A stretch of 64,000 nt of DNA, taken from Crocinitomicaceae bacterium. GTDB lineage: Bacteria; Bacteroidota; Bacteroidia; Flavobacteriales_D; Crocinitomicaceae. Position numbers and translations under genes: made by a program. This document shows, piece after piece, positions 1 to 64,000 of the stretch. The stretch spans positions 1-64,000 of the forward strand of contig JAQWYK010000024.1 of assembly GCA_029254025.1 (NCBI GenBank). The letters are read 5' to 3'. The notes beneath the pieces are model-generated. The model searched no databases and was not told where the DNA came from. It saw only the letters and a list, made by a program, of their open reading frames with translations. Every line of letters starts with the position of its first letter. Position 1 is the stretch's first letter.

Positions 1-1051
1 AGTGATTCCAACGCATGGAGGCGATTCCATTTCCCCAGGGCATGCGCACATTGAAATCATCCGCTGGTGTCGCGAACGTAAATGCGTCTTTCCCATAGTA
101 CCCGCTGATGTAGAGACGATCTTTTTCCGAAATCTTATAATTCACCTTGGCATTTAGGTCGTAGAAAAAATAACCGGAGCCACTAAAGGCGCCATCTTCG
201 GGGATGAATGGTTTCGTTATGACGTCGATGTACGTTCTTCTTCCTGAAACAATAAACGACGCTTTATCCTTCACGATTGGACCTTCCAGCGTAAGGCGTG
301 AGGAAATCAGTCCTATTCCACCTTTCACACCATATTCTTTGCTATTTCCGTCGTTCATTGAGATGTCTAAAACTGAAGAAAGTCGACCGCCATATTCCGC
401 AGGAATACCACCTTTCGTCAGTTCCACACTTTTAATGGCATCCACATTAAATACAGAGAAGAAACCAAACAAGTGAGACGCATTGTATACATGCACACCG
501 TCTAGCAATACCAAGTTTTGATCAGGGCCACCACCCCTTACGTAAAATCCTTGGGTACCCTCGGCGGCAGAAGAAATTCCCGGCATCAATTGAAGCGTTT
601 TGATCACATCTACCTCTCCGAGGAAAGCAGGAAGCGTTTTGAGTTGTTCGATGTCCAGCTTTATAGTACTAATTTGATTGTCCTTGATGTTGACATCACG
701 GCCTTCCGCTAAGACTTCCACCTCGCCAATTTCTTGAACTTTTTCATTGATTTCTAAGGCGATATTTAATTTGATGTTCCGATCCAGCGCGACTTCTTTC
801 GATTGGGTATTGTAACCGCTGAATCGAAAGTCAACGATATAAGTACCAGCAGGAAGAGAAATCGAGTAATACCCAAATTCATTTGTATATGCTCCACTGT
901 TTAATGTAGGAACAACAATCTTTGCGTCAATTAACTCCTCTCCTGTCGCTTTGTCTGAAATATATCCACTTAGCGTAAACTTTTGCTGCGCCCCTGCTAA
1001 TTGTACGTAGCTAAAAAATAACAGCACAAAAAGTAATCGTCCAAATTCCAT
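1..1051 (-). CDS. TonB-dependent outer-membrane receptor, N-terminal part (cut by window edge)
   Basis: About 350 residues are visible, running off the left edge without a stop. The protein starts at ATG 1051 with a signal peptide (residues 1-21, ending in AGAQ). A carboxypeptidase-regulatory-like beta-sandwich follows (about 25-105; GYISDKATGEELIDAKI), then a TonB plug domain (about 120-235; FYVRGGGPDQNLVLLDGV, GGIPAEYGGRLSSVLDI). The beta-barrel begins after that. This is the classic Bacteroidota architecture for TonB-driven uptake through the outer membrane. No SusD-like lipoprotein lies on the visible side and the substrate cannot be told. The family call is secure; the barrel and C-terminus lie outside the window. 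Confidence 0.93.
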   Translation of the reverse strand, partial: MEFGRLLFVLLFFSYVQLAGAQQKFTLSGYISDKATGEELIDAKIVVPTLNSGAYTNEFGYYSISLPAGTYIVDFRFSGYNTQSKEVALDRNIKLNIALEINEKVQEIGEVEVLAEGRDVNIKDNQISTIKLDIEQLKTLPAFLGEVDVIKTLQLMPGISSAAEGTQGFYVRGGGPDQNLVLLDGVHVYNASHLFGFFSVFNVDAIKSVELTKGGIPAEYGGRLSSVLDISMNDGNSKEYGVKGGIGLISSRLTLEGPIVKDKASFIVSGRRTYIDVITKPFIPEDGAFSGSGYFFYDLNAKVNYKISEKDRLYISGYYGKDAFTFATPADDFNVRMPWGNGIASMRWNH

Positions 1052-1156
1052 GTCTTTTACAATATAGATAGGTCGTTTAGTGTATAACCGGTCTGGAGCG
1101 TAACACTTTTCGATTGTTCTTGTTCTAAGTAAGGCATGGTTTATAAATCAATTCTA

Positions 1157-1924
1157 TTAGGATTCTAAAATCATCTGGCGCATTTTCTCATACAATACGA
1201 TTGAAGCGGCCACACCAACATTGTATGAACCCAATGTTCCTAGTAATGGAATTTTAGCTTTTTGATGGGCTAACTTCAACAATGAATCAGATATTCCGTC
1301 CTCTTCTGAACCCATAATCAGCGCAGTCGGACCTGTTAACGTCGCATCAAAAACAAACGCATCTGTCTTTTCAGTACACGCTACAATTCGGAGACCAGAA
1401 TTCTTTAGAAATTCTACCGACTCATTTAAGTCTCGTACCTTACACACTGGAATTTTATTCAATGCACCAGCAGACGTTTTAATCGCATCGCTTGTAATCA
1501 TTGCAGACTCTTTGGCAGGAATAACAATCGCATGCACTCCGGAGCATTCAGCAGTTCGAGCAATTCCCCCGAAGTTCCGAACATCTGTAATGCGATCGAG
1601 GACAAGAATATTCGGTTCATCGCCCACTTCTTGAATTTGATTCAAAATGTCTTCCAAATTGAAATATTCAACTGGGGAGGTAAAAGCGATAACTCCTTGA
1701 TGATTTTTGTTGGTTAACCGATTCAACTTTTCCACCGGAACAAATTGCAACGTATATTTCTTGTCGGCGAGCACATCCTTCAACTCATAGAACAACTCCT
1801 TATCCATTCCCTTTTGGATCATGATTTTATTGATCTCTCGATTCGATCGAACAGCTTCTATTACTGCTCGAACACCGAAAATAATGTCTGGAATTTCTTC
1901 GTTGCGTGTTCTGTGCATGCCCAT
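1157..1924 (-). CDS. rlmB: 23S rRNA (guanosine-2'-O-)methyltransferase RlmB-like, SpoU/TrmH family
   Basis: A SAM-dependent SPOUT RNA methyltransferase, expected to 2'-O-methylate a guanosine of 23S rRNA. A SpoU substrate-binding N-domain (FGVRAVIEAVRSN) precedes the trefoil-knot catalytic domain, with the motifs LDRITDVRNFGGIARTAE, ALIMGSEEDGIS and PLLGTLGSYNVGVAAS. The reading frame stays open further upstream to 2026. However, a perfect -7 promoter element at 1937-1944 lies inside that extension, and typical family members begin near GVRAV, so ATG 1924 (255 residues) is preferred; ATG 1918 is also possible. RlmB versus another TrmH paralogue cannot be separated without alignment. Confidence 0.9.
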   Translation of the reverse strand: MGMHRTRNEEIPDIIFGVRAVIEAVRSNREINKIMIQKGMDKELFYELKDVLADKKYTLQFVPVEKLNRLTNKNHQGVIAFTSPVEYFNLEDILNQIQEVGDEPNILVLDRITDVRNFGGIARTAECSGVHAIVIPAKESAMITSDAIKTSAGALNKIPVCKVRDLNESVEFLKNSGLRIVACTEKTDAFVFDATLTGPTALIMGSEEDGISDSLLKLAHQKAKIPLLGTLGSYNVGVAASIVLYEKMRQMILES

Positions 1925-1936
1925 TTTATTTTTTGA

Positions 1937-1970
1937 CAAAATTAACAAGATAAATCCGAGTTTACCCAAA
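1937..1970 (-). promoter_or_regulatory. Promoter of rlmB (Bacteroidota type)
   Basis: On the minus strand TTTG (1967-1970) is followed after 22 nt by TAATTTTG (1937-1944), a perfect match to the TAnnTTTG -7 element. The spacing is slightly longer than the usual 19-21. It lies 12 nt before ATG 1924 and so fixes the start of rlmB. Confidence 0.55.
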
Positions 1971-2079
1971 ATAGCACGACAGAATTCATTGCTCACTGAA
2001 ATAAAACGAGGCATGCGCTCACCCATCTTTCAATAATGCGAACGCATGCCTCCTAGAAACTTGTTTTTTTTGTTCCCTG

Positions 2080-4035
2080 TCAATTCTTGACCACGATAAT
2101 CTTTCCGCTGGTCCATTGCTTTCCAACTGGATAACGAATCAAATAAATCCCTGTCGAATAGGCGGATAAATCGACTTGAACGGTTCTGTCTTTTTTCAAA
2201 TCTTCCAATCGTATTAGCAACTTACCATTCATGTCGGTAATCAATAATTCTTTGATATCCCTATCTACTTCAATGTTTACGATTCCATTGGTTGGATTGG
2301 GCCAATATCTCCAAGAAACTTGGACCTCTCGATCTGGGAATGGCGTATTCAATGAATCGCGCACCTCCGCACTGTCCGTTATTGTTGGGGTGTCGTACAC
2401 CACCACTGAATCTGGCAAATCCACCTCTAAGTTAGGAATATCCTGTTCGCAATCCGGTTGGTAGGTAAAATTGGTTATTACCCGAATTAATAGCTTACTC
2501 AATAATTCAACTTCGTATTCGTCCGCAGACGGAGCCAAGTGCGCCCCACCAATTCCAGAATGGTCCGTTAAAAAAGCATACGTTCCATTCGTAGCCAACG
2601 CCATTGCTCTAAGCAGGTATTCAGCATCCTTACTAATTCCGCTGGCAACGAGCGGAATAATGCGAATTCCTTTTTTTGCAGCAGCCGACATGAGTTTTTC
2701 CAATTTTTGTTGAACTTCTGGTGTATTATGTGGAGGAGCATCCAACACTAAGAATAATAACCGTGCACGCGCTTCAGGATTCCAGTCCAACTGATGAATC
2801 CCTTCTTCCAATGCTACCTCTACTGCTTCTGGAAAATCACCACCGCCTCCAGCATATTGGTCAGATATAAAGGTAATCGACTCTGACAACACACGACTAA
2901 AATCTTGCTTTCGGGTAAGGTAGTCTTCTTCATGATCACGGTAAAACACATTCGCAAAGCGGAAATTTAACCGTTGATCAATTTGTTTCGATTGATAAAT
3001 CACCTCATTCAATTCTGCCTTCAGAAAGTTCAATTCATCACTCATAGAACCAGTTGCGTCTACGACAAATGCAATATCCACATCATAGTTCAAATCGCAA
3101 TTCGCGTCCATCGAAATGGTATTTATACCATCTTGGAAGGTTTTCGCTTTTCGAATCGTCTTATTCATACCCTTGTAATTAATTCGAAGCACATATGAAC
3201 GATCAAATGGGCCTTTAAACTGAAGTGTGGACCATAACTCGGCCTTACCAGTATTGTCCGTCATCGACTGATATACTGTTGATCCAGAAGTATTTACCAA
3301 CTGTACTTCCGCATTCGCAATTGGTTGTCTATTGGCATTCGTAACTTGAACGGTGAAACGGTTGAGTGGTGCTATTTTCCAAAGCGACTGATAACTCTCC
3401 AAATCTCCTTGGGTTAAATCATTCCATAAATCCCATTTACTAAAATCATTGATTTCTCCGGCGGTAAGTTTTCCCGCCTCTCCTTCTTCCAAACTGCCCC
3501 CGTGCAAAGCAGACTCCCCGAACATCATTTTTTTCTTCGCTGCACTGCTGAGGTAATCTTTTGCATCATGCACCTCAGAAAGCGTGACTTCTTCAGCGAC
3601 CATATCATGACGCAGAGGCGCTATTCCACGTTCATCCATCGCATGCATGGGACGACTTTTGGTGGAGAGAGTAATCTCGGAACGCTTTGATTCACGCTCT
3701 TCCTTCGAACGGTAATATTCACTGTCCGAATCTTCCGTTAAACTTTTTGTGACACTTTCATCGGAAGTCACGCGAATTTTCTCCACTACTTTTTCAAAAC
3801 CAGCGTACTGAAATTCAACACGATACATCCCTGTATCTAAATGCACTTTGTAATTCCCATTTACATCGGTTAAAACATTAGCAACTAGTTTATCTCCTTT
3901 GTAAATATCCACGTTCGCATAACTTAAATTCATAGATCCAGCGGCATTTAGGTTTCCGGAAATAGACTGACTCCACAAAGCAGATCCAGGAATAAGTAAT
4001 AGTGTGAGTAGTGCGAAAAAATAACATCGTTTCAT
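2080..4035 (-). CDS. Secreted von Willebrand factor A protein with T9SS type A sorting domain
   Basis: A 651-residue cell-surface or secreted protein. It has a signal peptide (about 1-23), a carboxypeptidase-regulatory-like sandwich (about 25-100), a charged linker (100-220), a second Ig-like region (about 225-310) and a vWA domain (about 318-515). The vWA domain carries a metal-site motif DATGSMS at 326-332, a variant of DxSxS in which Thr replaces the first Ser. The C-terminus (about 575-651) is a type A sorting domain (YWPNPTNGIVNIEV, GIYLIRY), which directs export through the type 9 system. The ligand is unknown; a role in adhesion or matrix binding is inference. It has the same strand as rlmB but its stop lies about 155 nt before the rlmB start, and rlmB has its own promoter. 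Confidence 0.88.
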   Translation of the reverse strand: MKRCYFFALLTLLLIPGSALWSQSISGNLNAAGSMNLSYANVDIYKGDKLVANVLTDVNGNYKVHLDTGMYRVEFQYAGFEKVVEKIRVTSDESVTKSLTEDSDSEYYRSKEERESKRSEITLSTKSRPMHAMDERGIAPLRHDMVAEEVTLSEVHDAKDYLSSAAKKKMMFGESALHGGSLEEGEAGKLTAGEINDFSKWDLWNDLTQGDLESYQSLWKIAPLNRFTVQVTNANRQPIANAEVQLVNTSGSTVYQSMTDNTGKAELWSTLQFKGPFDRSYVLRINYKGMNKTIRKAKTFQDGINTISMDANCDLNYDVDIAFVVDATGSMSDELNFLKAELNEVIYQSKQIDQRLNFRFANVFYRDHEEDYLTRKQDFSRVLSESITFISDQYAGGGGDFPEAVEVALEEGIHQLDWNPEARARLLFLVLDAPPHNTPEVQQKLEKLMSAAAKKGIRIIPLVASGISKDAEYLLRAMALATNGTYAFLTDHSGIGGAHLAPSADEYEVELLSKLLIRVITNFTYQPDCEQDIPNLEVDLPDSVVVYDTPTITDSAEVRDSLNTPFPDREVQVSWRYWPNPTNGIVNIEVDRDIKELLITDMNGKLLIRLEDLKKDRTVQVDLSAYSTGIYLIRYPVGKQWTSGKIIVVKN

Positions 4036-4504
4036 GATCGTTCGTTTAATTGTTACCCGTCATGGTACACGCCAATCTATAAAACGTTCATTTCACAAAT
4101 AAGAAAAATATCGAATTGTAATACAGCTACATACCATTGCATCAGTATAAATGCCACTTGAAAGAAAAGTAATAAAATTTCAATTCCTAATAAGCTTAGA
4201 TTATTTTAATTCTGCGAGCATATTGGTGTTTTCTATAGTCTAATCATTAAAGACCTGCAAAACCATAGCGAAAACTTTGACGTTGCTTAATTTAAGGGTA
4301 ATCATTTCGATCTATCATTGACAAAAAACAACTTTTCGACAAAAATTAGAAAGTATTTTGTAATCATCATATCGCTTTTCATTCATTAAAAAACTCTTTG
4401 ATTTAATTTTTATGTGAAATACTGAATTTGTTTTTTTTAATTAAAAAAAATAACTAATTTAGCTTTATACTAAATTTATTATTTCTAATTCTAAATTTTT
4501 GACT
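4036..4504. other. AT-rich divergent intergenic region, no gene seen
   Basis: This 469-bp stretch separates the divergent vWA gene and the S74 surface-protein gene. It is very AT-rich, with long A and T runs near the right end. I find no credible small reading frame and no strong hairpin. A weak promoter-like match (TTTG at 4427-4430, TAATTTAG at 4455-4462) precedes the rightward gene, but the spacing of 24 nt is poor. It presumably holds both promoters. Confidence 0.5.
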
Positions 4505-6250
4505 ATGATTTCGAAAAAATTCTGGCAAACAGTTATTGTTTCTACTATCTTTTTATTGGCAAGTGCATCAATCAGTTTTGCTCAAAATGTCGGGATTAAC
4601 GAACCAAATCCGACACATACATTACACATAAAACCATTGAATGCTGGTGATGAACCCATACGTATAGAAGGTATTCAGTCAGCTATTGGTGGTGAAAATG
4701 GCATGCTTATCCATAATTCTGCGGATGGAATTGTACGATACATTAACTTAGGGCAAGTGAAAGATTCTGTTGATACTCACGTGGACTCCTTGACATTTGA
4801 TAATACGACAAATACCCTTTCTGCTTGGGTAAATGGGACGGCGTACAACACAGTTATTCCAGCAGGGACTGGACAAGACGGAATAGCTTGTTGGGACACT
4901 AACGGCAATGGTGTTCAAGATGCCGCAGAAGACACCAACCTAGATGGTTTTTGGGATGCACTCGATTGTGTGGGTGCTGATGGACCAGCAGGTGCTGATG
5001 GATTAGCTTGTTGGGACGTCAATGGAAACGGAATTGCTGACCCATCTGAGGATACCAACCTAGATGGTATTTGGGATGCTAGTGATTGTGGAGGAACTGG
5101 TCAAGATGGATTATCTTGTTGGGATATTAATGGAAATGGATTAGCCGATCCAGCTGAAGATATTAACGTAGATGGAGCTTGGAATTATTTAGATTGTATT
5201 GGAGCAACTGGTCCAGCAGGACCACAGGGGGCTCAAGGTATTCAAGGAATTCAGGGAACACAAGGACCTGCAGGGCCTACTTGGAACATTACTTCCAATC
5301 AATATAACGCGAATGGTAATACCGTAATCACAACTGACCAACCAGCTTCATTCACATCTACTAGTGCGGCATGGTTGACCACAGGTAACCAAGGAATCAC
5401 TGCAACTAATTTCTTAGGCCCCATTAATGCTACCGATTTAAAATTCAGAACAAATAATCTTGAAAGAATGACAATTGAATCCGACGGTATGATTGGTATC
5501 AATACTCCTACACCATTAGCATATCTTAACTTCGAGGCCAATGCAGTGATGGGAGCTTCAGGATTCCACTTATTGTGGGATGGTAATACTGCAGGGAACC
5601 AATCACTTGCTCGTTTTCAGAATACTCAAACCAACAATGGTTCGAGAGGTGTGTTCGGAATTACCAACTATGATGGAACTACATTCGCTGCTAATGGCGT
5701 TATGGGACTCGCACTTAATGGCGTCGGTACATCAGCAGGAGTAGAAGGTTTTTCCAACAGTAATGATGGTGTAGGTGTTCTCACAGGGTTTATAGGTGGA
5801 AACACACTAGTAAACGGATGGGCTCTGTTTTCTGATGGTTGGGCGGGAGGAACAACAGCTTGGCAAAACATTTCGGACCGTCGTATTAAAAAAGACATTC
5901 AAAACATCGAATCACCTCTTGAGAAAATTAAACAATTAAATGGGGTTACCTATTTTTATGACAATTCTATCTTCCCTGAACTTCGTTTAGACGAAACTAC
6001 GCTACAAATGGGATTCATTGCTCAAGAAATAGAGAGTGTTTTCCCACACTTAGTAAGAGAGGCGAATATCCCTGGGCTTCCTGTAAAAGCGGATAACTCT
6101 ATGAGTCGCAAGCAAACCATGTATCAGTTGAAAACATTCAGTTACTCGAACATTGTTCCACTATTGTTAGAAGGTATCAAAGAGCAGCAAAAAGAAATCG
6201 AGTCATTGGAGCAACGAATAAAGGCGTTGGAAGAAAAAATCGGAAAGTAA
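4505..6250 (+). CDS. Collagen-like/Asp-rich repeat surface protein with C-terminal S74 chaperone domain
   Basis: A 581-residue exported protein with a signal peptide (about 1-27, SISFAQ). Residues about 122-235 hold three modules of the form CWDxNGNGxxDxxED-N-DG-W-DC, each bounded by Cys and rich in EF-hand/TSP3-like Asp-Asn-Gly loops. They are joined by collagen-like Gly-X-Y stretches (GPAGPQGAQGIQGIQG). After a fibre-like middle, residues about 455-581 match the peptidase S74 intramolecular chaperone (ISDRRIKKDI with the Ser/Lys autocleavage motif, MGFIAQEIE), ending in a coiled coil. S74 domains trimerise fibres and then cleave themselves off. ATG 4505 is chosen over an in-frame TTG at 4499. 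It is followed after 30 nt by a T9SS-B protein, probably in one operon. Confidence 0.85.
   Translation: MISKKFWQTVIVSTIFLLASASISFAQNVGINEPNPTHTLHIKPLNAGDEPIRIEGIQSAIGGENGMLIHNSADGIVRYINLGQVKDSVDTHVDSLTFDNTTNTLSAWVNGTAYNTVIPAGTGQDGIACWDTNGNGVQDAAEDTNLDGFWDALDCVGADGPAGADGLACWDVNGNGIADPSEDTNLDGIWDASDCGGTGQDGLSCWDINGNGLADPAEDINVDGAWNYLDCIGATGPAGPQGAQGIQGIQGTQGPAGPTWNITSNQYNANGNTVITTDQPASFTSTSAAWLTTGNQGITATNFLGPINATDLKFRTNNLERMTIESDGMIGINTPTPLAYLNFEANAVMGASGFHLLWDGNTAGNQSLARFQNTQTNNGSRGVFGITNYDGTTFAANGVMGLALNGVGTSAGVEGFSNSNDGVGVLTGFIGGNTLVNGWALFSDGWAGGTTAWQNISDRRIKKDIQNIESPLEKIKQLNGVTYFYDNSIFPELRLDETTLQMGFIAQEIESVFPHLVREANIPGLPVKADNSMSRKQTMYQLKTFSYSNIVPLLLEGIKEQQKEIESLEQRIKALEEKIGK
4871..5215 (+). 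repeat. Three tandem DNA repeats encoding CWD-NGNG modules
   Basis: Three in-frame units begin near 4871, 4991 and 5099, giving periods of about 120 and 108 bp. Each encodes a Gly-rich lead, CWD, NGNG, an ED-N-DG loop and a closing DC. Units diverge mainly at third codon positions, so they look maintained by selection and not freshly duplicated. Confidence 0.8.
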
Positions 6251-6280
6251 TAACCGTATCACCTTTACAATATGCACATT

Positions 6281-7528
6281 ATGAGACTATCCATAGCTAC
6301 TTTACTTTTGGGCTTTTCAGGTATCACTGTTGCGCAGGGAGTTTATTTGACGAATGCGGAAATAACCATACAGTCAGGTGCCGAAGTGACCATTCAAGGT
6401 GATCTCTCTTCTGAACTGGCAAGTGAAATCAATAATGAAGGATCTATTCGTTTGCGTAATGATTTGATCAACAATGGGGGCAATATTTTATTCACCAATA
6501 CTGCAGCTGGAGATGTTACCCTTTTTGGAAATGACCAAATCATTACTGGAATCGACTCTACTGTTTTTTATAACCTTTATTTCAATGGAAATAATCTGGA
6601 TGTAAAAAACTTTCAGTTAGGATCAAGTATCTTGAATGAGTTGGACATCAACAATCAAATCCTCCAAACAAATAATAATCGAGTATTCCTGCTCAATCCT
6701 TCAACGACCTCCCTCCTATTCGGGAACGGCTTTATTGCATCCGATTTATTAGGTGGTTATTTTGTACGTGCTACAAATTCTACTAATTCATACGTCTTTC
6801 CAGTTGGAGTTGAATCTCTAGCTCCTAACTCTAGAGCAGTGGCCATCACTCCTTTGTCAGGGCAAGACAACCTTTTCGAAGTCAGATTAGCGCCGTTAAG
6901 CTCTAGCATTGACAATTCTGGAACTTCTGCAAGTGGAGCTGTTGGTCCGTTTGATGTTAGTTTGAAAGTTCCTGTCTTAGGTCCCTTGAATGAAAAGTAT
7001 TATCACAACGTACACAATTTATCAGGTGGTGCCAGTGCAGATATTGATATTTACTGGAACTCTACAGATGGTAACTACGTGACACTTGCTCAATGGGTGG
7101 ACACTCAATTTGAAAATCCAGTGGATGAAATGAATACAGCCAATTTTTTAGGATTAGATCAGGTTGTATCCTTAAAAAATTTCAATAATTACAACGATGA
7201 TGTTTTTGTTTTGGCAGAGGCGGACACTACAACAGTTCCTGAGGAGCCTTGTCCAGACTTCTATGTACCAAACGTATTTTCACCTAATAATGACTTAAAC
7301 AACGACGACTTTTGCGTGTTTTGGGGATGTTATACAGATGTTTATTTAAGTATCTATAATAAGTGGGGGGAAGTTATATTCGAGACCACGGACATCACAG
7401 AATGTTGGAATGGAGATCAAAAAGGAGAGCCATTGAACACGGGTATTTATGTATATATGATTAAAGTTGTTGATCCAGACACTTCAGAAGAGCTCATTTT
7501 TTCAGGAAATATAACCCTTTCTCGATAG
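6281..7528 (+). CDS. Secreted protein with T9SS type B (gliding-motility-associated) C-terminal domain
   Basis: A protein of 415 residues with a signal peptide (MRLSIATLLLGFSGITVAQG). The N-terminal half contains beta-helix-like Asn/Gly-rich repeats (TIQSGAEVTIQGD, INNEGSIRL), suggesting an elongated surface domain. Residues about 325-415 form a type B sorting domain (YVPNVFSPNNDLNNDDF, YNKWGEVIFET, LNTGIYVYMI). T9SS therefore secretes it, probably with attachment to the cell surface. A second ATG at 6272 is equally possible. The stop of the S74 protein lies 30 nt upstream (21 nt from ATG 6272), so the two are probably co-transcribed surface proteins. Confidence 0.85.
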   Translation: MRLSIATLLLGFSGITVAQGVYLTNAEITIQSGAEVTIQGDLSSELASEINNEGSIRLRNDLINNGGNILFTNTAAGDVTLFGNDQIITGIDSTVFYNLYFNGNNLDVKNFQLGSSILNELDINNQILQTNNNRVFLLNPSTTSLLFGNGFIASDLLGGYFVRATNSTNSYVFPVGVESLAPNSRAVAITPLSGQDNLFEVRLAPLSSSIDNSGTSASGAVGPFDVSLKVPVLGPLNEKYYHNVHNLSGGASADIDIYWNSTDGNYVTLAQWVDTQFENPVDEMNTANFLGLDQVVSLKNFNNYNDDVFVLAEADTTTVPEEPCPDFYVPNVFSPNNDLNNDDFCVFWGCYTDVYLSIYNKWGEVIFETTDITECWNGDQKGEPLNTGIYVYMIKVVDPDTSEELIFSGNITLSR

Positions 7529-7620
7529 GCTAAGCTATGAAAATATATTCTCTAAAATTCTGAAGAACCCTAGGCCTAATTAATGTCACCTTTCTACAGT
7601 AGAGTGGTAAAATCAATTAG

Positions 7621-8676
7621 TTATTTACCGATGCTATTCAGCCATTGCTGATATGCCCGTGCATTTTGATTATGCAATTCCAATGTTTTCGCAAAATTAT
7701 GTAAACCATCTCCATTAGGCTTTGCACACATGAAGAGGTAATCATTCGAAGATGGATTTAGTACAGCATCGACAACACTTGCTGGAGGAATGCAAATTGG
7801 CCCTGGAGGGAGACCTGCATAAAGATATGTATTATACGGACAATCGATTGCCCTATGTTCATACGTTAGTCGCTCCACCCCATCCAATCGGTCGCCCCAA
7901 CAAAAACGAAACGTTGGATCTGATTGTAGTGGCCATCCCAATCGAATCCGATTTAAATATAGACGTGCTATATCTGGCCATTCTTCTTTGTGCTTATCTT
8001 GCTCCTTATACACAATTGATGCTAAGGTTACCGCGTCCGACTGACTTTTCAATCCAACGTTTGTTAGTTTTTCCTGACGTTCATCCGTCCAAAACACTTT
8101 AAACTCTTTGGCCATGCGCGCTACAAATTCAGCGGCATCCGTATCCCAATACATTTTATACGTATTGGGCAAAAACAATGCGCCGATTCGTTCTTGTGTA
8201 AAACCATAGACCTCTAAAATAGAGTCACTTAATATATATTCGTACAACGACAAACTATCGGTCTCTATGTGTCTTGCAACTTTTCCTGAAAGCTGCGCAA
8301 TATCCTTACAGTTGTTGAAGGTTACGTCGACTTCGACTTCAGCATTTCCATTTCCTAAACTGTTAATGGTAAAACCGTTTAATAGAGTTTTATAATCCGT
8401 TTTTTTAGTAAGAATGTACTTTCCAGCAGCCAAACGTTTGGCTGTTAACTTTTTATACTCCCCCACTGCCACAAATGAATCCTTATTATCAATCACTTCT
8501 TCTTCTACCAAGAGGTCTCCCAATTGATCCAATGTTACCCCAGTAGGTACATGAATGATTACTGGTTCTTCATTGATGGAGGTTTTCGAACCGTCAAAAT
8601 AGAGTCCAAAGGAATCACATCCCATAAGTAAGAGCGACATAAAAAGAAGCCCGCTAGTACATTTTATTATTTTCAT
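7621..8676 (-). CDS. mltG: Endolytic murein transglycosylase MltG (YceG-like)
   Basis: MltG cleaves nascent glycan strands in peptidoglycan and thereby limits their length. This 351-residue protein has a LysM-like N-domain (about 38-105) and a YceG catalytic domain (about 160-350). The catalytic Glu is E225 in ASIVYKEQ, and the conserved PLQSDPT and YNTYLYAGLPPGPI motifs are present. Most homologues are anchored by a transmembrane helix. Here the N-terminus reads LLLMGC with Cys20, a lipobox, so it may be a lipoprotein. It is the last gene of a five-gene operon and overlaps the GNAT gene by 4 nt (ATGA). Confidence 0.93.
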   Translation of the reverse strand: MKIIKCTSGLLFMSLLLMGCDSFGLYFDGSKTSINEEPVIIHVPTGVTLDQLGDLLVEEEVIDNKDSFVAVGEYKKLTAKRLAAGKYILTKKTDYKTLLNGFTINSLGNGNAEVEVDVTFNNCKDIAQLSGKVARHIETDSLSLYEYILSDSILEVYGFTQERIGALFLPNTYKMYWDTDAAEFVARMAKEFKVFWTDERQEKLTNVGLKSQSDAVTLASIVYKEQDKHKEEWPDIARLYLNRIRLGWPLQSDPTFRFCWGDRLDGVERLTYEHRAIDCPYNTYLYAGLPPGPICIPPASVVDAVLNPSSNDYLFMCAKPNGDGLHNFAKTLELHNQNARAYQQWLNSIGK

Positions 8677-9197
8677 CTTTTTTCTATATTATGTTGGTAA
8701 AGGAACTCATCTAATTGGTCCTCACCGAATTGATACCAATTCCTTCGAGTACCTATTCGTTGATAACCTGCTTTTTCAAACAGTCTTATGCTAGAAGCAT
8801 TATTCGACTGAATTCCACAAAAGAAATTAACTATATCAAAGTTCGCTTTGGCATATTCTTCTACACCATGCAATGCCTCTAAACCAAATCCTCTTTTTCG
8901 ATGTTCCATTTCGGCAATTAGAATGCCCACTTCAGCACGCTTGTGTTTAAAATTAATTTCAAACAAATCCACAGCGCCAATTGGCTCATTCGATGATTCA
9001 AAACAAACTATCAACCTCAATTGCCGATTTTCACGAACATTTATTGCGTCTCTAATGAATGTACGAATTTCCTCCATGGAATACGGTTTTTCTGTTCCAC
9101 TCACCAACCAATTCGCTGTGTTATTCTCCCATTTTAATATCCATGGAGCATCAGCGAGTTTCAAAGGTCTAAGGAGTATTTTTTCGTCCTTTATCAT
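8673..9197 (-). CDS. GNAT-family N-acetyltransferase (RimJ/RimL-like)
   Basis: A 174-residue acetyl-CoA-dependent acetyltransferase. It has the acetyltransf_3-type layout: an N-terminal LLRPLKLADAPWILKW strand/helix, a central acetyl-CoA loop region (VGILIAEMEHRKRGFGLEAL) and the C-terminal signature NNASSIRLFEKAGYQRIGTRR. Substrates of this group range from ribosomal proteins to small amines and cannot be told here. The start ATG 9197 overlaps the upstream unknown gene by 29 nt and its stop overlaps mltG by 4 nt, so translation is probably coupled within the dapF-mltG operon. Confidence 0.88.
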   Translation of the reverse strand: MIKDEKILLRPLKLADAPWILKWENNTANWLVSGTEKPYSMEEIRTFIRDAINVRENRQLRLIVCFESSNEPIGAVDLFEINFKHKRAEVGILIAEMEHRKRGFGLEALHGVEEYAKANFDIVNFFCGIQSNNASSIRLFEKAGYQRIGTRRNWYQFGEDQLDEFLYQHNIEKR

Positions 9198-9705
9198 TCT
9201 TCAAAAATTCGATACGCTGTTTAATTTCCGTTAGACTGTACCAAGGAATCCCCTTGAAGCCGGTTGGTAAATTTAAGGTTATTCGTTCAATTATGCTTTC
9301 ATCTGATTCTAAATAGGCTAACAGGTCACCGATATGTTCAACACTTTCGGGGGCTCCCACTAACTCTCTAATTGGCCCTAAACAGGTTTGTTCGCCTTCA
9401 ATGCCACTCGGCAATAAATTAAACACTCTATTTACGTTCTCCTCGGATACTAGCGATGGATTTAACTTCACAAACAATCCAGCAATCATTTTTTTACGCA
9501 ATACTTGAACTATTCGGTCGATGGGTATGTTTAAATCTTTTCCTTTTGCTTTTGAACTAAAGAACTTACCGTTGATGGATATACCCAAATGAGGCGGCAC
9601 CTTATTCGCATGAATCACACATAAAAAAAAACCCTCTTCCAAGTCTTGATTCTTGAAAAGCGGGACATGCTCAAAACTCGTTAGGTCATAATGTAATCGT
9701 TCCAT
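9169..9705 (-). CDS. Conserved-looking protein of unknown function in the dapF-mltG operon
   Basis: I do not recognise this 178-residue protein. It has no signal peptide or membrane segment. The sequence mixes beta-strand-like stretches (EGFFLCVIHANKVPPHLGIS) with a C-terminal amphipathic part ending in FLKNDKGRKNTP. The frame is open back to 9768, but that would overlap dapF by 83 nt. ATG 9705 (MERLHYDLTSF) leaves a 20-nt overlap and is the more economical start. Position between dapF and a GNAT/mltG pair suggests an envelope or housekeeping job, which is only inference. Confidence 0.7.
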   Translation of the reverse strand: MERLHYDLTSFEHVPLFKNQDLEEGFFLCVIHANKVPPHLGISINGKFFSSKAKGKDLNIPIDRIVQVLRKKMIAGLFVKLNPSLVSEENVNRVFNLLPSGIEGEQTCLGPIRELVGAPESVEHIGDLLAYLESDESIIERITLNLPTGFKGIPWYSLTEIKQRIEFLKNDKGRKNTP

Positions 9706-10459
9706 CAAAAACCTTTTCAGCGGGTCCCGAAAGGTAAAGACTGTGAAACAATCCTTCTTCGTAAACACCTGAGATTTCTAAATCTCCTCCTTTTAAATGA
9801 ACAGGCATGCTAAACGCCCCATTCTTGCTTGTTCTGAAGATCGTTGCCAAAGCCGCAGCTGTAGCACCAGTGCCACATGATAATGTTTCGTCCTCTACTC
9901 CTCTTTCGTATGTTAATAGTTTAATGGAATCATCACAAATCTCCACAGTATTCACATTGATTCCTTCCGAGCGGTAAGAATCATTGTAGCGTATTTCCTT
10001 ACCCAAATCCACAATATCTACTGTATCAATCGATGGAACGAAACGAATGTAATGGGGACTTCCTGTGTGAACAACATAATCTTCCCCATCACGAGCAATC
10101 TCGGAAACATTCTTCATTTTCAAACGCACAACCGATCCATCAATGACAGCCTCGTGAATACCATCTATAGCATGGAATACCGCCATTTCCTGAAATAAGC
10201 CTAAACTTTTTGCGAATTTAACTGCGCATCTTGCCCCATTTCCACAAAAACTGCGTGTACCATCCGCGTTGAAATAGCGCATTTCAAAAGGACCTTCTTC
10301 TGAAGGCTTTACCCATATCAACCCGTCTGCTCCTATACCGAAACGTCGATGGCATAAATACTGAATGGTGTGTACAGTGATGTTATCATATTCACCACTT
10401 CCATTATCCAACATAATGAAATCATTTCCTGTCCCCTGGTACTTTTCGAAATGAATCAT
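9686..10459 (-). CDS. dapF: Diaminopimelate epimerase
   Basis: DapF interconverts LL- and meso-diaminopimelate, supplying lysine and the peptidoglycan crosslink residue. The 257-residue protein has the expected length. Both catalytic cysteines are visible: C72 in FCGNGARC and C195 in ETLSCGTGAT. The N-terminal KYQGTGNDF substrate motif is present. It overlaps the upstream membrane-protein gene by one base and the downstream unknown gene by about 20, so it sits inside a tight operon whose last gene, mltG, also acts on peptidoglycan. Confidence 0.97.
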   Translation of the reverse strand: MIHFEKYQGTGNDFIMLDNGSGEYDNITVHTIQYLCHRRFGIGADGLIWVKPSEEGPFEMRYFNADGTRSFCGNGARCAVKFAKSLGLFQEMAVFHAIDGIHEAVIDGSVVRLKMKNVSEIARDGEDYVVHTGSPHYIRFVPSIDTVDIVDLGKEIRYNDSYRSEGINVNTVEICDDSIKLLTYERGVEDETLSCGTGATAAALATIFRTSKNGAFSMPVHLKGGDLEISGVYEEGLFHSLYLSGPAEKVFDGTITL

Positions 10460-11094
10460 TACTTCAGAATTATGGATTTAAATTTTGGCGTTTTCTCTAA
10501 GATTAGCCTGGCTTGATTTGCTCCCGTACCAATCATTAATTGTAATTTTTCAGAGTCATACATTCGTATTATCTCCAATTCCTCTTCAGAATTAAATCCA
10601 AAAAGCTTTAATCGTGAACGATTCAATTCGTAACCAATCAAATCTAACGGAGACTCCCAGAATTCAACCGTTATTTTTTTGGAATAACTATCCGCCTTCA
10701 AGTTCAACAACTCCGAAGAGTCAACAGTATCTGGCTGAATCACTTGGATTTCAATGCTATGTTGCCCAATTAACCGCTCCGAGACGATTTCAAAATATTC
10801 CTCATTGTCTTCGTTCAGACCAAGAGTATCTACAATGAGCAGGGAATCCATTTTTACGGTATCTACCGATCCGAGTGAAACACTATCTTCAATTAATGAT
10901 GAAGTGTCCGATTGTTTATGCTTTTTAGGGGCTTTCTTCTTCTTTTTTGGAATACGCGAAGTATCTATTACCTCTTCTTGCGCGACTACCTCCTCTACAT
11001 CATTACTCTGTAAATCATTCACTATAAGCATTCCAACCACTCCTAGAAGTGCCCCTACGAATAAAATTAGTATATACTTGAAGAAAGTGTTCAT
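10459..11094 (-). CDS. Single-pass membrane protein of unknown function upstream of dapF
   Basis: A 211-residue protein with one N-terminal transmembrane helix (about 6-25; YILILFVGALLGVVGMLIV), a Lys-rich stretch (IPKKKKKAPKKHK), an acidic linker and a folded C-terminal region (about 130-211; FWESPLDLIGYELNRSRLKLF). The C-terminal part probably faces the periplasm. No family is recognised. It is the first gene of the operon. A promoter-like TAATTTCG (one mismatch) lies at 11113-11120, about 18 nt before the ATG. Confidence 0.75.
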   Translation of the reverse strand: MNTFFKYILILFVGALLGVVGMLIVNDLQSNDVEEVVAQEEVIDTSRIPKKKKKAPKKHKQSDTSSLIEDSVSLGSVDTVKMDSLLIVDTLGLNEDNEEYFEIVSERLIGQHSIEIQVIQPDTVDSSELLNLKADSYSKKITVEFWESPLDLIGYELNRSRLKLFGFNSEEELEIIRMYDSEKLQLMIGTGANQARLILEKTPKFKSIILK

Positions 11095-11238
11095 TGATTC
11101 TGTATTCCGCTGCGAAATTAATAAAAATCAGTTCGGTAAACCAATATTCTACTTAACAATCTTTAACAGCAAAAGTGTCCCATTATTAATGCTGATGCGT
11201 TATTATTGAGGTTACCAAAAAATAAAAAAAAACAGACT

Positions 11239-12714
11239 ATGAAAAATAATTTGAAATCAATTGGCTTGGGACTGCTAGGAGGTCTTTTACCGTTCTGCAT
11301 TTTTTTGGCGCTCAATTCAGAAACTTCGGAGCAACCTGTAAAAGAGCGAATGGATATGGAGAATAATTCTTATCTAGGGCAACAGGTAAATTATGTCGGT
11401 GTTCCAACGGCAACTCCAACGGATTTCGTTGACGCAACCGACAAAACGCTTCATTCCGTTGTGCACGTAACTACTAAAGTTGTGCGGACTACAATTCAAC
11501 GCGATCCGTTTTTTGAGTTCTTCTATGGACCCGGAGCTGGAGGACGCGAACAACAACATTATGGCCAAGGTTCTGGATCTGGGGTAATTATCTCCGAAGA
11601 CGGATACATAGTTACCAACAACCATGTCATTGAAGATGCGAACGAAATTGAAATAACACTTAATGACAACTCTACTTATACGGCAAAAATAATAGGAACC
11701 GATCCATCAACTGATTTAGCCGTATTAAAAATTGATGCAACTAACCTAAATGCAATCACATTCGGAAATAGCGATGCCATTGATGTAGGTGAATGGGTAT
11801 TAGCAGTCGGTAACCCTTTCAATTTAACATCTACAGTGACTGCTGGAATTGTCTCTGCAAAAGCTCGAAACATAAATATTATAGGAAGTAGAAACAGAAA
11901 TGTCATTCCAATCGAATCCTTTATCCAAACTGATGCTGCAGTCAATCCAGGTAATTCTGGAGGAGCATTGGTCAATACCCGTGGTGAATTAATCGGAATC
12001 AACACAGCTATAGCATCACAAACAGGAAGTTATTCAGGATATTCATTCGCGATACCTTCCATTTTAGTAAAAAAGGTTGCACTTGACATCATGGATTTTG
12101 GAATGGTTCAACGTGCATTTTTAGGGGTACAAATTGCACAAGTAAACCAACAGCTCATGGATGAAAAAGGGTTTCCAGATACAAAAGGAGTTTATATTTC
12201 TGGTATTACAGAAGGTTCTGGCGCAGCTTCTGCTAAGGTTAAAGAGGGAGATGTTATTTTAAAAGTTGGAACTAAAGAGGTCAACACACCTGCTGAGTTA
12301 CAAGAAGAAATTGGAAAAAGACGTCCAGGTGATAAAATAGCACTGACAATTCGAAGATCAGATGAAATCATCACAAAAGAAATTCTTTTGAAAAATCAAG
12401 ATGGAAATACCGAATTAAAAACGAAGGCAGAAGTGGAGAAGTATGCTGCTTTAGGAGCAAAGTTTAGCCCACTTACTAAGGAGGAACTCAAAGAGCTCAA
12501 AATTGATCACGGTGTAAAAATTGCTGAAATTACGACAGGAAAATTAAAAGCACTTGGATTAGATAAAGGAATGGTTATTACGAAAGTGAACAATGAAAAG
12601 ATTACAACTGTTGAACAATTGACAGGAATATTGAACTCCCCTCAAAACAGAGGTATTCTGCTAGAAATTCTAACAGAAAGTGGAAGAAAAGACTATGTTG
12701 GATTCGGGCTTTAA
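11239..12714 (+). CDS. htrA: Do-family periplasmic serine protease (HtrA/DegP-like)
   Basis: A 491-residue quality-control protease/chaperone. An N-terminal hydrophobic segment (about 8-26) exports or anchors it. The trypsin-like domain shows the catalytic triad H129 (GYIVTNNHVIE), D159 (DPSTDLAVLKID) and S240 (NPGNSGGAL). Two PDZ domains follow (about 280-375, with FLGVQIAQV, and about 400-490). The frame extends to a TTG at 11206, but ATG 11239 gives a proper export sequence and is chosen. No clear promoter is seen. It stands alone, divergent from the dapF operon. Confidence 0.95.
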   Translation: MKNNLKSIGLGLLGGLLPFCIFLALNSETSEQPVKERMDMENNSYLGQQVNYVGVPTATPTDFVDATDKTLHSVVHVTTKVVRTTIQRDPFFEFFYGPGAGGREQQHYGQGSGSGVIISEDGYIVTNNHVIEDANEIEITLNDNSTYTAKIIGTDPSTDLAVLKIDATNLNAITFGNSDAIDVGEWVLAVGNPFNLTSTVTAGIVSAKARNINIIGSRNRNVIPIESFIQTDAAVNPGNSGGALVNTRGELIGINTAIASQTGSYSGYSFAIPSILVKKVALDIMDFGMVQRAFLGVQIAQVNQQLMDEKGFPDTKGVYISGITEGSGAASAKVKEGDVILKVGTKEVNTPAELQEEIGKRRPGDKIALTIRRSDEIITKEILLKNQDGNTELKTKAEVEKYAALGAKFSPLTKEELKELKIDHGVKIAEITTGKLKALGLDKGMVITKVNNEKITTVEQLTGILNSPQNRGILLEILTESGRKDYVGFGL

Positions 12715-12735
12715 ATCCGAGAAAACAATTGTATG

Positions 12736-12775
12736 CGTGTAATTTAGTCGGCACATTACGTGCAAATTTCGTCGG
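12736..12775 (+). repeat. Imperfect direct repeats upstream of the rpoD promoter
   Basis: CGTGTAATTTAGTCGG at 12736-12751 is repeated as CGTGCAAATTTCGTCGG at 12759-12775, with starts 23 bp apart, about two helical turns. The pair ends 12 bp before the -33 element of rpoD. It could be an operator or a pair of degenerate -7 elements. Confidence 0.55.
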
Positions 12776-12787
12776 TTGATAAATAAT

Positions 12788-12819
12788 TTTGGTAGAATCA
12801 TAAATCTGACGTAAATTTG
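12788..12819 (+). promoter_or_regulatory. Promoter of rpoD, perfect Bacteroidota consensus
   Basis: TTTG (12788-12791), then 20 nt, then TAAATTTG followed by C (12812-12819). This is the best consensus match in the window. The leader to ATG 12859 is about 33 nt. Confidence 0.8.
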
Positions 12820-12843
12820 CACCCACTTTAGGTTGTAATTTTT

Positions 12844-12848
12844 GGAGG
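12844..12848 (+). promoter_or_regulatory. Shine-Dalgarno-like site GGAGG of rpoD
   Basis: GGAGG lies 10 nt before ATG 12859. Most other genes here have only A-rich leaders, so a strong anti-16S match at the primary sigma factor stands out. Confidence 0.5.
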
Positions 12849-12858
12849 AAAAAAGAGC

Positions 12859-13725
12859 ATGAGACAGTTAAAAATAACAAAATCAATCACTAACAGAGAA
12901 AGTCAATCACTTGATAAATATCTACAAGATATTGGTAAAGAGGAGTTGATTACTGCCGAAGAAGAGGTAGAATTAGCTCGTCGCATTAAGAAAGGTGACC
13001 AACTCGCCCTAGAAAAATTAACGCGTGCCAATTTAAGATTCGTCGTTTCGGTAGCAAAGCAATATCAGAATCAAGGACTTACGCTTCCCGACTTAATTAA
13101 CGAAGGTAACCTTGGACTAATTAAAGCAGCTCAAAAATTCGATGAAACAAGAGGTTTTAAATTTATCTCTTATGCTGTGTGGTGGATTCGCCAATCGATC
13201 CTTCAGGCATTAGCTGAACAGGCGCGTATCGTTCGATTACCACTTAACCAGGTGGGGTCATTGAATAAAATAAACAAAGCATTTTCAAGATTGGAACAAG
13301 AGTTTGAGCGTCCTCCGAGTGCAGAAGAATTAGCAGAAGCACTTGAAGTTCCGGAAGAAAAGATCAAAGAAAGCTTGAACGTTTCCGGACGTCATGTTTC
13401 CATGGATGCTCCACTTTCAACTTCGGAAGATGGGGGCACACTTATGGATGTAATGGCGAACAATGATTCTCCCAAAGCCGACACTGCATTATTGTCTGAA
13501 TCACTGCAAAAAGAAATCGAACGTTCACTTTCTACGTTAACTGATAAAGAACGAGAAATTATCCGTTTATTCTTCGGTATCGGAATGAACCACGGCTTAA
13601 CGTTGGAAGAAATAGGCTCGAAGTTTAATTTAACTCGCGAACGTGTTCGTCAGATAAAAGAGAAAGCGATTCGTAGACTACGGCATACATCGCGCAATAA
13701 ATTGTTAAAAGCTTATTTAGGCTAA
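12859..13725 (+). CDS. rpoD: Primary RNA polymerase sigma factor (RpoD/SigA)
   Basis: A 288-residue housekeeping sigma factor. It starts with a short region 1.2 ([20 protein letters not shown]). Region 2 follows ([47 protein letters not shown]), then region 3 and region 4 ([20 protein letters not shown]), the helix-turn-helix that binds the upstream promoter element. Region 1.1 and the non-conserved insert of proteobacterial RpoD are absent, as is usual for Bacteroidota, whose sigma recognises TAnnTTTG. It is monocistronic, with a perfect promoter upstream and an intrinsic terminator downstream. Confidence 0.97.
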
Positions 13726-13734
13726 TATATTTTG

Positions 13735-13762
13735 GGCTGCTCATATTTGAGCAGCCTTTTTT
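13735..13762 (+). terminator. Intrinsic terminator of rpoD
   Basis: GGCTGCTCA (13735-13743) pairs perfectly with TGAGCAGCC (13748-13756) across a 4-nt loop and is followed by six T. It lies 9 nt after the rpoD stop. Confidence 0.93.
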
Positions 13763-13800
13763 ATTTCAATTATCTCATAAACAAATAAAAACCAATAATC

Positions 13801-15252
13801 ATGGAAGCTGAAATTGATTACGAACAGCAACTTGATGCGCACGTCAAAAGAGAACGTGCAGCAGTAAAACTCGCCAGTAAAACTGGTCAACTTCTTTACG
13901 ACCAAGGTGTGGAACTAGTATTGTTCCGCAATCACTTGGTAAATTTATCCGTATCGGAGATTTTAAATCTTCATGAATACGCACACACTGTGGTAAACAA
14001 GCCTATTGATGTATTCACAACATCTTCTTTGGCAGAAGCGATGTTGACAATCGACTTAGCGCCTTCAAAGCTTGATATTGGTAAACTAGCTCATGAGTAC
14101 TTGGAAGAAAAAGAAAATTTCGCTACCCAAGCAGACTTTTTGAAAAACAAATTAGCTGATTTTATTGGTGCTGATCGTTTCAAACCTGAACCGCGCGATG
14201 TAGTGTTGTACGGATTTGGTAGAATTGGTCGTTTAGCAGCCCGTGAGTTAATTAAACAAGCAGGTAAAGGTCAACAATTGCGTTTACGGGCAATTGTAAC
14301 ACGTGACTCATCCCCTGCGACTATTAAAAAACGTGCAGCGCTATTCCAAAATGATTCTGTTCATGGAGCGTTTGATGGAACAGTGGCGGTTGACACCGAT
14401 AAAAGGACGATAACTATCAATGGGCAAACCATTCATATGATTGAAGCAAAAAATCCCGAGGATATCGATTACACGTCTTTCAATATTAATAACGCAATGA
14501 TTATTGACAATACTGGTGTATTTACGAACCGTGAAGCATTAGGACGTCATTTAAAATCAAAAGGAGTAAAGAAAGTTGTATTAACGGCCCCGGGGAAAGA
14601 AATTCCGAATATTGTTTACGGAATTAACCAAGGGACTTTGGACATTGAGAATGAAACCATTTTTTCTGCTGCTTCGTGCACAACGAATGCCATCTCTCCT
14701 ATTTTAAAAGTTGTAAATGACGAATTTGGGATAGACAAAGGACACATTGAAACAGTGCATGCGTACACGAATGACCAAAATTTGCTGGACAATATGCATA
14801 ATAAGCCTAGACGCGGACGTTCTGCTGCAATAAACATGGTTATCACATCAACAGGTGCTGGTAAAGCCGTAACTAAAGTTATTCCTGATTTACAAGATAA
14901 ATTGACTGCTAATGCTGTTCGTGTACCCACTCCGAATGGATCTTTAGCAATTTTGTCGCTTTCGTTAAAAAAACCTACAACAATGGAGGAAATCAACGAA
15001 AAAATAAGGTATGCGGCACTTAATGGTAATTTAGTGAATCAAATCTATTACTCGATAGACGAAGAATTGGTGTCAAATGACATAATTGGCAATACATGTT
15101 GCAGTGTATATGATTCACCGGCAACTATTGTTTCGCAGGACGGAAAAAATGTCGTGCTGTACACATGGTATGACAATGAGTTCGGATACACGAAACAAGT
15201 TATTCGATTAGCTAAGTATATCGCTAAAGTAAGAAGATTGATTTATTATTAA
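13801..15252 (+). CDS. gap: Glyceraldehyde-3-phosphate dehydrogenase, long form with N-terminal extension
   Basis: Catalyses oxidative phosphorylation of glyceraldehyde-3-phosphate in glycolysis, or the reverse in gluconeogenesis. At 483 residues it is about 150 longer than the common 335-residue enzyme. Residues 1-130 form an extra helical domain, followed by the nucleotide-binding motif VVLYGFGRIGRLAARELI, the catalytic C293 in SAASCTTN, and the conserved WYDNEFGYTKQVI at the end. Long forms of this kind are typical of Bacteroidota. The segment after the second beta strand reads RAIVTRDSS and lacks the usual NAD-specifying Asp, so the NAD/NADP preference is open. Confidence 0.93.
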   Translation: MEAEIDYEQQLDAHVKRERAAVKLASKTGQLLYDQGVELVLFRNHLVNLSVSEILNLHEYAHTVVNKPIDVFTTSSLAEAMLTIDLAPSKLDIGKLAHEYLEEKENFATQADFLKNKLADFIGADRFKPEPRDVVLYGFGRIGRLAARELIKQAGKGQQLRLRAIVTRDSSPATIKKRAALFQNDSVHGAFDGTVAVDTDKRTITINGQTIHMIEAKNPEDIDYTSFNINNAMIIDNTGVFTNREALGRHLKSKGVKKVVLTAPGKEIPNIVYGINQGTLDIENETIFSAASCTTNAISPILKVVNDEFGIDKGHIETVHAYTNDQNLLDNMHNKPRRGRSAAINMVITSTGAGKAVTKVIPDLQDKLTANAVRVPTPNGSLAILSLSLKKPTTMEEINEKIRYAALNGNLVNQIYYSIDEELVSNDIIGNTCCSVYDSPATIVSQDGKNVVLYTWYDNEFGYTKQVIRLAKYIAKVRRLIYY

Positions 15253-15326
15253 CCTCGTATGATTAATTCGGAGATGCTAAATTCACTCCAACATTAATTA
15301 TTTTTGGTTGAAAATATTGAGAGAAG

Positions 15327-15356
15327 GAGAACTGGAGGAATCTAGTTCTCTTTTTT
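15327..15356 (+). terminator. Intrinsic terminator of gap
   Basis: GAGAACT (15327-15333) pairs with AGTTCTC (15344-15350) across a 10-nt loop, followed by six T at 15351-15356. It overlaps the stop of the convergent hexapeptide gene at 15355. Confidence 0.8.
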
Positions 15357-15957
15357 ATTTTCCTTTAATGGTATTCCACGTAGCGTAAATAGTTTCTTGT
15401 TCCGGTCGCCCTTGCTCCACTTCTCTCAACGGATCACATGGTTTTAGCATTTGGTAACACTCTTTTGGTAGAGCTTGATAAAGAGCTGTTCCTTTCGTTT
15501 TCCATTCAATCATTTCATCAGAAACTTCTTTCACAATTTTTGCTGGATTCCCGAGTATTAAACTTCGAGAAGGTATACTCATCTTTCCAGGAACAAAACA
15601 TAACGCCCCCACAATACATTCATCCCCTATTTCAACATCATCCATAACCACTGCGTTCATTCCTATCAAGCAGTTTTCACCAATGGTTCCTCCATGAATG
15701 ATTGCCCCATGACCAATATGTGCACCTTTTTTGAGCAGAACAGTCGTTCCTGGGAACATATGAATCGTACAATTCTCTTGCACATTGCACCCATCTTCAA
15801 TGATTATTTTACCCCAATCACCACGAATTGCAGCTCCTGGACCAATATAAACATTTTCACCAATTATTACATTTCCTGTAACTGTAGCATTGGGATGAAC
15901 AAAGCTACTCTCTTTTATAACAGGCTTAAATCCATTAAATTCAAAAATATTTGCCAT
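15355..15957 (-). CDS. Gamma-carbonic-anhydrase-type hexapeptide protein, PaaY/CaiE-like
   Basis: A 200-residue left-handed beta-helix protein with about seven hexapeptide turns (VIIGENVYIGPGAAI, CLIGMNAVVMDDVEIG). Histidines in the metal-site positions (CTIHMF, AHIGHGAIIHG) match the gamma-carbonic anhydrase fold. The C-terminal tail (KGTALYQALPKEC, PCDPLREVEQGRP) resembles PaaY, a thioesterase of phenylacetate catabolism. No other paa gene lies nearby, so the pathway is uncertain and a carbonic-anhydrase or thioesterase role cannot be decided. It diverges from tag; a perfect -7 element lies about 20 nt upstream. Confidence 0.85.
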   Translation of the reverse strand: MANIFEFNGFKPVIKESSFVHPNATVTGNVIIGENVYIGPGAAIRGDWGKIIIEDGCNVQENCTIHMFPGTTVLLKKGAHIGHGAIIHGGTIGENCLIGMNAVVMDDVEIGDECIVGALCFVPGKMSIPSRSLILGNPAKIVKEVSDEMIEWKTKGTALYQALPKECYQMLKPCDPLREVEQGRPEQETIYATWNTIKGK

Positions 15958-15966
15958 AATTATATA

Positions 15967-15998
15967 TTTGGACTACAACAAAAGTATCGTTATTTTCG
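15967..15998 (+). promoter_or_regulatory. Probable promoter of tag
   Basis: TTTG (15967-15970), then 20 nt, then TATTTTCG (15991-15998), one mismatch from TAnnTTTG. ATG 16013 follows 14 nt later. It overlaps the leftward promoter of the hexapeptide gene. Confidence 0.5.
15979..15986 (-). promoter_or_regulatory. Promoter -7 element of the PaaY-like gene
   Basis: TACTTTTG on the minus strand is a perfect TAnnTTTG match 21 nt before ATG 15957. No clear -33 TTTG is seen. Confidence 0.5.
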
Positions 15999-16012
15999 TT
16001 TATTAACATATA

Positions 16013-16567
16013 ATGGGAACATATTGCACATACGTCCTTGATCTTCCAGCGGAGAATCACCATAAAGTTTACCATGACCAGAGGTATGGTTTTCCTGTTG
16101 ATTCTGATAACGAATTATTCGGTCGTCTCATTTTAGAAATCAATCAAGCTGGATTGAGTTGGAATACTATTTTGCTAAAAGAAAATAACTTTCGTGAGGC
16201 CTTCGATGATTTCTCGATTGAAAAAATAGCGCAATATGATGAGCAAAAAATAGCTCAACTCATGCAAAACAGTGGAATTATTCGGAATAATTTAAAAATA
16301 CGTGGTGTCATCCATAACGCTCAGTTTGTTCAGTCACTTCAACAAGAGTTCGGATCTTTTAAAAACTGGCTAGATGCCCAAGGCCCCTTATCACTGAAAG
16401 AGTGGACGAAATTATTCAAGTGTCATTTCAAGTTTACGGGTGGTATGATTATTGAAGAATTTCTGATGTCTTCAGGTTATTTAAAAGGAGCACATTCAAG
16501 AAATTGCATTATTTTTGATGACGTTATAGCAACAGACCCTAAATGGTTAACTTATGAAAAAAATTAG
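16013..16567 (+). CDS. tag: DNA-3-methyladenine glycosylase I
   Basis: Excises 3-methyladenine from alkylated DNA, starting base-excision repair. The 184-residue protein has the expected length. Zinc-ligand positions match E. coli Tag: C5, H21 (HDQRYG), H161 and C165 (GAHSRNC). The catalytic-site Glu is probably E42 in LILEINQAGLSW. The start ATG 16013 is supported by a promoter ending 14 nt before it. The 3' end overlaps the next gene by 14 nt. Confidence 0.94.
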   Translation: MGTYCTYVLDLPAENHHKVYHDQRYGFPVDSDNELFGRLILEINQAGLSWNTILLKENNFREAFDDFSIEKIAQYDEQKIAQLMQNSGIIRNNLKIRGVIHNAQFVQSLQQEFGSFKNWLDAQGPLSLKEWTKLFKCHFKFTGGMIIEEFLMSSGYLKGAHSRNCIIFDDVIATDPKWLTYEKN

Positions 16568-17225
16568 TCTTTTACTCTTCTTATTTGTAGTTGAGTCCTT
16601 CACGAGCACTGCTCAATTCAGCGCTGGAGGTGGTTATAGCATTTATAAGTCCTTAAACTCAACGGTGACATGGCAAGGAATTCAGGGCTTTGTGGAATTC
16701 CCAAGAACAGAGTCGAACACTTTCTTCTTGCGACTTACTACCATGTTACCTCAACAGAATACAACGGACTTGTCACTTTATGCCACGGCATATGAGCTAT
16801 CCACTTCTCCTCAGCAAGTACCTGTCAGCATAGAGCAAATTAGCAGCACTTCCTTTATTTCTATTGATGGCGGAAACAGAACTTTTTTTATGAATACTTA
16901 CGACGCTGGAGTTGCTCCTTATTTCTCTTCTCATGCTCGTGGAATATTTGGTTCTGCGAAAACCCGCAGTAATGTGAGTTACTTTGATCCTGAAAAATAT
17001 CAATCCCCATATCAAGAAAACGCAACAAAAGCAAGCTCTGTCTTTGTAGGGATGGGAGTTAATTTCGGCGTTAAATACCAGCTGCCTTATCGTGGTGCGA
17101 TTTTATTTGATTTAGGTGTAGAATACGTTCTCGCTTTATATGATGCAGCCGACTTTTTCTATTATGGTGAAATCACCCCTATTTCATTTTTTGCGAATGT
17201 AAGCTATCGCTTTGACTGGTACTAA
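16554..17225 (+). CDS. Outer-membrane beta-barrel-like protein of unknown function
   Basis: A 223-residue exported protein with a signal peptide (MKKISLLLFLFVVESFTSTAQ). Alternating aromatic/hydrophobic strands (AGGGYSIYKS, VGMGVNFGVKYQL, AILFDLGVEYVLALY) and a terminal aromatic strand (FFANVSYRFDWY) suggest a small outer-membrane barrel. No family is recognised. It overlaps tag by 14 nt, which suggests co-transcription without any functional link. Confidence 0.75.
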   Translation: MKKISLLLFLFVVESFTSTAQFSAGGGYSIYKSLNSTVTWQGIQGFVEFPRTESNTFFLRLTTMLPQQNTTDLSLYATAYELSTSPQQVPVSIEQISSTSFISIDGGNRTFFMNTYDAGVAPYFSSHARGIFGSAKTRSNVSYFDPEKYQSPYQENATKASSVFVGMGVNFGVKYQLPYRGAILFDLGVEYVLALYDAADFFYYGEITPISFFANVSYRFDWY

Positions 17226-17379
17226 TTTCAACTAGTGCTGCTTGGAGCTTTAATTAAATTACTACTTCTTTTTGTCGGTTTTTTTTGACCCTTCATCGAA
17301 AAAACGGACTTATTTAAAAAAATAACAACGCATTTACAAGTTTTTTTACGATATTGGATGTCGAAACTAGGAATTCAAC

Positions 17380-17781
17380 ATGGAAAAGCTACTTATTGAT
17401 CCATCGGTCAAAACGCCTTTTGTAGATTTTAGTGCTCAAACGGGAGAAATGATTATTCAAGGTCGTTCCATTCCTCAGGACTCTGAATCTTTTTGGGAGC
17501 CCATCTTAAAATGGTTCTACGCTTATGCCGTTCAGCCTGCTCAAGAAACAAATTTTATTTTTGATTTAGAGTACTTCAATATTTCGTCATCGAAGCGCAT
17601 TTTATTTTTATTGTACAAAATGGCTGAAATGCATGAAAACAACTTTAAAATCAACGTAGAATGGAGATGTCAAGATGGTGATATCGACATGCGCGAAGTA
17701 GGTAATGATTATGCTTGTATGGTAAATCTACCTTTCACAATTGTTAATTCACAACCTACGCATTTAGTGGCTGTTAAATAG
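17380..17781 (+). CDS. SiaC/DUF1987-family regulatory phosphoprotein
   Basis: A 133-residue STAS-like protein. In Pseudomonas, SiaC is phosphorylated by the kinase SiaB and dephosphorylated by SiaA, and controls diguanylate cyclase activity. The family core is visible: PFVDFSAQTGEMIIQGRSIP, FDLEYFNISSSKRILFLLY, INVEWRCQDGD. From memory the phospho-acceptor lies in an N-T-S-S motif. Here residues 67-70 are N-I-S-S, so Ile68 occupies the Thr position and Ser69-71 are the nearest hydroxyls. No siaA or siaB gene is within the window. It converges with DUF1853 and overlaps it by 8 nt. Confidence 0.85.
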   Translation: MEKLLIDPSVKTPFVDFSAQTGEMIIQGRSIPQDSESFWEPILKWFYAYAVQPAQETNFIFDLEYFNISSSKRILFLLYKMAEMHENNFKINVEWRCQDGDIDMREVGNDYACMVNLPFTIVNSQPTHLVAVK

Positions 17782-18646
17782 TTGGCCACTCATCCAGCAC
17801 AATAAAATTAGATTTATTGACAAGTTTTGGTTGGACGAGATGTACACCTCCCAATTGAACAATCAATTGCTCCATATTCGTATTCATTATCTTTTGAACA
17901 TTTGCCTCCAGTGGACACGTGATATCGGATAGCCAATTTGGTCTTACGAGCTGTTGAAATGAACACCTTTCAAGTAAGGCAGTTCCTTCTGACAGCCTTG
18001 TATACTCACCCATGGGAGCGGATGAATTCACCCATTTTGGTTGCTCTATGGTTCCGGACGGAAGAAAAAATTTGCCTTTCAAAAAAAAATAAGAGGTACA
18101 ACTCCTGCCTTTTAATATATCCTGAATTTCTGGCTCTTCAACTAAAGGCAGTTGTCTATTCAACACCTTGTCCAATTTGTTACCGAGGGAATCACTTCCA
18201 GAAGGTCCTATCCATTGATTATAATCGTTCAAGTCGGCAGTTCCTAAAAAATATTTAACGGCGAATTCAATATGATAACAATTACCCTTCCACTCAAAAA
18301 TAAAGTCAATTTCCCCGATGGTTTCTCCTGAGCGTATAATTTGTTCACTGTAAGCGATTAACTCGATATATGGAGATGACTCAAAAAAGAATGCCAGCAA
18401 GCGCTCTGCATAGATTCCTAATCGTCTTGTGGGTTTTGTCGCTAGATAGGAAATGAAGTCATCGGGTGCACGGTCCAACTTGTTAATAAAGCCCAAGTGT
18501 GACGAAACAATTTCACCCATAAGTTCCATAGGAAACAAGCGAAAATAAGATTCGGATGGATTCAAGGTGTACGGTGCGGCAAGTAACCAATACAAGTCAC
18601 GCGTGCATTGATGTTTTAATCTACACAAAAATTCTGGGTCCCACAT
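17774..18646 (-). CDS. DUF1853-family protein (PD-(D/E)XK-like)
   Basis: A 290-residue cytosolic protein matching DUF1853: RDLYWLLAAPYTL near the start, LGIYAERLLAFFFE, then GEIDFIFEWKGNCYHIEFAVKYF, followed by WIGPSGSDSLGNKLDKVL and RQLPL. The E-x-D...E-x-x-x-K pattern in the middle resembles a PD-(D/E)XK nuclease core; this fold assignment is from family knowledge and the active-site reading is inference. The biological role is unknown. It lies tail-to-tail with siaC with an 8-nt overlap. Confidence 0.82.
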   Translation of the reverse strand: MWDPEFLCRLKHQCTRDLYWLLAAPYTLNPSESYFRLFPMELMGEIVSSHLGFINKLDRAPDDFISYLATKPTRRLGIYAERLLAFFFESSPYIELIAYSEQIIRSGETIGEIDFIFEWKGNCYHIEFAVKYFLGTADLNDYNQWIGPSGSDSLGNKLDKVLNRQLPLVEEPEIQDILKGRSCTSYFFLKGKFFLPSGTIEQPKWVNSSAPMGEYTRLSEGTALLERCSFQQLVRPNWLSDITCPLEANVQKIMNTNMEQLIVQLGGVHLVQPKLVNKSNFIVLDEWPTI

Positions 18647-18764
18647 TAATGATTAGAAATAAGAACGTATTTGATATCGCACATCGATAACAAATTGTTT
18701 CCAAATTAAAGAATTAAATGAGGAATTCTATCTTTCAATCAAAGTTTTTTGTCAAATTTGCAGT

Positions 18765-19019
18765 ATGAGAGTAATTGAGGAAATTCCCCATCCGCGTTTC
18801 AAAATTCAGATATTTAGTTACAATGCCAAGTACATTCTTAAAATAGAACTCGGGCAGTTCGAACAAAGCTATAAAATTGGAGAACTAGACGTAATGGGAT
18901 TGGAAGATGTAAAAAATATGATTTCCGATGATTTCCTTTCCAATTGTCTCAAGCGTTTTGTAGATATGCGAAGCGATTGGGAAACCTCATTTAGAAATAA
19001 AAATATTCAACAGAACTAA
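18765..19019 (+). CDS. Small conserved Bacteroidota protein of unknown function
   Basis: An 84-residue cytosolic protein (MRVIEEIPHPRFKIQIFSYN, KIGELDVMGLEDVKNMISDD). I recall close relatives in many Bacteroidota with the same EIPH opening and a DV-G-EDV-NM core, but no function. It leads a plus-strand group with the OmpH lipoprotein and DUF4924. A near-consensus -7 element (CAAATTTG) lies just before the ATG. Confidence 0.8.
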   Translation: MRVIEEIPHPRFKIQIFSYNAKYILKIELGQFEQSYKIGELDVMGLEDVKNMISDDFLSNCLKRFVDMRSDWETSFRNKNIQQN

Positions 19020-19037
19020 TCACTAATACACAATCTT

Positions 19038-19706
19038 ATGCTTTTCAAATTACGCACTTCATATTTATTCGCAGCAGTATCATTCGCAGTAATGCTTGCG
19101 AGCTGTAAATCCTCTACAGATGGAACTGATCCGGGGGTGGACAGCGTCTCCATTTCCAAAAAAATAGCCAATGACTCTATATCTGGAGTTGTTATTGCCT
19201 ATTATATTCAAGATTCGATTTCACAAGGATTTAATTTTTATCGCCAGATAGATTCCATTCTAAAATCAAAAGAAAAGGAATTTGAAGTTACATTGCGCGC
19301 AAAATACGAAGGTTATCAAAAATTTGAAGAGTCGGTTCGTAAGAAAATGGAGGCTGGAGAAATTACTGGATTCCAATTAGATGAACTTCAGCGTGAGGCT
19401 GTAGCAAAGCAAGAAGCAATTGCTAATTACGAGCGTCAACGGGGTGGTGAACTTCAGCAAGAATCGATGGAGTATACAACTGTTCTAATGAATAAAATCT
19501 CCGAAGCTGGTCGTGAGTTCTCTGAAGAAAATGGGATAGACCTCTTTTTCTTTTATCAAAAAGGAGGACAAATAACGTATATCTCAGATGCCATGGATGT
19601 CACACAACAATTTATCAACTATTTGAACAAAAGAGAAGATGAATTGATGGGTGCTTTTGAAGAAGATCTCGAAAATGTCGTGATTCCAGAGGAAGATATC
19701 AAATAA
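19038..19706 (+). CDS. OmpH/Skp-like coiled-coil lipoprotein
   Basis: A 222-residue periplasmic protein with a lipobox (VMLASC), hence probably lipid-anchored. The central region (about 75-160) is a long helical hairpin rich in Lys, Glu and Gln (EEFEVTLRAKYEG-like, QLDELQREAVAKQEAIANYE), as in Skp/OmpH chaperones. The C-terminal VTQQFINYLNK matches the typical DVTQxVIxxLN end of the family. Skp-like proteins escort outer-membrane proteins. It lies 18 nt after the small conserved gene and 20 nt before DUF4924. Confidence 0.88.
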   Translation: MLFKLRTSYLFAAVSFAVMLASCKSSTDGTDPGVDSVSISKKIANDSISGVVIAYYIQDSISQGFNFYRQIDSILKSKEKEFEVTLRAKYEGYQKFEESVRKKMEAGEITGFQLDELQREAVAKQEAIANYERQRGGELQQESMEYTTVLMNKISEAGREFSEENGIDLFFFYQKGGQITYISDAMDVTQQFINYLNKREDELMGAFEEDLENVVIPEEDIK

Positions 19707-19726
19707 TTTGGGTTGTTTACTCGTCT

Positions 19727-20269
19727 ATGTATACAGCAGCCGAAAAGGAAAAAAACAATATTGCAGAATACATTCTGTACATCTTCCAATTGGAGGATTT
19801 GCTTCGCGCGTGTAATTTTGACATCGATGTAATCCAAAAGACGATCATTGAGCCGCAGGCAAAAAGTGAAACATTTTTCAAAGAAGCTACACGTTGGTAT
19901 GAGGATATGATTCGAGAAATGCAATCACGTGGACTAGAAAAGAAAGGTCATTTGCATCGGATTACGGAGGTTTTCATGGAATTGGTGTATTTACATGACA
20001 CTCTATTGGGTGTCGTAAAAGATGAGAAATATAAAACTTTATACGAAACTGCAAAAACTCACATTTCTGAGTTTCGACAAAAAAGTAATTTAGGTCAAAT
20101 TCATGATTTAGAGGTAGCGTTTCAAGCCTTGTACATGAAATTATTATTACGCCTAAAAAAGCAAGAGATTTCCGCAGAAACAGAAGAATCGTTTGACCAC
20201 ATGCGTATTCTTCTCGCTTATTTATCTAGGGCTTATCACAAAATGAAAAGAGGGGAATCCTTGTCTTAG
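19727..20269 (+). CDS. DUF4924-family protein
   Basis: A 180-residue, all-alpha, cytosolic protein matching DUF4924 (AAEKEKNNIAEYILYIFQLEDLLRACNFDID at the N-terminus, WYEDMIREMQSRGLEKKGHL in the middle). The family is confined largely to Bacteroidota and has no known function. It ends the three-gene group and its stop codon interlocks with that of the convergent coiled-coil gene (TTAG, 20266-20269). Confidence 0.88.
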   Translation: MYTAAEKEKNNIAEYILYIFQLEDLLRACNFDIDVIQKTIIEPQAKSETFFKEATRWYEDMIREMQSRGLEKKGHLHRITEVFMELVYLHDTLLGVVKDEKYKTLYETAKTHISEFRQKSNLGQIHDLEVAFQALYMKLLLRLKKQEISAETEESFDHMRILLAYLSRAYHKMKRGESLS

Positions 20270-20718
20270 GAAATAGCTAGTATTTCAGTTAATTTACCGT
20301 TAAAAAGTAATTGATCTGCAATCGCTTTATTCAACATGGCTTGAGCAATTGGTGCTTCCATTCCAATGCAATAAATCGCTCTTCCATCAACAACCTGCTT
20401 GCCCAAGCTCGCGCCTAACAAAAAGAGATCAGAAGTGGTCTCTACAAGCGCTCCAAAGTTAGCCTGTGTTAAAGGATTTAGCTCATTGATTTCTCTCAGT
20501 CTTTGCAATTGTAGTTGCAACTCCTGGAATTGATGCTGTAACTTTTCCTGCTCCAAGTGAATCATTGCTCTGCTGGTATCGTGCTTATCCCCTGCCGTGC
20601 TTTTCGATTCAGAGTGTAAGGCATCCGACAAGTCACTCTGATACCGCAATAGTTCTTCGATTCGATCAGCTTGTAAAGCCAATAATTGCTTCAGGATTTT
20701 TGTTTTCAGCTCATTCAT
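20266..20718 (-). CDS. Coiled-coil protein resembling the GreA/GreB N-domain
   Basis: A 150-residue protein. Residues 1-85 form a helical hairpin with a tip motif SKSTAGDKHDTSRAMIHLEQ, similar in layout to GreA-type transcript-cleavage factors, followed by a small C-terminal beta domain (FLLGASLGKQVVDGRAIYC). Relatives in Flavobacteria are often named as 3-oxoacyl-ACP synthase, which this sequence does not support. A role at RNA polymerase is inference only. It converges with DUF4924. Confidence 0.7.
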   Translation of the reverse strand: MNELKTKILKQLLALQADRIEELLRYQSDLSDALHSESKSTAGDKHDTSRAMIHLEQEKLQHQFQELQLQLQRLREINELNPLTQANFGALVETTSDLFLLGASLGKQVVDGRAIYCIGMEAPIAQAMLNKAIADQLLFNGKLTEILAIS

Positions 20719-20904
20719 AGAGCAAAGTTAGAAGTTTCACGCTAATTGACTTCTTTAGATCAATTAAATAGGTCCGAAATAGGACGGATGACAGTGACCA
20801 AAGATAAAATGTCATTAATTTCATTTAAACATTGAATTCTTTCAAATTTTCGAGATAAACCAACTTTCATTTACTAATTTTACATCCTGAAAAAATCAAA
20901 ACAA

Positions 20905-22116
20905 ATGGTATACGATGTAGCGGTGATTGGTGGCGGAATTGTTGGAGCAGCAACTTTCTATAAGCTTCAAAAGAGAAATCCGAACTTAAACATTATCCTA
21001 ATTGAAAAGGAAAAAAAGTTCGCCGATCATCAAACCGGTAATAATTCTGGTGTAATCCATTCTGGTTTGTATTATACACCTGGATCACTAAAAGCACAAA
21101 ACTGCGTAAAAGGACGTCACGAACTGGTTCAATTTGCCAAAGAAAATAAAGTGCCGCATGATGTTTGTGGTAAAGTTGTTGTTGCGACAAAAAAATCGGA
21201 ACTTCCTTTTATGGATAAGATATTCGATAACGGTATCGCGAATGGTACTGAAGGTATCGAAAAAATTACTGCGCAACAGATAAAAGAACACGAACCACAT
21301 GTTCAAGGTGTAGCTGGAATTTGGGTTCCTGTGACAGGAATCATAGATTACCGGGATGCAACTGAAAAAATGATTGCCAATGCACTCGGCTTAAATCCTC
21401 AATCGAAAACTGTTCTCGGAGAGGAAGTAATAGCAATAGAAAAGTCGGATAGCAAAAGTACCATAGTTTGCTCTACTGAAAAATTCGAAGCGAATCATCT
21501 CATTTTTTGTGCCGGATTGCAAGCTGATCGCTTGGCACGAAAAGATGGAGTCGATTTAAAAGAGCAAGTTGTTGGTTTTAGAGGAGACTATTATGAGCTA
21601 ACTGAACAGGCAAAATACAAAGTAAAAAACTTAATATATCCTGTTCCGAATCCGGACTTCCCTTTCCTTGGTGTTCACTTCACGCGTATGACCGATGGAG
21701 AAATCGAATGTGGTCCAAATGCTGTATTCACATTTAAGCGAGAAGGATATGGAAAAACAGATTTCAATTTAAGGGATACTTTTGATGCCTTGACGTATAA
21801 AGGAACGTGGAAATTGTTCTTCGGAAATGCGAAGTTTGGCATCAACGAATACCGTAGAGCATTCTCAAAAAAATTATTTCTCAAAACACTTCAAGAACTT
21901 GTACCCTCACTAACCATGGATGACATTCGACCGGGAAGATCTGGAGTTCGTGCGTTGTTGCTAGGACTTGATGGAGATACACGAGATGACTTTAGAATTG
22001 AATACCGTGGTAATTCAATCCATGTATTGAACGCTCCATCACCTGCTGCTACAGCATCTCTTGCCATTGGAGGACAAATTGCCGAAAAAGCAGAGATTCA
22101 TTTTGGACTAAAATAA
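20905..22116 (+). CDS. lhgO: L-2-hydroxyglutarate oxidase
   Basis: An FAD-dependent enzyme oxidising L-2-hydroxyglutarate to 2-oxoglutarate, removing a metabolic side product. The 403-residue protein starts with the dinucleotide motif VAVIGGGIVGAATFY. Family signatures follow: NNSGVIHSGLYYTPGSLKA, GVAGIWVPVTGIIDYRD, and the C-terminal RPGRSGVRALLL and NAPSPAATASLAIGG. It is monocistronic, ending at a bidirectional terminator shared with the convergent aconitase gene. Confidence 0.95.
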   Translation: MVYDVAVIGGGIVGAATFYKLQKRNPNLNIILIEKEKKFADHQTGNNSGVIHSGLYYTPGSLKAQNCVKGRHELVQFAKENKVPHDVCGKVVVATKKSELPFMDKIFDNGIANGTEGIEKITAQQIKEHEPHVQGVAGIWVPVTGIIDYRDATEKMIANALGLNPQSKTVLGEEVIAIEKSDSKSTIVCSTEKFEANHLIFCAGLQADRLARKDGVDLKEQVVGFRGDYYELTEQAKYKVKNLIYPVPNPDFPFLGVHFTRMTDGEIECGPNAVFTFKREGYGKTDFNLRDTFDALTYKGTWKLFFGNAKFGINEYRRAFSKKLFLKTLQELVPSLTMDDIRPGRSGVRALLLGLDGDTRDDFRIEYRGNSIHVLNAPSPAATASLAIGGQIAEKAEIHFGLK

Positions 22117-22188
22117 ACCTTCCATTCTTTCTTCTGGACTTCTATTCGAAGAATGGCGGAACTGACTAAATTGATATTCTCAGATAAT

Positions 22189-22216
22189 AAAAAAGGGACT
22201 CGAAAGTCCCTTTTTT
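22189..22216. terminator. Bidirectional intrinsic terminator between lhgO and acn
   Basis: GGGACT (22195-22200) pairs with AGTCCC (22205-22210) across CGAA. Six A precede and six T follow, so the hairpin works as a terminator in both directions. A second, weaker inverted repeat (22122-22129 with 22149-22156) lies closer to lhgO and lacks a T run. Confidence 0.93.
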
Positions 22217-22236
22217 ATTTAGCCGAATACCATTTC

Positions 22237-24504
22237 TTATTTGTTTGCACTTGCTGCAATTAAATTCAACGCAGAACCTGCTCTAAACCAATCGATTTGT
22301 TGTGCATTATAAGTATGATTTAACTTAATCACATCGATTGATCCATCTTCATGCACTAACTCAACAGACAACTGCTTTCCAGGTGCAAATTGATCAAGAT
22401 CCAAGAAATTGATGGTGTCATTCTCTTTCACTAAATCATAATCTGCTTCGTTGGCAAATGTCAATCCAAGCATACCTTGCTTCTTTAAGTTCGTTTCATG
22501 AATACGTGCAAACGATTTAACAATTACTGCTTGAACACCTAGATGACGGGGCTCCATCGCAGCATGTTCACGAGATGAACCTTCTCCATAGTTATGGTCT
22601 CCCACAACAACGGATGGAATTCCAGCTGCTTTGTAAGCTCGTGCCGTTGCCGGAACCTCACCATATGAACCCGTCAATTGGTTCTTCACCTTATTCGTTT
22701 CTTGATTAAACGCATTTACAGCTCCAATCAACATATTATTTGAAATGTTATCAAGGTGACCTCGGTATCTTAACCATGGTCCAGCCATAGAGATATGGTC
22801 AGTCGTACATTTTCCGAACGCCTTAATTAATAACTTAGCTCCAGAGATGTTCTTTCCGTCCCAAGCTGGAAAAGGATCAAGCAATTGCAAACGATCCGAA
22901 GTAGGATTCACTACTACTTGCATATTACTTCCATCTTCTGCAGGGGCTTGATAACCATTGTCCTCTACGTCAAAGCCATTCGACGGGAGTTCGTCTCCAT
23001 AAGGAGCATCTAACTTCACCTGCTCACCTTTGTCGTTTGTTAAAGTGTCTGTTAACGGATTAAATGTTAAATCACCCGCAATCGCCATTGCTGCTACAAT
23101 TTCAGGAGAAGCTACAAATGCGTGTGTATTTGGGTTTCCATCTGCACGTTTAGAGAAATTTCGGTTGAACGAGTGAATAATTGTGTTTTTCTCTTGCTTG
23201 TCTGCTCCTGCTCTATCCCACTGACCAATACATGGTCCACAAGCATTCGTGAATAGTGTTGCCTGCAAATCTTCGAATACTTGAAGAATTCCGTCTCTTT
23301 CAGCCGTAAAACGTACTTGTTCAGAACCAGGATTAATTCCAAATTCAGCCTTTGTAACTAATCCTTTTTCAACAGCTTGTTTTGCAATGGATGCGGCTCT
23401 ACTTAAATCTTCATAAGAAGAGTTCGTGCACGAACCAATAAGTCCCCATTCAATTTTTTCTGGCCATCCACCCTTTTGAGCAGCTACTTTCATTTCGTTG
23501 ATAGGTGTTGCCAAATCTGGCGTGAATGGTCCGTTGATATGTGGCATCAATTCGTCCAAATTGATTTCAATTACTTGGTCGAAATATTTTTCTGGCTGAG
23601 TATATACTTCAGCATCACCCGTTAAGTGTTCTGCGACAGTATCTGCTAAAGCCACTACGTCCTCACGCCCAGTTGCGCGCAAATAACGTCGCATCGATTC
23701 ATCGTATCCAAATGTAGAGGTAGTCGCTCCAATTTCAGCTCCCATGTTACAAATAGTACCTTTACCAGTACAGGACATCGAGGTTGCTCCTTCTCCAAAA
23801 TATTCTACAATCGCACCAGTACCTCCTTTAACCGTAAGAATACCTGCAACTTTTAAAATCACGTCTTTAGGTGATGTCCAACCGTTCATTTTACCGGTTA
23901 ATTTCACACCAATCAATTTTGGGAATTTCAATTCCCAAGCCATACCGGCCATTACGTCTACCGCATCTGCTCCACCTACTCCAACAGCTACCATTCCCAA
24001 ACCACCAGCATTCACTGTGTGGGAGTCAGTACCAATCATCATTCCTCCTGGAAACGCATAATTTTCCAACACTACTTGGTGAATGATTCCTGCACCTGGC
24101 TTCCAAAAACCAATGCCGTACTTATTACATACTGACGAAAGGAAATTAAACACCTCATTGTTTTTGTTCAATGAATCTTGTAAATCTCTGTCTGCGCCAA
24201 GTTTAGCCAAAATAAGGTGATCCGCGTGAGCCGTTGAAGGAACCGCAACTTTATCTTTTCCCGCTTGCATGAATTGTAACAACGCCATTTGCGCAGTTGC
24301 ATCTTGCATTGCGACACGGTCAGGGGCGAAATCAACATACGATTTTCCTCGCTCAAAGGTCTCTGTTGCAGGACCATCCCAGAGGTGTGTATACAAAATT
24401 TTCTCAGATAAGGTTAATGGTCGATTTACCACCTTGCGCGCTGCAGCAATACGTTCAGGGTATCGCTCATATACAGCTTTAATCATTTCAATATCAAAGG
24501 CCAT
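22237..24504 (-). CDS. acn: Aconitate hydratase (mitochondrial-type AcnA family)
   Basis: Isomerises citrate and isocitrate in the TCA cycle using a 4Fe-4S cluster. The protein has 755 residues. The three cluster cysteines lie in IGSCTNSS and ACGPCIGQW. Substrate motifs include [18 protein letters not shown] and [19 protein letters not shown]. The frame is open to 24594, but homologues begin near [17 protein letters not shown] and a promoter lies at 24540-24572, so ATG 24504 is chosen. Monocistronic and convergent with lhgO. Confidence 0.97.
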
Positions 24505-24539
24505 AATTAACTTGGTTTTACGATTTTTTAATGTGATTG

Positions 24540-24572
24540 CGAATATACTAATTTGTTCATTAGTTCGGCCAA
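24540..24572 (-). promoter_or_regulatory. Probable promoter of acn
   Basis: On the minus strand TTGG (24569-24572), 21 nt, then TATATTCG (24540-24547), one mismatch (TTCG for TTTG). The leader is about 30 nt. It supports ATG 24504 over the longer frame. Confidence 0.5.
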
Positions 24573-24706
24573 TGAATATTAGGAAATTTAGCATAGTCGC
24601 TAACTCCTATTCTTAGGTAGAAAACGATCAACGGAATAAAACTTAGTTAAATTACACAGAAATGGAATTGGAAGCGATTGATAAATAAAATAGGTTACAA
24701 AATGGC

Positions 24707-24880
24707 TTACGCATTTCTTTGAAGATCATCGATTTGCTGTTCAACCTTTTGTGCTTCCACCATTTTCACATCACTAGCAGAGCGGTTAGACTTCGATAAA
24801 ACAAAAGCTTCTTGTAACAGTTTCGCGTGTCGATCTTGTAATTTTTCGAGTGAAGTTTTTTTCTTAAAGATACTGAACAT
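24707..24880 (-). CDS. Lacal_2735-family microprotein
   Basis: A 57-residue helical protein (MFSIFKKKTSLEKLQDRHAK at the start, then LLQEAFVLSKSNRSASDVKM and a Lys/Gln-rich end). It matches the Flavobacteriia family Lacal_2735, recognised by MF-FKKK at the start and the conserved LL-EA--LS-SNR core. The function is unknown. The gene stands about 25 nt from the Nudix gene stop, on the same strand, and may be the tail of the MazG-Nudix operon. Confidence 0.85.
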   Translation of the reverse strand: MFSIFKKKTSLEKLQDRHAKLLQEAFVLSKSNRSASDVKMVEAQKVEQQIDDLQRNA

Positions 24881-24906
24881 GATAAAGTTTTTATTTTTAT
24901 AACAAC

Positions 24907-25368
24907 CTATTCACGTATATTGTTTATTCGCTCGTTGAATTTGCTCCTTAATTTCTCAGCTACTAGCCGGTCAATAGGAAATTTAAAGTCCGCTGGTGTT
25001 AAATCCGCAAAAGCAACCCATCGATGAACCTCTTCCTTACCGTTGAAATTATTTACTACACATTCAACGGGAATAGATAACCAATCCTTATAATCAACTA
25101 TATAATAAGCACTTATGATTTGTTGTTCGTTATCAAACGCTGAGGGCTGAAAGTAATCGGTAAGATAAAACAAATCTATTACTTCTACATCTATCTTCAC
25201 TTCCTCCCGAAATTCGCGCCGCAAGGCATCAACAAGGCCTTCGCCCCATTCTACGCCGCCACCTGGGAACTTGGTAAACATCATTCCGAAACGGTGTTCA
25301 TCCGAGACAAGAACTTCATTTCTTGAATTCAACAGAAGTCCATAGACGCGAATATTAAAAGCTTTCAC
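24907..25368 (-). CDS. Nudix hydrolase
   Basis: A 153-residue nucleotide or nucleoside-diphosphate-derivative pyrophosphatase. The Nudix box is complete: GGGVEWGEGLVDALRREF followed by REEVKID, matching Gx5Ex7REUxEExGU except for the final Gly. Substrate unknown. Its first base overlaps the last base of the MazG-type gene, so both are co-translated; the pair probably cleans up aberrant nucleotides. Confidence 0.92.
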   Translation of the reverse strand: MKAFNIRVYGLLLNSRNEVLVSDEHRFGMMFTKFPGGGVEWGEGLVDALRREFREEVKIDVEVIDLFYLTDYFQPSAFDNEQQIISAYYIVDYKDWLSIPVECVVNNFNGKEEVHRWVAFADLTPADFKFPIDRLVAEKLRSKFNERINNIRE

Positions 25369-25772
25369 TACTTATCTAAAATAGCTTTAATATTTGGTCG
25401 GAAATAATTCTCTCCCTTCAATACTTTCCCATCCTCTCGGTAAATTGGTTTTCCATCAGCACCTAACTTACTCATATTTGAGCGCTGAATTTCACGAAAA
25501 ATAGCACCAATTTTATCTTGTAAGCCATGTTTTAATATTGTTCCACACAAGATATACAGTTGGTCTCCTAATGCATCAGCAATCTCAACGATATCATTAT
25601 TGGACGCAGCTTCCAAATACTCTTCATTTTCTTCGCCCATCAACTTGTAGCGCAACTGATTCACTTCTGAAGGCAAATCTGCTGTAGGCGTGTAATTATT
25701 TTCAATTCCAAAGGCAGTATGAAAGGTTTCTACTGCTACTAACGCTTCTTTCAATGTAAATTCTTCTTGCAT
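25368..25772 (-). CDS. MazG/HisE-type nucleoside triphosphate pyrophosphohydrolase
   Basis: A 134-residue all-alpha NTP pyrophosphatase. The metal-binding pattern EExxE...ExxD is visible in GEENEEYLEA and EIADALGDQLY. The C-terminal part (GKPIYREDGKVLKGENYFRP) resembles the single-domain phage/Bacteroidota group and not HisE, so a sanitising role is more likely than histidine synthesis. First gene of the pair with the Nudix hydrolase. Confidence 0.87.
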   Translation of the reverse strand: MQEEFTLKEALVAVETFHTAFGIENNYTPTADLPSEVNQLRYKLMGEENEEYLEAASNNDIVEIADALGDQLYILCGTILKHGLQDKIGAIFREIQRSNMSKLGADGKPIYREDGKVLKGENYFRPNIKAILDK

Positions 25773-25791
25773 GATTCTAACATTTAAGGAA

Positions 25792-25799
25792 CAAAAATA
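25792..25799 (-). promoter_or_regulatory. Promoter -7 element of the MazG-Nudix operon
   Basis: TATTTTTG on the minus strand is a perfect TAnnTTTG match ending 19 nt before ATG 25772. Confidence 0.55.
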
Positions 25800-25927
25800 A
25801 GAGGAATTATTGAGAGTCGATCGATTGACTTAAGTACAACCTCCTAGTTCATGGTGCACAACCTGTTAAAAAAAATAGAGACCTAATATTTCTTCCCCAT
25901 GATTTCGCCACACACACTGAAAAAAAG

Positions 25928-25935
25928 TATATTTG
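25928..25935 (+). promoter_or_regulatory. Promoter -7 element of the GT2 gene, almost touching the ATG
   Basis: TATATTTG is a perfect match. Only 6 nt separate it from ATG 25942, so the predicted transcript begins at or within a base or two of the start codon. TTTCG at 25903-25907 is a possible degraded -33 element. Confidence 0.6.
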
Positions 25936-25941
25936 TCCTGC

Positions 25942-26901
25942 ATGACTGAAAAGCCACAAATATCTATCGTTGTCCCACTCTACAATGAAGTGGAATCTCT
26001 TCCAGAGCTGCATGCTTGGATTCAACGCGTAATGAAAGTTAATACCTTTACCTACGAAATTATTTTTGTTGACGACGGTAGTAAAGATGGATCATGGGAG
26101 GTGGTAGAAAGCTTGCAAAGCAATGACACATGTGTTCGGGGAATAAAATTTCAACGGAACTATGGTAAGTCTGCAGCGTTACAAAAAGGCTTTGAAGCCT
26201 GCACGGGACATGTTGTCATTACCATGGATGCAGACTTGCAAGATTCTCCTGATGAGATTCCAGAATTGTATCGAATGATTACAGAAGACGATTTCGACGT
26301 GGTATCCGGATGGAAAAAGAAACGCTACGACCCTCTTACGAAGACCATTCCTACAAAATTGTATAATTGGACAGCGCGTAGGTTGACAGGCATTTATTTA
26401 CACGACTTCAATTGCGGGTTAAAGGCATATAAGTCAGCCGTGGTTAAGAGCATCGAGGTCTATGGAGACATGCATCGCTATATTCCTCCTCTCGCTAAAT
26501 ATGCAGGATTTACAAAAATCGGTGAAAAGGTAGTGCATCATCAAGCGCGAAAATATGGTACTACGAAATTTGGACTAAACCGCTTCCTCAATGGACCTTT
26601 GGATTTACTTACGGTTGTTTTTATGGGGAAATTCGGAAAAAAGCCTATGCATTTCTTTGGGGCCATGGGCACACTTTTATTTATAATAGGATTCGGGATT
26701 GCGGCATATTTAGGTATTGTTAAAGTCATTTCATTAATCTCTGAAAATCCAGCACGTTTGCTTGCTGATCGAGCTGAGTTTTACATAGCCCTAACGGCTA
26801 TGATTATTGGTGCACAATTTTTCCTAGCTGGCTTCGTTGCAGAATTAATAGGAAGAAATTCGTCATCCCGAAACATCTATTTAATTGAAAAAACTATCTG
26901 A
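25942..26901 (+). CDS. Membrane-bound glycosyltransferase family 2 (DPM1/GtrB-like)
   Basis: Transfers a sugar from a nucleotide donor, probably to polyprenyl phosphate. The 319-residue protein has the GT-A motifs SIVVPLYNE, FVDDGSKDGS and MDADLQDSPDEIPE, the acceptor motif HDFNCGLKAYK, and two C-terminal transmembrane helices (about 230-255 and 275-300). ATG 25942 is chosen; a TTG at 25933 lies inside the promoter. It is followed after 8 nt by a HAD phosphatase and then a MORN protein, probably one operon. Confidence 0.92.
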   Translation: MTEKPQISIVVPLYNEVESLPELHAWIQRVMKVNTFTYEIIFVDDGSKDGSWEVVESLQSNDTCVRGIKFQRNYGKSAALQKGFEACTGHVVITMDADLQDSPDEIPELYRMITEDDFDVVSGWKKKRYDPLTKTIPTKLYNWTARRLTGIYLHDFNCGLKAYKSAVVKSIEVYGDMHRYIPPLAKYAGFTKIGEKVVHHQARKYGTTKFGLNRFLNGPLDLLTVVFMGKFGKKPMHFFGAMGTLLFIIGFGIAAYLGIVKVISLISENPARLLADRAEFYIALTAMIIGAQFFLAGFVAELIGRNSSSRNIYLIEKTI

Positions 26902-26909
26902 TTTTTCAA

Positions 26910-27449
26910 GTGAAAGTATCAACGTCAAAAACCCCATTTAATACGCTTTTTTTAGACAGAGATGGTGTCATCAACGTACGTAATTTCGATGGATACATCA
27001 CACGTCCTTCAGAATTTATTTTTTGTAAGCATGCCATGGAGGGAATTCAATTGCTAGCTTCATTATTTGATAGAATTATCGTTGTTACTAATCAGCAATG
27101 CATTGCTAAAAACATTATATCCGAAAGTAACCTGAATGATATTCATCGTTATATGACAGATTCATTGGCGGCTAAAGGAATTAAGATTGACGCAATTTAC
27201 GTAGCAGAAAATTTAAAAGACGCCCCTAATGACAGAAGGAAACCTTCACCAGCTATGGGATTAGAAGCAAAAGAACAATTTTCAACAATCGACTTTACCA
27301 ACTCTTGGATGGTGGGTGATACGGACAGCGATATTTTGTTTGGAATGAATCTTGGAATGCATACGGCAGCCGTGAAATCAAATGAGCGATTGACACAAAC
27401 ACCAACCCTGCTGGTCACAGATTTGGTGGAATTATATAACCGAATTTAA
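26910..27449 (+). CDS. HAD-IIIA phosphatase resembling GmhB but without the zinc loop
   Basis: A 179-residue phosphatase with HAD motifs I (FLDRDGVIN), II (VVTNQQ), III (RKPSPAMG) and IV (MVGDTDSDILFG). These match histidinol-phosphate/heptose-bisphosphate phosphatases. The Cys-rich zinc loop typical of GmhB is absent: the segment YVAENLKDAPNDRRKPSP has no Cys. The substrate is therefore open, though a sugar phosphate is likely given the neighbouring glycosyltransferase. The start is GTG 26910, the only plausible one, 8 nt after the GT2 stop. Confidence 0.88.
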   Translation: MKVSTSKTPFNTLFLDRDGVINVRNFDGYITRPSEFIFCKHAMEGIQLLASLFDRIIVVTNQQCIAKNIISESNLNDIHRYMTDSLAAKGIKIDAIYVAENLKDAPNDRRKPSPAMGLEAKEQFSTIDFTNSWMVGDTDSDILFGMNLGMHTAAVKSNERLTQTPTLLVTDLVELYNRI

Positions 27450-27460
27450 CCGATTAAATA

Positions 27461-28210
27461 ATGAAATTACTTACCGTTTTATTTCTTTTTATGTCTGCGG
27501 GATTAATCGCGCAAAATGTAACAGATGCCAATGGACGTAAGCAAGGAGAATGGGTGAAATATTACGAAAACTCAAACGTACCAATCTACAAAGGACAATT
27601 CATTAATGATCAACCAACAGGAAAGTTTGTATATTACTATCCATCCTCAAAAATCATGGCGGTGGTTAATCACAATCCAACTACCGGGCGTTCTGAATCT
27701 TATATGTATCATGAGAACAAAAAACTCATGGCATTTGGTATATATATAAATCAGAAAAAAGATAGTGTTTGGACGCATTACGGCCCTAGTGAACGGTTAA
27801 GTTTCAAAGAGACTTACAAGGCAGATGTGCTAAATGGAAAAAAAACAATTTACTATGTACCTGAAGACCCCTACGACAAGCGCGTTGAAATAGCACAAGA
27901 ACTCAATTTTGAAAATGGTCGCCTACATGGAGAAGCCAAGGAGTACTTTCCTGCTGGAGCTTTAAAAAAAGAGTGTGTGTACAAAGATGGTGTTAACGAA
28001 GGTATTGTTAAGCATTACCACCCTACTGGCGGAGTAGCTCTTGTAGAACGTTGGAAAAACAGACAAAAACATGGATGGTGGTTCAACTACAACAATCAAG
28101 GAAAAGAAACCGGAAGAACTTACTATTACAACGGAAAAGTACTCGAGGGAGATTTCTTAAAGCGACATCTAGCGCGCTTAAAAGAGCAAGGAATTAATCC
28201 TAACGAATGA
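27461..28210 (+). CDS. Exported MORN-repeat (YwqK-like) protein
   Basis: A 249-residue protein with a signal peptide (MKLLTVLFLFMSAGLIAQ) and repeated MORN-variant units of the type G-W--YY-N----Y-G-F-N---G-F-YYYPS and LHGEAKEYFPAGALKKE. Database names calling such proteins antitoxins are misleading; no toxin is nearby. Similar proteins are common in Bacteroidota, with unknown function. It follows the HAD gene by 11 nt, so it belongs to the same transcript. Confidence 0.88.
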   Translation: MKLLTVLFLFMSAGLIAQNVTDANGRKQGEWVKYYENSNVPIYKGQFINDQPTGKFVYYYPSSKIMAVVNHNPTTGRSESYMYHENKKLMAFGIYINQKKDSVWTHYGPSERLSFKETYKADVLNGKKTIYYVPEDPYDKRVEIAQELNFENGRLHGEAKEYFPAGALKKECVYKDGVNEGIVKHYHPTGGVALVERWKNRQKHGWWFNYNNQGKETGRTYYYNGKVLEGDFLKRHLARLKEQGINPNE

Positions 28211-28291
28211 TATTTGAAAAATACCAAAAACAGCCTTCTTAACAATTACTTTTCAACTTATTTCCATATCTTTACGGTAAATAAATTTCTA

Positions 28292-28966
28292 ATGAAAAGG
28301 TTACTATCCATCATGGCGATTTTCCTTGTGGTTCTGTCTTGTAGGCAAGATCAACAATCTGTACATTTTGGTTTCGGCTATTTTGGATTAGAAGAAGGTG
28401 TGTTCGTAGAATACGATGTGATGGAAATTTTCCATGACGAAGACTTAGTTCCAGCGCATGACACGATAAGATACACCCTAAAAACCGTCATCGGTGAAAC
28501 GGTAGAGGACAATCAAGGCAGAATGGCCAACAAAGTATTCCGTTATAAATACGACGCCATCACTGGAGAACTCCTAGACCAGCGTGTTTGGACTGCAATA
28601 ATTTCAGAAGGTCGTGGAGAGCAAACTGAAGAAAACCAGCGTATAATTCGTTTGGTATTCGCTGTCACCAATGATAAAGAATGGGACATCAATGCTTTTA
28701 ATCCGAACGATGAACAACTCGCTTATTATTTTGATCTGAACAAAGAAAAAACATTCAACGGGTTCACCTTTGATTCGACGGTCGTTGTAGAATATGAAGA
28801 CTTCTTTTCACTTGTCGACTATGATCGAAAATACGACACATATGCAAATCACGTAGGTCTTGTTCAACGTGTAGACAAGGAGTTAACCATCGCTAATTTT
28901 GATACGCTCAATATCATAAAGGGCACAGAAACCCATTACTCCTTAAGAAATTACGGGATAGAGTAA
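28292..28966 (+). CDS. Lipoprotein of unknown function
   Basis: A 224-residue predicted lipoprotein; the lipobox VVLSC ends a short signal sequence. The body is beta-rich and acidic (FGYFGLEEGVFVEYDVMEIFHDED). Ends with LNIIKGTETHYSLRNYG. No family is recognised. The frame opens at a TTG (28214), but ATG 28292 gives a proper lipoprotein signal and is preferred. Convergent with the lipocalin-like gene, 65 nt apart. Confidence 0.8.
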   Translation: MKRLLSIMAIFLVVLSCRQDQQSVHFGFGYFGLEEGVFVEYDVMEIFHDEDLVPAHDTIRYTLKTVIGETVEDNQGRMANKVFRYKYDAITGELLDQRVWTAIISEGRGEQTEENQRIIRLVFAVTNDKEWDINAFNPNDEQLAYYFDLNKEKTFNGFTFDSTVVVEYEDFFSLVDYDRKYDTYANHVGLVQRVDKELTIANFDTLNIIKGTETHYSLRNYGIE

Positions 28967-29031
28967 CTATTTAAAAAATAGATTTTTAAAACCTATCAAC
29001 TTAATAGATTGTTTAAGTGTTTTATTGAAGG

Positions 29032-29412
29032 TTACTTTATTTTTTCGAAGAAAATCGTGTAGGCATCTTTAAGTAGAATCATTTCCCGCTTATTCAATTT
29101 TACAATCGAATATTCTCCATCATCGTTATTCCCTTCTGCTGTATTCAAAGTCAATATCAAGTTCGTGTCATCCAAGGTCCATGTGCCATTTTTACTTGGA
29201 GCATCCCCGATCGAACCTCCTTGCACCGTTCCATCCTCGTTAAACTGTAAAAACTTCTCTCGATTTTCTTTAGGCGTTTTGTTCTTTTTCTGAATCTTAT
29301 AGATTTCCCACGTACCGACCAGGTGCTTTCCTTTCGGTTTGGAAGTAAAACCCAATACAAAAAAACAGGCGAACAGGAATAAAAGACTTTTTCTAACACT
29401 ATTTTGATTCAT
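29032..29412 (-). CDS. Small secreted lipocalin-like protein
   Basis: A 126-residue exported protein with a signal peptide (VRKSLLFLFACFFVLGFTS). The rest fits the lipocalin-like pattern of Bacteroidota: HLVGTWEIYKIQKK, FNEDGTVQ, NGTWTLDDTNLILTL, and a closing EMILLKDAYTIFFEK. A single beta-barrel domain with unknown ligand. It stands alone. Confidence 0.78.
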   Translation of the reverse strand: MNQNSVRKSLLFLFACFFVLGFTSKPKGKHLVGTWEIYKIQKKNKTPKENREKFLQFNEDGTVQGGSIGDAPSKNGTWTLDDTNLILTLNTAEGNNDDGEYSIVKLNKREMILLKDAYTIFFEKIK

Positions 29413-29526
29413 ACGCTCAGCGAATTACACATCAAAAATAATGAAATTTGCGCCATCCGATAAAATGTAGGGACCTTACCTCTTTGCGTTTGCTCCAAAA
29501 AGGAATGTATCTTGCGTTCTTTTCCC

Positions 29527-29534
29527 TATATTCG
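29527..29534 (+). promoter_or_regulatory. Promoter -7 element of the GT4 gene, next to the ATG
   Basis: TATATTCG followed by C, one mismatch from TAnnTTTG. Only 6 nt separate it from ATG 29541, predicting a leaderless or nearly leaderless mRNA. Confidence 0.5.
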
Positions 29535-29540
29535 CACCCT

Positions 29541-30647
29541 ATGAAGATTGCTTTTTTATCAACGTTTTATCCCTTTCGTGGAGGGATAGCTCAATTCAAT
29601 GCCGGGCTTTACCGTGCATTGGAAAAGCATCATGAAGTAAAAGCATTTAATTTTTCACTACAATACCCTTCCCTGCTTTTTCCTGGGAAAACACAACTTG
29701 TAAACCCCGAAGATAATGCCGATGCCATCCCCTCAGAACGCACATTAAGCTCTATTTCTCCGCGTTCGTTTCGAACAACCGCAAAAGCTATTGAGCATTT
29801 TCAACCAGACCTATTGATTATTGGCTATTGGATGCCCTTCATGGCACCCTCGCTCGGTTATGTAGCGAAACGACTGGCAAAAAGATGTAAAGTCGTTTCA
29901 ATTGTTCACAATGCCATACCGCACGAAAAAAGCCGGTTAGATAAAGTCCTATCACATTTCTTTTTTCAGCGTAACACCCATTTTGTAGCTTTGTCAGATG
30001 CCGTTCGAAAGGATATTCTAGGCAATTATCCAACAGCAAAAGTCCAGACAATATTACATCCCTCGTACGACCATTTTGGAAGTTTAATTCCTAGAGAAGA
30101 AGCACTGAATCAACTTCAATTAGACCCTGCTAATCGGTACTTACTCTTTTTCGGCTTAATTCGAGATTATAAAGGCCTAGACAAACTGCTTCAAGCCCTT
30201 CCACTCTTAGCACCGGATATTCATCTTCTCATTGCAGGTGAAGTCTATGGTTCATTCACAGTTTATCAACGTATCATTCAAGACCATCAACTCGAAACGC
30301 ACGTGCATCAATTCAATGCGTACATACCTGATCATGAGGTTCATCTTTTCTTTTCTGCTGCAGAATGTTGCGTACTTCCTTATAAAAGCGCAACTCAAAG
30401 TGGTATAACCGCCATCGCTCATCATTTTAATATCCCTGTTGTAGCGAGTGATGTCGGAGGTTTATCAGAATTTATTCAACACAAAAAAAACGGATACCTT
30501 ATTACCGATTGTACATACGAAAAATTAGCACAATGGCTCAACACTGGTTTTTCAACGGGTACATTTGAGCAATTTCGACAAACCTTAAGTCAGCAAAAAC
30601 GCGCTACATGGGAAGATTTCTCGCGTGAATTACTAAAGTTAATTTAA
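29541..30647 (+). CDS. Glycosyltransferase family 4 (GT-B fold)
   Basis: A 368-residue cytosolic glycosyltransferase. N-terminal Rossmann half starts MKIAFLSTFYPFRGGIAQF. The C-terminal half holds LLFFGLIRDYKGLDKLLQAL, HLLIAGE, and the donor-site region VLPYKSATQSGITAIAHHFN with VASDVGGLSE, as in GT4 enzymes building surface polysaccharide. The frame extends upstream to 29448, but ATG 29541 matches the family start and a promoter element lies between. Donor and acceptor are unknown. Confidence 0.9.
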   Translation: MKIAFLSTFYPFRGGIAQFNAGLYRALEKHHEVKAFNFSLQYPSLLFPGKTQLVNPEDNADAIPSERTLSSISPRSFRTTAKAIEHFQPDLLIIGYWMPFMAPSLGYVAKRLAKRCKVVSIVHNAIPHEKSRLDKVLSHFFFQRNTHFVALSDAVRKDILGNYPTAKVQTILHPSYDHFGSLIPREEALNQLQLDPANRYLLFFGLIRDYKGLDKLLQALPLLAPDIHLLIAGEVYGSFTVYQRIIQDHQLETHVHQFNAYIPDHEVHLFFSAAECCVLPYKSATQSGITAIAHHFNIPVVASDVGGLSEFIQHKKNGYLITDCTYEKLAQWLNTGFSTGTFEQFRQTLSQQKRATWEDFSRELLKLI

Positions 30648-30729
30648 CAAGTCATTCCCCTCATTAAGTTTCGTTCTGAAATATTCGTTTCGAAACTCAA
30701 TACTTTATTCTTCCTTTCGTTAATGTTTA

Positions 30730-30737
30730 TAAATTTG
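30730..30737 (+). promoter_or_regulatory. Promoter -7 element of the barrel-protein/waaA operon, next to the ATG
   Basis: TAAATTTG is a perfect match. Five nt separate it from ATG 30743, so the operon transcript is predicted to start at or beside the start codon. Confidence 0.6.
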
Positions 30738-30742
30738 TAGGC

Positions 30743-31504
30743 ATGTGGAGATATACAATTGCATTAATCGTTTGTGTTTTTTTGTCGCTACTCAGCAGTG
30801 CACAACGTGATGTAACCAAAGGAATTATCGGAACGCCTTATGTTGGGGTGCATTTCGGAATGAATATTCCCGGCGGTGACTTTGCGGAGCGCTATGGGTT
30901 CACCAGTAACTTAGGTGGGGTAGCTGGATACAAAACCAAGAAGAACTGGATTTATGCAGCTGACGGAAACTTTATCTTCGGAAACAAAATACATATCGAA
31001 GGTTTACTAGATAATTTAAGAGATGAGGTTGGAAACATCACGAATTCATCGGGATCACCTGCTGAAATCCTATTTTTCGTTCGTGGATTCAATATCAATG
31101 CGATGGTTGGAAAAGTAATACCAATATGGAGTCCAAACGACAACTCTGGACTCATGATTCAGTTTGGTGCAGGCTACCTCTGGCATCGATTACGTATCGA
31201 GTCGCAACAAGATGAAGTACCACAAATAGAGGAAGAAAATTTAAAAGGTTATGATCGATTAACTATAGGGTTCAACACTACTCAATTCATTGGCTATAAT
31301 TTTATGGCAAACCAAGGAGTTTACAATTTCTACGGTGGTTTTTATTTCCAACAAGGATTCACCCAAGATCAGCGCGATGTTTTCTGGGATAAACCGAATG
31401 AATATGTATTAAAAGATATTCGTATTGAGTATCAATTCGGCTTCAAGTTAGGTTGGCTAGTTCCGGTTTATAAGCGTCAACCCAAAGAATTCTATTTCGA
31501 CTAA
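30743..31504 (+). CDS. Outer-membrane beta-barrel protein of unknown function
   Basis: A 253-residue protein with a signal peptide (about 1-20, SLLSSAQ) and an alternating-strand pattern typical of small barrels (YVGVHFGMNIPGGDF, MIQFGAGYLWHRLRIES, YNFYGGFYFQQGFTQ, IEYQFGFKLGWLVPV). Similar proteins are found beside lipid A/Kdo genes in Flavobacteria as far as I recall, but no function is known. Its stop overlaps the waaA start (TAATG), so the two are translationally coupled. Confidence 0.8.
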   Translation: MWRYTIALIVCVFLSLLSSAQRDVTKGIIGTPYVGVHFGMNIPGGDFAERYGFTSNLGGVAGYKTKKNWIYAADGNFIFGNKIHIEGLLDNLRDEVGNITNSSGSPAEILFFVRGFNINAMVGKVIPIWSPNDNSGLMIQFGAGYLWHRLRIESQQDEVPQIEEENLKGYDRLTIGFNTTQFIGYNFMANQGVYNFYGGFYFQQGFTQDQRDVFWDKPNEYVLKDIRIEYQFGFKLGWLVPVYKRQPKEFYFD

Positions 31505-32727
31505 TGCTAGTATACAATCTTTCCATGCATATTTACGGTTTGGCTGTTCGAATAGCTGCGCTATTCATTCCTAAAGCGGCACAATGGGTAGAGGGTAGAA
31601 AAAGCTTCTTTAAAGACCTTCCAGTCGTAGAACAAGAACACGTCATTTGGTTTCACTGTGCGTCACTAGGAGAATTTGAACAAGGGAGGCCTATAATTGA
31701 ATCTTGGAAAAAAAAATATCCAGATCATTTTATACTGCTTACATTTTTTAGTCCCTCAGGGTATGAGGTCAGAAAGAATTATGAGTTCGCCAACCACTGC
31801 TGCTACCTGCCTTTAGACACCCCCTCAAATGCACGTAAATTCATTGCACACTTTCAACCGAAAATCGCCTTTTTTGTAAAGTATGAGTTTTGGTTGAACT
31901 ATATTGAAAGTGCACAAAAGGCAAATTGTAAACTCTATTCGATTAGCACTTTACTCAATCAAAACCATCGTTTTTTCAAATGGTACGGTGGTGTATTTCG
32001 CAAAGGACTTACCCACTTCCAACACTTCTTTGTTCAAGACGAGCAAACCAAACATTTGTTAACCACAATTGGTATAGATTCAGTTACCCGCGTTGGAGAT
32101 ACGCGTTACGACCGCGTGAATGACCGTGTAAAAGAGCAAAACACCAATGAATACCTCAAAAATTGGATAGCACCTGAAGACAAGGTTTTGGTGGTCGGAA
32201 GCTCATGGAAAGAAGATGAAGAGATATTGATTCCCTACATCAATGGAAATAATCACTTTGATAAAGTAATTTTTGCTCCACATGAAGTGAATGAAACCAA
32301 TGTGAATCGCATCCTATCGGAGCTTCAAGTAACTGTCGAAACCTACACGCACATTCAGCAATCAGGACGCATTAATGAAACTACTCAAGTGGTAATCCTC
32401 AATTGTATCGGCGTGTTGGCTGACGCTTATCAATATGGAACGATAGCATACGTAGGTGGAGCATTTAAAACAGGGCTACATAACATATTGGAGCCAGCTA
32501 CTTTCGGCCTTCCTGTTCTTTTCGGCCCACATCACGCGAAGTTTCCAGAAGCGAGTATGTTTATTTCTGCTGGAATCGGAACTGCTGTGCAAAGTATGGA
32601 CGAACTCCGTTACGCTATGCAGACTCAACTCGGTGAACTTAGACAATTACAGCCACGTGTAAAAGCATTCATCGCCTCTCAAATTGGAGCACGCGAACGC
32701 ATCATGCAGTGGTTCGAAAAGAATTAA
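31504..32727 (+). CDS. waaA: 3-deoxy-D-manno-octulosonic acid (Kdo) transferase
   Basis: Transfers Kdo from CMP-Kdo to lipid A precursor at the inner membrane. The 407-residue protein shows the family motifs IWFHCASLGEFEQGRPII, FFSPSGYEV, FVKYEFWLNY, VGDTRYDRV, VGSSWKEDEE and YVGGAFKTGLHNILEPA. An N-terminal hydrophobic segment anchors it. Coupled to the upstream barrel protein. The end interlocks with the convergent Bax-inhibitor gene (TTAA, 32724-32727). The phosphatase gene kdsC of the same pathway lies about 3 kb away. Confidence 0.95.
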   Translation: MLVYNLSMHIYGLAVRIAALFIPKAAQWVEGRKSFFKDLPVVEQEHVIWFHCASLGEFEQGRPIIESWKKKYPDHFILLTFFSPSGYEVRKNYEFANHCCYLPLDTPSNARKFIAHFQPKIAFFVKYEFWLNYIESAQKANCKLYSISTLLNQNHRFFKWYGGVFRKGLTHFQHFFVQDEQTKHLLTTIGIDSVTRVGDTRYDRVNDRVKEQNTNEYLKNWIAPEDKVLVVGSSWKEDEEILIPYINGNNHFDKVIFAPHEVNETNVNRILSELQVTVETYTHIQQSGRINETTQVVILNCIGVLADAYQYGTIAYVGGAFKTGLHNILEPATFGLPVLFGPHHAKFPEASMFISAGIGTAVQSMDELRYAMQTQLGELRQLQPRVKAFIASQIGARERIMQWFEKN

Positions 32728-33461
32728 TCTCTACCGCCAAGTAAATTTAGTAAGGACATAAACAAATTGATAAACAAGATGTAAAGTGTCAACCCTCCAA
32801 TGATCGTTAGCTTACGCTTATCTTCCCCGCTAATTGATGCATCCAAGGCGAGCGCTTTCAATCGCTGCATTTCCCAAGCTGTCAAACCTGTGAAGACAAA
32901 AACTCCGATAACAGAAATGGCAAACGACAGCATTGAGCTACCTAAGAACATATTAACGATAGCAGCAATGAATATTCCAATAAACGCCATATACAAAAGG
33001 CTACCCATTTTAGATAAATCAACTGACGTGGTGTAGCCCAAAATAGCCATAGCAGCAAAAGCGCCGGCTGCAATGAAAAATGTTGATACTAAACTCCCAA
33101 TGCTGTACACTAAAAAGATGGAAGACAATGCGGCTCCAATCAAAATAGAATATAAAAGAAACATTCCGATGAGCGCGCTAAAAGACAATTTATGAAAACG
33201 AGCTTGCATCCACAACGCGAGACCCACAGGAGCAAAAACTACAACATAGAAAATAGGAGAAATAGAAGCTGATCCGGTAACATAATCGATATTATAAAAC
33301 CATTCGTAAATCAATCCAGACTCCGCAATGTACCAAGACACTACTCCCGAAACGATTAATGCTAGGAACATATATGAATACACATTACTAAAAAACTGCT
33401 TTAACACAACAGACTGAGATAATTGCTCTTGATTGTTATTAATTGAATCTTCCATGATCAT
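32724..33461 (-). CDS. Bax inhibitor-1/YccA-family membrane protein
   Basis: A 245-residue protein with seven hydrophobic helices and a soluble N-terminus of about 20 residues. The BI-1 pattern is visible: VYSYMFLALIVSGVVSWYIAESG at the first helix, ILGYTTSVDLSKMGSLLYMA, GLTAWEMQRLKAL, and a C-terminal YILFINLFMSLLNLLGGRD. Family members act as calcium leak channels or in membrane protein quality control (FtsH partner in E. coli); its role here is unknown. ATG 33455 is an alternative start. Monocistronic. Confidence 0.92.
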   Translation of the reverse strand: MIMEDSINNNQEQLSQSVVLKQFFSNVYSYMFLALIVSGVVSWYIAESGLIYEWFYNIDYVTGSASISPIFYVVVFAPVGLALWMQARFHKLSFSALIGMFLLYSILIGAALSSIFLVYSIGSLVSTFFIAAGAFAAMAILGYTTSVDLSKMGSLLYMAFIGIFIAAIVNMFLGSSMLSFAISVIGVFVFTGLTAWEMQRLKALALDASISGEDKRKLTIIGGLTLYILFINLFMSLLNLLGGRD

Positions 33462-33478
33462 TTGATTTATTGATTAAA

Positions 33479-33486
33479 CAAAAATA
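33479..33486 (-). promoter_or_regulatory. Promoter -7 element of the Bax-inhibitor gene
   Basis: TATTTTTG on the minus strand is a perfect TAnnTTTG match ending 17 nt before ATG 33461. Confidence 0.55.
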
Positions 33487-33586
33487 CAGAAAAAGTGTTT
33501 TGATAAGGGAAAGTTAATAAGGTTATTGGTTAATTATCGTTAAACAAACTCGACATGTAGTTTAATACCATAACTTTTAAGTTTAC

Positions 33587-33594
33587 TATCTTTG
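33587..33594 (+). promoter_or_regulatory. Promoter -7 element of def
   Basis: TATCTTTG is a perfect match, 13 nt before ATG 33608. No clear -33 TTTG is seen. Confidence 0.55.
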
Positions 33595-33607
33595 TAAAAA
33601 AAAATAA

Positions 33608-34201
33608 ATGATTCTACCTATAGTTGCTTATGGCGATCCTGTTTTGAAAAAAGTGGGGGAAGAAATAGATAAAGATTATCCAGGTCTGAGTGAGCTAATT
33701 GATAACATGTGGGAAACCATGTATGCAGCTAGTGGCGTTGGTCTTGCCGCTCCACAAATCGGGAAATCCATTCGTTTGTTCATTGTAGACGCAAGTCCTT
33801 TTGCGGATGAAGAAGAAGATGAACCAGATCCTAAGGCAAAAGGATTAGAAAATTTTAAAAAGGTATTCATCAACCCTATCATAGAGGAAGAAACGGGAGA
33901 AAATTGGGCATTTCAAGAAGGTTGTTTAAGTATTCCAAAAATTCGGGAAGATGTTTATCGAAAGGAAAAAATTACAATTACTTATTTTGACGAAAACTTT
34001 GACTTTCACGAGGAAACTTATGATGGCTATGCCGCACGAGTAATTCAACATGAGTATGACCATATTGAAGGTATTCTATTTACGGATTACCTTCCTCCAT
34101 TAAAACGAAAACTACTTACCAAGAAATTAGGGAATATTTCAAAAGGTGAAATCAATGTAGATTACCGAATGAAATTTCCCGTGCACAAGCGTGGAAAATA
34201 G
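33608..34201 (+). CDS. def: Peptide deformylase
   Basis: Removes the formyl group from N-terminal methionine of nascent proteins. All three metal/catalytic motifs are intact: GVGLAAPQIG (43-52), EGCLSIP (metal ligand C106) and QHEYDHIEG (H148, E149, H152). The 197-residue protein carries an acidic insertion at about 64-80 (DEEEDEPDPKAK), a feature I associate with Bacteroidota deformylases. The lipoprotein gene 80 nt downstream may be co-transcribed. Confidence 0.97.
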   Translation: MILPIVAYGDPVLKKVGEEIDKDYPGLSELIDNMWETMYAASGVGLAAPQIGKSIRLFIVDASPFADEEEDEPDPKAKGLENFKKVFINPIIEEETGENWAFQEGCLSIPKIREDVYRKEKITITYFDENFDFHEETYDGYAARVIQHEYDHIEGILFTDYLPPLKRKLLTKKLGNISKGEINVDYRMKFPVHKRGK

Positions 34202-34281
34202 ACCAGTATTTTTTAAAAATATTTTGAACGAAACAAGCTATATTTGATCCTGGAAAATCTTCAATTTTAACGCAAAAAAAC

Positions 34282-34878
34282 ATGAAAGCTACTTATTTTC
34301 TTTTATTAGCCACACTTCTTTTAGCTTCCTGTGGCGGACCATCAAGCGAGACACCCTCTGACGAAATTACTATTGAATCACTGAAAGCGTCGTTAAAAGA
34401 GATTGATGATTCCCTCTATGTTTTAATAGAGAAAGCACTTGAAACAGATGGTTTTGAAATCGATCGTTTGGTGTATCACGAAGGGGTAAACCGAGGAATT
34501 GAATTTTACAAAAACTTTCCTAAAGATGAATATGCTCCATATGCCCTAGATAAAGTTATTGGTATGTATTGGGCATTAAATATTGAACCTAAGACTGTTG
34601 AGTGGCTAGATACATTAATTACAAAATATCCAGATTATCCAGGTATCATGGGCGCATTAGAGCGTCAAAAATCAGTTTACGATAGCTTTGACGCTTACAA
34701 CCCAGAGAAAATAAAATACTACACAAATTTGATGTTAGAACGCGATGACTTGAGTCCTGAAAAACGAGCAGACTTTGAACTACGCCTTCAACATATCGAT
34801 AAGCCATTTGAAGAATTTGTTTTTCTTTTGAACAGTGATGGTTCAAACGCTCCGGTAGAAGTTGAAGAAATCAATTAA
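34282..34878 (+). CDS. Lipoprotein with TPR-like helical repeats
   Basis: A 198-residue predicted lipoprotein with lipobox LLLASC. The rest is helical; pairs such as GIEFYKNFPKDEYAPYALDK and WLDTLITKYPDYPGIMGALE resemble tetratricopeptide units of the BamD/YfiO type (P-D-Y--A at unit ends). A role in outer-membrane assembly is possible but not shown. Its stop interlocks with that of the convergent ECF sigma gene (TTAA, 34875-34878). Confidence 0.8.
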   Translation: MKATYFLLLATLLLASCGGPSSETPSDEITIESLKASLKEIDDSLYVLIEKALETDGFEIDRLVYHEGVNRGIEFYKNFPKDEYAPYALDKVIGMYWALNIEPKTVEWLDTLITKYPDYPGIMGALERQKSVYDSFDAYNPEKIKYYTNLMLERDDLSPEKRADFELRLQHIDKPFEEFVFLLNSDGSNAPVEVEEIN

Positions 34879-35468
34879 GGGGTAACCAAATTATACTTCT
34901 CAATCATTTTTCGGATATTGATTAAGGCGTAGCGCATACGACCCAGAGCGGTATTTATACTGATATCCTCTAGTTCAGCAATATCCTTAAAAGACATCCC
35001 TTGAAAAATACGCATTTCTAAAATTTCTTTTTGTGTCTTGGGAAGATGCTTTACCAACTCTACCATTTGAACCTCTAATTCTTCTCGCGTTATTGCGTCC
35101 TCTACATTTTCGTCCTCGAGTTTGAGAACAGAAAATATATTAAAATCATCTGATTTGGAAGACGTCTCCGAAATCATTTTTACTTTGTTCGAACGACGAA
35201 AATGATCAATTACTAAATTGTGTGCTATACGCATGGCCCAAGGAAGAAACTTCCCCTCCTCGTTGTAGGACCCTTTTTTCAAGGTTCGTACAATTTTCAT
35301 GAATGCATCCTGAAAAACGTCCTGCGCGACTGCATGATCACGAATTTTCGAGAAAACATAATTGTAAATCTTATCCTTGTGACGCATCAAAAGTACTTCG
35401 AAAGCTTGTTCGTTTCCTCTTATGTATAAAGCAACTAAATCGTGGTCTTCTAGCTTATCAATAGGCAT
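34875..35468 (-). CDS. ECF-type RNA polymerase sigma factor
   Basis: A 197-residue sigma-70 factor containing only regions 2 and 4. Region 2: YNYVFSKIRDHAVAQDVFQD and FLPWAMRIAHNLVIDHFRRS. Region 4: LPKTQKEILEMRIFQGMSF with KDIAELEDISINTALGRMRY. No anti-sigma gene is adjacent, unlike many ECF factors in this phylum. An acidic linker (about 95-125) separates the regions. Target genes are unknown. Confidence 0.93.
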   Translation of the reverse strand: MPIDKLEDHDLVALYIRGNEQAFEVLLMRHKDKIYNYVFSKIRDHAVAQDVFQDAFMKIVRTLKKGSYNEEGKFLPWAMRIAHNLVIDHFRRSNKVKMISETSSKSDDFNIFSVLKLEDENVEDAITREELEVQMVELVKHLPKTQKEILEMRIFQGMSFKDIAELEDISINTALGRMRYALINIRKMIEKYNLVTP

Positions 35469-35816
35469 ATTTACTCAGTTTTGAGATTACTAATACTAAA
35501 TCTAATTCAGAGTAAAATTCTATTCTATAGGCTATTGCTTTTTTAATTATTGGACTAAAATACAACTTTCTAGAAACAATGTTCGAACAAAAGTCTTAAA
35601 ATATATTAAATGTCTATCTTGTTTAGTAAACGGATGTTGACGAAATAGGGTTGGTAATTAATTATTATTTTTTATTCATTCACAACTTGACGAATAGAAA
35701 TTTGACGTTTTGCTCTATGAACTGTGCATATAATACCTTCGGAGACTCTATTCATTAGGCACTTTTATTTTTGGTACAATAGTTGGCTAATTTATTTGAA
35801 CTTAAAACTTTGAATT
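35469..35816. other. AT-rich divergent intergenic region, no gene seen
   Basis: A 348-bp stretch between the ECF sigma gene and the small plus-strand frame. It is AT-rich with no reading frame of note and no strong hairpin. Weak promoter-like words occur for both directions (minus strand TATTTTAG near 35560; plus strand TTTTTGG near 35770), none convincing. Confidence 0.45.
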
Positions 35817-35942
35817 ATGAAAAATTATGTTCAACAGCGTAAAGGGAAAGAAAATAAAAAGTTCGGATTTGACCAGTCATTGAAAGAATTGGGTTTATAT
35901 ATCATCCCTAATTCAGAAAAGAAGAAAGTGGCTAAATGCTAA
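35817..35942 (+). CDS. Candidate 41-residue basic microprotein
   Basis: An ATG-started frame encoding MKNYVQQRKGKENKKFGFDQ, then a hydrophobic stretch SLKELGLYIIP and a basic tail ending KKKVAKC. Roughly one residue in three is Lys or Arg. No family is recognised. Support comes from an A-rich leader, plausible codon use and, most strikingly, a stop codon interlocked with the kdsC stop (CTAA, 35939-35942), the same arrangement seen at five other convergent pairs here. It may bind nucleic acid or membrane; that is inference. Confidence 0.5.
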   Translation: MKNYVQQRKGKENKKFGFDQSLKELGLYIIPNSEKKKVAKC

Positions 35943-36607
35943 ACAGGTTGATCGAGCAGGTATTGATCAATAAACTCTCTCACGCAGCCCTTCCCTCCTT
36001 TAGCTTGAAGAACTAGGTCAACTTGCCGTTTGATTTTAGACACAGCATCTGAAGGGCATGCTGAGAAACCAACATTTTGTATCACATCTAAATCATTAAT
36101 ATCATCTCCAATTATTGCTACTTCATCAAGTGAGATTCCCATCGTGCTGCACCAATCCATCAAAATTGTCATTTTCGGATCTCTACCTACGTATAAATGC
36201 TGAATTCTTAGTAAGTCAGCTCGTGCTTTTACCATTTCTAACTTATATCCTGATGAAATAATTCCAACTTGAAAGTCAGACTTAGTTAGCGCCATTATGG
36301 CCATTCCGTCTTTTGCATTGTACTTTTTAATCTGATCTCCACTCTCGGTGAAAAACATTCCTGCGTCCGTCATTACACCATCCACATCTAAAATGAGTAA
36401 TTTAATTTTACGCAAACGTTCACGTTCCACAAATTGAGGGAAAAGCAGTAAGTTCTCTAGGGAACAATTTAGTTCAGTGCACAACTGATTCAACTGAGCT
36501 AAAGTAAGCTGATAATAATCAGACACTTGATAACGGTTCAATATCGCCACTTTTTCCATTCCATTAGACTGGAGAAGCGCGTTCAAATTTTTCTCAAGCA
36601 AGCTCAT
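35939..36607 (-). CDS. kdsC: KdsC-type 3-deoxy-D-manno-octulosonate 8-phosphate phosphatase with XRE-like N-terminal domain
   Basis: A 222-residue HAD phosphatase. Residues about 68-222 carry the KdsC motifs LILDVDGVMTDAGMFF, NAKDGMAIM, IISSGYKLEMV, AIIGDDINDLDV and the end motif AKGGKGCVREFID; it would hydrolyse Kdo-8-phosphate for lipid A core synthesis. Residues 1-65 are an addition: NLNALLQSNGMEKVAIL and LTLAQLNQLCTELNCSLENL resemble an XRE helix-turn-helix. ATG 36607 lies one base after the DAHP synthase stop; the longer frame would overlap that gene. The tail interlocks with the small convergent frame. Confidence 0.85.
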   Translation of the reverse strand: MSLLEKNLNALLQSNGMEKVAILNRYQVSDYYQLTLAQLNQLCTELNCSLENLLLFPQFVERERLRKIKLLILDVDGVMTDAGMFFTESGDQIKKYNAKDGMAIMALTKSDFQVGIISSGYKLEMVKARADLLRIQHLYVGRDPKMTILMDWCSTMGISLDEVAIIGDDINDLDVIQNVGFSACPSDAVSKIKRQVDLVLQAKGGKGCVREFIDQYLLDQPV

Positions 36608-36608
36608 C

Positions 36609-37607
36609 TTAAACAATTTTATAACCAACAGCAGCGGCAACCTCACTCGTTTCGGCAAAAAGTTGCGCGAATTCATCGTAAGTTAGCTGCTGAGAAGCAT
36701 CAGACTTTGCCACTTTCGGATTTTCATGTGCTTCAATGATTAATCCATCTATTCCCATGGCCGTGCATGCTTTCGCTAATGGAGTAACTCCATACGCAAA
36801 ACCAATCGCGTGACTTGGGTCGAGAATTACTGGAAGATTTGTATATTCTTGTAAATAAGCTACACCGCATAAATCTAAGGTAAATCGAGTTTTTGTTTCA
36901 AATGTACGGATTCCTCGTTCACACAGTATGACATTTTCATTCCCCCCAGATAAAATAAACTCAGCGGCCTGAACAAACTCTTGCAATGTCGTACCGAAAC
37001 CTCTTTTTAGAAGAACTGGCTTTTTAATTTTTGCACATGCGCGCAGTATACCTTGATCATACATCGCTTTGGCTCCAATTTGAACAACATCACTATATTC
37101 AATAACGTCCTGTACATGGGTTGCATCCCGCACTTCTGTAATTACGGAAAGCCCATATTCCTCTCGCATTTTGACCAATAACTGTAACCCCTCAAAACCG
37201 AGTCCTTGAAAACTATAGGGACTAGTTCGCGGTTTATAACACCCTCCTCTCAAGGTTGATAAACCCATCCTCTTCAACATTTCAGCTGCTGAGCGAATCT
37301 GTGATTCTGACTCCACCGAACAAGGTCCACCTATGAGCAGTGTATTTTTCGTATCCCCTCCAATTGTTGCGCCACCAATTGACACTTCGCGGGTTCCATT
37401 AACGTAGGCTTTTGATGCCAACTGCATATCATTATCAAAGACCCAACTTTCTTTCGTTTTATCTTTCAATTCGTTTGGCACTTCTTTAACTGAAGAGGAT
37501 GTGATTAAAATCTGTTGTTCACCTTTTTGAATATGAAAGGCTTTAATATTTTCGGCAATTTTGGCAGCCTCTACTGGACCCACTGTTGATGATAAATGTA
37601 TGATCAT
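36609..37607 (-). CDS. aroF: 3-deoxy-7-phosphoheptulonate (DAHP) synthase, type I-beta
   Basis: Condenses phosphoenolpyruvate and erythrose-4-phosphate, the first step to aromatic amino acids. The 332-residue protein has an N-terminal ferredoxin-like regulatory domain (about 1-70) and a TIM barrel with LLIGGPCSVESESQI, RGGCYKPRTSPYSFQG, VQIGAKAMYDQ, LLKRGFGTT, CERGIRTFE and PVILDPSHA. The related Kdo-8-phosphate synthase is an alternative, but the KPRTSP motif and N-domain favour DAHP synthase. ATG 37607 is chosen; a promoter lies inside the longer frame. kdsC follows after one base. Confidence 0.93.
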   Translation of the reverse strand: MIIHLSSTVGPVEAAKIAENIKAFHIQKGEQQILITSSSVKEVPNELKDKTKESWVFDNDMQLASKAYVNGTREVSIGGATIGGDTKNTLLIGGPCSVESESQIRSAAEMLKRMGLSTLRGGCYKPRTSPYSFQGLGFEGLQLLVKMREEYGLSVITEVRDATHVQDVIEYSDVVQIGAKAMYDQGILRACAKIKKPVLLKRGFGTTLQEFVQAAEFILSGGNENVILCERGIRTFETKTRFTLDLCGVAYLQEYTNLPVILDPSHAIGFAYGVTPLAKACTAMGIDGLIIEAHENPKVAKSDASQQLTYDEFAQLFAETSEVAAAVGYKIV

Positions 37608-37633
37608 GCGTTCATAAAATAAATTGAATGAAA

Positions 37634-37641
37634 CAAAAGTA
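37634..37641 (-). promoter_or_regulatory. Promoter -7 element of the aroF-kdsC operon
   Basis: TACTTTTG on the minus strand is a perfect TAnnTTTG match, 26 nt before ATG 37607, and argues against the longer frame from 37646. Confidence 0.55.
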
Positions 37642-37793
37642 AGCATTTATTTATTGTATTGATATCACACCTATCACCAACTCAGTGAAAAGAACAATCC
37701 GTGCTCCCCCCCTTATTAATTTCGAAATTATAATTAAATAAAAAGTGTCACCTAAATCAATAAAATTACCATCCCGTTTTCTAAACAATTTCG

Positions 37794-37801
37794 TATTTTT
37801 G
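37794..37801 (+). promoter_or_regulatory. Promoter -7 element of the persulfide dioxygenase gene
   Basis: TATTTTTG followed by C, a perfect TAnnTTTG match, 17 nt before ATG 37819. Confidence 0.6.
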
Positions 37802-37818
37802 CAGGAAAGTCAAACACC

Positions 37819-39225
37819 ATGAAAATTGAACAACTTTACACCAATTGCCTTGCTCAAGGTGCATATTATATTGAACACAACGGTGAAGCCGCTGTAATAG
37901 ATCCATTGCGAGAAGTCAATCAATACATTGATATAGCTGAAAGCCACAGTGCTAAAATTAAATACGTCTTCGAAACACATTTTCACGCTGACTTTGTAAG
38001 TGGACACGTTACATTATCCGAAAAGACTGGTGCACCTATAGTATTCGGTCCGATGGCTGATCCTCACTTTGAGTGCATTGTTGCACAGGACAACCAAGAG
38101 TTCGCAATTGGAGGATTAACGATTCGTGTGTTGCATACGCCGGGGCACACCATGGAAAGTACTACTTACCTTTTATTGGACGAGAGTAAAAATGAATTGG
38201 CCATTTTTTCAGGTGACACCTTATTCTTAGGAGATGTAGGCAGACCAGACTTAGCCCAAAAAGCATCTTCCATAACACAAGAAGACCTTGCAGGAATGCT
38301 CTACGATAGTTTGCGCACGAAAATCATGACCTTACCCGATAATGTGGTTGTATACCCAGGACATGGTGCTGGTTCAGCCTGCGGAAAGAACATGAGTAAA
38401 GAAACAATAGGGTTATTAGGTGAACAAAAACAAACCAACTATGCCCTGCGAGAAGATATGACGAAGGATGAATTCATCCAAGAAGTAACGGATGGACTTT
38501 TACCTCCACCAGCCTATTTTCCAGACAATGTAAACATGAACAAATCAGGTTACATGGACATTGATCATGTATTGGAAAAAGGAAAAACGGCTTGGACTTC
38601 AGCAGATGCTTACGCGAAACAAACTGCAACAGATGCCATTATTTTGGATGTGCGCCATCAAAAGGATTTCATAGCAGGTCATATAAGGCATTCTATTTTT
38701 ATCGGATTGGATGGCACATTTGCGCCATGGGTTGGTGCAGTTTTGAAAAGAGTTGAGCAGCCCATAATTTTAGTAGCACCAGCGGATAGAATTGAGGAAG
38801 CAATAACACGCCTTGCGCGCGTTGGATTCGACAATATTCTCGGACACATTGAAGGTATTTTGGCCGATTGGAAAGCTTCTGGAGTTGCAGTTGATACACT
38901 CGATTCCATTTCAGCAAATGAATTAGAAAAACGACTTCACGGTGAGCAAGATGCCGTGATTGACGTGCGCAAAGTCTCCGAATATCAATCCGAACACGTT
39001 GAAAAGGCAGTCAATTTACCCTTGGAAGATATCAGTGATTTAGTAAATGAATTTCCAAAAAATCACTTTTACGTGCATTGTGCAGGAGGTTATCGTTCCG
39101 TTGTTGCCGCTTCTATTTTAAAACGAAATGGAATTCACAACTTCACCGATATCGCAGGCGGTTTTGCTGCCATTCGTGAAACGTCAATTTCCAAAACTGA
39201 GTATATTTGTCCTTCAACTATCTAA
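37819..39225 (+). CDS. CstB-like persulfide dioxygenase-rhodanese fusion (MBL plus two rhodanese domains)
   Basis: A 468-residue cytosolic enzyme. Residues 1-240 form a metallo-beta-lactamase fold of the ETHE1/persulfide dioxygenase type (ETHFHADFVSGH, HTPGHTMES, FSGDTLFLGDVGRPD, YPGHGAGSACG). A pseudo-rhodanese follows (about 255-350; IILDVRHQKDFIAGHI, no catalytic Cys), then an active-type rhodanese (about 365-460; VIDVRKVSEYQSEH with YVHCAGGYRS). The order matches CstB of Staphylococcus, which oxidises persulfides to thiosulfate. A single-domain rhodanese follows after 4 nt, so the operon probably detoxifies sulfide-derived sulfane sulfur. Confidence 0.9.
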   Translation: MKIEQLYTNCLAQGAYYIEHNGEAAVIDPLREVNQYIDIAESHSAKIKYVFETHFHADFVSGHVTLSEKTGAPIVFGPMADPHFECIVAQDNQEFAIGGLTIRVLHTPGHTMESTTYLLLDESKNELAIFSGDTLFLGDVGRPDLAQKASSITQEDLAGMLYDSLRTKIMTLPDNVVVYPGHGAGSACGKNMSKETIGLLGEQKQTNYALREDMTKDEFIQEVTDGLLPPPAYFPDNVNMNKSGYMDIDHVLEKGKTAWTSADAYAKQTATDAIILDVRHQKDFIAGHIRHSIFIGLDGTFAPWVGAVLKRVEQPIILVAPADRIEEAITRLARVGFDNILGHIEGILADWKASGVAVDTLDSISANELEKRLHGEQDAVIDVRKVSEYQSEHVEKAVNLPLEDISDLVNEFPKNHFYVHCAGGYRSVVAASILKRNGIHNFTDIAGGFAAIRETSISKTEYICPSTI

Positions 39226-39229
39226 GACT

Positions 39230-39538
39230 ATGGAACAATTAGAACAACAAGCATGGAAAGAAGCGATACAAAATGATTCCAACGCTGTAATTTTAGACGT
39301 ACGAACACCAGGGGAATGTACCGAAGGAATTGTTGAGGGGGCTCATACCATCGACTTTCTGAACCCTACCCATTTCATGCAAGAAATTGAAAAATTAGAC
39401 CCTACAAAATCTTATTATATCTATTGCAGAAGTGGAAATAGAAGTGGTCAAGCGTGTATGATTTTGGATCAAAAAGGCTTTTCCAAAACTGTCAATCTAA
39501 TTGGTGGTATGTTAGCTTGGAATGGAGATCTAGTGTAA
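39230..39538 (+). CDS. Single-domain rhodanese sulfurtransferase
   Basis: A 102-residue cytosolic rhodanese (VILDVRTPGECTEGIVEGA, active-site loop YCRSGNRSGQA with the persulfide-carrying Cys, closing GGMLAWNGDLV). ATG 39230 lies 4 nt after the dioxygenase stop, so the longer frame from 39128 is not needed. It probably passes sulfane sulfur to or from the dioxygenase. Confidence 0.92.
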   Translation: MEQLEQQAWKEAIQNDSNAVILDVRTPGECTEGIVEGAHTIDFLNPTHFMQEIEKLDPTKSYYIYCRSGNRSGQACMILDQKGFSKTVNLIGGMLAWNGDLV

Positions 39539-39639
39539 GCTTCTTCCGTTCTAGTTAAAATTATAAAAATTATTTTACTCGGGAAGGATCAACGACGCTA
39601 ATGAAATGCGAGATTTTTTTGATATCTTCACGCTCTTCT

Positions 39640-40143
39640 ATGAAAGGACTGCTCGCTACTTTTTTTTTCCTGTTCACGTTTAGTGCATCTGCACACGTGT
39701 TCTACTTTTCATTCGCAGAAATGGAGTACAATGCTGCGGACGAACGTTTTGAAATAACAGTTCGTGCAACGGGCCATGATGTAGAAGAATATATGGCTCA
39801 TTTGGGTAAACCTATTGGAAAATTAGAGACCTGTAAAGACAATCCTATCAAATTAAAGCTATTAGAGCAAGTCGTGTTGGCTGAATTTCAAATTCTGAGC
39901 AACGACAAACCCCTAGCACTGGAGATACTGGGCCTAGACATTAATTTAAAAGATGAAGTCACGTTCTATATCGTATCCAAGAAAATGACTCTTCCCTCCT
40001 CCATCACGATCAATTTCTCGTTTTTGATGAATTATTTTGAAGAGCAACAGAATAAGATAACCATTATTACTCCTGAAGGAAAAGAATACTTAACCTTCCT
40101 AAGACATAAACTAACTCGAACATTCGATTTTATAAAACTATGA
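39640..40143 (+). CDS. DUF6702-family exported protein
   Basis: A 167-residue exported protein with a signal peptide (MKGLLATFFFLFTFSASA) followed by HVFYFSFAEMEYNAADERFE and FEITVRATGHDVEEYM, matching DUF6702. Such proteins frequently precede an M1-family metallopeptidase gene in Bacteroidota, as here. The function is unknown. ATG 39601 would add 13 polar residues before the signal and is less likely. Its stop overlaps the peptidase ATG (ATGA). Confidence 0.82.
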   Translation: MKGLLATFFFLFTFSASAHVFYFSFAEMEYNAADERFEITVRATGHDVEEYMAHLGKPIGKLETCKDNPIKLKLLEQVVLAEFQILSNDKPLALEILGLDINLKDEVTFYIVSKKMTLPSSITINFSFLMNYFEEQQNKITIITPEGKEYLTFLRHKLTRTFDFIKL

Positions 40144-42455
40144 AAAAATTAACGTTATTCACCCTTGGCGCATTCCTTTCTTTCTGTGCTGTTTCTCAGG
40201 TAGACAATACCAACACCAACAAGTTTAAACAACTCTACGAAGAGTTGCCGACTCCCAATGTGTATAGAACTGCAGCGGGTGCACCAGGTCATCAATATTA
40301 TCAGCAACAAGCCAATTATAAAATTGATTTAGAATTGGACGATGCCAAACAAATTATCCGAGGTACTGAGCGCATTACGTATATTAATAATTCTCCTGAT
40401 CAATTAGAGTATTTATGGCTACAGCTAGATCAAAATATGCGTGCAGATGATTCTGATAGCAAGCTTATCACTGTTGAACGAATGGAAGACTTTAGAAGTA
40501 TCAAGTCGGTACAACGAAAGCTTCAATATTTCGATGGTGGTTTTAAAATTGAATACGTTAAAAGTTCTTCCGGGAAACCATTAAATTTTGCAATCAACAA
40601 AACTATGATGCGCATAGATTTAGACCAACCATTAAAAGCAGGTGCATCAATTAGTTTTGATGTGAAGTGGTGGTACAACATCAACGATCGTATGCAAATT
40701 GGTGGACGTTCAGGGTATGAATACTTCGAAAAAGAAGACAACTATTTATATACTATCGCCCAGTTCTTTCCTAGAATGTGTGTATACAATGATGTTGAAG
40801 GATGGCAAAACAAACAATTTCTTGGAAGAGGGGAATTCACACTTCCTTTCGGAGATTATGAAGTATCGATAAAAGTTCCCTCAGATCATATTGTTGGAGC
40901 AACTGGAGTATTGCAAAATGAAAGCTCCGTGCTTTCAGCAGAGCAGCGCAACCGAATGAAAGAAGCGCGAAAATCAACAGAAAAGCCCGTTTTTATTGTT
41001 ACTCAGGAAGAAGCTGAACGTGCGGAAAAAGGAAAAGAAAAAGGCCTCATAACATGGGTATTCAAAGCTGAAAACGTACGTGATTTTGCCTTTGCCACAT
41101 CGCGCAAGTTTATTTGGGATGCTCAAGCCGTAGAAATCGGTGGTAAAACCATTATGGCTATGTCCTATTACCCAAAAGAAGGGAATCCTTTGTGGGAAAA
41201 GTATTCCACACAAGTCGTTGCACATACGTTGCGTGTATATTCTAAATATACAATTGACTACCCTTATCCTGTTGCGATTTCTGTTCACTCCCACCAAATT
41301 GGTATGGAATACCCAATGATTTGTTTCAACGGTGGGCGTCCCGAAGCAGATGGAACCTATTCGGAGCGAACTAAATATGGGATGCTCGGGGTTATTATTC
41401 ACGAAGTTGGTCACAATTTCTTCCCGATGATTATCAACTCTGATGAGCGACAATGGACTTGGATGGATGAAGGATTAAACACATTTGTCCAATACCTCAC
41501 AGAACAAGAATGGGAACGTGGATATCCTTCACGGAGAGGACCGGCTCACATGATTACAGATTACATGGGTGGAGATAAAAAGTACATTTCACCAATTATG
41601 ACCAATTCAGAATCCATCTGGCAGTTTGGGAATAATGCTTATGGAAAACCAGCTACCGCATTAAATATCTTACGAGAAACGATTATGGGTCGTGAGTTAT
41701 TCGACTATGCATTTAAAGTGTATAGTGAACGATGGGCTTTTAAACACCCGACACCTGCTGATTTCTTTAGAACGATGGAAGATGCATCTGCTGTCGACTT
41801 AGATTGGTTTTGGAGAGGATGGTTTTATACGAATGACCACGTAGACATCTCGTTGAACCGTGCGCGCTATTACCAATTGAATACAGGTAATCCAGAGATA
41901 GAGAAAGCATGGCAGCAAGAAATGGATAGCCAACAAGATGAGCACATCGGAATTCCGCGCAATAAAGAGCAATTGAAAGAAACCATGACAGAGCGTTATC
42001 CGGAATTAGAGGATTTCTATAACAAGCGTAACATCTACGAAGTGGATGAGTTAGACAAAAAGGAATATGAAGATTTCATGGCCAAATTATCGAAAGAGGA
42101 ACTTGAATTATTAAACAGTGGTAAGCACTTCTATCAATTAGATTTCGAAAACTTAGGTGGATTGGTGATGCCATTAATAGTAGAAACAACCTTTACAGAT
42201 GGAACAACCGAAGTGATTCGAATTCCTGCAGAAATTTGGAAAACAAACAACTATAACGTGTCGAAGGTTTTTATTTTCGAGAAAGAAGCTGCTTCTTTCC
42301 GATTAGATCCTTTCTTAGAAACAGGAGATACTGATTTGTCCAATAACAGCTGGCCGAGAGAAATGGAACCCACACGTTTCAAATTGTTTAAGGAGAATAG
42401 ATCGAATGAAAACCCAATGCAACGTCAGAAACGAGTTGATGAATTAGGGAAGTAA
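40140..42455 (+). CDS. M1-family zinc metallopeptidase (aminopeptidase N-like), exported
   Basis: A 771-residue exported peptidase with a signal peptide (about 1-20). The beta-saddle domain (about 40-260) precedes the thermolysin-like domain, with the zinc site VIIHEVGHNFFP and downstream Glu in WTWMDEGLNTFVQY. The exopeptidase motif GAMEN is replaced by IGMEYP, as in many Bacteroidota M1 relatives. The C-terminal region is helical and ends in a basic tail. Coupled to DUF6702 by a 4-nt overlap. It probably degrades peptides in the periplasm. Confidence 0.92.
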   Translation: MKKLTLFTLGAFLSFCAVSQVDNTNTNKFKQLYEELPTPNVYRTAAGAPGHQYYQQQANYKIDLELDDAKQIIRGTERITYINNSPDQLEYLWLQLDQNMRADDSDSKLITVERMEDFRSIKSVQRKLQYFDGGFKIEYVKSSSGKPLNFAINKTMMRIDLDQPLKAGASISFDVKWWYNINDRMQIGGRSGYEYFEKEDNYLYTIAQFFPRMCVYNDVEGWQNKQFLGRGEFTLPFGDYEVSIKVPSDHIVGATGVLQNESSVLSAEQRNRMKEARKSTEKPVFIVTQEEAERAEKGKEKGLITWVFKAENVRDFAFATSRKFIWDAQAVEIGGKTIMAMSYYPKEGNPLWEKYSTQVVAHTLRVYSKYTIDYPYPVAISVHSHQIGMEYPMICFNGGRPEADGTYSERTKYGMLGVIIHEVGHNFFPMIINSDERQWTWMDEGLNTFVQYLTEQEWERGYPSRRGPAHMITDYMGGDKKYISPIMTNSESIWQFGNNAYGKPATALNILRETIMGRELFDYAFKVYSERWAFKHPTPADFFRTMEDASAVDLDWFWRGWFYTNDHVDISLNRARYYQLNTGNPEIEKAWQQEMDSQQDEHIGIPRNKEQLKETMTERYPELEDFYNKRNIYEVDELDKKEYEDFMAKLSKEELELLNSGKHFYQLDFENLGGLVMPLIVETTFTDGTTEVIRIPAEIWKTNNYNVSKVFIFEKEAASFRLDPFLETGDTDLSNNSWPREMEPTRFKLFKENRSNENPMQRQKRVDELGK

Positions 42456-42483
42456 TTCAAGAGTAATACAATTTTTTAATTAT

Positions 42484-42520
42484 AAGGAAGGGGCGAATAT
42501 TAGTTCGCCCCTTCCTTTTA
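42484..42520. terminator. Bidirectional terminator after the M1 peptidase
   Basis: A perfect 14-bp stem, 42484-42497 with 42504-42517 (core GAAGGGGCGAA with TTCGCCCCTTC), and a 6-nt loop. Short T/A tracts flank it. It separates the peptidase from the convergent phosphoesterase. Confidence 0.92.
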
Positions 42521-42543
42521 TTGGACTATAAAACTGTCTTCTG

Positions 42544-43044
42544 CTAGGCACCTCTCCTACCTAGCTCAATTGCTTCAAGATTAAAAATATCTTTTCCCTT
42601 TATTTCAAAACGTAAAATGGTTTTAACAGCGTGAAATCCTTTATTACCACAAGCACCCGGATTCATCCATAACATATTGTAACGTTTATCCATTTGAACC
42701 AACAAAATGTGCGAGTGTCCACAGACCAAAATAGTTGGAGCACCATTTTTTTCCAATTCCTCGAAAAGTGGTTTTGAATACTTCCCTGGTTTACCTGCTA
42801 TGTGTGTAATGAGCACCTCCACATCATCCACCTTAAAGCGATCAAAAAGAACTGTATCCCTTCTCACAACATGGTCGTCAATGTTACCATAGACAATTCT
42901 TAGAGGCTTCCATGATCTCAATTCATCAATAACGTCTAAGCTACCAATGTCTCCAGCATGCCAGATTTGGTCCACATCTTTAAAATAGTCTTTAATGCGG
43001 GGGACTAACTCGCCATGCGTATCTGACAAAACACCAATTCTCAT
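42544..43044 (-). CDS. YfcE/MJ0936-type metallophosphoesterase
   Basis: A 166-residue calcineurin-like phosphodiesterase. All dinuclear metal motifs are visible: LSDTHGE, WHAGDIGS, VYGNIDD, ITHIAG and CGHSHILL. Small proteins of this class hydrolyse phosphodiesters in vitro; the in vivo substrate is unknown. A near-consensus -7 element (CATCTTTG) precedes it. Confidence 0.92.
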   Translation of the reverse strand: MRIGVLSDTHGELVPRIKDYFKDVDQIWHAGDIGSLDVIDELRSWKPLRIVYGNIDDHVVRRDTVLFDRFKVDDVEVLITHIAGKPGKYSKPLFEELEKNGAPTILVCGHSHILLVQMDKRYNMLWMNPGACGNKGFHAVKTILRFEIKGKDIFNLEAIELGRRGA

Positions 43045-43083
43045 ACGTTATCATGAACTATTCCCAACAAAGATGGGATAAAA

Positions 43084-43356
43084 TTATCGTTTGCTGACTT
43101 TATTGTTTGAAATTACTCGCTGTCTCGAGCATTTGTGGCGGCCTTCAGTAAAAGTCCGTTTCTTTAAGTGCTTGGTTGCTCTCCCCTGCACTCTTTCCCT
43201 CCAAAGTCGCCAACTAGATGGCTTAAGCTCTTTGCGCATCAATTCAATGACTTCCTTCTCAGTAATCCCAAATTGAAAGAAAATAGCATCAAATGGTGTT
43301 CGATCTTCCCATGCCATTTCAATAATTCGATCTATTTCTCGTTCCGATAATATCAT
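43084..43356 (-). CDS. DUF2805/TIGR03643-family small protein
   Basis: A 90-residue protein matching TIGR03643/DUF2805: IDRIIEMAWEDRTPFDAIFF, FGITEKEVIELMRKELKPSS, WRLWRERVQGRATKH, with a basic Arg/Lys-rich tail. The helix-turn-helix-like layout and charge suggest nucleic-acid binding, which is inference. No function is known. Confidence 0.9.
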   Translation of the reverse strand: MILSEREIDRIIEMAWEDRTPFDAIFFQFGITEKEVIELMRKELKPSSWRLWRERVQGRATKHLKKRTFTEGRHKCSRQRVISNNKVSKR

Positions 43357-43406
43357 ACAGGAAAAACATACAGCACGGCCATTTGTTCAACGAATAACAG
43401 ATTGTT

Positions 43407-43892
43407 TTATGGAAACAAGCGATGTTCTGGAGGGAAATAATCAGCGTGATAATCTCGTTCCTCCACAAATAGCCAATTATAACCATTGTCCTTTGACAAT
43501 GCATAAATCATTATTGTACTGTCTAGAGTAGAAAAGTCCCTTTCAAGCTTTACTTCCATTTTAACTTGAATTAACTCATCCTGCTGAATAATGTCTTTTT
43601 GAAGATGCGTTTTCCAATATACTTCATCTTCTCGTTGATAATACCATTGGTCATAAAACTGTTCGGTCGGGGTTACTTCCTGAAATCTTTGAAGAATTGC
43701 ATCGTTGCCGAGACTTTGATAATGTTTTACCACAGAAGGATGAGTGAGCCCTAAATACATTAAAGCATCTCCAGTATTTCGCGCATCAAAAAGAGCTTTT
43801 ACATCTCGAGAAAGGGCCATCTCTTGTTCGGAATTAAGTGAACAACTAGTAACCAAAATAATCGCAAACAGTATGTGAAAAATACGTTTCAT
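43407..43892 (-). CDS. Lipoprotein of unknown function
   Basis: A 161-residue predicted lipoprotein (MKRIFHILFAIILVTSC, lipobox VTSC). The body has a cystatin/NTF2-like feel, with a helix (SRDVKALFDARNTGDALMYL) followed by strands (LIQVKMEVKLERDFSTLD, NWLFVEERDY), but no family is recognised. ATG 43892 is chosen; it lies one base after the tspO stop, so it is co-transcribed with tspO and the deacetylase gene. Confidence 0.78.
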   Translation of the reverse strand: MKRIFHILFAIILVTSCSLNSEQEMALSRDVKALFDARNTGDALMYLGLTHPSVVKHYQSLGNDAILQRFQEVTPTEQFYDQWYYQREDEVYWKTHLQKDIIQQDELIQVKMEVKLERDFSTLDSTIMIYALSKDNGYNWLFVEERDYHADYFPPEHRLFP

Positions 43893-43893
43893 A

Positions 43894-44424
43894 CTAATTG
43901 AGCAACACGACACTTAAATTGAGTAAGGTTGCGAAACACACCCACAGAAAATAAGGTGCCAACAAAAAAGTAGCAAGTCGATCCAATCTCCAAAAATGTT
44001 TCATGAGAAAAGCGATTAGCACTAAAAGTATTAAAATGATGACCAATGCTGCTGAAGGATTTTGCCACCCAAAAAACGCAGGTGTCCAGATTAAATTGAA
44101 CACAAAATGAAAACCAAAAAACGCTAAACCTCTAAGTGCATACTTCCGAATAATGGGGTATCGACTTTTAGAAGACACTTGCCAGATTCGGGCAAAGCTA
44201 ATTCCCATAAGGATATACAGGGAGGTCCATGCAGGACCAAAAAGCCAATTGGGCGGTTGAAAAACTGGTTTATTCAATGCTTTGTACCAATCACTTTCTC
44301 CACTCTGGAAGAGAAAGCCGCTGAGTCCTCCCAAAAGCATAATAACGGCAGCTGAGACAATCATTTTAAGAATGAGTCCTTTTCTAAAAGAAGATGTGCT
44401 GTGCGGTTCTGAAAGTATTGCCAT
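43894..44424 (-). CDS. TspO/MBR-family tryptophan-rich sensory membrane protein
   Basis: A 176-residue protein with five hydrophobic helices. Conserved TspO features are visible: WYKALNKPVFQPPNWLFGPAW in the first loop and second helix, and FNLIWTPAFFGWQNPSAALV. Relatives bind tetrapyrroles and respond to oxidative or light stress. The N-terminus overlaps the deacetylase gene by 41 nt; a later ATG (MIVSAAVIML) would shorten the overlap. Confidence 0.92.
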   Translation of the reverse strand: MAILSEPHSTSSFRKGLILKMIVSAAVIMLLGGLSGFLFQSGESDWYKALNKPVFQPPNWLFGPAWTSLYILMGISFARIWQVSSKSRYPIIRKYALRGLAFFGFHFVFNLIWTPAFFGWQNPSAALVIILILLVLIAFLMKHFWRLDRLATFLLAPYFLWVCFATLLNLSVVLLN

Positions 44425-45286
44425 GGGCTTCTATAATATGTTTAATATCTGGAGAATATCCTCCTCCCATACTTGTAACGATAGGGATATGGATTTCGTT
44501 TGCAAAGTTAAAAACAATTTCGTCTCTTCGCTTACAACCTACGCGGGAAACTCCTAAACGTCCTAACTTATCGGTATCTATAATATCTACACCAGATTGA
44601 AAAAACAAAAAGTCAGGAATAAATTGACTAGTAATTTCAGCAAGGTGTTTTTCCAGCAAGTATAGGTATTCCCTGTCTTTGATTCCATCTTCCAATTCCA
44701 CATCCAGCGAAGAGGTTTCTTTATGCAACGGATAATTGTTCCTACCATGCATGGAGAACGTAAATACGCGATTTTCGTCCCGAAAGATTTCTGCAGTTCC
44801 ATTACCTTGATGCACATCTAAATCAATGATTAAAATGCTCTTCGCTTTTTTAGTGTCCAAAAGCCATTGTGCCGCAATTGCCTGGTCATTAAGTAAACAG
44901 AATCCCTCTCCCCTGTTCGAATAAGCATGATGAGTACCTCCAGCAATATTCATCGCTACACCGAACTCCAATGCGTACTCCGCACATTTGCGCGTTCCTT
45001 CCATAATGATTTGTTCACGCAAAATTAGTCGTTCATCATGAGGAAACCCAGACTTTCGCTGTTCACGTGGAGAAATTCGAAGTGCCTTTAGATTTTCAAA
45101 ATACGCAGGATCATGAACACTTAATACGAACGACTCATCTATAACTGTCGGACTAAAAAAATTCTGCTCTTCAACAGTTCCTTCATACAAAAGTTGCTTT
45201 GGGAGCAGTTCATACTTTTCCATTGGAAACCGATGCCCTGGAGGTAACGGTTGAACGTAGTATTCGTTGAATGCAATCTTTAGCAT
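44384..45286 (-). CDS. Histone-deacetylase-family amidohydrolase (AcuC-like)
   Basis: A 300-residue zinc hydrolase of the arginase/deacetylase fold. Active-site motifs are intact: AGGTHHAYSNRGEGFCLLND (tandem His), ILIIDLDVHQGNGTAEIF (metal Asp and His) and FQSGVDIIDTDKLG. Bacterial members deacetylate acetoin-metabolism enzymes, acetyl-polyamines or unknown amides. It overlaps tspO by 41 nt and lies 5 nt after the DUF819 gene. Confidence 0.92.
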   Translation of the reverse strand: MLKIAFNEYYVQPLPPGHRFPMEKYELLPKQLLYEGTVEEQNFFSPTVIDESFVLSVHDPAYFENLKALRISPREQRKSGFPHDERLILREQIIMEGTRKCAEYALEFGVAMNIAGGTHHAYSNRGEGFCLLNDQAIAAQWLLDTKKAKSILIIDLDVHQGNGTAEIFRDENRVFTFSMHGRNNYPLHKETSSLDVELEDGIKDREYLYLLEKHLAEITSQFIPDFLFFQSGVDIIDTDKLGRLGVSRVGCKRRDEIVFNFANEIHIPIVTSMGGGYSPDIKHIIEAHGNTFRTAQHIFF

Positions 45287-45291
45287 TTCAG

Positions 45292-46962
45292 CTATATTGG
45301 AGCAACGAGGCGCATCATTTCAGCACATGCCCATGCACCAAACGTTCCGATGAAATAACCAAATACCGCCATCAAGACACCCACAGTGGTGAGCGCGGGA
45401 TGAAACGCATTAGCGACAATAGGCGCAGAAGCAGCTCCTCCAACATTAGCTTGACTTCCAACGGCCAAAAAGAAGAATGGTGCGCGAATAATCTTCGCAA
45501 CAACGATTAACAAACCAGCATGAAAAGCCATCCAAACGATACCGACTAAAATGAGCAGCGGTTTATGAAAGACTTGAGTAATATCTACTTTCATCCCAAT
45601 GGTCGCTACTAGAATATATAAAAATACTGATCCTATTTTAGATGCTCCCACACCTTCGTAGGATTTGGCTTTTGTGAAACTTAATACCAATCCATAAATA
45701 GTTGCCAACACGACCATCCAGAAGAATCCATTACCGAGTGTGCTTGACTTACCGAGAATTCCTGCGAAAAATTCAGAGAAATACGTACTACCGAAATGAG
45801 ATAATGCAACCCCTCCGAATACGAGTCCTGCAATTACCATAAAATCGGTTAAGGTTGGTTTTCGCTGCACGGACAGCTGAAAACTCTCAACTTTATCAAC
45901 AAGTTCATCTATTGTAGAACTATCCGCTTTGAACCACTTATCGATCCGTGCTTTCTTCCCAATTCCAAACAGAATTACTGCCATCCAAATGTTGGCAACC
46001 ACGATATCCACAATCAGCATTCCACCAAAAAGTGATTCCTTGTATTTATACGTTTCCAGCATAGCAGATTGATTTGCCCCACCACCAATCCAGCTTCCAG
46101 CAATCGTAGCAAGTCCTTTCCATGTGGCCTCATTACCTTCTCCGCCGACCGTCTCAGGAGAGAAAAACGAAAATAACCAAACTGCAAAAACACCACCAAT
46201 AATAATTCCCACCGTACCTGTGAAAAACATGATTAAGGACTTTGAACCTAACCCGAAAAGACTTTTCATGTCCACCGAAATGATTAATAAAATCAATGAT
46301 CCGGGAAGTAAATAACGACTCGCCATATAATATAACCCGCTTACATCTGGATTAATCACATTAAAAGATGTCAATGCCGCCGGTATCATGTAGCATAAGA
46401 ATAAGGCAGGAATTACCGTATATAATCGCTTCCAATTTTTCCCATTGAGATTCGAGGTATAGAAAATCAATGCCAACACTACGAGTAAAATACCAAAAAC
46501 TATTTTATCGTCTTTAATGAGCGGATTTTTCGGTTCAAATTCTAAGAACTTGTACTTTACTTTTCCAGAAGGATTACTAGCCAAACTTATTTTTTCGCCT
46601 TTGAGAAAAGGGATGATCTTGAGCTGAATAATCTCATTTATGCCTGGATTTCGGAACATAAGGTCACCCATTTCCGCAACTACAATACTATCTTCATTGA
46701 ATGAAATTTGAATTTTATCCGCCTTTGCGAGTATACGACGGTCTTGATCATTAAAAACAACAAGCAAATATGGCTTCTCTACAAAACGATCTGCATTCCC
46801 AGAAAATTCTAACATTTCGAAATAGGTCTGGTCCGCTTCAGGTAAACACTCAGCAGTAATTAACAGAGAATCTTTACCACTCACCAAAATCTGCTCTTTA
46901 TCTTGAGAGAATATAAATGGAATACAACTTAAAACAAAAATTAAGGCTAGAAAAAACTTCAT
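45292..46962 (-). CDS. DUF819-family transporter-like membrane protein with N-terminal exported domain
   Basis: A 556-residue protein. Residues about 155-556 match DUF819 (YjcL-like), with ten or so transmembrane helices and the signatures SWIGGGANQSAML, YILVATIGMKVDITQV and ANVGGAASAPIVANAFHPAL. Ordinary family members have about 400 residues. Here a signal peptide (MKFFLALIFVLSCIPFIFSQ) and a beta-rich region of about 130 residues precede the first helix, so that region should face the periplasm. The substrate is unknown. It follows DUF5723 by 27 nt. Confidence 0.88.
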   Translation of the reverse strand: MKFFLALIFVLSCIPFIFSQDKEQILVSGKDSLLITAECLPEADQTYFEMLEFSGNADRFVEKPYLLVVFNDQDRRILAKADKIQISFNEDSIVVAEMGDLMFRNPGINEIIQLKIIPFLKGEKISLASNPSGKVKYKFLEFEPKNPLIKDDKIVFGILLVVLALIFYTSNLNGKNWKRLYTVIPALFLCYMIPAALTSFNVINPDVSGLYYMASRYLLPGSLILLIISVDMKSLFGLGSKSLIMFFTGTVGIIIGGVFAVWLFSFFSPETVGGEGNEATWKGLATIAGSWIGGGANQSAMLETYKYKESLFGGMLIVDIVVANIWMAVILFGIGKKARIDKWFKADSSTIDELVDKVESFQLSVQRKPTLTDFMVIAGLVFGGVALSHFGSTYFSEFFAGILGKSSTLGNGFFWMVVLATIYGLVLSFTKAKSYEGVGASKIGSVFLYILVATIGMKVDITQVFHKPLLILVGIVWMAFHAGLLIVVAKIIRAPFFFLAVGSQANVGGAASAPIVANAFHPALTTVGVLMAVFGYFIGTFGAWACAEMMRLVAPI

Positions 46963-46989
46963 AAATGCTGATCAATCGATTAGAAACTA

Positions 46990-48489
46990 CTAGAAACGGA
47001 AACGCGCAAAACCGAATGCTGTCGATACGCTATTCGCATCTTTTAAGAAAAAGGACAAGGCATCCCGCGAGGATATACCAAACTCATAAGTGCCTCCGCC
47101 TAGAATAAAATTAATCCCAACTGGAATATTGTGCTCATATACTCCACCACCAAAATAACCAGCGCTCAACTGTATCCATTCAATGGGTCGAAAATCACCT
47201 CCTACCGAAAACACAGCATTTTGAAGAGAACCTGGCGCATTGGTATCAAATGGAGCGATTAGGTCAAAGCCTACATTTACAATGTTTTTAACCAATTCGA
47301 TACACCCTCCTAATCGAAAAGTAGCTGGGTTTGCCACCACAATTTCTTCTTCACCTAAAAGATTGAGGACTCCACCTTCTTCTAGTAATTGGTTCATTCC
47401 TTCCGTGACATTATAGTCTCCCAAACCAGGGAGCATCATTTCTCGCAGGACGGTATCCCGAACGGTATAGACGTTTCGTGTATAGGTCACTTTTCCGATA
47501 TTATTCACAGCGGCTGCAACTCTAATTTTTCCAAGTAAAAACGCACTCGCTGAAATATCAACTCCATAACCACTTCCTACAATACTTGGTAATATTCCTT
47601 TATTTTCAGAAAAAGAGCTCGGATTGAGCAACTGAATAGCACCGTAATCAATTCCATAAAAGGGAGAAACAGATGAAGACAGGCCAAAACCATCTTCGTC
47701 GGAAGCAAGATCAAACAAAGCCATCGACTGAATGATTCGTCCACCTAAACCAGCATATATGGCAAATGTGCTGTCGTTACCTATAATTCGTCTTCCCCAT
47801 CCGAAGTTAAATTCTCTATTCCACAAAAACTTGACTTTACTCCCATTCGTAATTTCACTCAAGAGCAAGGGATTATTGCGAGATCCGAAAAGAGCGGCAT
47901 CCAAGGTGTCTTCTGAAAGATTTGGATTATTGGCTATAGTCGATGTATCTCCATTAATAGCTACTGTAAGGGAATCAAAATAAGAGGAAGCTCGACCCCG
48001 AAATATTAAGTCAGTTGTTTGTTCATTGATTTGAGAAAACCAATCGTAGTGTTCCCGAATTGAAAATGCAATTCCACCTAGTTTCTCGTTATAAAATGAA
48101 CCGCCCATCCAGTTATAATCAAAACTCATAGCTATTCCCGCATTGGCGTAGTCTAAAGCGGCATCTTTTTGTGCTTGGAGGTCAAATGAAGAATTTTCTT
48201 TATCTCGCACCTGATTCAACAATGCATTACTAAAATTCTGGAGCTTCTCTTTATTGAGCTCGGGACTAGAAATTCCAAATGCAAATTCAGAAGTTCCCAT
48301 CACGAAATTCTTTCCTTTAAAGCCAGTTCCCCAACCTAAAGCAGAAGAGTTTATTCCTAATGATTGATAATCTCGCAAAAAAGTTGTTGCAACACCTTTA
48401 CCAATAGCAGTATAAGCACTGTATTGCGTTTGAGCACTTGAGAAAAATGCCACAGAAAGTCCAAAACAAGCAACAATTACTGATTTCAT
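46990..48489 (-). CDS. DUF5723-family outer-membrane protein
   Basis: A 499-residue exported beta-barrel protein with signal peptide MKSVIVACFGLSVAFFSSAQ. It shows the DUF5723 pattern SLGINSSALGWGTGFKGKNF near the start and a long series of amphipathic strands ending FRLGGCIELVKNIVNVGFDL, PVGINFILGGGTYEFGISSR and a closing FGFARFRF. The fold resembles FadL/PorV-type barrels. Function unknown. The extra upstream codon is GTG 48495; ATG 48489 is chosen. Confidence 0.85.
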   Translation of the reverse strand: MKSVIVACFGLSVAFFSSAQTQYSAYTAIGKGVATTFLRDYQSLGINSSALGWGTGFKGKNFVMGTSEFAFGISSPELNKEKLQNFSNALLNQVRDKENSSFDLQAQKDAALDYANAGIAMSFDYNWMGGSFYNEKLGGIAFSIREHYDWFSQINEQTTDLIFRGRASSYFDSLTVAINGDTSTIANNPNLSEDTLDAALFGSRNNPLLLSEITNGSKVKFLWNREFNFGWGRRIIGNDSTFAIYAGLGGRIIQSMALFDLASDEDGFGLSSSVSPFYGIDYGAIQLLNPSSFSENKGILPSIVGSGYGVDISASAFLLGKIRVAAAVNNIGKVTYTRNVYTVRDTVLREMMLPGLGDYNVTEGMNQLLEEGGVLNLLGEEEIVVANPATFRLGGCIELVKNIVNVGFDLIAPFDTNAPGSLQNAVFSVGGDFRPIEWIQLSAGYFGGGVYEHNIPVGINFILGGGTYEFGISSRDALSFFLKDANSVSTAFGFARFRF

Positions 48490-48534
48490 AAGCACATTTT
48501 TAGTTGTTAGCTATACTTCATTCAGAAACGACCA

Positions 48535-48948
48535 TTATTCCTCTAGGTCCATTCGGTGCACAAGCACGAGACGTTCTTTCAGTTCCAGCACTTGAAAATA
48601 TTCCTTATAACCGTAGTTATTAATGAATTTTAGCATATTATCTTTCTGAATATACATCCAGCGTTTAGGGTTCTTAGATTTGGAATGAAATCCATTCTCA
48701 CAACCGTCAGTAAAAATAAACTCTACCGTTCCTGACTCTCGGAATGACCAATCATTCTCTCCACAGTTATTATAAATACAAACTAAATTGTCACGTTGGA
48801 AAACCAGTGTATCGGCTTCTTCATCAAAATTTACATCCCCACATGCTCTCCACGTTCCGTAGAATTCTTCTTTGGAAATCGGAGCGGCATCTTGTGCATT
48901 CACAACCAGGGTAAATAGAAGTATTAGGATAACTAAAATTTGCTTCAT
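48535..48948 (-). CDS. Small exported lipocalin-like protein
   Basis: A 137-residue exported protein with signal peptide MKQILVILILLFTLVVNAQ. The mature part (FYGTWRACGDVNFDEEADTL, CIYNNCGENDWSFRESGTVE) has four Cys, two in a CIYNNCG loop, compatible with disulfides. The TW-and-strand pattern resembles the lipocalin-like proteins of this phylum, but identity is not certain. It precedes DUF5723 by about 45 nt and may start an operon running to 43407. Confidence 0.72.
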   Translation of the reverse strand: MKQILVILILLFTLVVNAQDAAPISKEEFYGTWRACGDVNFDEEADTLVFQRDNLVCIYNNCGENDWSFRESGTVEFIFTDGCENGFHSKSKNPKRWMYIQKDNMLKFINNYGYKEYFQVLELKERLVLVHRMDLEE

Positions 48949-49014
48949 ATGATTCGACTAATGGGGTTTAAATTTAAACGATTTCGTACAATCCACCTAA
49001 AAAACATTAAAATA

Positions 49015-50016
49015 TTAAATTTCTCCTTTAATCAAGTTGAGGAAACTTACGATCCCAGTAGCTTTATATTTATCGTTTAATACGGGGAGATACATAATGG
49101 ATATCGCTTGGTCACGAACAAACTGCAGCATTTCATTCACCGTTAAATGCTCATTAATAGTTACCGGAGATCGATTAATCAATTCTTGTGGATCTAGTTT
49201 ATCCAATGCACTGACATTCTTCAATAAAGCCTTCCGAACATCTGCATTTGATATGATACCGACAAATCTACCTGCTTCCTCAACAATGGAAAAACCGAGG
49301 CTACCTCTTTCTATGCTGCGTAGTGAAGATTCGAGCGTAAGTTCGTTAAGCTGGAGAATTGGACATTCCGATCGGTCGATCATAAAATCTTTGATCTGGA
49401 ATTGAGATTCAATTTCCCGCTTCGTAAGATCCATCAATGCCTGACCTATGCTAGGTGCATTAAACAAAAAACTTCCTGAAACAGAAGCATGAACCCCCAT
49501 ATTTCTTAAAATAAATGATACTTCTCCATTTACACCTCCATCAACGTGTACTTTCTTTCCTGGGTATTTTTTTTGAAATTGGCGAATCTTCTTGAAATTA
49601 ATTGGATCAAACACACCACCGCTTTGACCAGGTACCGTGGCCATCACCAATAAGAAATCAAAATCGGAGTAGTCATCAAAAACATCCATTGGTGTTGGTG
49701 TCACGATAGCGAGTCCTTTACTACCTGGAATATCATCGGGAAACTGAAATCCTGATGGAAGTTGCTCGTATTGAAACGTCACGTATTCAGCCGGTGTAGC
49801 ACGTAAGGCATCAAAATATTTTTCAGGTTGTTCAGTAATTATATGCAAGTCGATAGGAAGAGAACATTGCTTACGAATCGCTTGTATATCGTCAAAAACG
49901 GCTATGTTATCATTACAATCCACGTGTAATAAATCAACTTGATGATTCACTAAATCCTCTATCGTTACTGCCAATTCTCTTCCTTTATCGGAATATATTG
50001 ATGCGGAAATCTTCAT
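49015..50016 (-). CDS. Ribulose-phosphate-3-epimerase-like barrel fused to a CBS-domain pair
   Basis: A 333-residue cytosolic protein. Residues about 1-200 form an RPE-type TIM barrel in which the metal/catalytic positions appear conserved: LLHVDCND, IDLHIIT, MATVPGQSGG and KKVHVDGGVNG (two His and two Asp as in RPE). Residues about 205-333 are two CBS motifs (FSIVEEAGRFVGIISNADVR, MYLPVLNDKYKATGIVSF), which normally bind adenine nucleotides. I know of CBS fused to arabinose-5-phosphate isomerase, but not commonly to RPE. An in-frame GTG at 50034 lies inside a promoter-like element, so ATG 50016 is chosen. Confidence 0.82.
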   Translation of the reverse strand: MKISASIYSDKGRELAVTIEDLVNHQVDLLHVDCNDNIAVFDDIQAIRKQCSLPIDLHIITEQPEKYFDALRATPAEYVTFQYEQLPSGFQFPDDIPGSKGLAIVTPTPMDVFDDYSDFDFLLVMATVPGQSGGVFDPINFKKIRQFQKKYPGKKVHVDGGVNGEVSFILRNMGVHASVSGSFLFNAPSIGQALMDLTKREIESQFQIKDFMIDRSECPILQLNELTLESSLRSIERGSLGFSIVEEAGRFVGIISNADVRKALLKNVSALDKLDPQELINRSPVTINEHLTVNEMLQFVRDQAISIMYLPVLNDKYKATGIVSFLNLIKGEI

Positions 50017-50033
50017 GTATTCAATCTTTGGCA

Positions 50034-50041
50034 CGAATTTA
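50034..50041 (-). promoter_or_regulatory. Probable -7 element of the RPE-CBS gene
   Basis: TAAATTCG on the minus strand, one mismatch (TTCG for TTTG). It overlaps the GTG at 50034 and lies 17 nt before ATG 50016, favouring the latter start. Confidence 0.45.
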
Positions 50042-50091
50042 ATAAAAATGAAGGGGTAAATAGGATTTAACCAACGAATACTGTATCCAAG

Positions 50092-50122
50092 TTGAAAATG
50101 CCTTGGATAAGACGTACATTTG
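50092..50122 (+). promoter_or_regulatory. Promoter of the TraB-FKBP operon
   Basis: TTG (50092-50094), then 20 nt, then TACATTTG (50115-50122), a perfect TAnnTTTG match. ATG 50143 follows after 20 nt. It lies within the longer open frame, showing that the true start is 50143. Confidence 0.7.
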
Positions 50123-50142
50123 TAAAAAGAAAAAGAATAATA

Positions 50143-51018
50143 ATGAAATACTTTTTTACCCTTTTTATTGCTCTTCTAACCTATTTTGGGATATTTGCAC
50201 AAGAATCTAATTCGTTGTTATGGGAAATAAAAGGAAAAAAAGTAAAGTCACCCTCTTATCTATTTGGGACAATGCATCTCATTCCACAAGAAAACTTTTT
50301 ATTTCCAGAAAGTCTTAAAGAAAAGGTAAAGAATTCGGAGTTGCTTATTATGGAAATTGGCGGAATTAGTGAACAATTGTCTGCCGCTCAATTTATAATG
50401 CTGAAAGAAGGGAGTCTTTTTGATTTTTTCGCCAAAGAACAGCGCGACAGTTTATTTAACTATTTTGAAAATACATTAAACCAAGATATTTCGACGGTTA
50501 TATCGCGCTATAGCAATATGAAACCAATGGTTTTACTTCAACTGTTTACGCAAGAAGCGTTTGGAGAAAATCCAGCCAGTTATGACATATCGCTCGAAGC
50601 AATTGCGCGAAAAAACAATGTCAAAATCGAAGGACTAGAAACGATAGAGCAACAAATCGGATTCTTCGATAAGATGACCGTGGATGAGCAAGTTAAGATG
50701 GTCATGACCGCACTCCGCAATACGGACAATTCAAAAGCAGAAACGGAAAAACTTATCGCACTCTATTTAAACCAAAACATTGATAGTTTAGCAATAATGA
50801 TTTCAAATTCAGAAACAGGTTCGGATTCATTTGAAGAGGAATTTCTAACCAACAGAAACGCTGATTGGATTCCACAAATAAAAACATACGTGAAGAAAAA
50901 TAGTTGTTTTATAGCCGTTGGAGCAGGTCATCTTGGTGGACCAAATGGTGTGGTCCCTTTACTAAGAAAAGAAGGATATACCGTAGAACCCGTATTACTG
51001 AAATCAACACATCCATGA
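50143..51018 (+). CDS. TraB/GumN-family exported protein
   Basis: A 291-residue exported protein with signal peptide MKYFFTLFIALLTYFGIFAQ. TraB family signatures: SYLFGTMHLIPQENFLFPES with the GTxH motif, GLETIEQQIGFFD, and the C-terminal CFIAVGAGHLGG with its GxxH motif. These paired motifs resemble the metal-binding TIKI/TraB peptidase fold; the substrate is unknown. The FKBP lipoprotein gene overlaps its stop by 4 nt (ATGA). Confidence 0.9.
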   Translation: MKYFFTLFIALLTYFGIFAQESNSLLWEIKGKKVKSPSYLFGTMHLIPQENFLFPESLKEKVKNSELLIMEIGGISEQLSAAQFIMLKEGSLFDFFAKEQRDSLFNYFENTLNQDISTVISRYSNMKPMVLLQLFTQEAFGENPASYDISLEAIARKNNVKIEGLETIEQQIGFFDKMTVDEQVKMVMTALRNTDNSKAETEKLIALYLNQNIDSLAIMISNSETGSDSFEEEFLTNRNADWIPQIKTYVKKNSCFIAVGAGHLGGPNGVVPLLRKEGYTVEPVLLKSTHP

Positions 51019-51470
51019 AAAAAATATTTTATTTAGTATTTGCTGCGTCCATTGTAATGAGTTGTCAAACCTATAATGAAGAGGATTTAGCACAATTCGA
51101 CCAAGAAATAGAAACGTTTGTCGCATTTAAATCGGAAAATTTCACTAAATCTGAAAGTGGATTGTACTACAAAATATTAGAAGAAGGGGCAAGAGAGGAT
51201 TATATTCGTATGACAGATGAAGTAACTTTCGCATATAAAGGAACTTTTCTATCAGGCGAGGTTTTTCAAATCATCACAGCGGAAGATGCGATTACATTTC
51301 AAGTACGAGAACTCATAGCTGGATGGCAAGAAGCTCTAATGTTGTTGAAAGAAAACGGTAAAATTCATGTGATTATTCCTCCCTACTTAGGATACGGTGA
51401 TAAACAAACTGGATTGATTCCACCGAATTCAATTCTTTATTATGAATTAGAAGTCTTAAGTGTTATCTAG
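51015..51470 (+). CDS. FKBP-type peptidyl-prolyl isomerase lipoprotein
   Basis: A 151-residue predicted lipoprotein (lipobox SIVMSC). The FKBP core is visible: SGLYYKILEEG, TDEVTFAYKGTFLSGEVFQ, ELIAGWQEALMLLKENGKIH, PPYLGYGDKQTGLIPPNSIL, YYELEVLSV. It should catalyse prolyl isomerisation of exported proteins. The start ATG 51015 overlaps the TraB stop; the longer frame from 50904 is a read-through of the neighbouring gene. Its stop interlocks with the convergent T9SS gene (CTAG, 51467-51470). Confidence 0.92.
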   Translation: MKKIFYLVFAASIVMSCQTYNEEDLAQFDQEIETFVAFKSENFTKSESGLYYKILEEGAREDYIRMTDEVTFAYKGTFLSGEVFQIITAEDAITFQVRELIAGWQEALMLLKENGKIHVIIPPYLGYGDKQTGLIPPNSILYYELEVLSVI

Positions 51471-54157
51471 CGCAGAATAGTAACATGTCCATTAAACTCA
51501 TATTTGTTGTCATTCTGTGAATCTGAAGCTCGAATGGTCCAAACATAGGTCCCTTCTGGTACGATTCTCCCACCATATGTTCCATCCCAAGAACCTTCAG
51601 GGTCTCTTGATTCAAAAATCAACTCACCCCATCGATTGTACAAATCCAATTGAAAATCATAGATATCTATTCCTTCAATGTATACTCTCCAGCGTTCATT
51701 GAATTCATTCCCGTCAGGTGTAAACGTATTCGGTGCGTAGAGAATTACTTCATTTTCAATAATCACTGGTCGTGTAATTGTATCTGTACATCCATATGCA
51801 TTCGTTACAACTAATGTCACAGGATACTCACCTACTTCATTCGGGTAAGATAAAGGAACATTTTGAAGGAAACTCTGCGAAGGTGCTGCCGCATCTGCAA
51901 ACCATTGGTAACTCACTACATCATTCGAAGAATTACTATACGCAATGACGTTTGGCTCAAAAACCGAAGCTGGAGATGGGCTTACAAAAAATCCTGCCTT
52001 AGGATAATCAAAACCGCTTATTAAGTCATTAAAATCTTTAAAATAACTACAGCCATAATCACTCACTATCTCAAGAGACACATCATAAAGACCAACGTTT
52101 TCGTAGATATTAAATGCGTCACCCAAACCTTGAATAGTATCAATTGTACCATCTCCATAATGCCACACTGTATAATCTACAATGGCAGAATTCGATACAT
52201 TTTGAAACGCTACTTCTACTGGCACACACTCACCGGTGGTACTTGGAATGATCATTGGATCAATATCATCTGGAAATTGAATTACAATGCAATCTAACGC
52301 TTCGGGAGACCCACAAAGTTCGGATAAAGTGACACACACTTCAGAATTCACCTGTGTGGGTGTAACATAAATTGAAGAACCAGCTCCAACAAAAGCTCCA
52401 TTAATGGACCACGAAAACGTATAAGGACTGCTTCCTCCAGTACCAGTTGCGGAAAGCTGAACTGAGTCTCCAATACATACAATGATATTGTCGGTAATCG
52501 AAGTTATTTGCAATGCAGGTGGTTCATTTAGTGTAAAGTCATACGTAACTACACACCCATTCGCATCCGTAATTGTTGCAGTATTGTTACCTGCAGGTAA
52601 ATCACCAGCTACATCTGTGTTCGATGAGGAATTTGTCCAACTGTAACTATAAGGGGGTGTTCCGAGCGCCACTTCTAGCTCAACCTCACCGTCATTGCCA
52701 CTATTACAAGTAACGTCTGATAAAGAAACAAGGTTAACAACCATTCCGGGTAATTCATCCACTGTAACTTCAATTTGGTCAGTACAGCCATTATCTGTCA
52801 ATACTTCAACGGTGTATGTACCTGCACTTAATCCAAACGCCGTTTGCGTAGTTTGCCCCCCAGCATCAATCCAGTTGTAGGTTGCTGATACAGGTATTGG
52901 TGATATTGTGACTGTTGCAGTTCCATCATTACCACCTGGGCAACTAACTTGGGTATATACCGTTGAAAGTGAAATAGGTGTGTCACCGATATTGACGTTT
53001 GCCGTCGCCACACAACCAATTGCATCAGTTGCAGTTACGGTGTAAACACCTTGCATTAAACCAGTCACAAATGGCCCCGTTTGATTCATTGGGTCATTCC
53101 ATTGATACGTGTACGGTTCAGAACCACCAGATCCAATAGCTGTTGCCTCACCTAGGGCAGCAGAACAAACGTCGTCTTCTCCACTAGCATTAACGACAAC
53201 ATTATTAACCGTTACCCAAGTCGTATCCGAAGTCAACATTGCACCTACAGCACATGAAGAATAATTGATAAAATAACCTATTGAATCAGAGGGAGGATTT
53301 GGAGTTGGGGTAACGGTAAGCGAGGTACCAGTGGTTGAATAGGTCAATCCCTCTGTATCTCCCCATGAAATATTACCATTACTTATTACATAGGCTTTGT
53401 AGGGAATGGGGTTTTGAATATAGTTTGTAGCACCATTTGGAATCCATTCTTGACCATCAAGACTAGCTGTCCATTGCGCAGGGAAATTACGTCCAGGAAC
53501 AACATGGGCTATGGTTCCTAGCTGATTGTGAGTGGCCTCAATTGCTGCTCCACCGTTCCAAGCTACAACAGGCTTTTCATCGAGAAATACATTTATTCGA
53601 TTAGAAGTTTCATGAAGCACTATTGAAGAACAACCTTCTTGCTGCGTACCAAACATAAAAACATCTTTCCAAACCGCTACAAATTTTCGATTAGGAGCTG
53701 TACCGATGACTTTCCACCCTACAGTTCCTGCTGCTCCGGGATTGTAATCTTGCCAAGGTCCCATAATCGAATTTGTAGGTACTCCTGCATTAGGAGCAGC
53801 TAGATTAATGGCCCACGGAGAGTACGCATTCGCATTACCTGCATCAAAGGTTAAATAGCCATTCGATGAAATAACAACAGTGTTATAATTAACACCATAA
53901 AAAGTAAATGGAAAACCAATATTTATAAGTGGTGAATGAGTATCATCTGTTAAATTAACGACGTTGATATTACCTAAAAAAACCACATTGGTATCAGGAG
54001 AGACGCCTCCACCGGTGCATAATTCTATAGTAATTTGTTCACCTTCACAAATCGCTGCATCATCGCCTAAACATACAGTATTTTGGGCATTTGATATTAG
54101 AGATGTAAAAACAACCAAAACAATTGTTAGTACTGTTTTTGTTTTTGCTAAAAACAT
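51467..54157 (-). CDS. Large SprB-repeat/PKD protein with T9SS type B sorting domain
   Basis: An 896-residue surface protein. A signal peptide (about 1-24) precedes an N-terminal region with the pattern GFPFTFYGVNYNTVVISSNG and FVAVWKDVFMFG, typical of T9SS surface proteins. SprB-type repeats follow (for example YTVTATDAIGCVATANVNIG, YTVEVLTDNGCTDQIEVTV, NNTATITDANGCVVTYDFTL), then PKD-like domains (about 650-805) and a type B C-terminal domain (YNRWGELIFESRDPEGSWDG, VPEGTYVWTIRA). SprB is a gliding adhesin in Flavobacterium; adhesion here is inference. Convergent with the FKBP gene. Confidence 0.9.
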   Translation of the reverse strand: MFLAKTKTVLTIVLVVFTSLISNAQNTVCLGDDAAICEGEQITIELCTGGGVSPDTNVVFLGNINVVNLTDDTHSPLINIGFPFTFYGVNYNTVVISSNGYLTFDAGNANAYSPWAINLAAPNAGVPTNSIMGPWQDYNPGAAGTVGWKVIGTAPNRKFVAVWKDVFMFGTQQEGCSSIVLHETSNRINVFLDEKPVVAWNGGAAIEATHNQLGTIAHVVPGRNFPAQWTASLDGQEWIPNGATNYIQNPIPYKAYVISNGNISWGDTEGLTYSTTGTSLTVTPTPNPPSDSIGYFINYSSCAVGAMLTSDTTWVTVNNVVVNASGEDDVCSAALGEATAIGSGGSEPYTYQWNDPMNQTGPFVTGLMQGVYTVTATDAIGCVATANVNIGDTPISLSTVYTQVSCPGGNDGTATVTISPIPVSATYNWIDAGGQTTQTAFGLSAGTYTVEVLTDNGCTDQIEVTVDELPGMVVNLVSLSDVTCNSGNDGEVELEVALGTPPYSYSWTNSSSNTDVAGDLPAGNNTATITDANGCVVTYDFTLNEPPALQITSITDNIIVCIGDSVQLSATGTGGSSPYTFSWSINGAFVGAGSSIYVTPTQVNSEVCVTLSELCGSPEALDCIVIQFPDDIDPMIIPSTTGECVPVEVAFQNVSNSAIVDYTVWHYGDGTIDTIQGLGDAFNIYENVGLYDVSLEIVSDYGCSYFKDFNDLISGFDYPKAGFFVSPSPASVFEPNVIAYSNSSNDVVSYQWFADAAAPSQSFLQNVPLSYPNEVGEYPVTLVVTNAYGCTDTITRPVIIENEVILYAPNTFTPDGNEFNERWRVYIEGIDIYDFQLDLYNRWGELIFESRDPEGSWDGTYGGRIVPEGTYVWTIRASDSQNDNKYEFNGHVTILR

Positions 54158-54242
54158 AAGAAAAATTATCCGTTTGCAAATTAAACGCGAATCTGTGGTA
54201 AAAGGTTGCCTAAGTGAAAAGATAATAACTAGGAGAGCTTTA

Positions 54243-55139
54243 TTACTGTGTAATAAAATCTAGAATCTCATCCGAATAGTTGATATAACCAAAAACAAAC
54301 GGAGTAGATTCATGTCCTCCTCCTGGAACTCTAACAGCAACTTTAGAAGTCCCTGAATGGTTATTGTATACTACTTCACCGTGCTTAGAAATTTCTAAAA
54401 AGTCATCCGCTTCACCGTGAATCCAAAGTAGAGGAACAGATACATTTTTAATTTGTTCAGCATTGTCAATTTTAACATTCACAAAATAAGAACTTGGCAT
54501 AGCCAGTAATGCAGCATCTTGAATCATTTTTTCTGCACTTGCAAAAGGTGCTTCTAAAATAATCTTAGATGGAGTCATAGAAAAATTATTTTCACCAGCC
54601 ACTTTACATACAGGCGCAGACCCCAATGAAAAGCCAAACATAACCAATCGATCATTGGTTAACCCGTTCTCTTTTAGCCAATTAAGCGCTCCATCCACGG
54701 AGGCATACATATTCTCCTCAGTAGTTTGACCATCAGACATTCCATAACCCGGATAATCAATCATAAGTACTCCAAAACGTGAGATATTACCTAGGTGACT
54801 ATAAATTTTTTGTCGAGGCCAATAGAAATCCATGTGATCACGATTTCCGTGGCAAAATAAAATCACTGTATCCGTATCAATCGTGTTGACATCACCAGTG
54901 AAAATTGCATGAATATTTAATGTTTCTCCTTCATACTCAATAGGAAAATCAAATTTAGTGATCATACTTTCAGGAACAAAATAATTCGTACCTAAATCTA
55001 AGCTCACAGGACCATCAAAATCATCTAATCTATATTCGTCCAACTTGTTTGGATTAAACAAAAAATCATCCAAACGCTTGGAACAAGACAACTGAATACC
55101 AATCGATACAATCACAAGTACAAATAATAGCTTCTTCAT
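54243..55139 (-). CDS. Alpha/beta hydrolase lipoprotein
   Basis: A 298-residue predicted lipoprotein (lipobox IQLSC) with an alpha/beta-hydrolase domain. The oxyanion motif is VILFCHGNRDH, the nucleophile Ser is in MFGFSLGSAP, the acid is in LLWIHGEADDF and the His is in VPGGGHES. It resembles the BEM46/ABHD13 group of membrane-attached hydrolases; the substrate is unknown. It lies 2 nt after the upstream lipoprotein gene, in one operon. Confidence 0.9.
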   Translation of the reverse strand: MKKLLFVLVIVSIGIQLSCSKRLDDFLFNPNKLDEYRLDDFDGPVSLDLGTNYFVPESMITKFDFPIEYEGETLNIHAIFTGDVNTIDTDTVILFCHGNRDHMDFYWPRQKIYSHLGNISRFGVLMIDYPGYGMSDGQTTEENMYASVDGALNWLKENGLTNDRLVMFGFSLGSAPVCKVAGENNFSMTPSKIILEAPFASAEKMIQDAALLAMPSSYFVNVKIDNAEQIKNVSVPLLWIHGEADDFLEISKHGEVVYNNHSGTSKVAVRVPGGGHESTPFVFGYINYSDEILDFITQ

Positions 55140-55141
55140 AG

Positions 55142-55852
55142 TTAAAATCTTTTTGTTAATCCAATGTATAAGCCAGTTGCTCCATAACGACCAAGAATAC
55201 TTTTGTAGTCTGTTACCACGTTTTCATTGCTAGTGAATGGAGCTAGGACTTTAAGTTCTGTTGAAAACGTCCAAGACTTCCAATTTAAATCATGCCCTAC
55301 TTGAAGCATTGGAATAACTCTTGTTGATTGCGGGAGATCATGTGCACGTTTTCCGGCTAATTCATACCAGCTTCCAATTCCGGCGTAAACCATATTTGGA
55401 ACTTTTGAAACATGGTTAAGTAACTCATCTTGAGTTTGATGCTTCCAATTATATTTCCAATAATAATTCATATCTAACTGAGGCCAAATCTTTGTATTCC
55501 ATTCGAATTTATCCGTACCAATATTAAATGCTGGAGTAATCGACAGGCCCCTAGTATTTTCTTCATCTTTCCATAAGCGATGTGTAGCTCCCAATTCGAA
55601 CTGAAATGTTCCAAAAATCGCTGCTGTTGAGAACCAACTCCCATATAAAGTGGTTTTATCGGTCAAACCTTTTCCATAGGTGAGCGAAGTAAACGGGATC
55701 GGAATTGAAGCAATTCCAGGAACATTAATAATTGGCCCTCCTAATGAACCGCTAAAAGCTTGTTCTCCCCTTCTCAATGGATCAACAAATCGAGACGGGC
55801 CACAGGAGAGAAGAACTCCTGTAATTGCTGTACAAATAAATAATTTCTTCAT
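55142..55852 (-). CDS. Lipoprotein of unknown function with beta-rich body
   Basis: A 236-residue predicted lipoprotein (MKKLFICTAITGVLLSC). The sequence has alternating-strand stretches (TTLYGSWFSTAAIFGTFQFE, LDMNYYWKYNW, SWTFSTELKVLAPFT) and ends with an aromatic strand GLYIGLTKRF, so a barrel-like outer-membrane fold is possible although a lipid anchor is predicted. No family is recognised. ATG 55852 is chosen. Its promoter lies beyond the gyrB terminator hairpin, which therefore sits in its leader. Confidence 0.78.
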   Translation of the reverse strand: MKKLFICTAITGVLLSCGPSRFVDPLRRGEQAFSGSLGGPIINVPGIASIPIPFTSLTYGKGLTDKTTLYGSWFSTAAIFGTFQFELGATHRLWKDEENTRGLSITPAFNIGTDKFEWNTKIWPQLDMNYYWKYNWKHQTQDELLNHVSKVPNMVYAGIGSWYELAGKRAHDLPQSTRVIPMLQVGHDLNWKSWTFSTELKVLAPFTSNENVVTDYKSILGRYGATGLYIGLTKRF

Positions 55853-55858
55853 AAAGTC

Positions 55859-55900
55859 AAAAAAAAGCAAAAGGTCATTGAATCTTCAATAACCTTTTGC
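55859..55900 (-). terminator. Terminator hairpin of gyrB, also in the leader of the next gene
   Basis: Positions 55867-55882 pair with 55885-55900 (about 15 bp, one mismatch, 2-nt turn; arms GCAAAAGGT and ACCTTTTGC). On the minus strand eight T follow at 55859-55866. It lies 20 nt after the gyrB stop and ends 6 nt before ATG 55852. Confidence 0.85.
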
Positions 55901-55907
55901 AAATATA
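55900..55907 (-). promoter_or_regulatory. Promoter -7 element of the lipoprotein-hydrolase operon
   Basis: TATATTTG followed by C on the minus strand, a perfect TAnnTTTG match. It abuts the gyrB terminator hairpin, so the transcript should begin inside the hairpin's upstream arm. No clear -33 TTTG is seen. Confidence 0.5.
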
Positions 55908-55920
55908 ACGAGTTTCTTGG

Positions 55921-57885
<1,965 letters not shown>

Positions 57886-57949
57886 TTATTAATATTTATT
57901 AATCTAGCATTTCCAATAGATCTGTTTTCATTGCAAAAAACACGACTAG

Positions 57950-57978
57950 CAAAATTAGCAATAATTCCGGTCATCCAA
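57950..57978 (-). promoter_or_regulatory. Promoter of gyrB
   Basis: On the minus strand TTGG (57975-57978) is followed by TAATTTTG and C (57950-57957), a perfect -7 element; spacing is 17 nt, a little short. The leader is about 64 nt. Confidence 0.55.
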
Positions 57979-58133
57979 TCTTTAAAACACTTCGTTTTCC
58001 ACGGACTTATTAACAATCAAACACAAATTAATTGCAAACAATAAACTTTTAAATCCCTAATGTTTTTCATCTAAGAAATAGACAGATTAGTCGAAAAAAA
58101 CAATTAACTCTATGGTTTCTGAAGTTCTCCAAC

Positions 58134-58220
58134 TAAATTTGTGATGATTTAGGTGGTTAGGTTAGGTTGATTAGTAAATGGGAGGTAGACGCCAGTCTTC
58201 TTCCCATTTACGTTTTTATT
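58134..58220 (+). ncRNA. Candidate orphan small RNA of about 70 nt between gyrB and its divergent neighbour
   Basis: A perfect -7 element TAAATTTG (58134-58141) predicts transcription from about 58146. The RNA would begin with a G/U-rich stretch holding three TTAGG words. It would end with a long hairpin: 58174-58185 pairs with 58200-58211, and an inner stem 58187-58190 pairs with 58195-58198 around the loop GCCA. The hairpin is followed by GTTTTTATT. No reading frame is present, and the next gene has its own promoter at 58231-58261, so the hairpin terminates something separate. Confidence 0.5.
58174..58220 (+). terminator. Strong plus-strand hairpin with T tract in a divergent intergenic region
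   Basis: GTAAATGGGA (58174-58183) pairs perfectly with TCCCATTTAC (58202-58211). A nested AGAC/GTCT stem extends the helix to about 16 bp with one mismatch. GTTTTTATT follows. There is no T tract in the minus direction. Confidence 0.75.
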
Positions 58221-58230
58221 GGCAACTGCA

Positions 58231-58261
58231 TTGCCCATCTGTGTATAAGCTATTATATTTG
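58231..58261 (+). promoter_or_regulatory. Promoter of the IF2-N-like gene
   Basis: TTG (58231-58233), 20 nt, then TATATTTG and C (58254-58261), a perfect -7 match, 17 nt before ATG 58279. Confidence 0.75.
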
Positions 58262-58278
58262 CACAAAAAAGATACACC

Positions 58279-59154
58279 ATGCGACTAGGTCAACTTTCCC
58301 GAAAACTACAGGTTAAAACAGCCGAAATCATTGATATCCTTCAATCAAACTTTGACATTGTCATTAGTAATCATCCTAACCGCAAAGTTCCAAATGAAGT
58401 GGTGGTTGAACTTGAAAAACTATTCCATCAAAGTGGTTCTACTTCTGAAGTAAAGGAACCTATGTCTAGTACCGTCGATTCTGAACCTGTTCATCAAGAA
58501 GCTGCGGCATCTATCGAAAATGAAACAGCCCAGGAAGGAGAATTGGAAGCCAAGTTAATTGAAGATGCTAATGCTTCTAAGCAAGAAGACATTTCAGTTA
58601 AGGAGGATAACCCGGCAGAAGATATACTTACTGATGTGGACCTTAATATTGTAGACGGAATAATCAAAGCGCCCAAGGTTGAAGTTGCAGGAATCAAAGT
58701 AGTAGGGAAAATAGAATTACCTGAAAAGAAAAACGAAGTTATTGAGGATGAAAACACTGAAGTGAATGCTGAGCAATCAGAACCTTCTTCTAATGAGGAA
58801 ACGGATAATCTAGTAACTGTCCCTAATGAACCTAAGGAAGTACTTAAAAACGCAAATAAAAGAACCTCTGATAGAAAGCGTAGCGAACGTAAAAGTCGAA
58901 CCAAACGAGTTGAAAAGCAATTACTTACTCCTGAGGAAGAACGTAGAATTCAGTTAAAAGAAGCACAAAAGAAAAAAATTGCTGAGCAACAGGCGAAAAA
59001 GGAACAGCGGCGAAAAACCTATAATGAAGATATGAAAAGTGTTCAAAAAACAGTTTCTTCAGGAAAAAAGAAAAAAACAGCCTCCTCAAAACCGCAAAAA
59101 AAATCCAAACCAACTTCTCTTTGGGGTATATTCTTACATTGGTTAAACGATTAA
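58279..59154 (+). CDS. Charged protein with IF2-N-like N-terminal domain
   Basis: A 291-residue cytosolic protein. Residues 1-50 (MRLGQLSRKLQVKTAEIIDI, VPNEVVVELEKLF) resemble the N-terminal subdomain of initiation factor IF-2, a small helical RNA-binding module. An acidic, low-complexity middle follows (about 55-195), then a strongly basic stretch (about 197-275; NKRTSDRKRSERKSRTKRVE) and a hydrophobic tail SLWGIFLHWLND. The layout suggests RNA or ribosome binding, which is inference. A DUF4268 gene follows after 10 nt, in one operon. Confidence 0.78.
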   Translation: MRLGQLSRKLQVKTAEIIDILQSNFDIVISNHPNRKVPNEVVVELEKLFHQSGSTSEVKEPMSSTVDSEPVHQEAAASIENETAQEGELEAKLIEDANASKQEDISVKEDNPAEDILTDVDLNIVDGIIKAPKVEVAGIKVVGKIELPEKKNEVIEDENTEVNAEQSEPSSNEETDNLVTVPNEPKEVLKNANKRTSDRKRSERKSRTKRVEKQLLTPEEERRIQLKEAQKKKIAEQQAKKEQRRKTYNEDMKSVQKTVSSGKKKKTASSKPQKKSKPTSLWGIFLHWLND

Positions 59155-59164
59155 TCCCTAAAAC

Positions 59165-59629
59165 GTGTTTTCTAAAGAAGAACGAAAAAAAATCAACACT
59201 GCATTTTGGGGCATCGTTAAAAAAGAACTTAACAAAACTCCTGACGCCGAGGGAAGATTCATTCAATGGCTTAATTATCCAATCAAAATTAAGGATGTCT
59301 TTCTACGGTTAAAGGTTGACAATACCCGAGCGATAGTATCTCTTGACATTCAATCGAGTGACGAGGGAATTCGCGAATTAATTTGGGAACAATTGGAAGA
59401 ACTCAAAAAAGTAATGGAACATAATATGGAGATACTTCCTACTTGGGACAAAACGGTAACGAACGATGCAGGACTTCCTATTTATCAAATTCGATGGGAG
59501 TTAAAAAACGTGTCACTATATTCGAAACAAGATGAGAAGGCCATCATTCATTTTTTCCGCACAGTTCTAGTTGACTTCGATGCTTTCTATTTTGAATTCG
59601 GAGAAATTCTGAAAAACCTAATGCGTTAG
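59165..59629 (+). CDS. DUF4268-family protein
   Basis: A 154-residue cytosolic protein matching DUF4268: INTAFWGIVKKELNKTPDAE, WLNYPIKIKDVFLRLKVDN, and EKAIIHFFRTVLVDFDAFY near the end. DUF4268 is often the C-terminal part of restriction- or defence-like proteins but also occurs alone in Bacteroidota; the function of stand-alone forms is unknown. The start must be GTG 59165; the next internal ATG would delete the conserved N-terminus. It is co-transcribed with the IF2-N-like gene. Confidence 0.85.
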   Translation: MFSKEERKKINTAFWGIVKKELNKTPDAEGRFIQWLNYPIKIKDVFLRLKVDNTRAIVSLDIQSSDEGIRELIWEQLEELKKVMEHNMEILPTWDKTVTNDAGLPIYQIRWELKNVSLYSKQDEKAIIHFFRTVLVDFDAFYFEFGEILKNLMR

Positions 59630-60033
59630 CATTTTTATTTGAAAACACATACCGGCATACCCCTTTGCGTTCCCTGAAAAGGAAAGCCTCTGATCGCTTC
59701 ATTGGGAGCTGGATTCAATCTTTCCGTTGGAGAAGTAGCATTAAATGAATACGCCATACCGTCCTATTGACAAGTCAATATGGATGCCAAATACGCAAAA
59801 AAAATGGTTAAATGGATTAGAATCTCACCTTCTAGTAGTGGCCAAAATCGCTGAAGGCAATACGTATAATAATCCAAAATTTGTTTTTCAGAAAGTGAAT
59901 ATGTTGCACATCAACTTGATTCTAAATTATTATTTCTAGCACAACAAAATATTTGTGTTTTTTTGACAGAAATAGGTCGGCCAGTTAATTTGTTTGATGT
60001 ATTTTTGCGCAAAATTTGATTAAACAAAATAAA
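59630..60033. other. Intergenic stretch with two weak small frames
   Basis: About 400 bp between DUF4268 and ndk. A plus-strand frame at 59745-59939 (64 codons, MNTPYRPIDKSIWMPNTQKK at its start) and a minus-strand frame at about 59639-59758 (40 codons) overlap each other. Neither has a clear promoter or recognisable homology. I annotate neither as a gene. The ndk promoter occupies the right end. Confidence 0.4.
60000..60007 (+). promoter_or_regulatory. Promoter -7 element of ndk
   Basis: TATTTTTG followed by C, a perfect match, 26 nt before ATG 60034. Confidence 0.6.
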
Positions 60034-60456
60034 ATGGCAGGAAACAGAACATTTACAATGATTAAACCAGACGCGGTTGAAAGCGGAAACATCGGAAATA
60101 TTCTTCAAATGATTACCGACGCAGGTTTCGCTATCAAAGCAATGAAATACACGCAATTATCAGAAGAGCAAGCGAAGAAATTTTATGAAGTACACGCTGA
60201 GCGACCATTTTACCAAGAACTTGTTGATTACATGATTTCAGGTCCTATTGTGGCAGCCATTCTTGAAAAAGAAAATGCAGTAGTAGACTTTAGAACATTG
60301 ATTGGATCAACAGATCCATCAGAAGCAGCAGAAGGAACTATTCGTAAGAAGTATGCTGAATCTAAAGCTAAAAATGCAGTTCACGGATCTGACTCAGATG
60401 AGAACGCAGCAATTGAAGGTGAATTTCACTTCGATTCTACTGAGGTAGTAGCTTAA
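60034..60456 (+). CDS. ndk: Nucleoside diphosphate kinase
   Basis: Transfers gamma-phosphate between nucleoside tri- and diphosphates through a phosphohistidine. The 140-residue protein has the expected length, the [18 protein letters not shown] opening, the [15 protein letters not shown] loop and the active-site His in [12 protein letters not shown]. The frame extends to a TTG at 60016, but ATG 60034 matches the family. Monocistronic, with promoter and terminator. Confidence 0.97.
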
Positions 60457-60478
60457 AACATTCGTTTTCGAGCTTAAG

Positions 60479-60507
60479 AAGGGACACTAATTTGTGTCCC
60501 TTTTTTT
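60479..60507 (+). terminator. Intrinsic terminator of ndk
   Basis: GGGACAC (60481-60487) pairs with GTGTCCC (60494-60500) across a 6-nt loop. Seven T follow. Confidence 0.92.
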
Positions 60508-60508
60508 G

Positions 60509-60516
60509 TATCTTTC
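60509..60516 (+). promoter_or_regulatory. Possible -7 element of the ybjQ operon
   Basis: TATCTTTC, one mismatch from TAnnTTTG, 15 nt before ATG 60532 and directly after the ndk terminator T run. Confidence 0.4.
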
Positions 60517-60531
60517 CTCCAAAAAAACACC

Positions 60532-60846
60532 ATGATTATAACAACCATAGAAACAGTACCAGGACGAGAAATCAGCAGCAGCATAGGTATCGTCAGAGGG
60601 AGTACTGTCCGTGCTCGAAATTTCGGACGAGATATTTTCGCTGGATTGAAGAACCTTGTAGGCGGTGAAATCACCGAATATACAAAACTACAGGCACAGT
60701 CGAGAGAGGAGGCGCTTACCCGTATGATTGACGATGCCGTTCGCTTGGGTGCTGATGCTGTTGTTAATGTTCGTTTTACGACCTCCACCATAATGCAAGG
60801 GGCATCTGAAATATTGGCGTATGGAACCGCTGTAAAACTGAGCTAA
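60532..60846 (+). CDS. YbjQ/UPF0145-family protein
   Basis: A 104-residue protein that forms pentameric rings in solved homologues. The family pattern is complete: TTIETVPGREISSSIGIVRG, GGEITEYTKLQAQSREEALT, RMIDDAVRLGADAVVNVRF, EILAYGTAVKL. Proposed roles such as metal binding are unproven. A membrane microprotein gene starts at the base after its stop (TAA-ATG), so the two are translationally coupled. Confidence 0.92.
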   Translation: MIITTIETVPGREISSSIGIVRGSTVRARNFGRDIFAGLKNLVGGEITEYTKLQAQSREEALTRMIDDAVRLGADAVVNVRFTTSTIMQGASEILAYGTAVKLS

Positions 60847-60984
60847 ATGTGGTGGGGATTAAGTATTACCGCAATTTGCATACTTACTTTTTTAGGGGCA
60901 TTGAAGCTGGCACTATTGATTTATGCTGTTGTTCAGCGCGTGGAGGAAAAAAAGAAGGAAAAATTTGAACAGCGAGACAACTAA
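60847..60984 (+). CDS. 45-residue single-pass membrane microprotein coupled to ybjQ
   Basis: A short protein with one hydrophobic helix (about residues 4-29; GLSITAICILTFLGALKLAL) and a strongly charged cytoplasmic tail (RVEEKKKEKFEQRDN). The ATG directly follows the ybjQ stop, which argues for real translation. No family is recognised. It could tether or modulate the YbjQ ring at the membrane; this is inference. Confidence 0.72.
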   Translation: MWWGLSITAICILTFLGALKLALLIYAVVQRVEEKKKEKFEQRDN

Positions 60985-61071
60985 ACGAATTGCTGGAACC
61001 TGATTTCTAGTATTATTCTTATCCGCTAAACTTTACCTAATTTAGCGTGTTTAAAAACTAAACGATAGCTC

Positions 61072-62448
61072 ATGCAACGCACTCTAATTTTTCTATGCAT
61101 TGTTCTTTTGACTAACCTTTCGCACAGTCAAGGAAATACTTCCGACAGCGTATTTATTCGGACCCTTTTTGACGAATCTCTCACACGAGGAAAAGCCTAT
61201 GAAGACTTGCGTAGCTTGTGTAAAGATATTGGCGCCCGACTCTCAGGGTCTGGTGAAGCAGCAATGGCCGTTGAATGGAGTAGGCAAAAAATGGAAAGTT
61301 ATGGATTTGACAGGGTGTATCTTCAAGAGGTAATGGTTCCTCACTGGGAAAGAGGTACCAAAGAAGCTGGATGGTTTAAAGACAAAAATCAACAACTTCA
61401 CAAAATTTCTGTGCTGGCACTGGGAGGTTCAATCGGAACGGATGGCCTAATTGAAGGAGAACTCGTTCTCTTTAATTCACGTGAAGAACTACTTTCCGCT
61501 AAAAGAAAGGATGTGGAAGGAAAAATCGTGTTTGTAAATCAACCGATGGACAGTAAACTAATTACCACTTTTAACGCTTACGGTGGTTGCTATCCGATTC
61601 GTGGATACAGTGCAATTGATGCAAGTAAATTAGGTGCCAAGGCGGTAATTATACGCTCATTGAGTCTTTCCAATCATCCTCACCCACACACGGGTACTAT
61701 GCAATATGAAGAAGGAGTCGAAAAAATACCTGCTGCAGCTATTTCCACTCAGGACGCTGATATGCTGGCACAGTTCATTCTCGATCAAAAAAAGACTATC
61801 TTTTTACTAGATATGAATTGTCAACAATTTGAAGATAAATTATCGTACAACGTTATCGGAGAGCTCCAGGGCATAACTTCTCCGGAACAAATAATTACTT
61901 TCGGTGGTCACTTGGATTCTTGGGATGTAGGAGAAGGAGCACATGATGACGGTGCTGGTGTAATTCATTCACTAGAAGCCCTTCGATTGCTCAAAGAGCT
62001 TGATTATCGTCCTCAGCACACCTTGAGAGTTGTTTTTTTCATGAACGAGGAGAACGGAAACATGGGTGGAAAAACCTATGCTAAACAAGCGAAGTTAAAT
62101 GGGGAACAACATATTGCTGCTGTAGAAAGTGACCGTGGAGGATTTTCTCCTCGTGGCTTTAGTTGCGATGGGACAGCAGATCAATTAGATATGATAAAGG
62201 GATTCAAAGATCTTCTTCTTCCCTATGAGCTACACAAATTTGAAAAAGGATATGGCGGAGTTGATATTGGACCTTTAAAGGATGAGTTCGAAGGAATCCC
62301 GCTTTTTGGTTTCGTACCAGACAGTCAGCGTTATTTTGACTTTCACCACAATGAAAACGATGTTTTCGAAAATGTGAATAAGCGCGAATTAGAACTTGGC
62401 GCTGCTAGTATGGCGGCCTTTATTTATTTATTGGACAAGAGCCTTTAG
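61072..62448 (+). CDS. M28-family zinc peptidase (carboxypeptidase Q-like), exported
   Basis: A 458-residue exported peptidase with signal peptide (about 1-19, LSHSQ). A PA-type insert (about 120-230; GKIVFVNQPMD, GAKAVIIRSLS) sits within the M28 catalytic domain, whose dinuclear zinc motifs are visible: FGGHLDSWDVGEGAHDDGAG, FFMNEENGNMGG, AAVESDRGGFSP and FDFHHNENDVF. This matches the plasma glutamate carboxypeptidase (CPQ) group acting on dipeptides. A GTG-started gene begins right after its stop. Confidence 0.93.
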   Translation: MQRTLIFLCIVLLTNLSHSQGNTSDSVFIRTLFDESLTRGKAYEDLRSLCKDIGARLSGSGEAAMAVEWSRQKMESYGFDRVYLQEVMVPHWERGTKEAGWFKDKNQQLHKISVLALGGSIGTDGLIEGELVLFNSREELLSAKRKDVEGKIVFVNQPMDSKLITTFNAYGGCYPIRGYSAIDASKLGAKAVIIRSLSLSNHPHPHTGTMQYEEGVEKIPAAAISTQDADMLAQFILDQKKTIFLLDMNCQQFEDKLSYNVIGELQGITSPEQIITFGGHLDSWDVGEGAHDDGAGVIHSLEALRLLKELDYRPQHTLRVVFFMNEENGNMGGKTYAKQAKLNGEQHIAAVESDRGGFSPRGFSCDGTADQLDMIKGFKDLLLPYELHKFEKGYGGVDIGPLKDEFEGIPLFGFVPDSQRYFDFHHNENDVFENVNKRELELGAASMAAFIYLLDKSL

Positions 62449-62769
62449 GTGAAGCAACTACTTTTCATATTGATCCTTCTATTGCCACCTTTAATAAAGG
62501 CACAAGTGGTGTTGAATGAGAGTCAATTGAATACGTCTATTGCCAACATTGCTGAAATTGCTGAAGATGCAGATAAAAAGATCGATGTCGATCAGCTTTT
62601 GAACTCCGATGAATTAACGTTTCAAAAGCTTCAAAAACCTGTAGCGACTATCTCTTTTACCAGCTCACGTTGGTTTGTTCGTTTTTCAGTTAAAAATCCT
62701 GGTGCCTCTGCAGAAATTCTGCTTGAAACCGCACGTCCTATTACGAACCGAGTAGATTTAAAAGTGTAA
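62449..62769 (+). CDS. Short exported 7TMR-DISMED2-like fragment
   Basis: A 106-residue exported protein (signal LLFILILLLPPLIKAQ). The C-terminal third (FTSSRWFVRFSVKNPGASAE, LLETARPITNRVDLKV) resembles the first strands of the 7TM-DISM extracellular domain found in sensor kinases and cyclases. The frame stops after these strands. I find no continuation in another frame, so it may be a remnant of a larger sensor or a genuine short protein. The start is GTG 62449, touching the M28 peptidase stop. Confidence 0.6.
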   Translation: MKQLLFILILLLPPLIKAQVVLNESQLNTSIANIAEIAEDADKKIDVDQLLNSDELTFQKLQKPVATISFTSSRWFVRFSVKNPGASAEILLETARPITNRVDLKV

Positions 62770-62843
62770 GGAAACTTCGCTGCGTGTAACTCATTACTTT
62801 AAAGGGAGATAACTTTCTTTTCAATTTTTCGTATTTTAGAGTA

Positions 62844-63410
62844 ATGAATAAATGGGTTTTCATACTACTCTGTATGTTTACGGTTCTTCTCTCAGGTATT
62901 TCATCCGAGAAAGTAACATCTAACTATCGCTTAGGTTTTGGCGTGAAAATCGGCATATTGCCGACTGGTGGAATTACTCAATATGCCATTATTCATTACC
63001 GCCAGGAAAAACTGACTCAAATTCAGCCGATTGATTTACCTACTTTGCTGAAAGTTGCCACTGGAAAATATCCAATTCCAAGAACCAATATCTTTAATGA
63101 CTTTTTTAAGTATCATGAAGTGAGTCATACTCGCCTACCAGATTCAACATTTATTCCAAGAGAAAATTATATGGTTGCATTTGATTCAATTTGGAAAATC
63201 CGTTTTGACATTCATCCGTTTGACGCTCGACAAGGAGAAGGTTGGAGTATCGGACGTCATCGCCCCTCCCTGAGGCAACAAGAATATCTCTTCCATACAT
63301 ATGGAGCACGTGCATACGACCAGGACTATATATGTGACACCAGTTTTTACAAGCTATTAAGAGACGTAGTCGACACAGCTTGGATTACGCAGTACAAGGC
63401 CTTACGTTAA
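62844..63410 (+). CDS. Exported protein of unknown function
   Basis: A 188-residue protein with an N-terminal signal or anchor (MNKWVFILLCMFTVLLSG). The mature part has several aromatic/basic motifs (YRLGFGVKIGILPTGG, YGARAYDQDYICDTSFY, DVVDTAWITQYKALR) but no recognisable family. Two Cys suit neither a lipobox nor an obvious metal site. A promoter-like TATTTTAG precedes it. Its stop interlocks with the convergent gene (TTAA, 63407-63410). Confidence 0.72.
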   Translation: MNKWVFILLCMFTVLLSGISSEKVTSNYRLGFGVKIGILPTGGITQYAIIHYRQEKLTQIQPIDLPTLLKVATGKYPIPRTNIFNDFFKYHEVSHTRLPDSTFIPRENYMVAFDSIWKIRFDIHPFDARQGEGWSIGRHRPSLRQQEYLFHTYGARAYDQDYICDTSFYKLLRDVVDTAWITQYKALR

Positions 63411-64000
63411 TCAAATTGATAGGGGTAATTAATTTCCTTAAGATCCTCTTCCAATTGCTCCCAATCAATTTCTACATCCACTAAATTGGAAATAATATCA
63501 TCTGTTAACGTTGCCCCACTAAAGATTTTGGAAACAGCTACATTAAACTCATCTCCAGTCTCCGCCACATCTGAAAAATAATCTGAAGCCCAAGAAATAT
63601 ATTCTTCAACAGAATTGTCAAAAATTCGCAATACTTCCTCTGAATGATCTGATTGTTGACCTAACGCACCAATATGCCATTTATGGCCTCCTGACGTCCA
63701 GAGGCAAAATGTTGTTCCAATTGAATTTACTGGTTCCCCGTAAATAAATTCTTGAAACATTTTTGGGAGGTTTTTGGTCAACGATGACTTCGAATGAGGA
63801 ACGCACCCGGGAACAAAGCCATTTATAGCGCATCCCCCTTCCAGAAATAGAACGTGCATTTCAGTACCCGAAGTATTTCTCATTTCAAAGCACTCCTCGC
63901 CTTCGCCCCACTTCGAATTATAGGAATAGTACCGTTCCTCCCAATCAGGGGCGAAAATTGCAGCTAATGCTTTCGCTTTTTTCTTGAGCGCCTCCTTGTT
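63407..64000 (-). CDS. Acidic cytosolic protein of unknown function, 5' end beyond the window
   Basis: The frame stays open to the right edge, so about 197 C-terminal residues are visible, beginning NKEALKKKAKALAAIFAPDW. The ATG at 63883 is internal, since coding sequence with good codon use continues upstream of it (EERYYSYNSKWGEGEECFEM). The sequence has Gly/Trp-rich strands (CLWTSGGHKWHIGALG) and an acidic C-terminus (IDWEQLEEDLKEINYPYQFD). No signal peptide or family is seen in the visible part. Confidence 0.75.
   Translation of the reverse strand, partial: NKEALKKKAKALAAIFAPDWEERYYSYNSKWGEGEECFEMRNTSGTEMHVLFLEGGCAINGFVPGCVPHSKSSLTKNLPKMFQEFIYGEPVNSIGTTFCLWTSGGHKWHIGALGQQSDHSEEVLRIFDNSVEEYISWASDYFSDVAETGDEFNVAVSKIFSGATLTDDIISNLVDVEIDWEQLEEDLKEINYPYQFD

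Follow-up and report, generated by a model that had tools for sequence, protein, structure and literature searches.

Outside the gut Bacteroides, the small RNAs of Bacteroidota have received little attention, and the usual RNA chaperone, Hfq, is missing from these bacteria. The closest described system is FopS of Bacteroides thetaiotaomicron, a family of 14 copies of ~65-70 nt, each made of a single-stranded 5' seed and a terminator (PMC11697453). FopS pairs at susC starts and represses susC mRNAs, and the RRM protein RbpB binds FopS and opposes it (PMC11697453). Here, we describe an RNA family of the Crocinitomicaceae with the same plan; the family is new, the kind of RNA is already known. 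We start from a window of 64,000 nt (the whole stretch of DNA that was analysed), which comes from a 2.7-Mb draft genome; named relatives with the element place this genome in the Crocinitomicaceae. Judging from its sequence and that of its relatives, the segment 58146-58218 is almost certainly an independent RNA gene belonging to a conserved family. Computation supports the promoter, the RNA ends, the structure with its covariation, the spread in the family and the multicopy state, whereas expression, trans action, mRNA pairing and the parts played by the RRM protein and the loop are inferred.

The earlier note on this DNA had proposed an orphan small RNA between gyrB and the next gene, preceded by a perfect -7 element, and TAAATTTG matches the Bacteroidota consensus TAnnTTTG fully (Table 1). 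The hairpin and T tract that it described are also present. The hairpin begins 33 nt 3' of the -7 element: 58174-58185 pair with 58200-58211 in a 12-bp stem, above which come a T-T mismatch and then 4 bp closing a GCCA loop (58191-58194), and GTTTTTATT follows the hairpin. The predicted energy of the fold, -25.6 kcal/mol (z = -3.9), was reached by none of 200 shuffles. A simple terminator scan of the window did not list this hairpin, probably because the T-T mismatch interrupts the stem 4 bp below the loop. The 5' half has TAG in all three frames and thus no open frame, as the note had stated. It was also right that the neighbours cannot use the terminator, since gyrB, on the minus strand, is read away from it and the next gene is preceded by a separate TATATTTG. 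Its length estimate of about 70 nt is roughly correct, the probable start giving ~73 nt. As a separate observation, gyrB is followed directly by a strong intrinsic terminator of its own (55867-55900, minus strand; 15 bp stem, eight T).

Table 1. Features of the small RNA locus in the window, and of related RNA types.
Feature	Position	Strand	Remarks
gyrB	55921-57879	minus	confirmed by Pfam
-33 promoter element TATG (consensus TTTG)	58111-58114	plus	3/4 match; 19 nt 5' of the -7 element
-7 promoter element TAAATTTG	58134-58141	plus	perfect TAnnTTTG; -12 to -5 of the predicted start
Predicted small RNA, type A, ~73 nt	58146-58218	plus	covariance model R1: 90.6 bits, E 1e-18
5' tract GATTTAGGTGGTTAGGTTAGGTTGATTA, single-stranded, C-less	58146-58173	plus	presumed to pair or to bind protein
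Terminator hairpin, 12 bp + mismatch + 4 bp	58174-58211	plus	fold and two-sided changes
Conserved loop ACGCCAGT (ACGCCNGU)	58189-58196	plus	loop kept among family terminator hairpins
T tract, intrinsic terminator	58213-58220	plus	
Promoter element TATATTTG of the next gene	58254-58261	plus	outside the small RNA; kept in sister species
Next gene, unassigned; IF2-N-like according to the earlier note	58279-59154	plus	
Type B copy, own TATCTTTG	G000:C22:125743-125779 (L175)	minus	
Type F copy	G000:C22:150466-150509 (L188)	plus	
5' end of type B			AGUAGUAGUAGGUUAGGUUGAUUAGUGU
5' end of type C			GGUUUAGUUGUAAAAGGUAGGUUAGGUUAGG
5' end of type F			UUAGUAGUUAGGUUUCAUAAGUAGUAGUGU

The same layout recurs throughout the family: TAnnTTTG, four bases, GATTTAGGTGGTTAGGTTAGGTTGATTA, a copy-specific hairpin stem with the loop ACGCCNGT, and then T's. 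Among 110 distinct copies, the promoter spacing is fixed, with TAnnTTTG at -12 to -5 relative to the G of GATTTAGG. At -12, the element is exact in 61 of these copies and one base off in a further 34, compared with 2.7% of shuffles having an exact element at any position. Upstream, 19 bases before the -7 element, a TTTG signal is visible at -35 to -32 (T63 T76 T64 G54, in per cent of the 110 copies). A sigma-A box has been mapped at -12 to -5 in Flavobacterium psychrophilum (PMC9723704), and the promoter distance agrees with that layout. The probable transcript start is at GAUUUAGG, position 58146.

The second line of evidence comes from the stem. A covariance search in related genomes, which had been suggested as a check on the original proposal, showed that 10 of the 11 pairs of the terminator helix carry two-sided changes, with 97% paired, in a set of 96 distinct copies (A2) that was fitted to the model and is hence biased towards it. 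In the BLAST-based set A1 (26 copies), which was not fitted, 9 of 11 stem pairs have two-sided changes and 95.4% of cells are paired, versus 50-57% with slid partners. Since stem pairing is conserved through two-sided changes in A2, a chance origin of the hairpin is excluded. In the sister species, 71 of the 73 RNA bases are kept, bearing out the expected conservation in a close relative, and the adjoining intergenic DNA is much diverged. Of the two substitutions, one makes a T-G pair of the T-T mismatch and the other replaces an A-U pair by G-U. Covariation and fixed promoter spacing are thus two independent signs that the locus is an RNA.

Promoter, 5' tract and terminator recur as one unit at unrelated loci in dozens of species. 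The commonest position is downstream of a WbqC-family gene (a neighbour cluster of 24 members), common to several genera. In the window's genus the copy lies upstream of gyrB: the alignment with the sister species extends into gyrB, and the sister contig (L055) has an opposite-strand neighbour of 652 aa, the same length as gyrB. In Lishizhenia tianjinensis (L099, 4686-5488), four type-A copies stand in tandem within ~0.8 kb, each with its own terminator. Given the unrelated loci and the tandem copies, the unit therefore works independently of its neighbours. The original proposal of an orphan small RNA is supported by the three parts occurring together, but the word 'orphan' holds only in part, the family being multicopy.

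This placement bears on the alternative that the RNA belongs to the downstream IF2-N-like gene, as its leader attenuator (an idea also put forward in the earlier note) or 5' UTR. In the window the RNA and this gene do share a strand, with 60 nt between the RNA and the start codon; however, the gene is served by a separate promoter that the sister species retains, and the same-direction placement is not family-wide. Both neighbours could be called for 79 copies, and in 51 of these the RNA and the downstream gene lie on opposite strands, which excludes a general attenuator role. A leader function is barely credible for the copy in the window.

The dispersed and tandem copies could also be read as a small mobile or repeat element, a parasitic RNA gene unit without cellular function, and copies on two viral contigs agree with this. 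Against it, the covarying stem and kept loop indicate selection on the RNA, and the position beside the WbqC-family gene is common across genera; we consider such an element quite improbable. One of the viral contigs (L147) carries a type-A copy at 5936-6006 together with Mu-type portal and head-morphogenesis genes. On the other (L146), a type-A copy at 9323-9396 adjoins a D12-class DNA methylase beside host genes.

The covariance model built for the family (R1) was run over 240 Crocinitomicaceae genomes. It matched 99 of them, in 16 of 24 genera (genome groups as assigned in the search collection), with up to 12 copies per genome; this count includes weaker matches that represent diverged 5' types. 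With a query of 171 bases, relatives turned up in 16 of 59 genomes and in no other family. Searching the GTDB species genomes for an exact 22-mer returned 84 stretches, mainly from Fluviicola, Brumimicrobium, Lishizhenia and unnamed Flavobacteriales; sets collected in this way exaggerate the conservation of the 5' tract, and set A1 gives the same picture of the tract with a few G-to-A changes. In an order-wide search, all 81 positives fell inside the Crocinitomicaceae. Outside the family, a sample of the phylum yielded 13 weak matches (E 3e-5 to 1e-3); 11 of the 12 inspected lack the repeated tract and resemble ordinary terminators. The twelfth is a type-B copy (G709:C120:3374-3448, L275) on a 3.6-kb contig in a draft genome of another family, possibly a horizontal transfer or a stray contig. 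No Rfam covariance model, 6S and Flavo-1 included, matched even when relaxed to E = 5, blastn found no match in phage and plasmid collections, and the open-licence literature yielded no paper on small RNAs of Crocinitomicaceae. Some database labels deserve a comment. CP034120.1 (G095; L079, L080, L090), titled Glaciecola amylolytica, bears several copies; G095 is placed in the Crocinitomicaceae, and the label is probably wrong. Drafts titled Chryseobacterium gleum, Kuenenia and Actinomyces viscosus that bear copies also seem to belong to this family.

The weaker R1 matches are related RNAs with other 5' ends, plus a shortened type A. The window's genome has one each of types A (the copy in the window), B and F, the latter two with different UAG-repeat 5' ends and a common ACGCCCGT terminator loop. 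In type A, the 5' half is single-stranded, C-less and built of UAGG repeats: the 28-nt tract and the next base hold four UAG and three UAGG. Every 5' type, though otherwise different, bears 4-5 UAG. Three structural candidates involving this tract were considered. A two-layer G-quadruplex (GG-U-GG-UUA-GG-UUA-GG) could form but is not a strict requirement, since one of the paired Gs is missing from several copies. A 5' hairpin proposed by RNAalifold is not supported: it has 5 of 8 pairs invariant and none with a two-sided change, and is worth only ~2 kcal/mol. A pseudoknot between loop and tract (CGCC with GGUG) fails on reading the copies, types B and F having no GGUG.

The terminator is distinctive as well. 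Its stem is rewritten among copies yet stays paired, and the loop ACGCCNGU is kept. In 0.99 Mb of fetched DNA, all 61 terminator hairpins with an ACKCCNGT-type loop come after a TAGGTT tract, whereas none of 52 other tetraloop terminators has such a loop; because the tract was used to fetch the loci, selection enters in part into the first figure but not into the second. At one locus (L194, G149:C94, ~1496-1560, minus strand), a distinct terminator hairpin comes after the one with ACGCCTGT. This arrangement suggests that the loop may be conserved for its own sake, with a role beyond termination.

What might such an RNA do? The base-pairing regulator is our first guess because the family has the same plan as FopS. 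By analogy with FopS and GibS, the RNA most likely acts in trans, its UUAGG tract pairing with a limited set of mRNAs; this is the best of the explanations, at about even odds. A primary-sigma promoter would drive an autonomous small-RNA gene at 58146-58218, starting at GAUUUAGG. The transcript, once expressed, would expose a 28-nt unstructured, C-less 5' tract and end at an intrinsic terminator with the conserved loop ACGCCNGU, which could provide a second contact. Hfq was not found in the genome, and we therefore consider its one RRM_1 protein, of 128 aa and encoded at G000:C12:12486, as a partner that perhaps assists or opposes pairing.

The searches for targets qualify this reading. The earlier note had suggested that the TTAGG repeats act as an antisense seed; the 5' tract is indeed the most conserved part, but an extended antisense target and an enrichment at start codons were both absent. 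In seven genomes, a 20-nt antisense sequence with up to 3 mismatches occurred only in the RNA genes themselves and at one chance-like 3-mismatch site. Start-codon regions were not enriched for tract pairing, and if anything were depleted, in two genome samples (stretches totalling ~400 kb each, not restricted to susC). For example, 49 of 362 genes in G000 reached -16 kcal/mol or below, versus 84.9 +/- 14.4 for shuffled tracts, which preserve base but not dinucleotide composition. Both tests miss short seeds and few targets. The top single pairing candidates (e.g. a sugar-transferase-like gene, L240) were indistinguishable from shuffled tracts and were set aside.

The missing extended target is also what a protein sponge would predict, in which the UAG/UAGG units bind an RbpB-like RRM-domain protein, the family titrates it and copy number sets the dose. 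The UAG units shared by the otherwise different 5' types fit this idea, as does the preference reported for B. thetaiotaomicron RbpB, 5'-GUAGGAUA-3' (PMC12119571). RRM_1 is found in 93 of the 99 RNA-positive genomes, the window's genome included, but also in 121 of the 141 RNA-negative ones, and one genus (g4), with both genomes 96-97% complete, has the RNA and no RRM_1 match. Moreover, each RNA offers few sites, and the near-identical 5' sequence between genera exceeds what a repeated 3-4 nt motif needs. A sponge is the main rival, possible though doubtful. We think it unlikely that the family consists of phage-borne multicopy UAGG sponges that titrate an RRM protein, with the ACGCCNGU loop as a second recognition element, in the manner of CsrB but acting on an RRM protein. 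A ribosome-directed RNA would rest on the resemblance of AGGUGGU and AGGUUGAU to the complement of the 16S rRNA 3' end (the anti-Shine-Dalgarno region), judged against the general 16S 3' end. AGGUUGAU is common to types A and B, but type F lacks it, and this role appears very improbable.

The family occurs in culturable aquatic genera (Fluviicola, Brumimicrobium, Lishizhenia), where it offers a test of regulation by RRM proteins and small RNAs in the phylum. A predicted exact 5' end, a conserved loop and a phage-carried copy are assets of this RNA family, and its covariance model could enter Rfam.

Among known systems, CsrB-type RNAs titrate CsrA through repeated GGA sites. The likeness of CsrB/RsmZ to the present RNA lies only in how they work, through repeated short motifs of a protein-binding kind; here UAGG is single-stranded, whereas GGA sits in hairpin loops, and the present RNA is much shorter and its binding putative. 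The small RNAs of Flavobacterium psychrophilum, Rfp18 among them, come from related bacteria and share the sigma-A layout and a structured intergenic RNA (PMC9723704). Rfp18, however, is predicted to pair via its third stem-loop (PMC9723704), and the Crocinitomicaceae family was not found elsewhere in its order. GibS of B. thetaiotaomicron (Ryan et al. 2020, PMC7366714) likewise has a conserved single-stranded 5' seed, but is 145 nt long with a non-canonical promoter and, FopS paralogs aside, has another architecture (PMC7366714). FopS is nearest, although Bacteroides belongs to another bacterial order and family; FopS is said to be in Rfam, where the window has no match to E = 5, and the two are compared by description. 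Both are multicopy (the window's genome itself having one type-A copy plus two related RNAs) and ~65-73 nt long, with a primary-sigma promoter and a conserved single-stranded 5' end, after which comes nothing but the terminator hairpin. Both live in hosts with RRM proteins and no classical RNA chaperone, and a phage copy is reported for both. The conserved terminator loop ACGCCNGU and the UAGG-repeat 5' end set the Crocinitomicaceae family apart.
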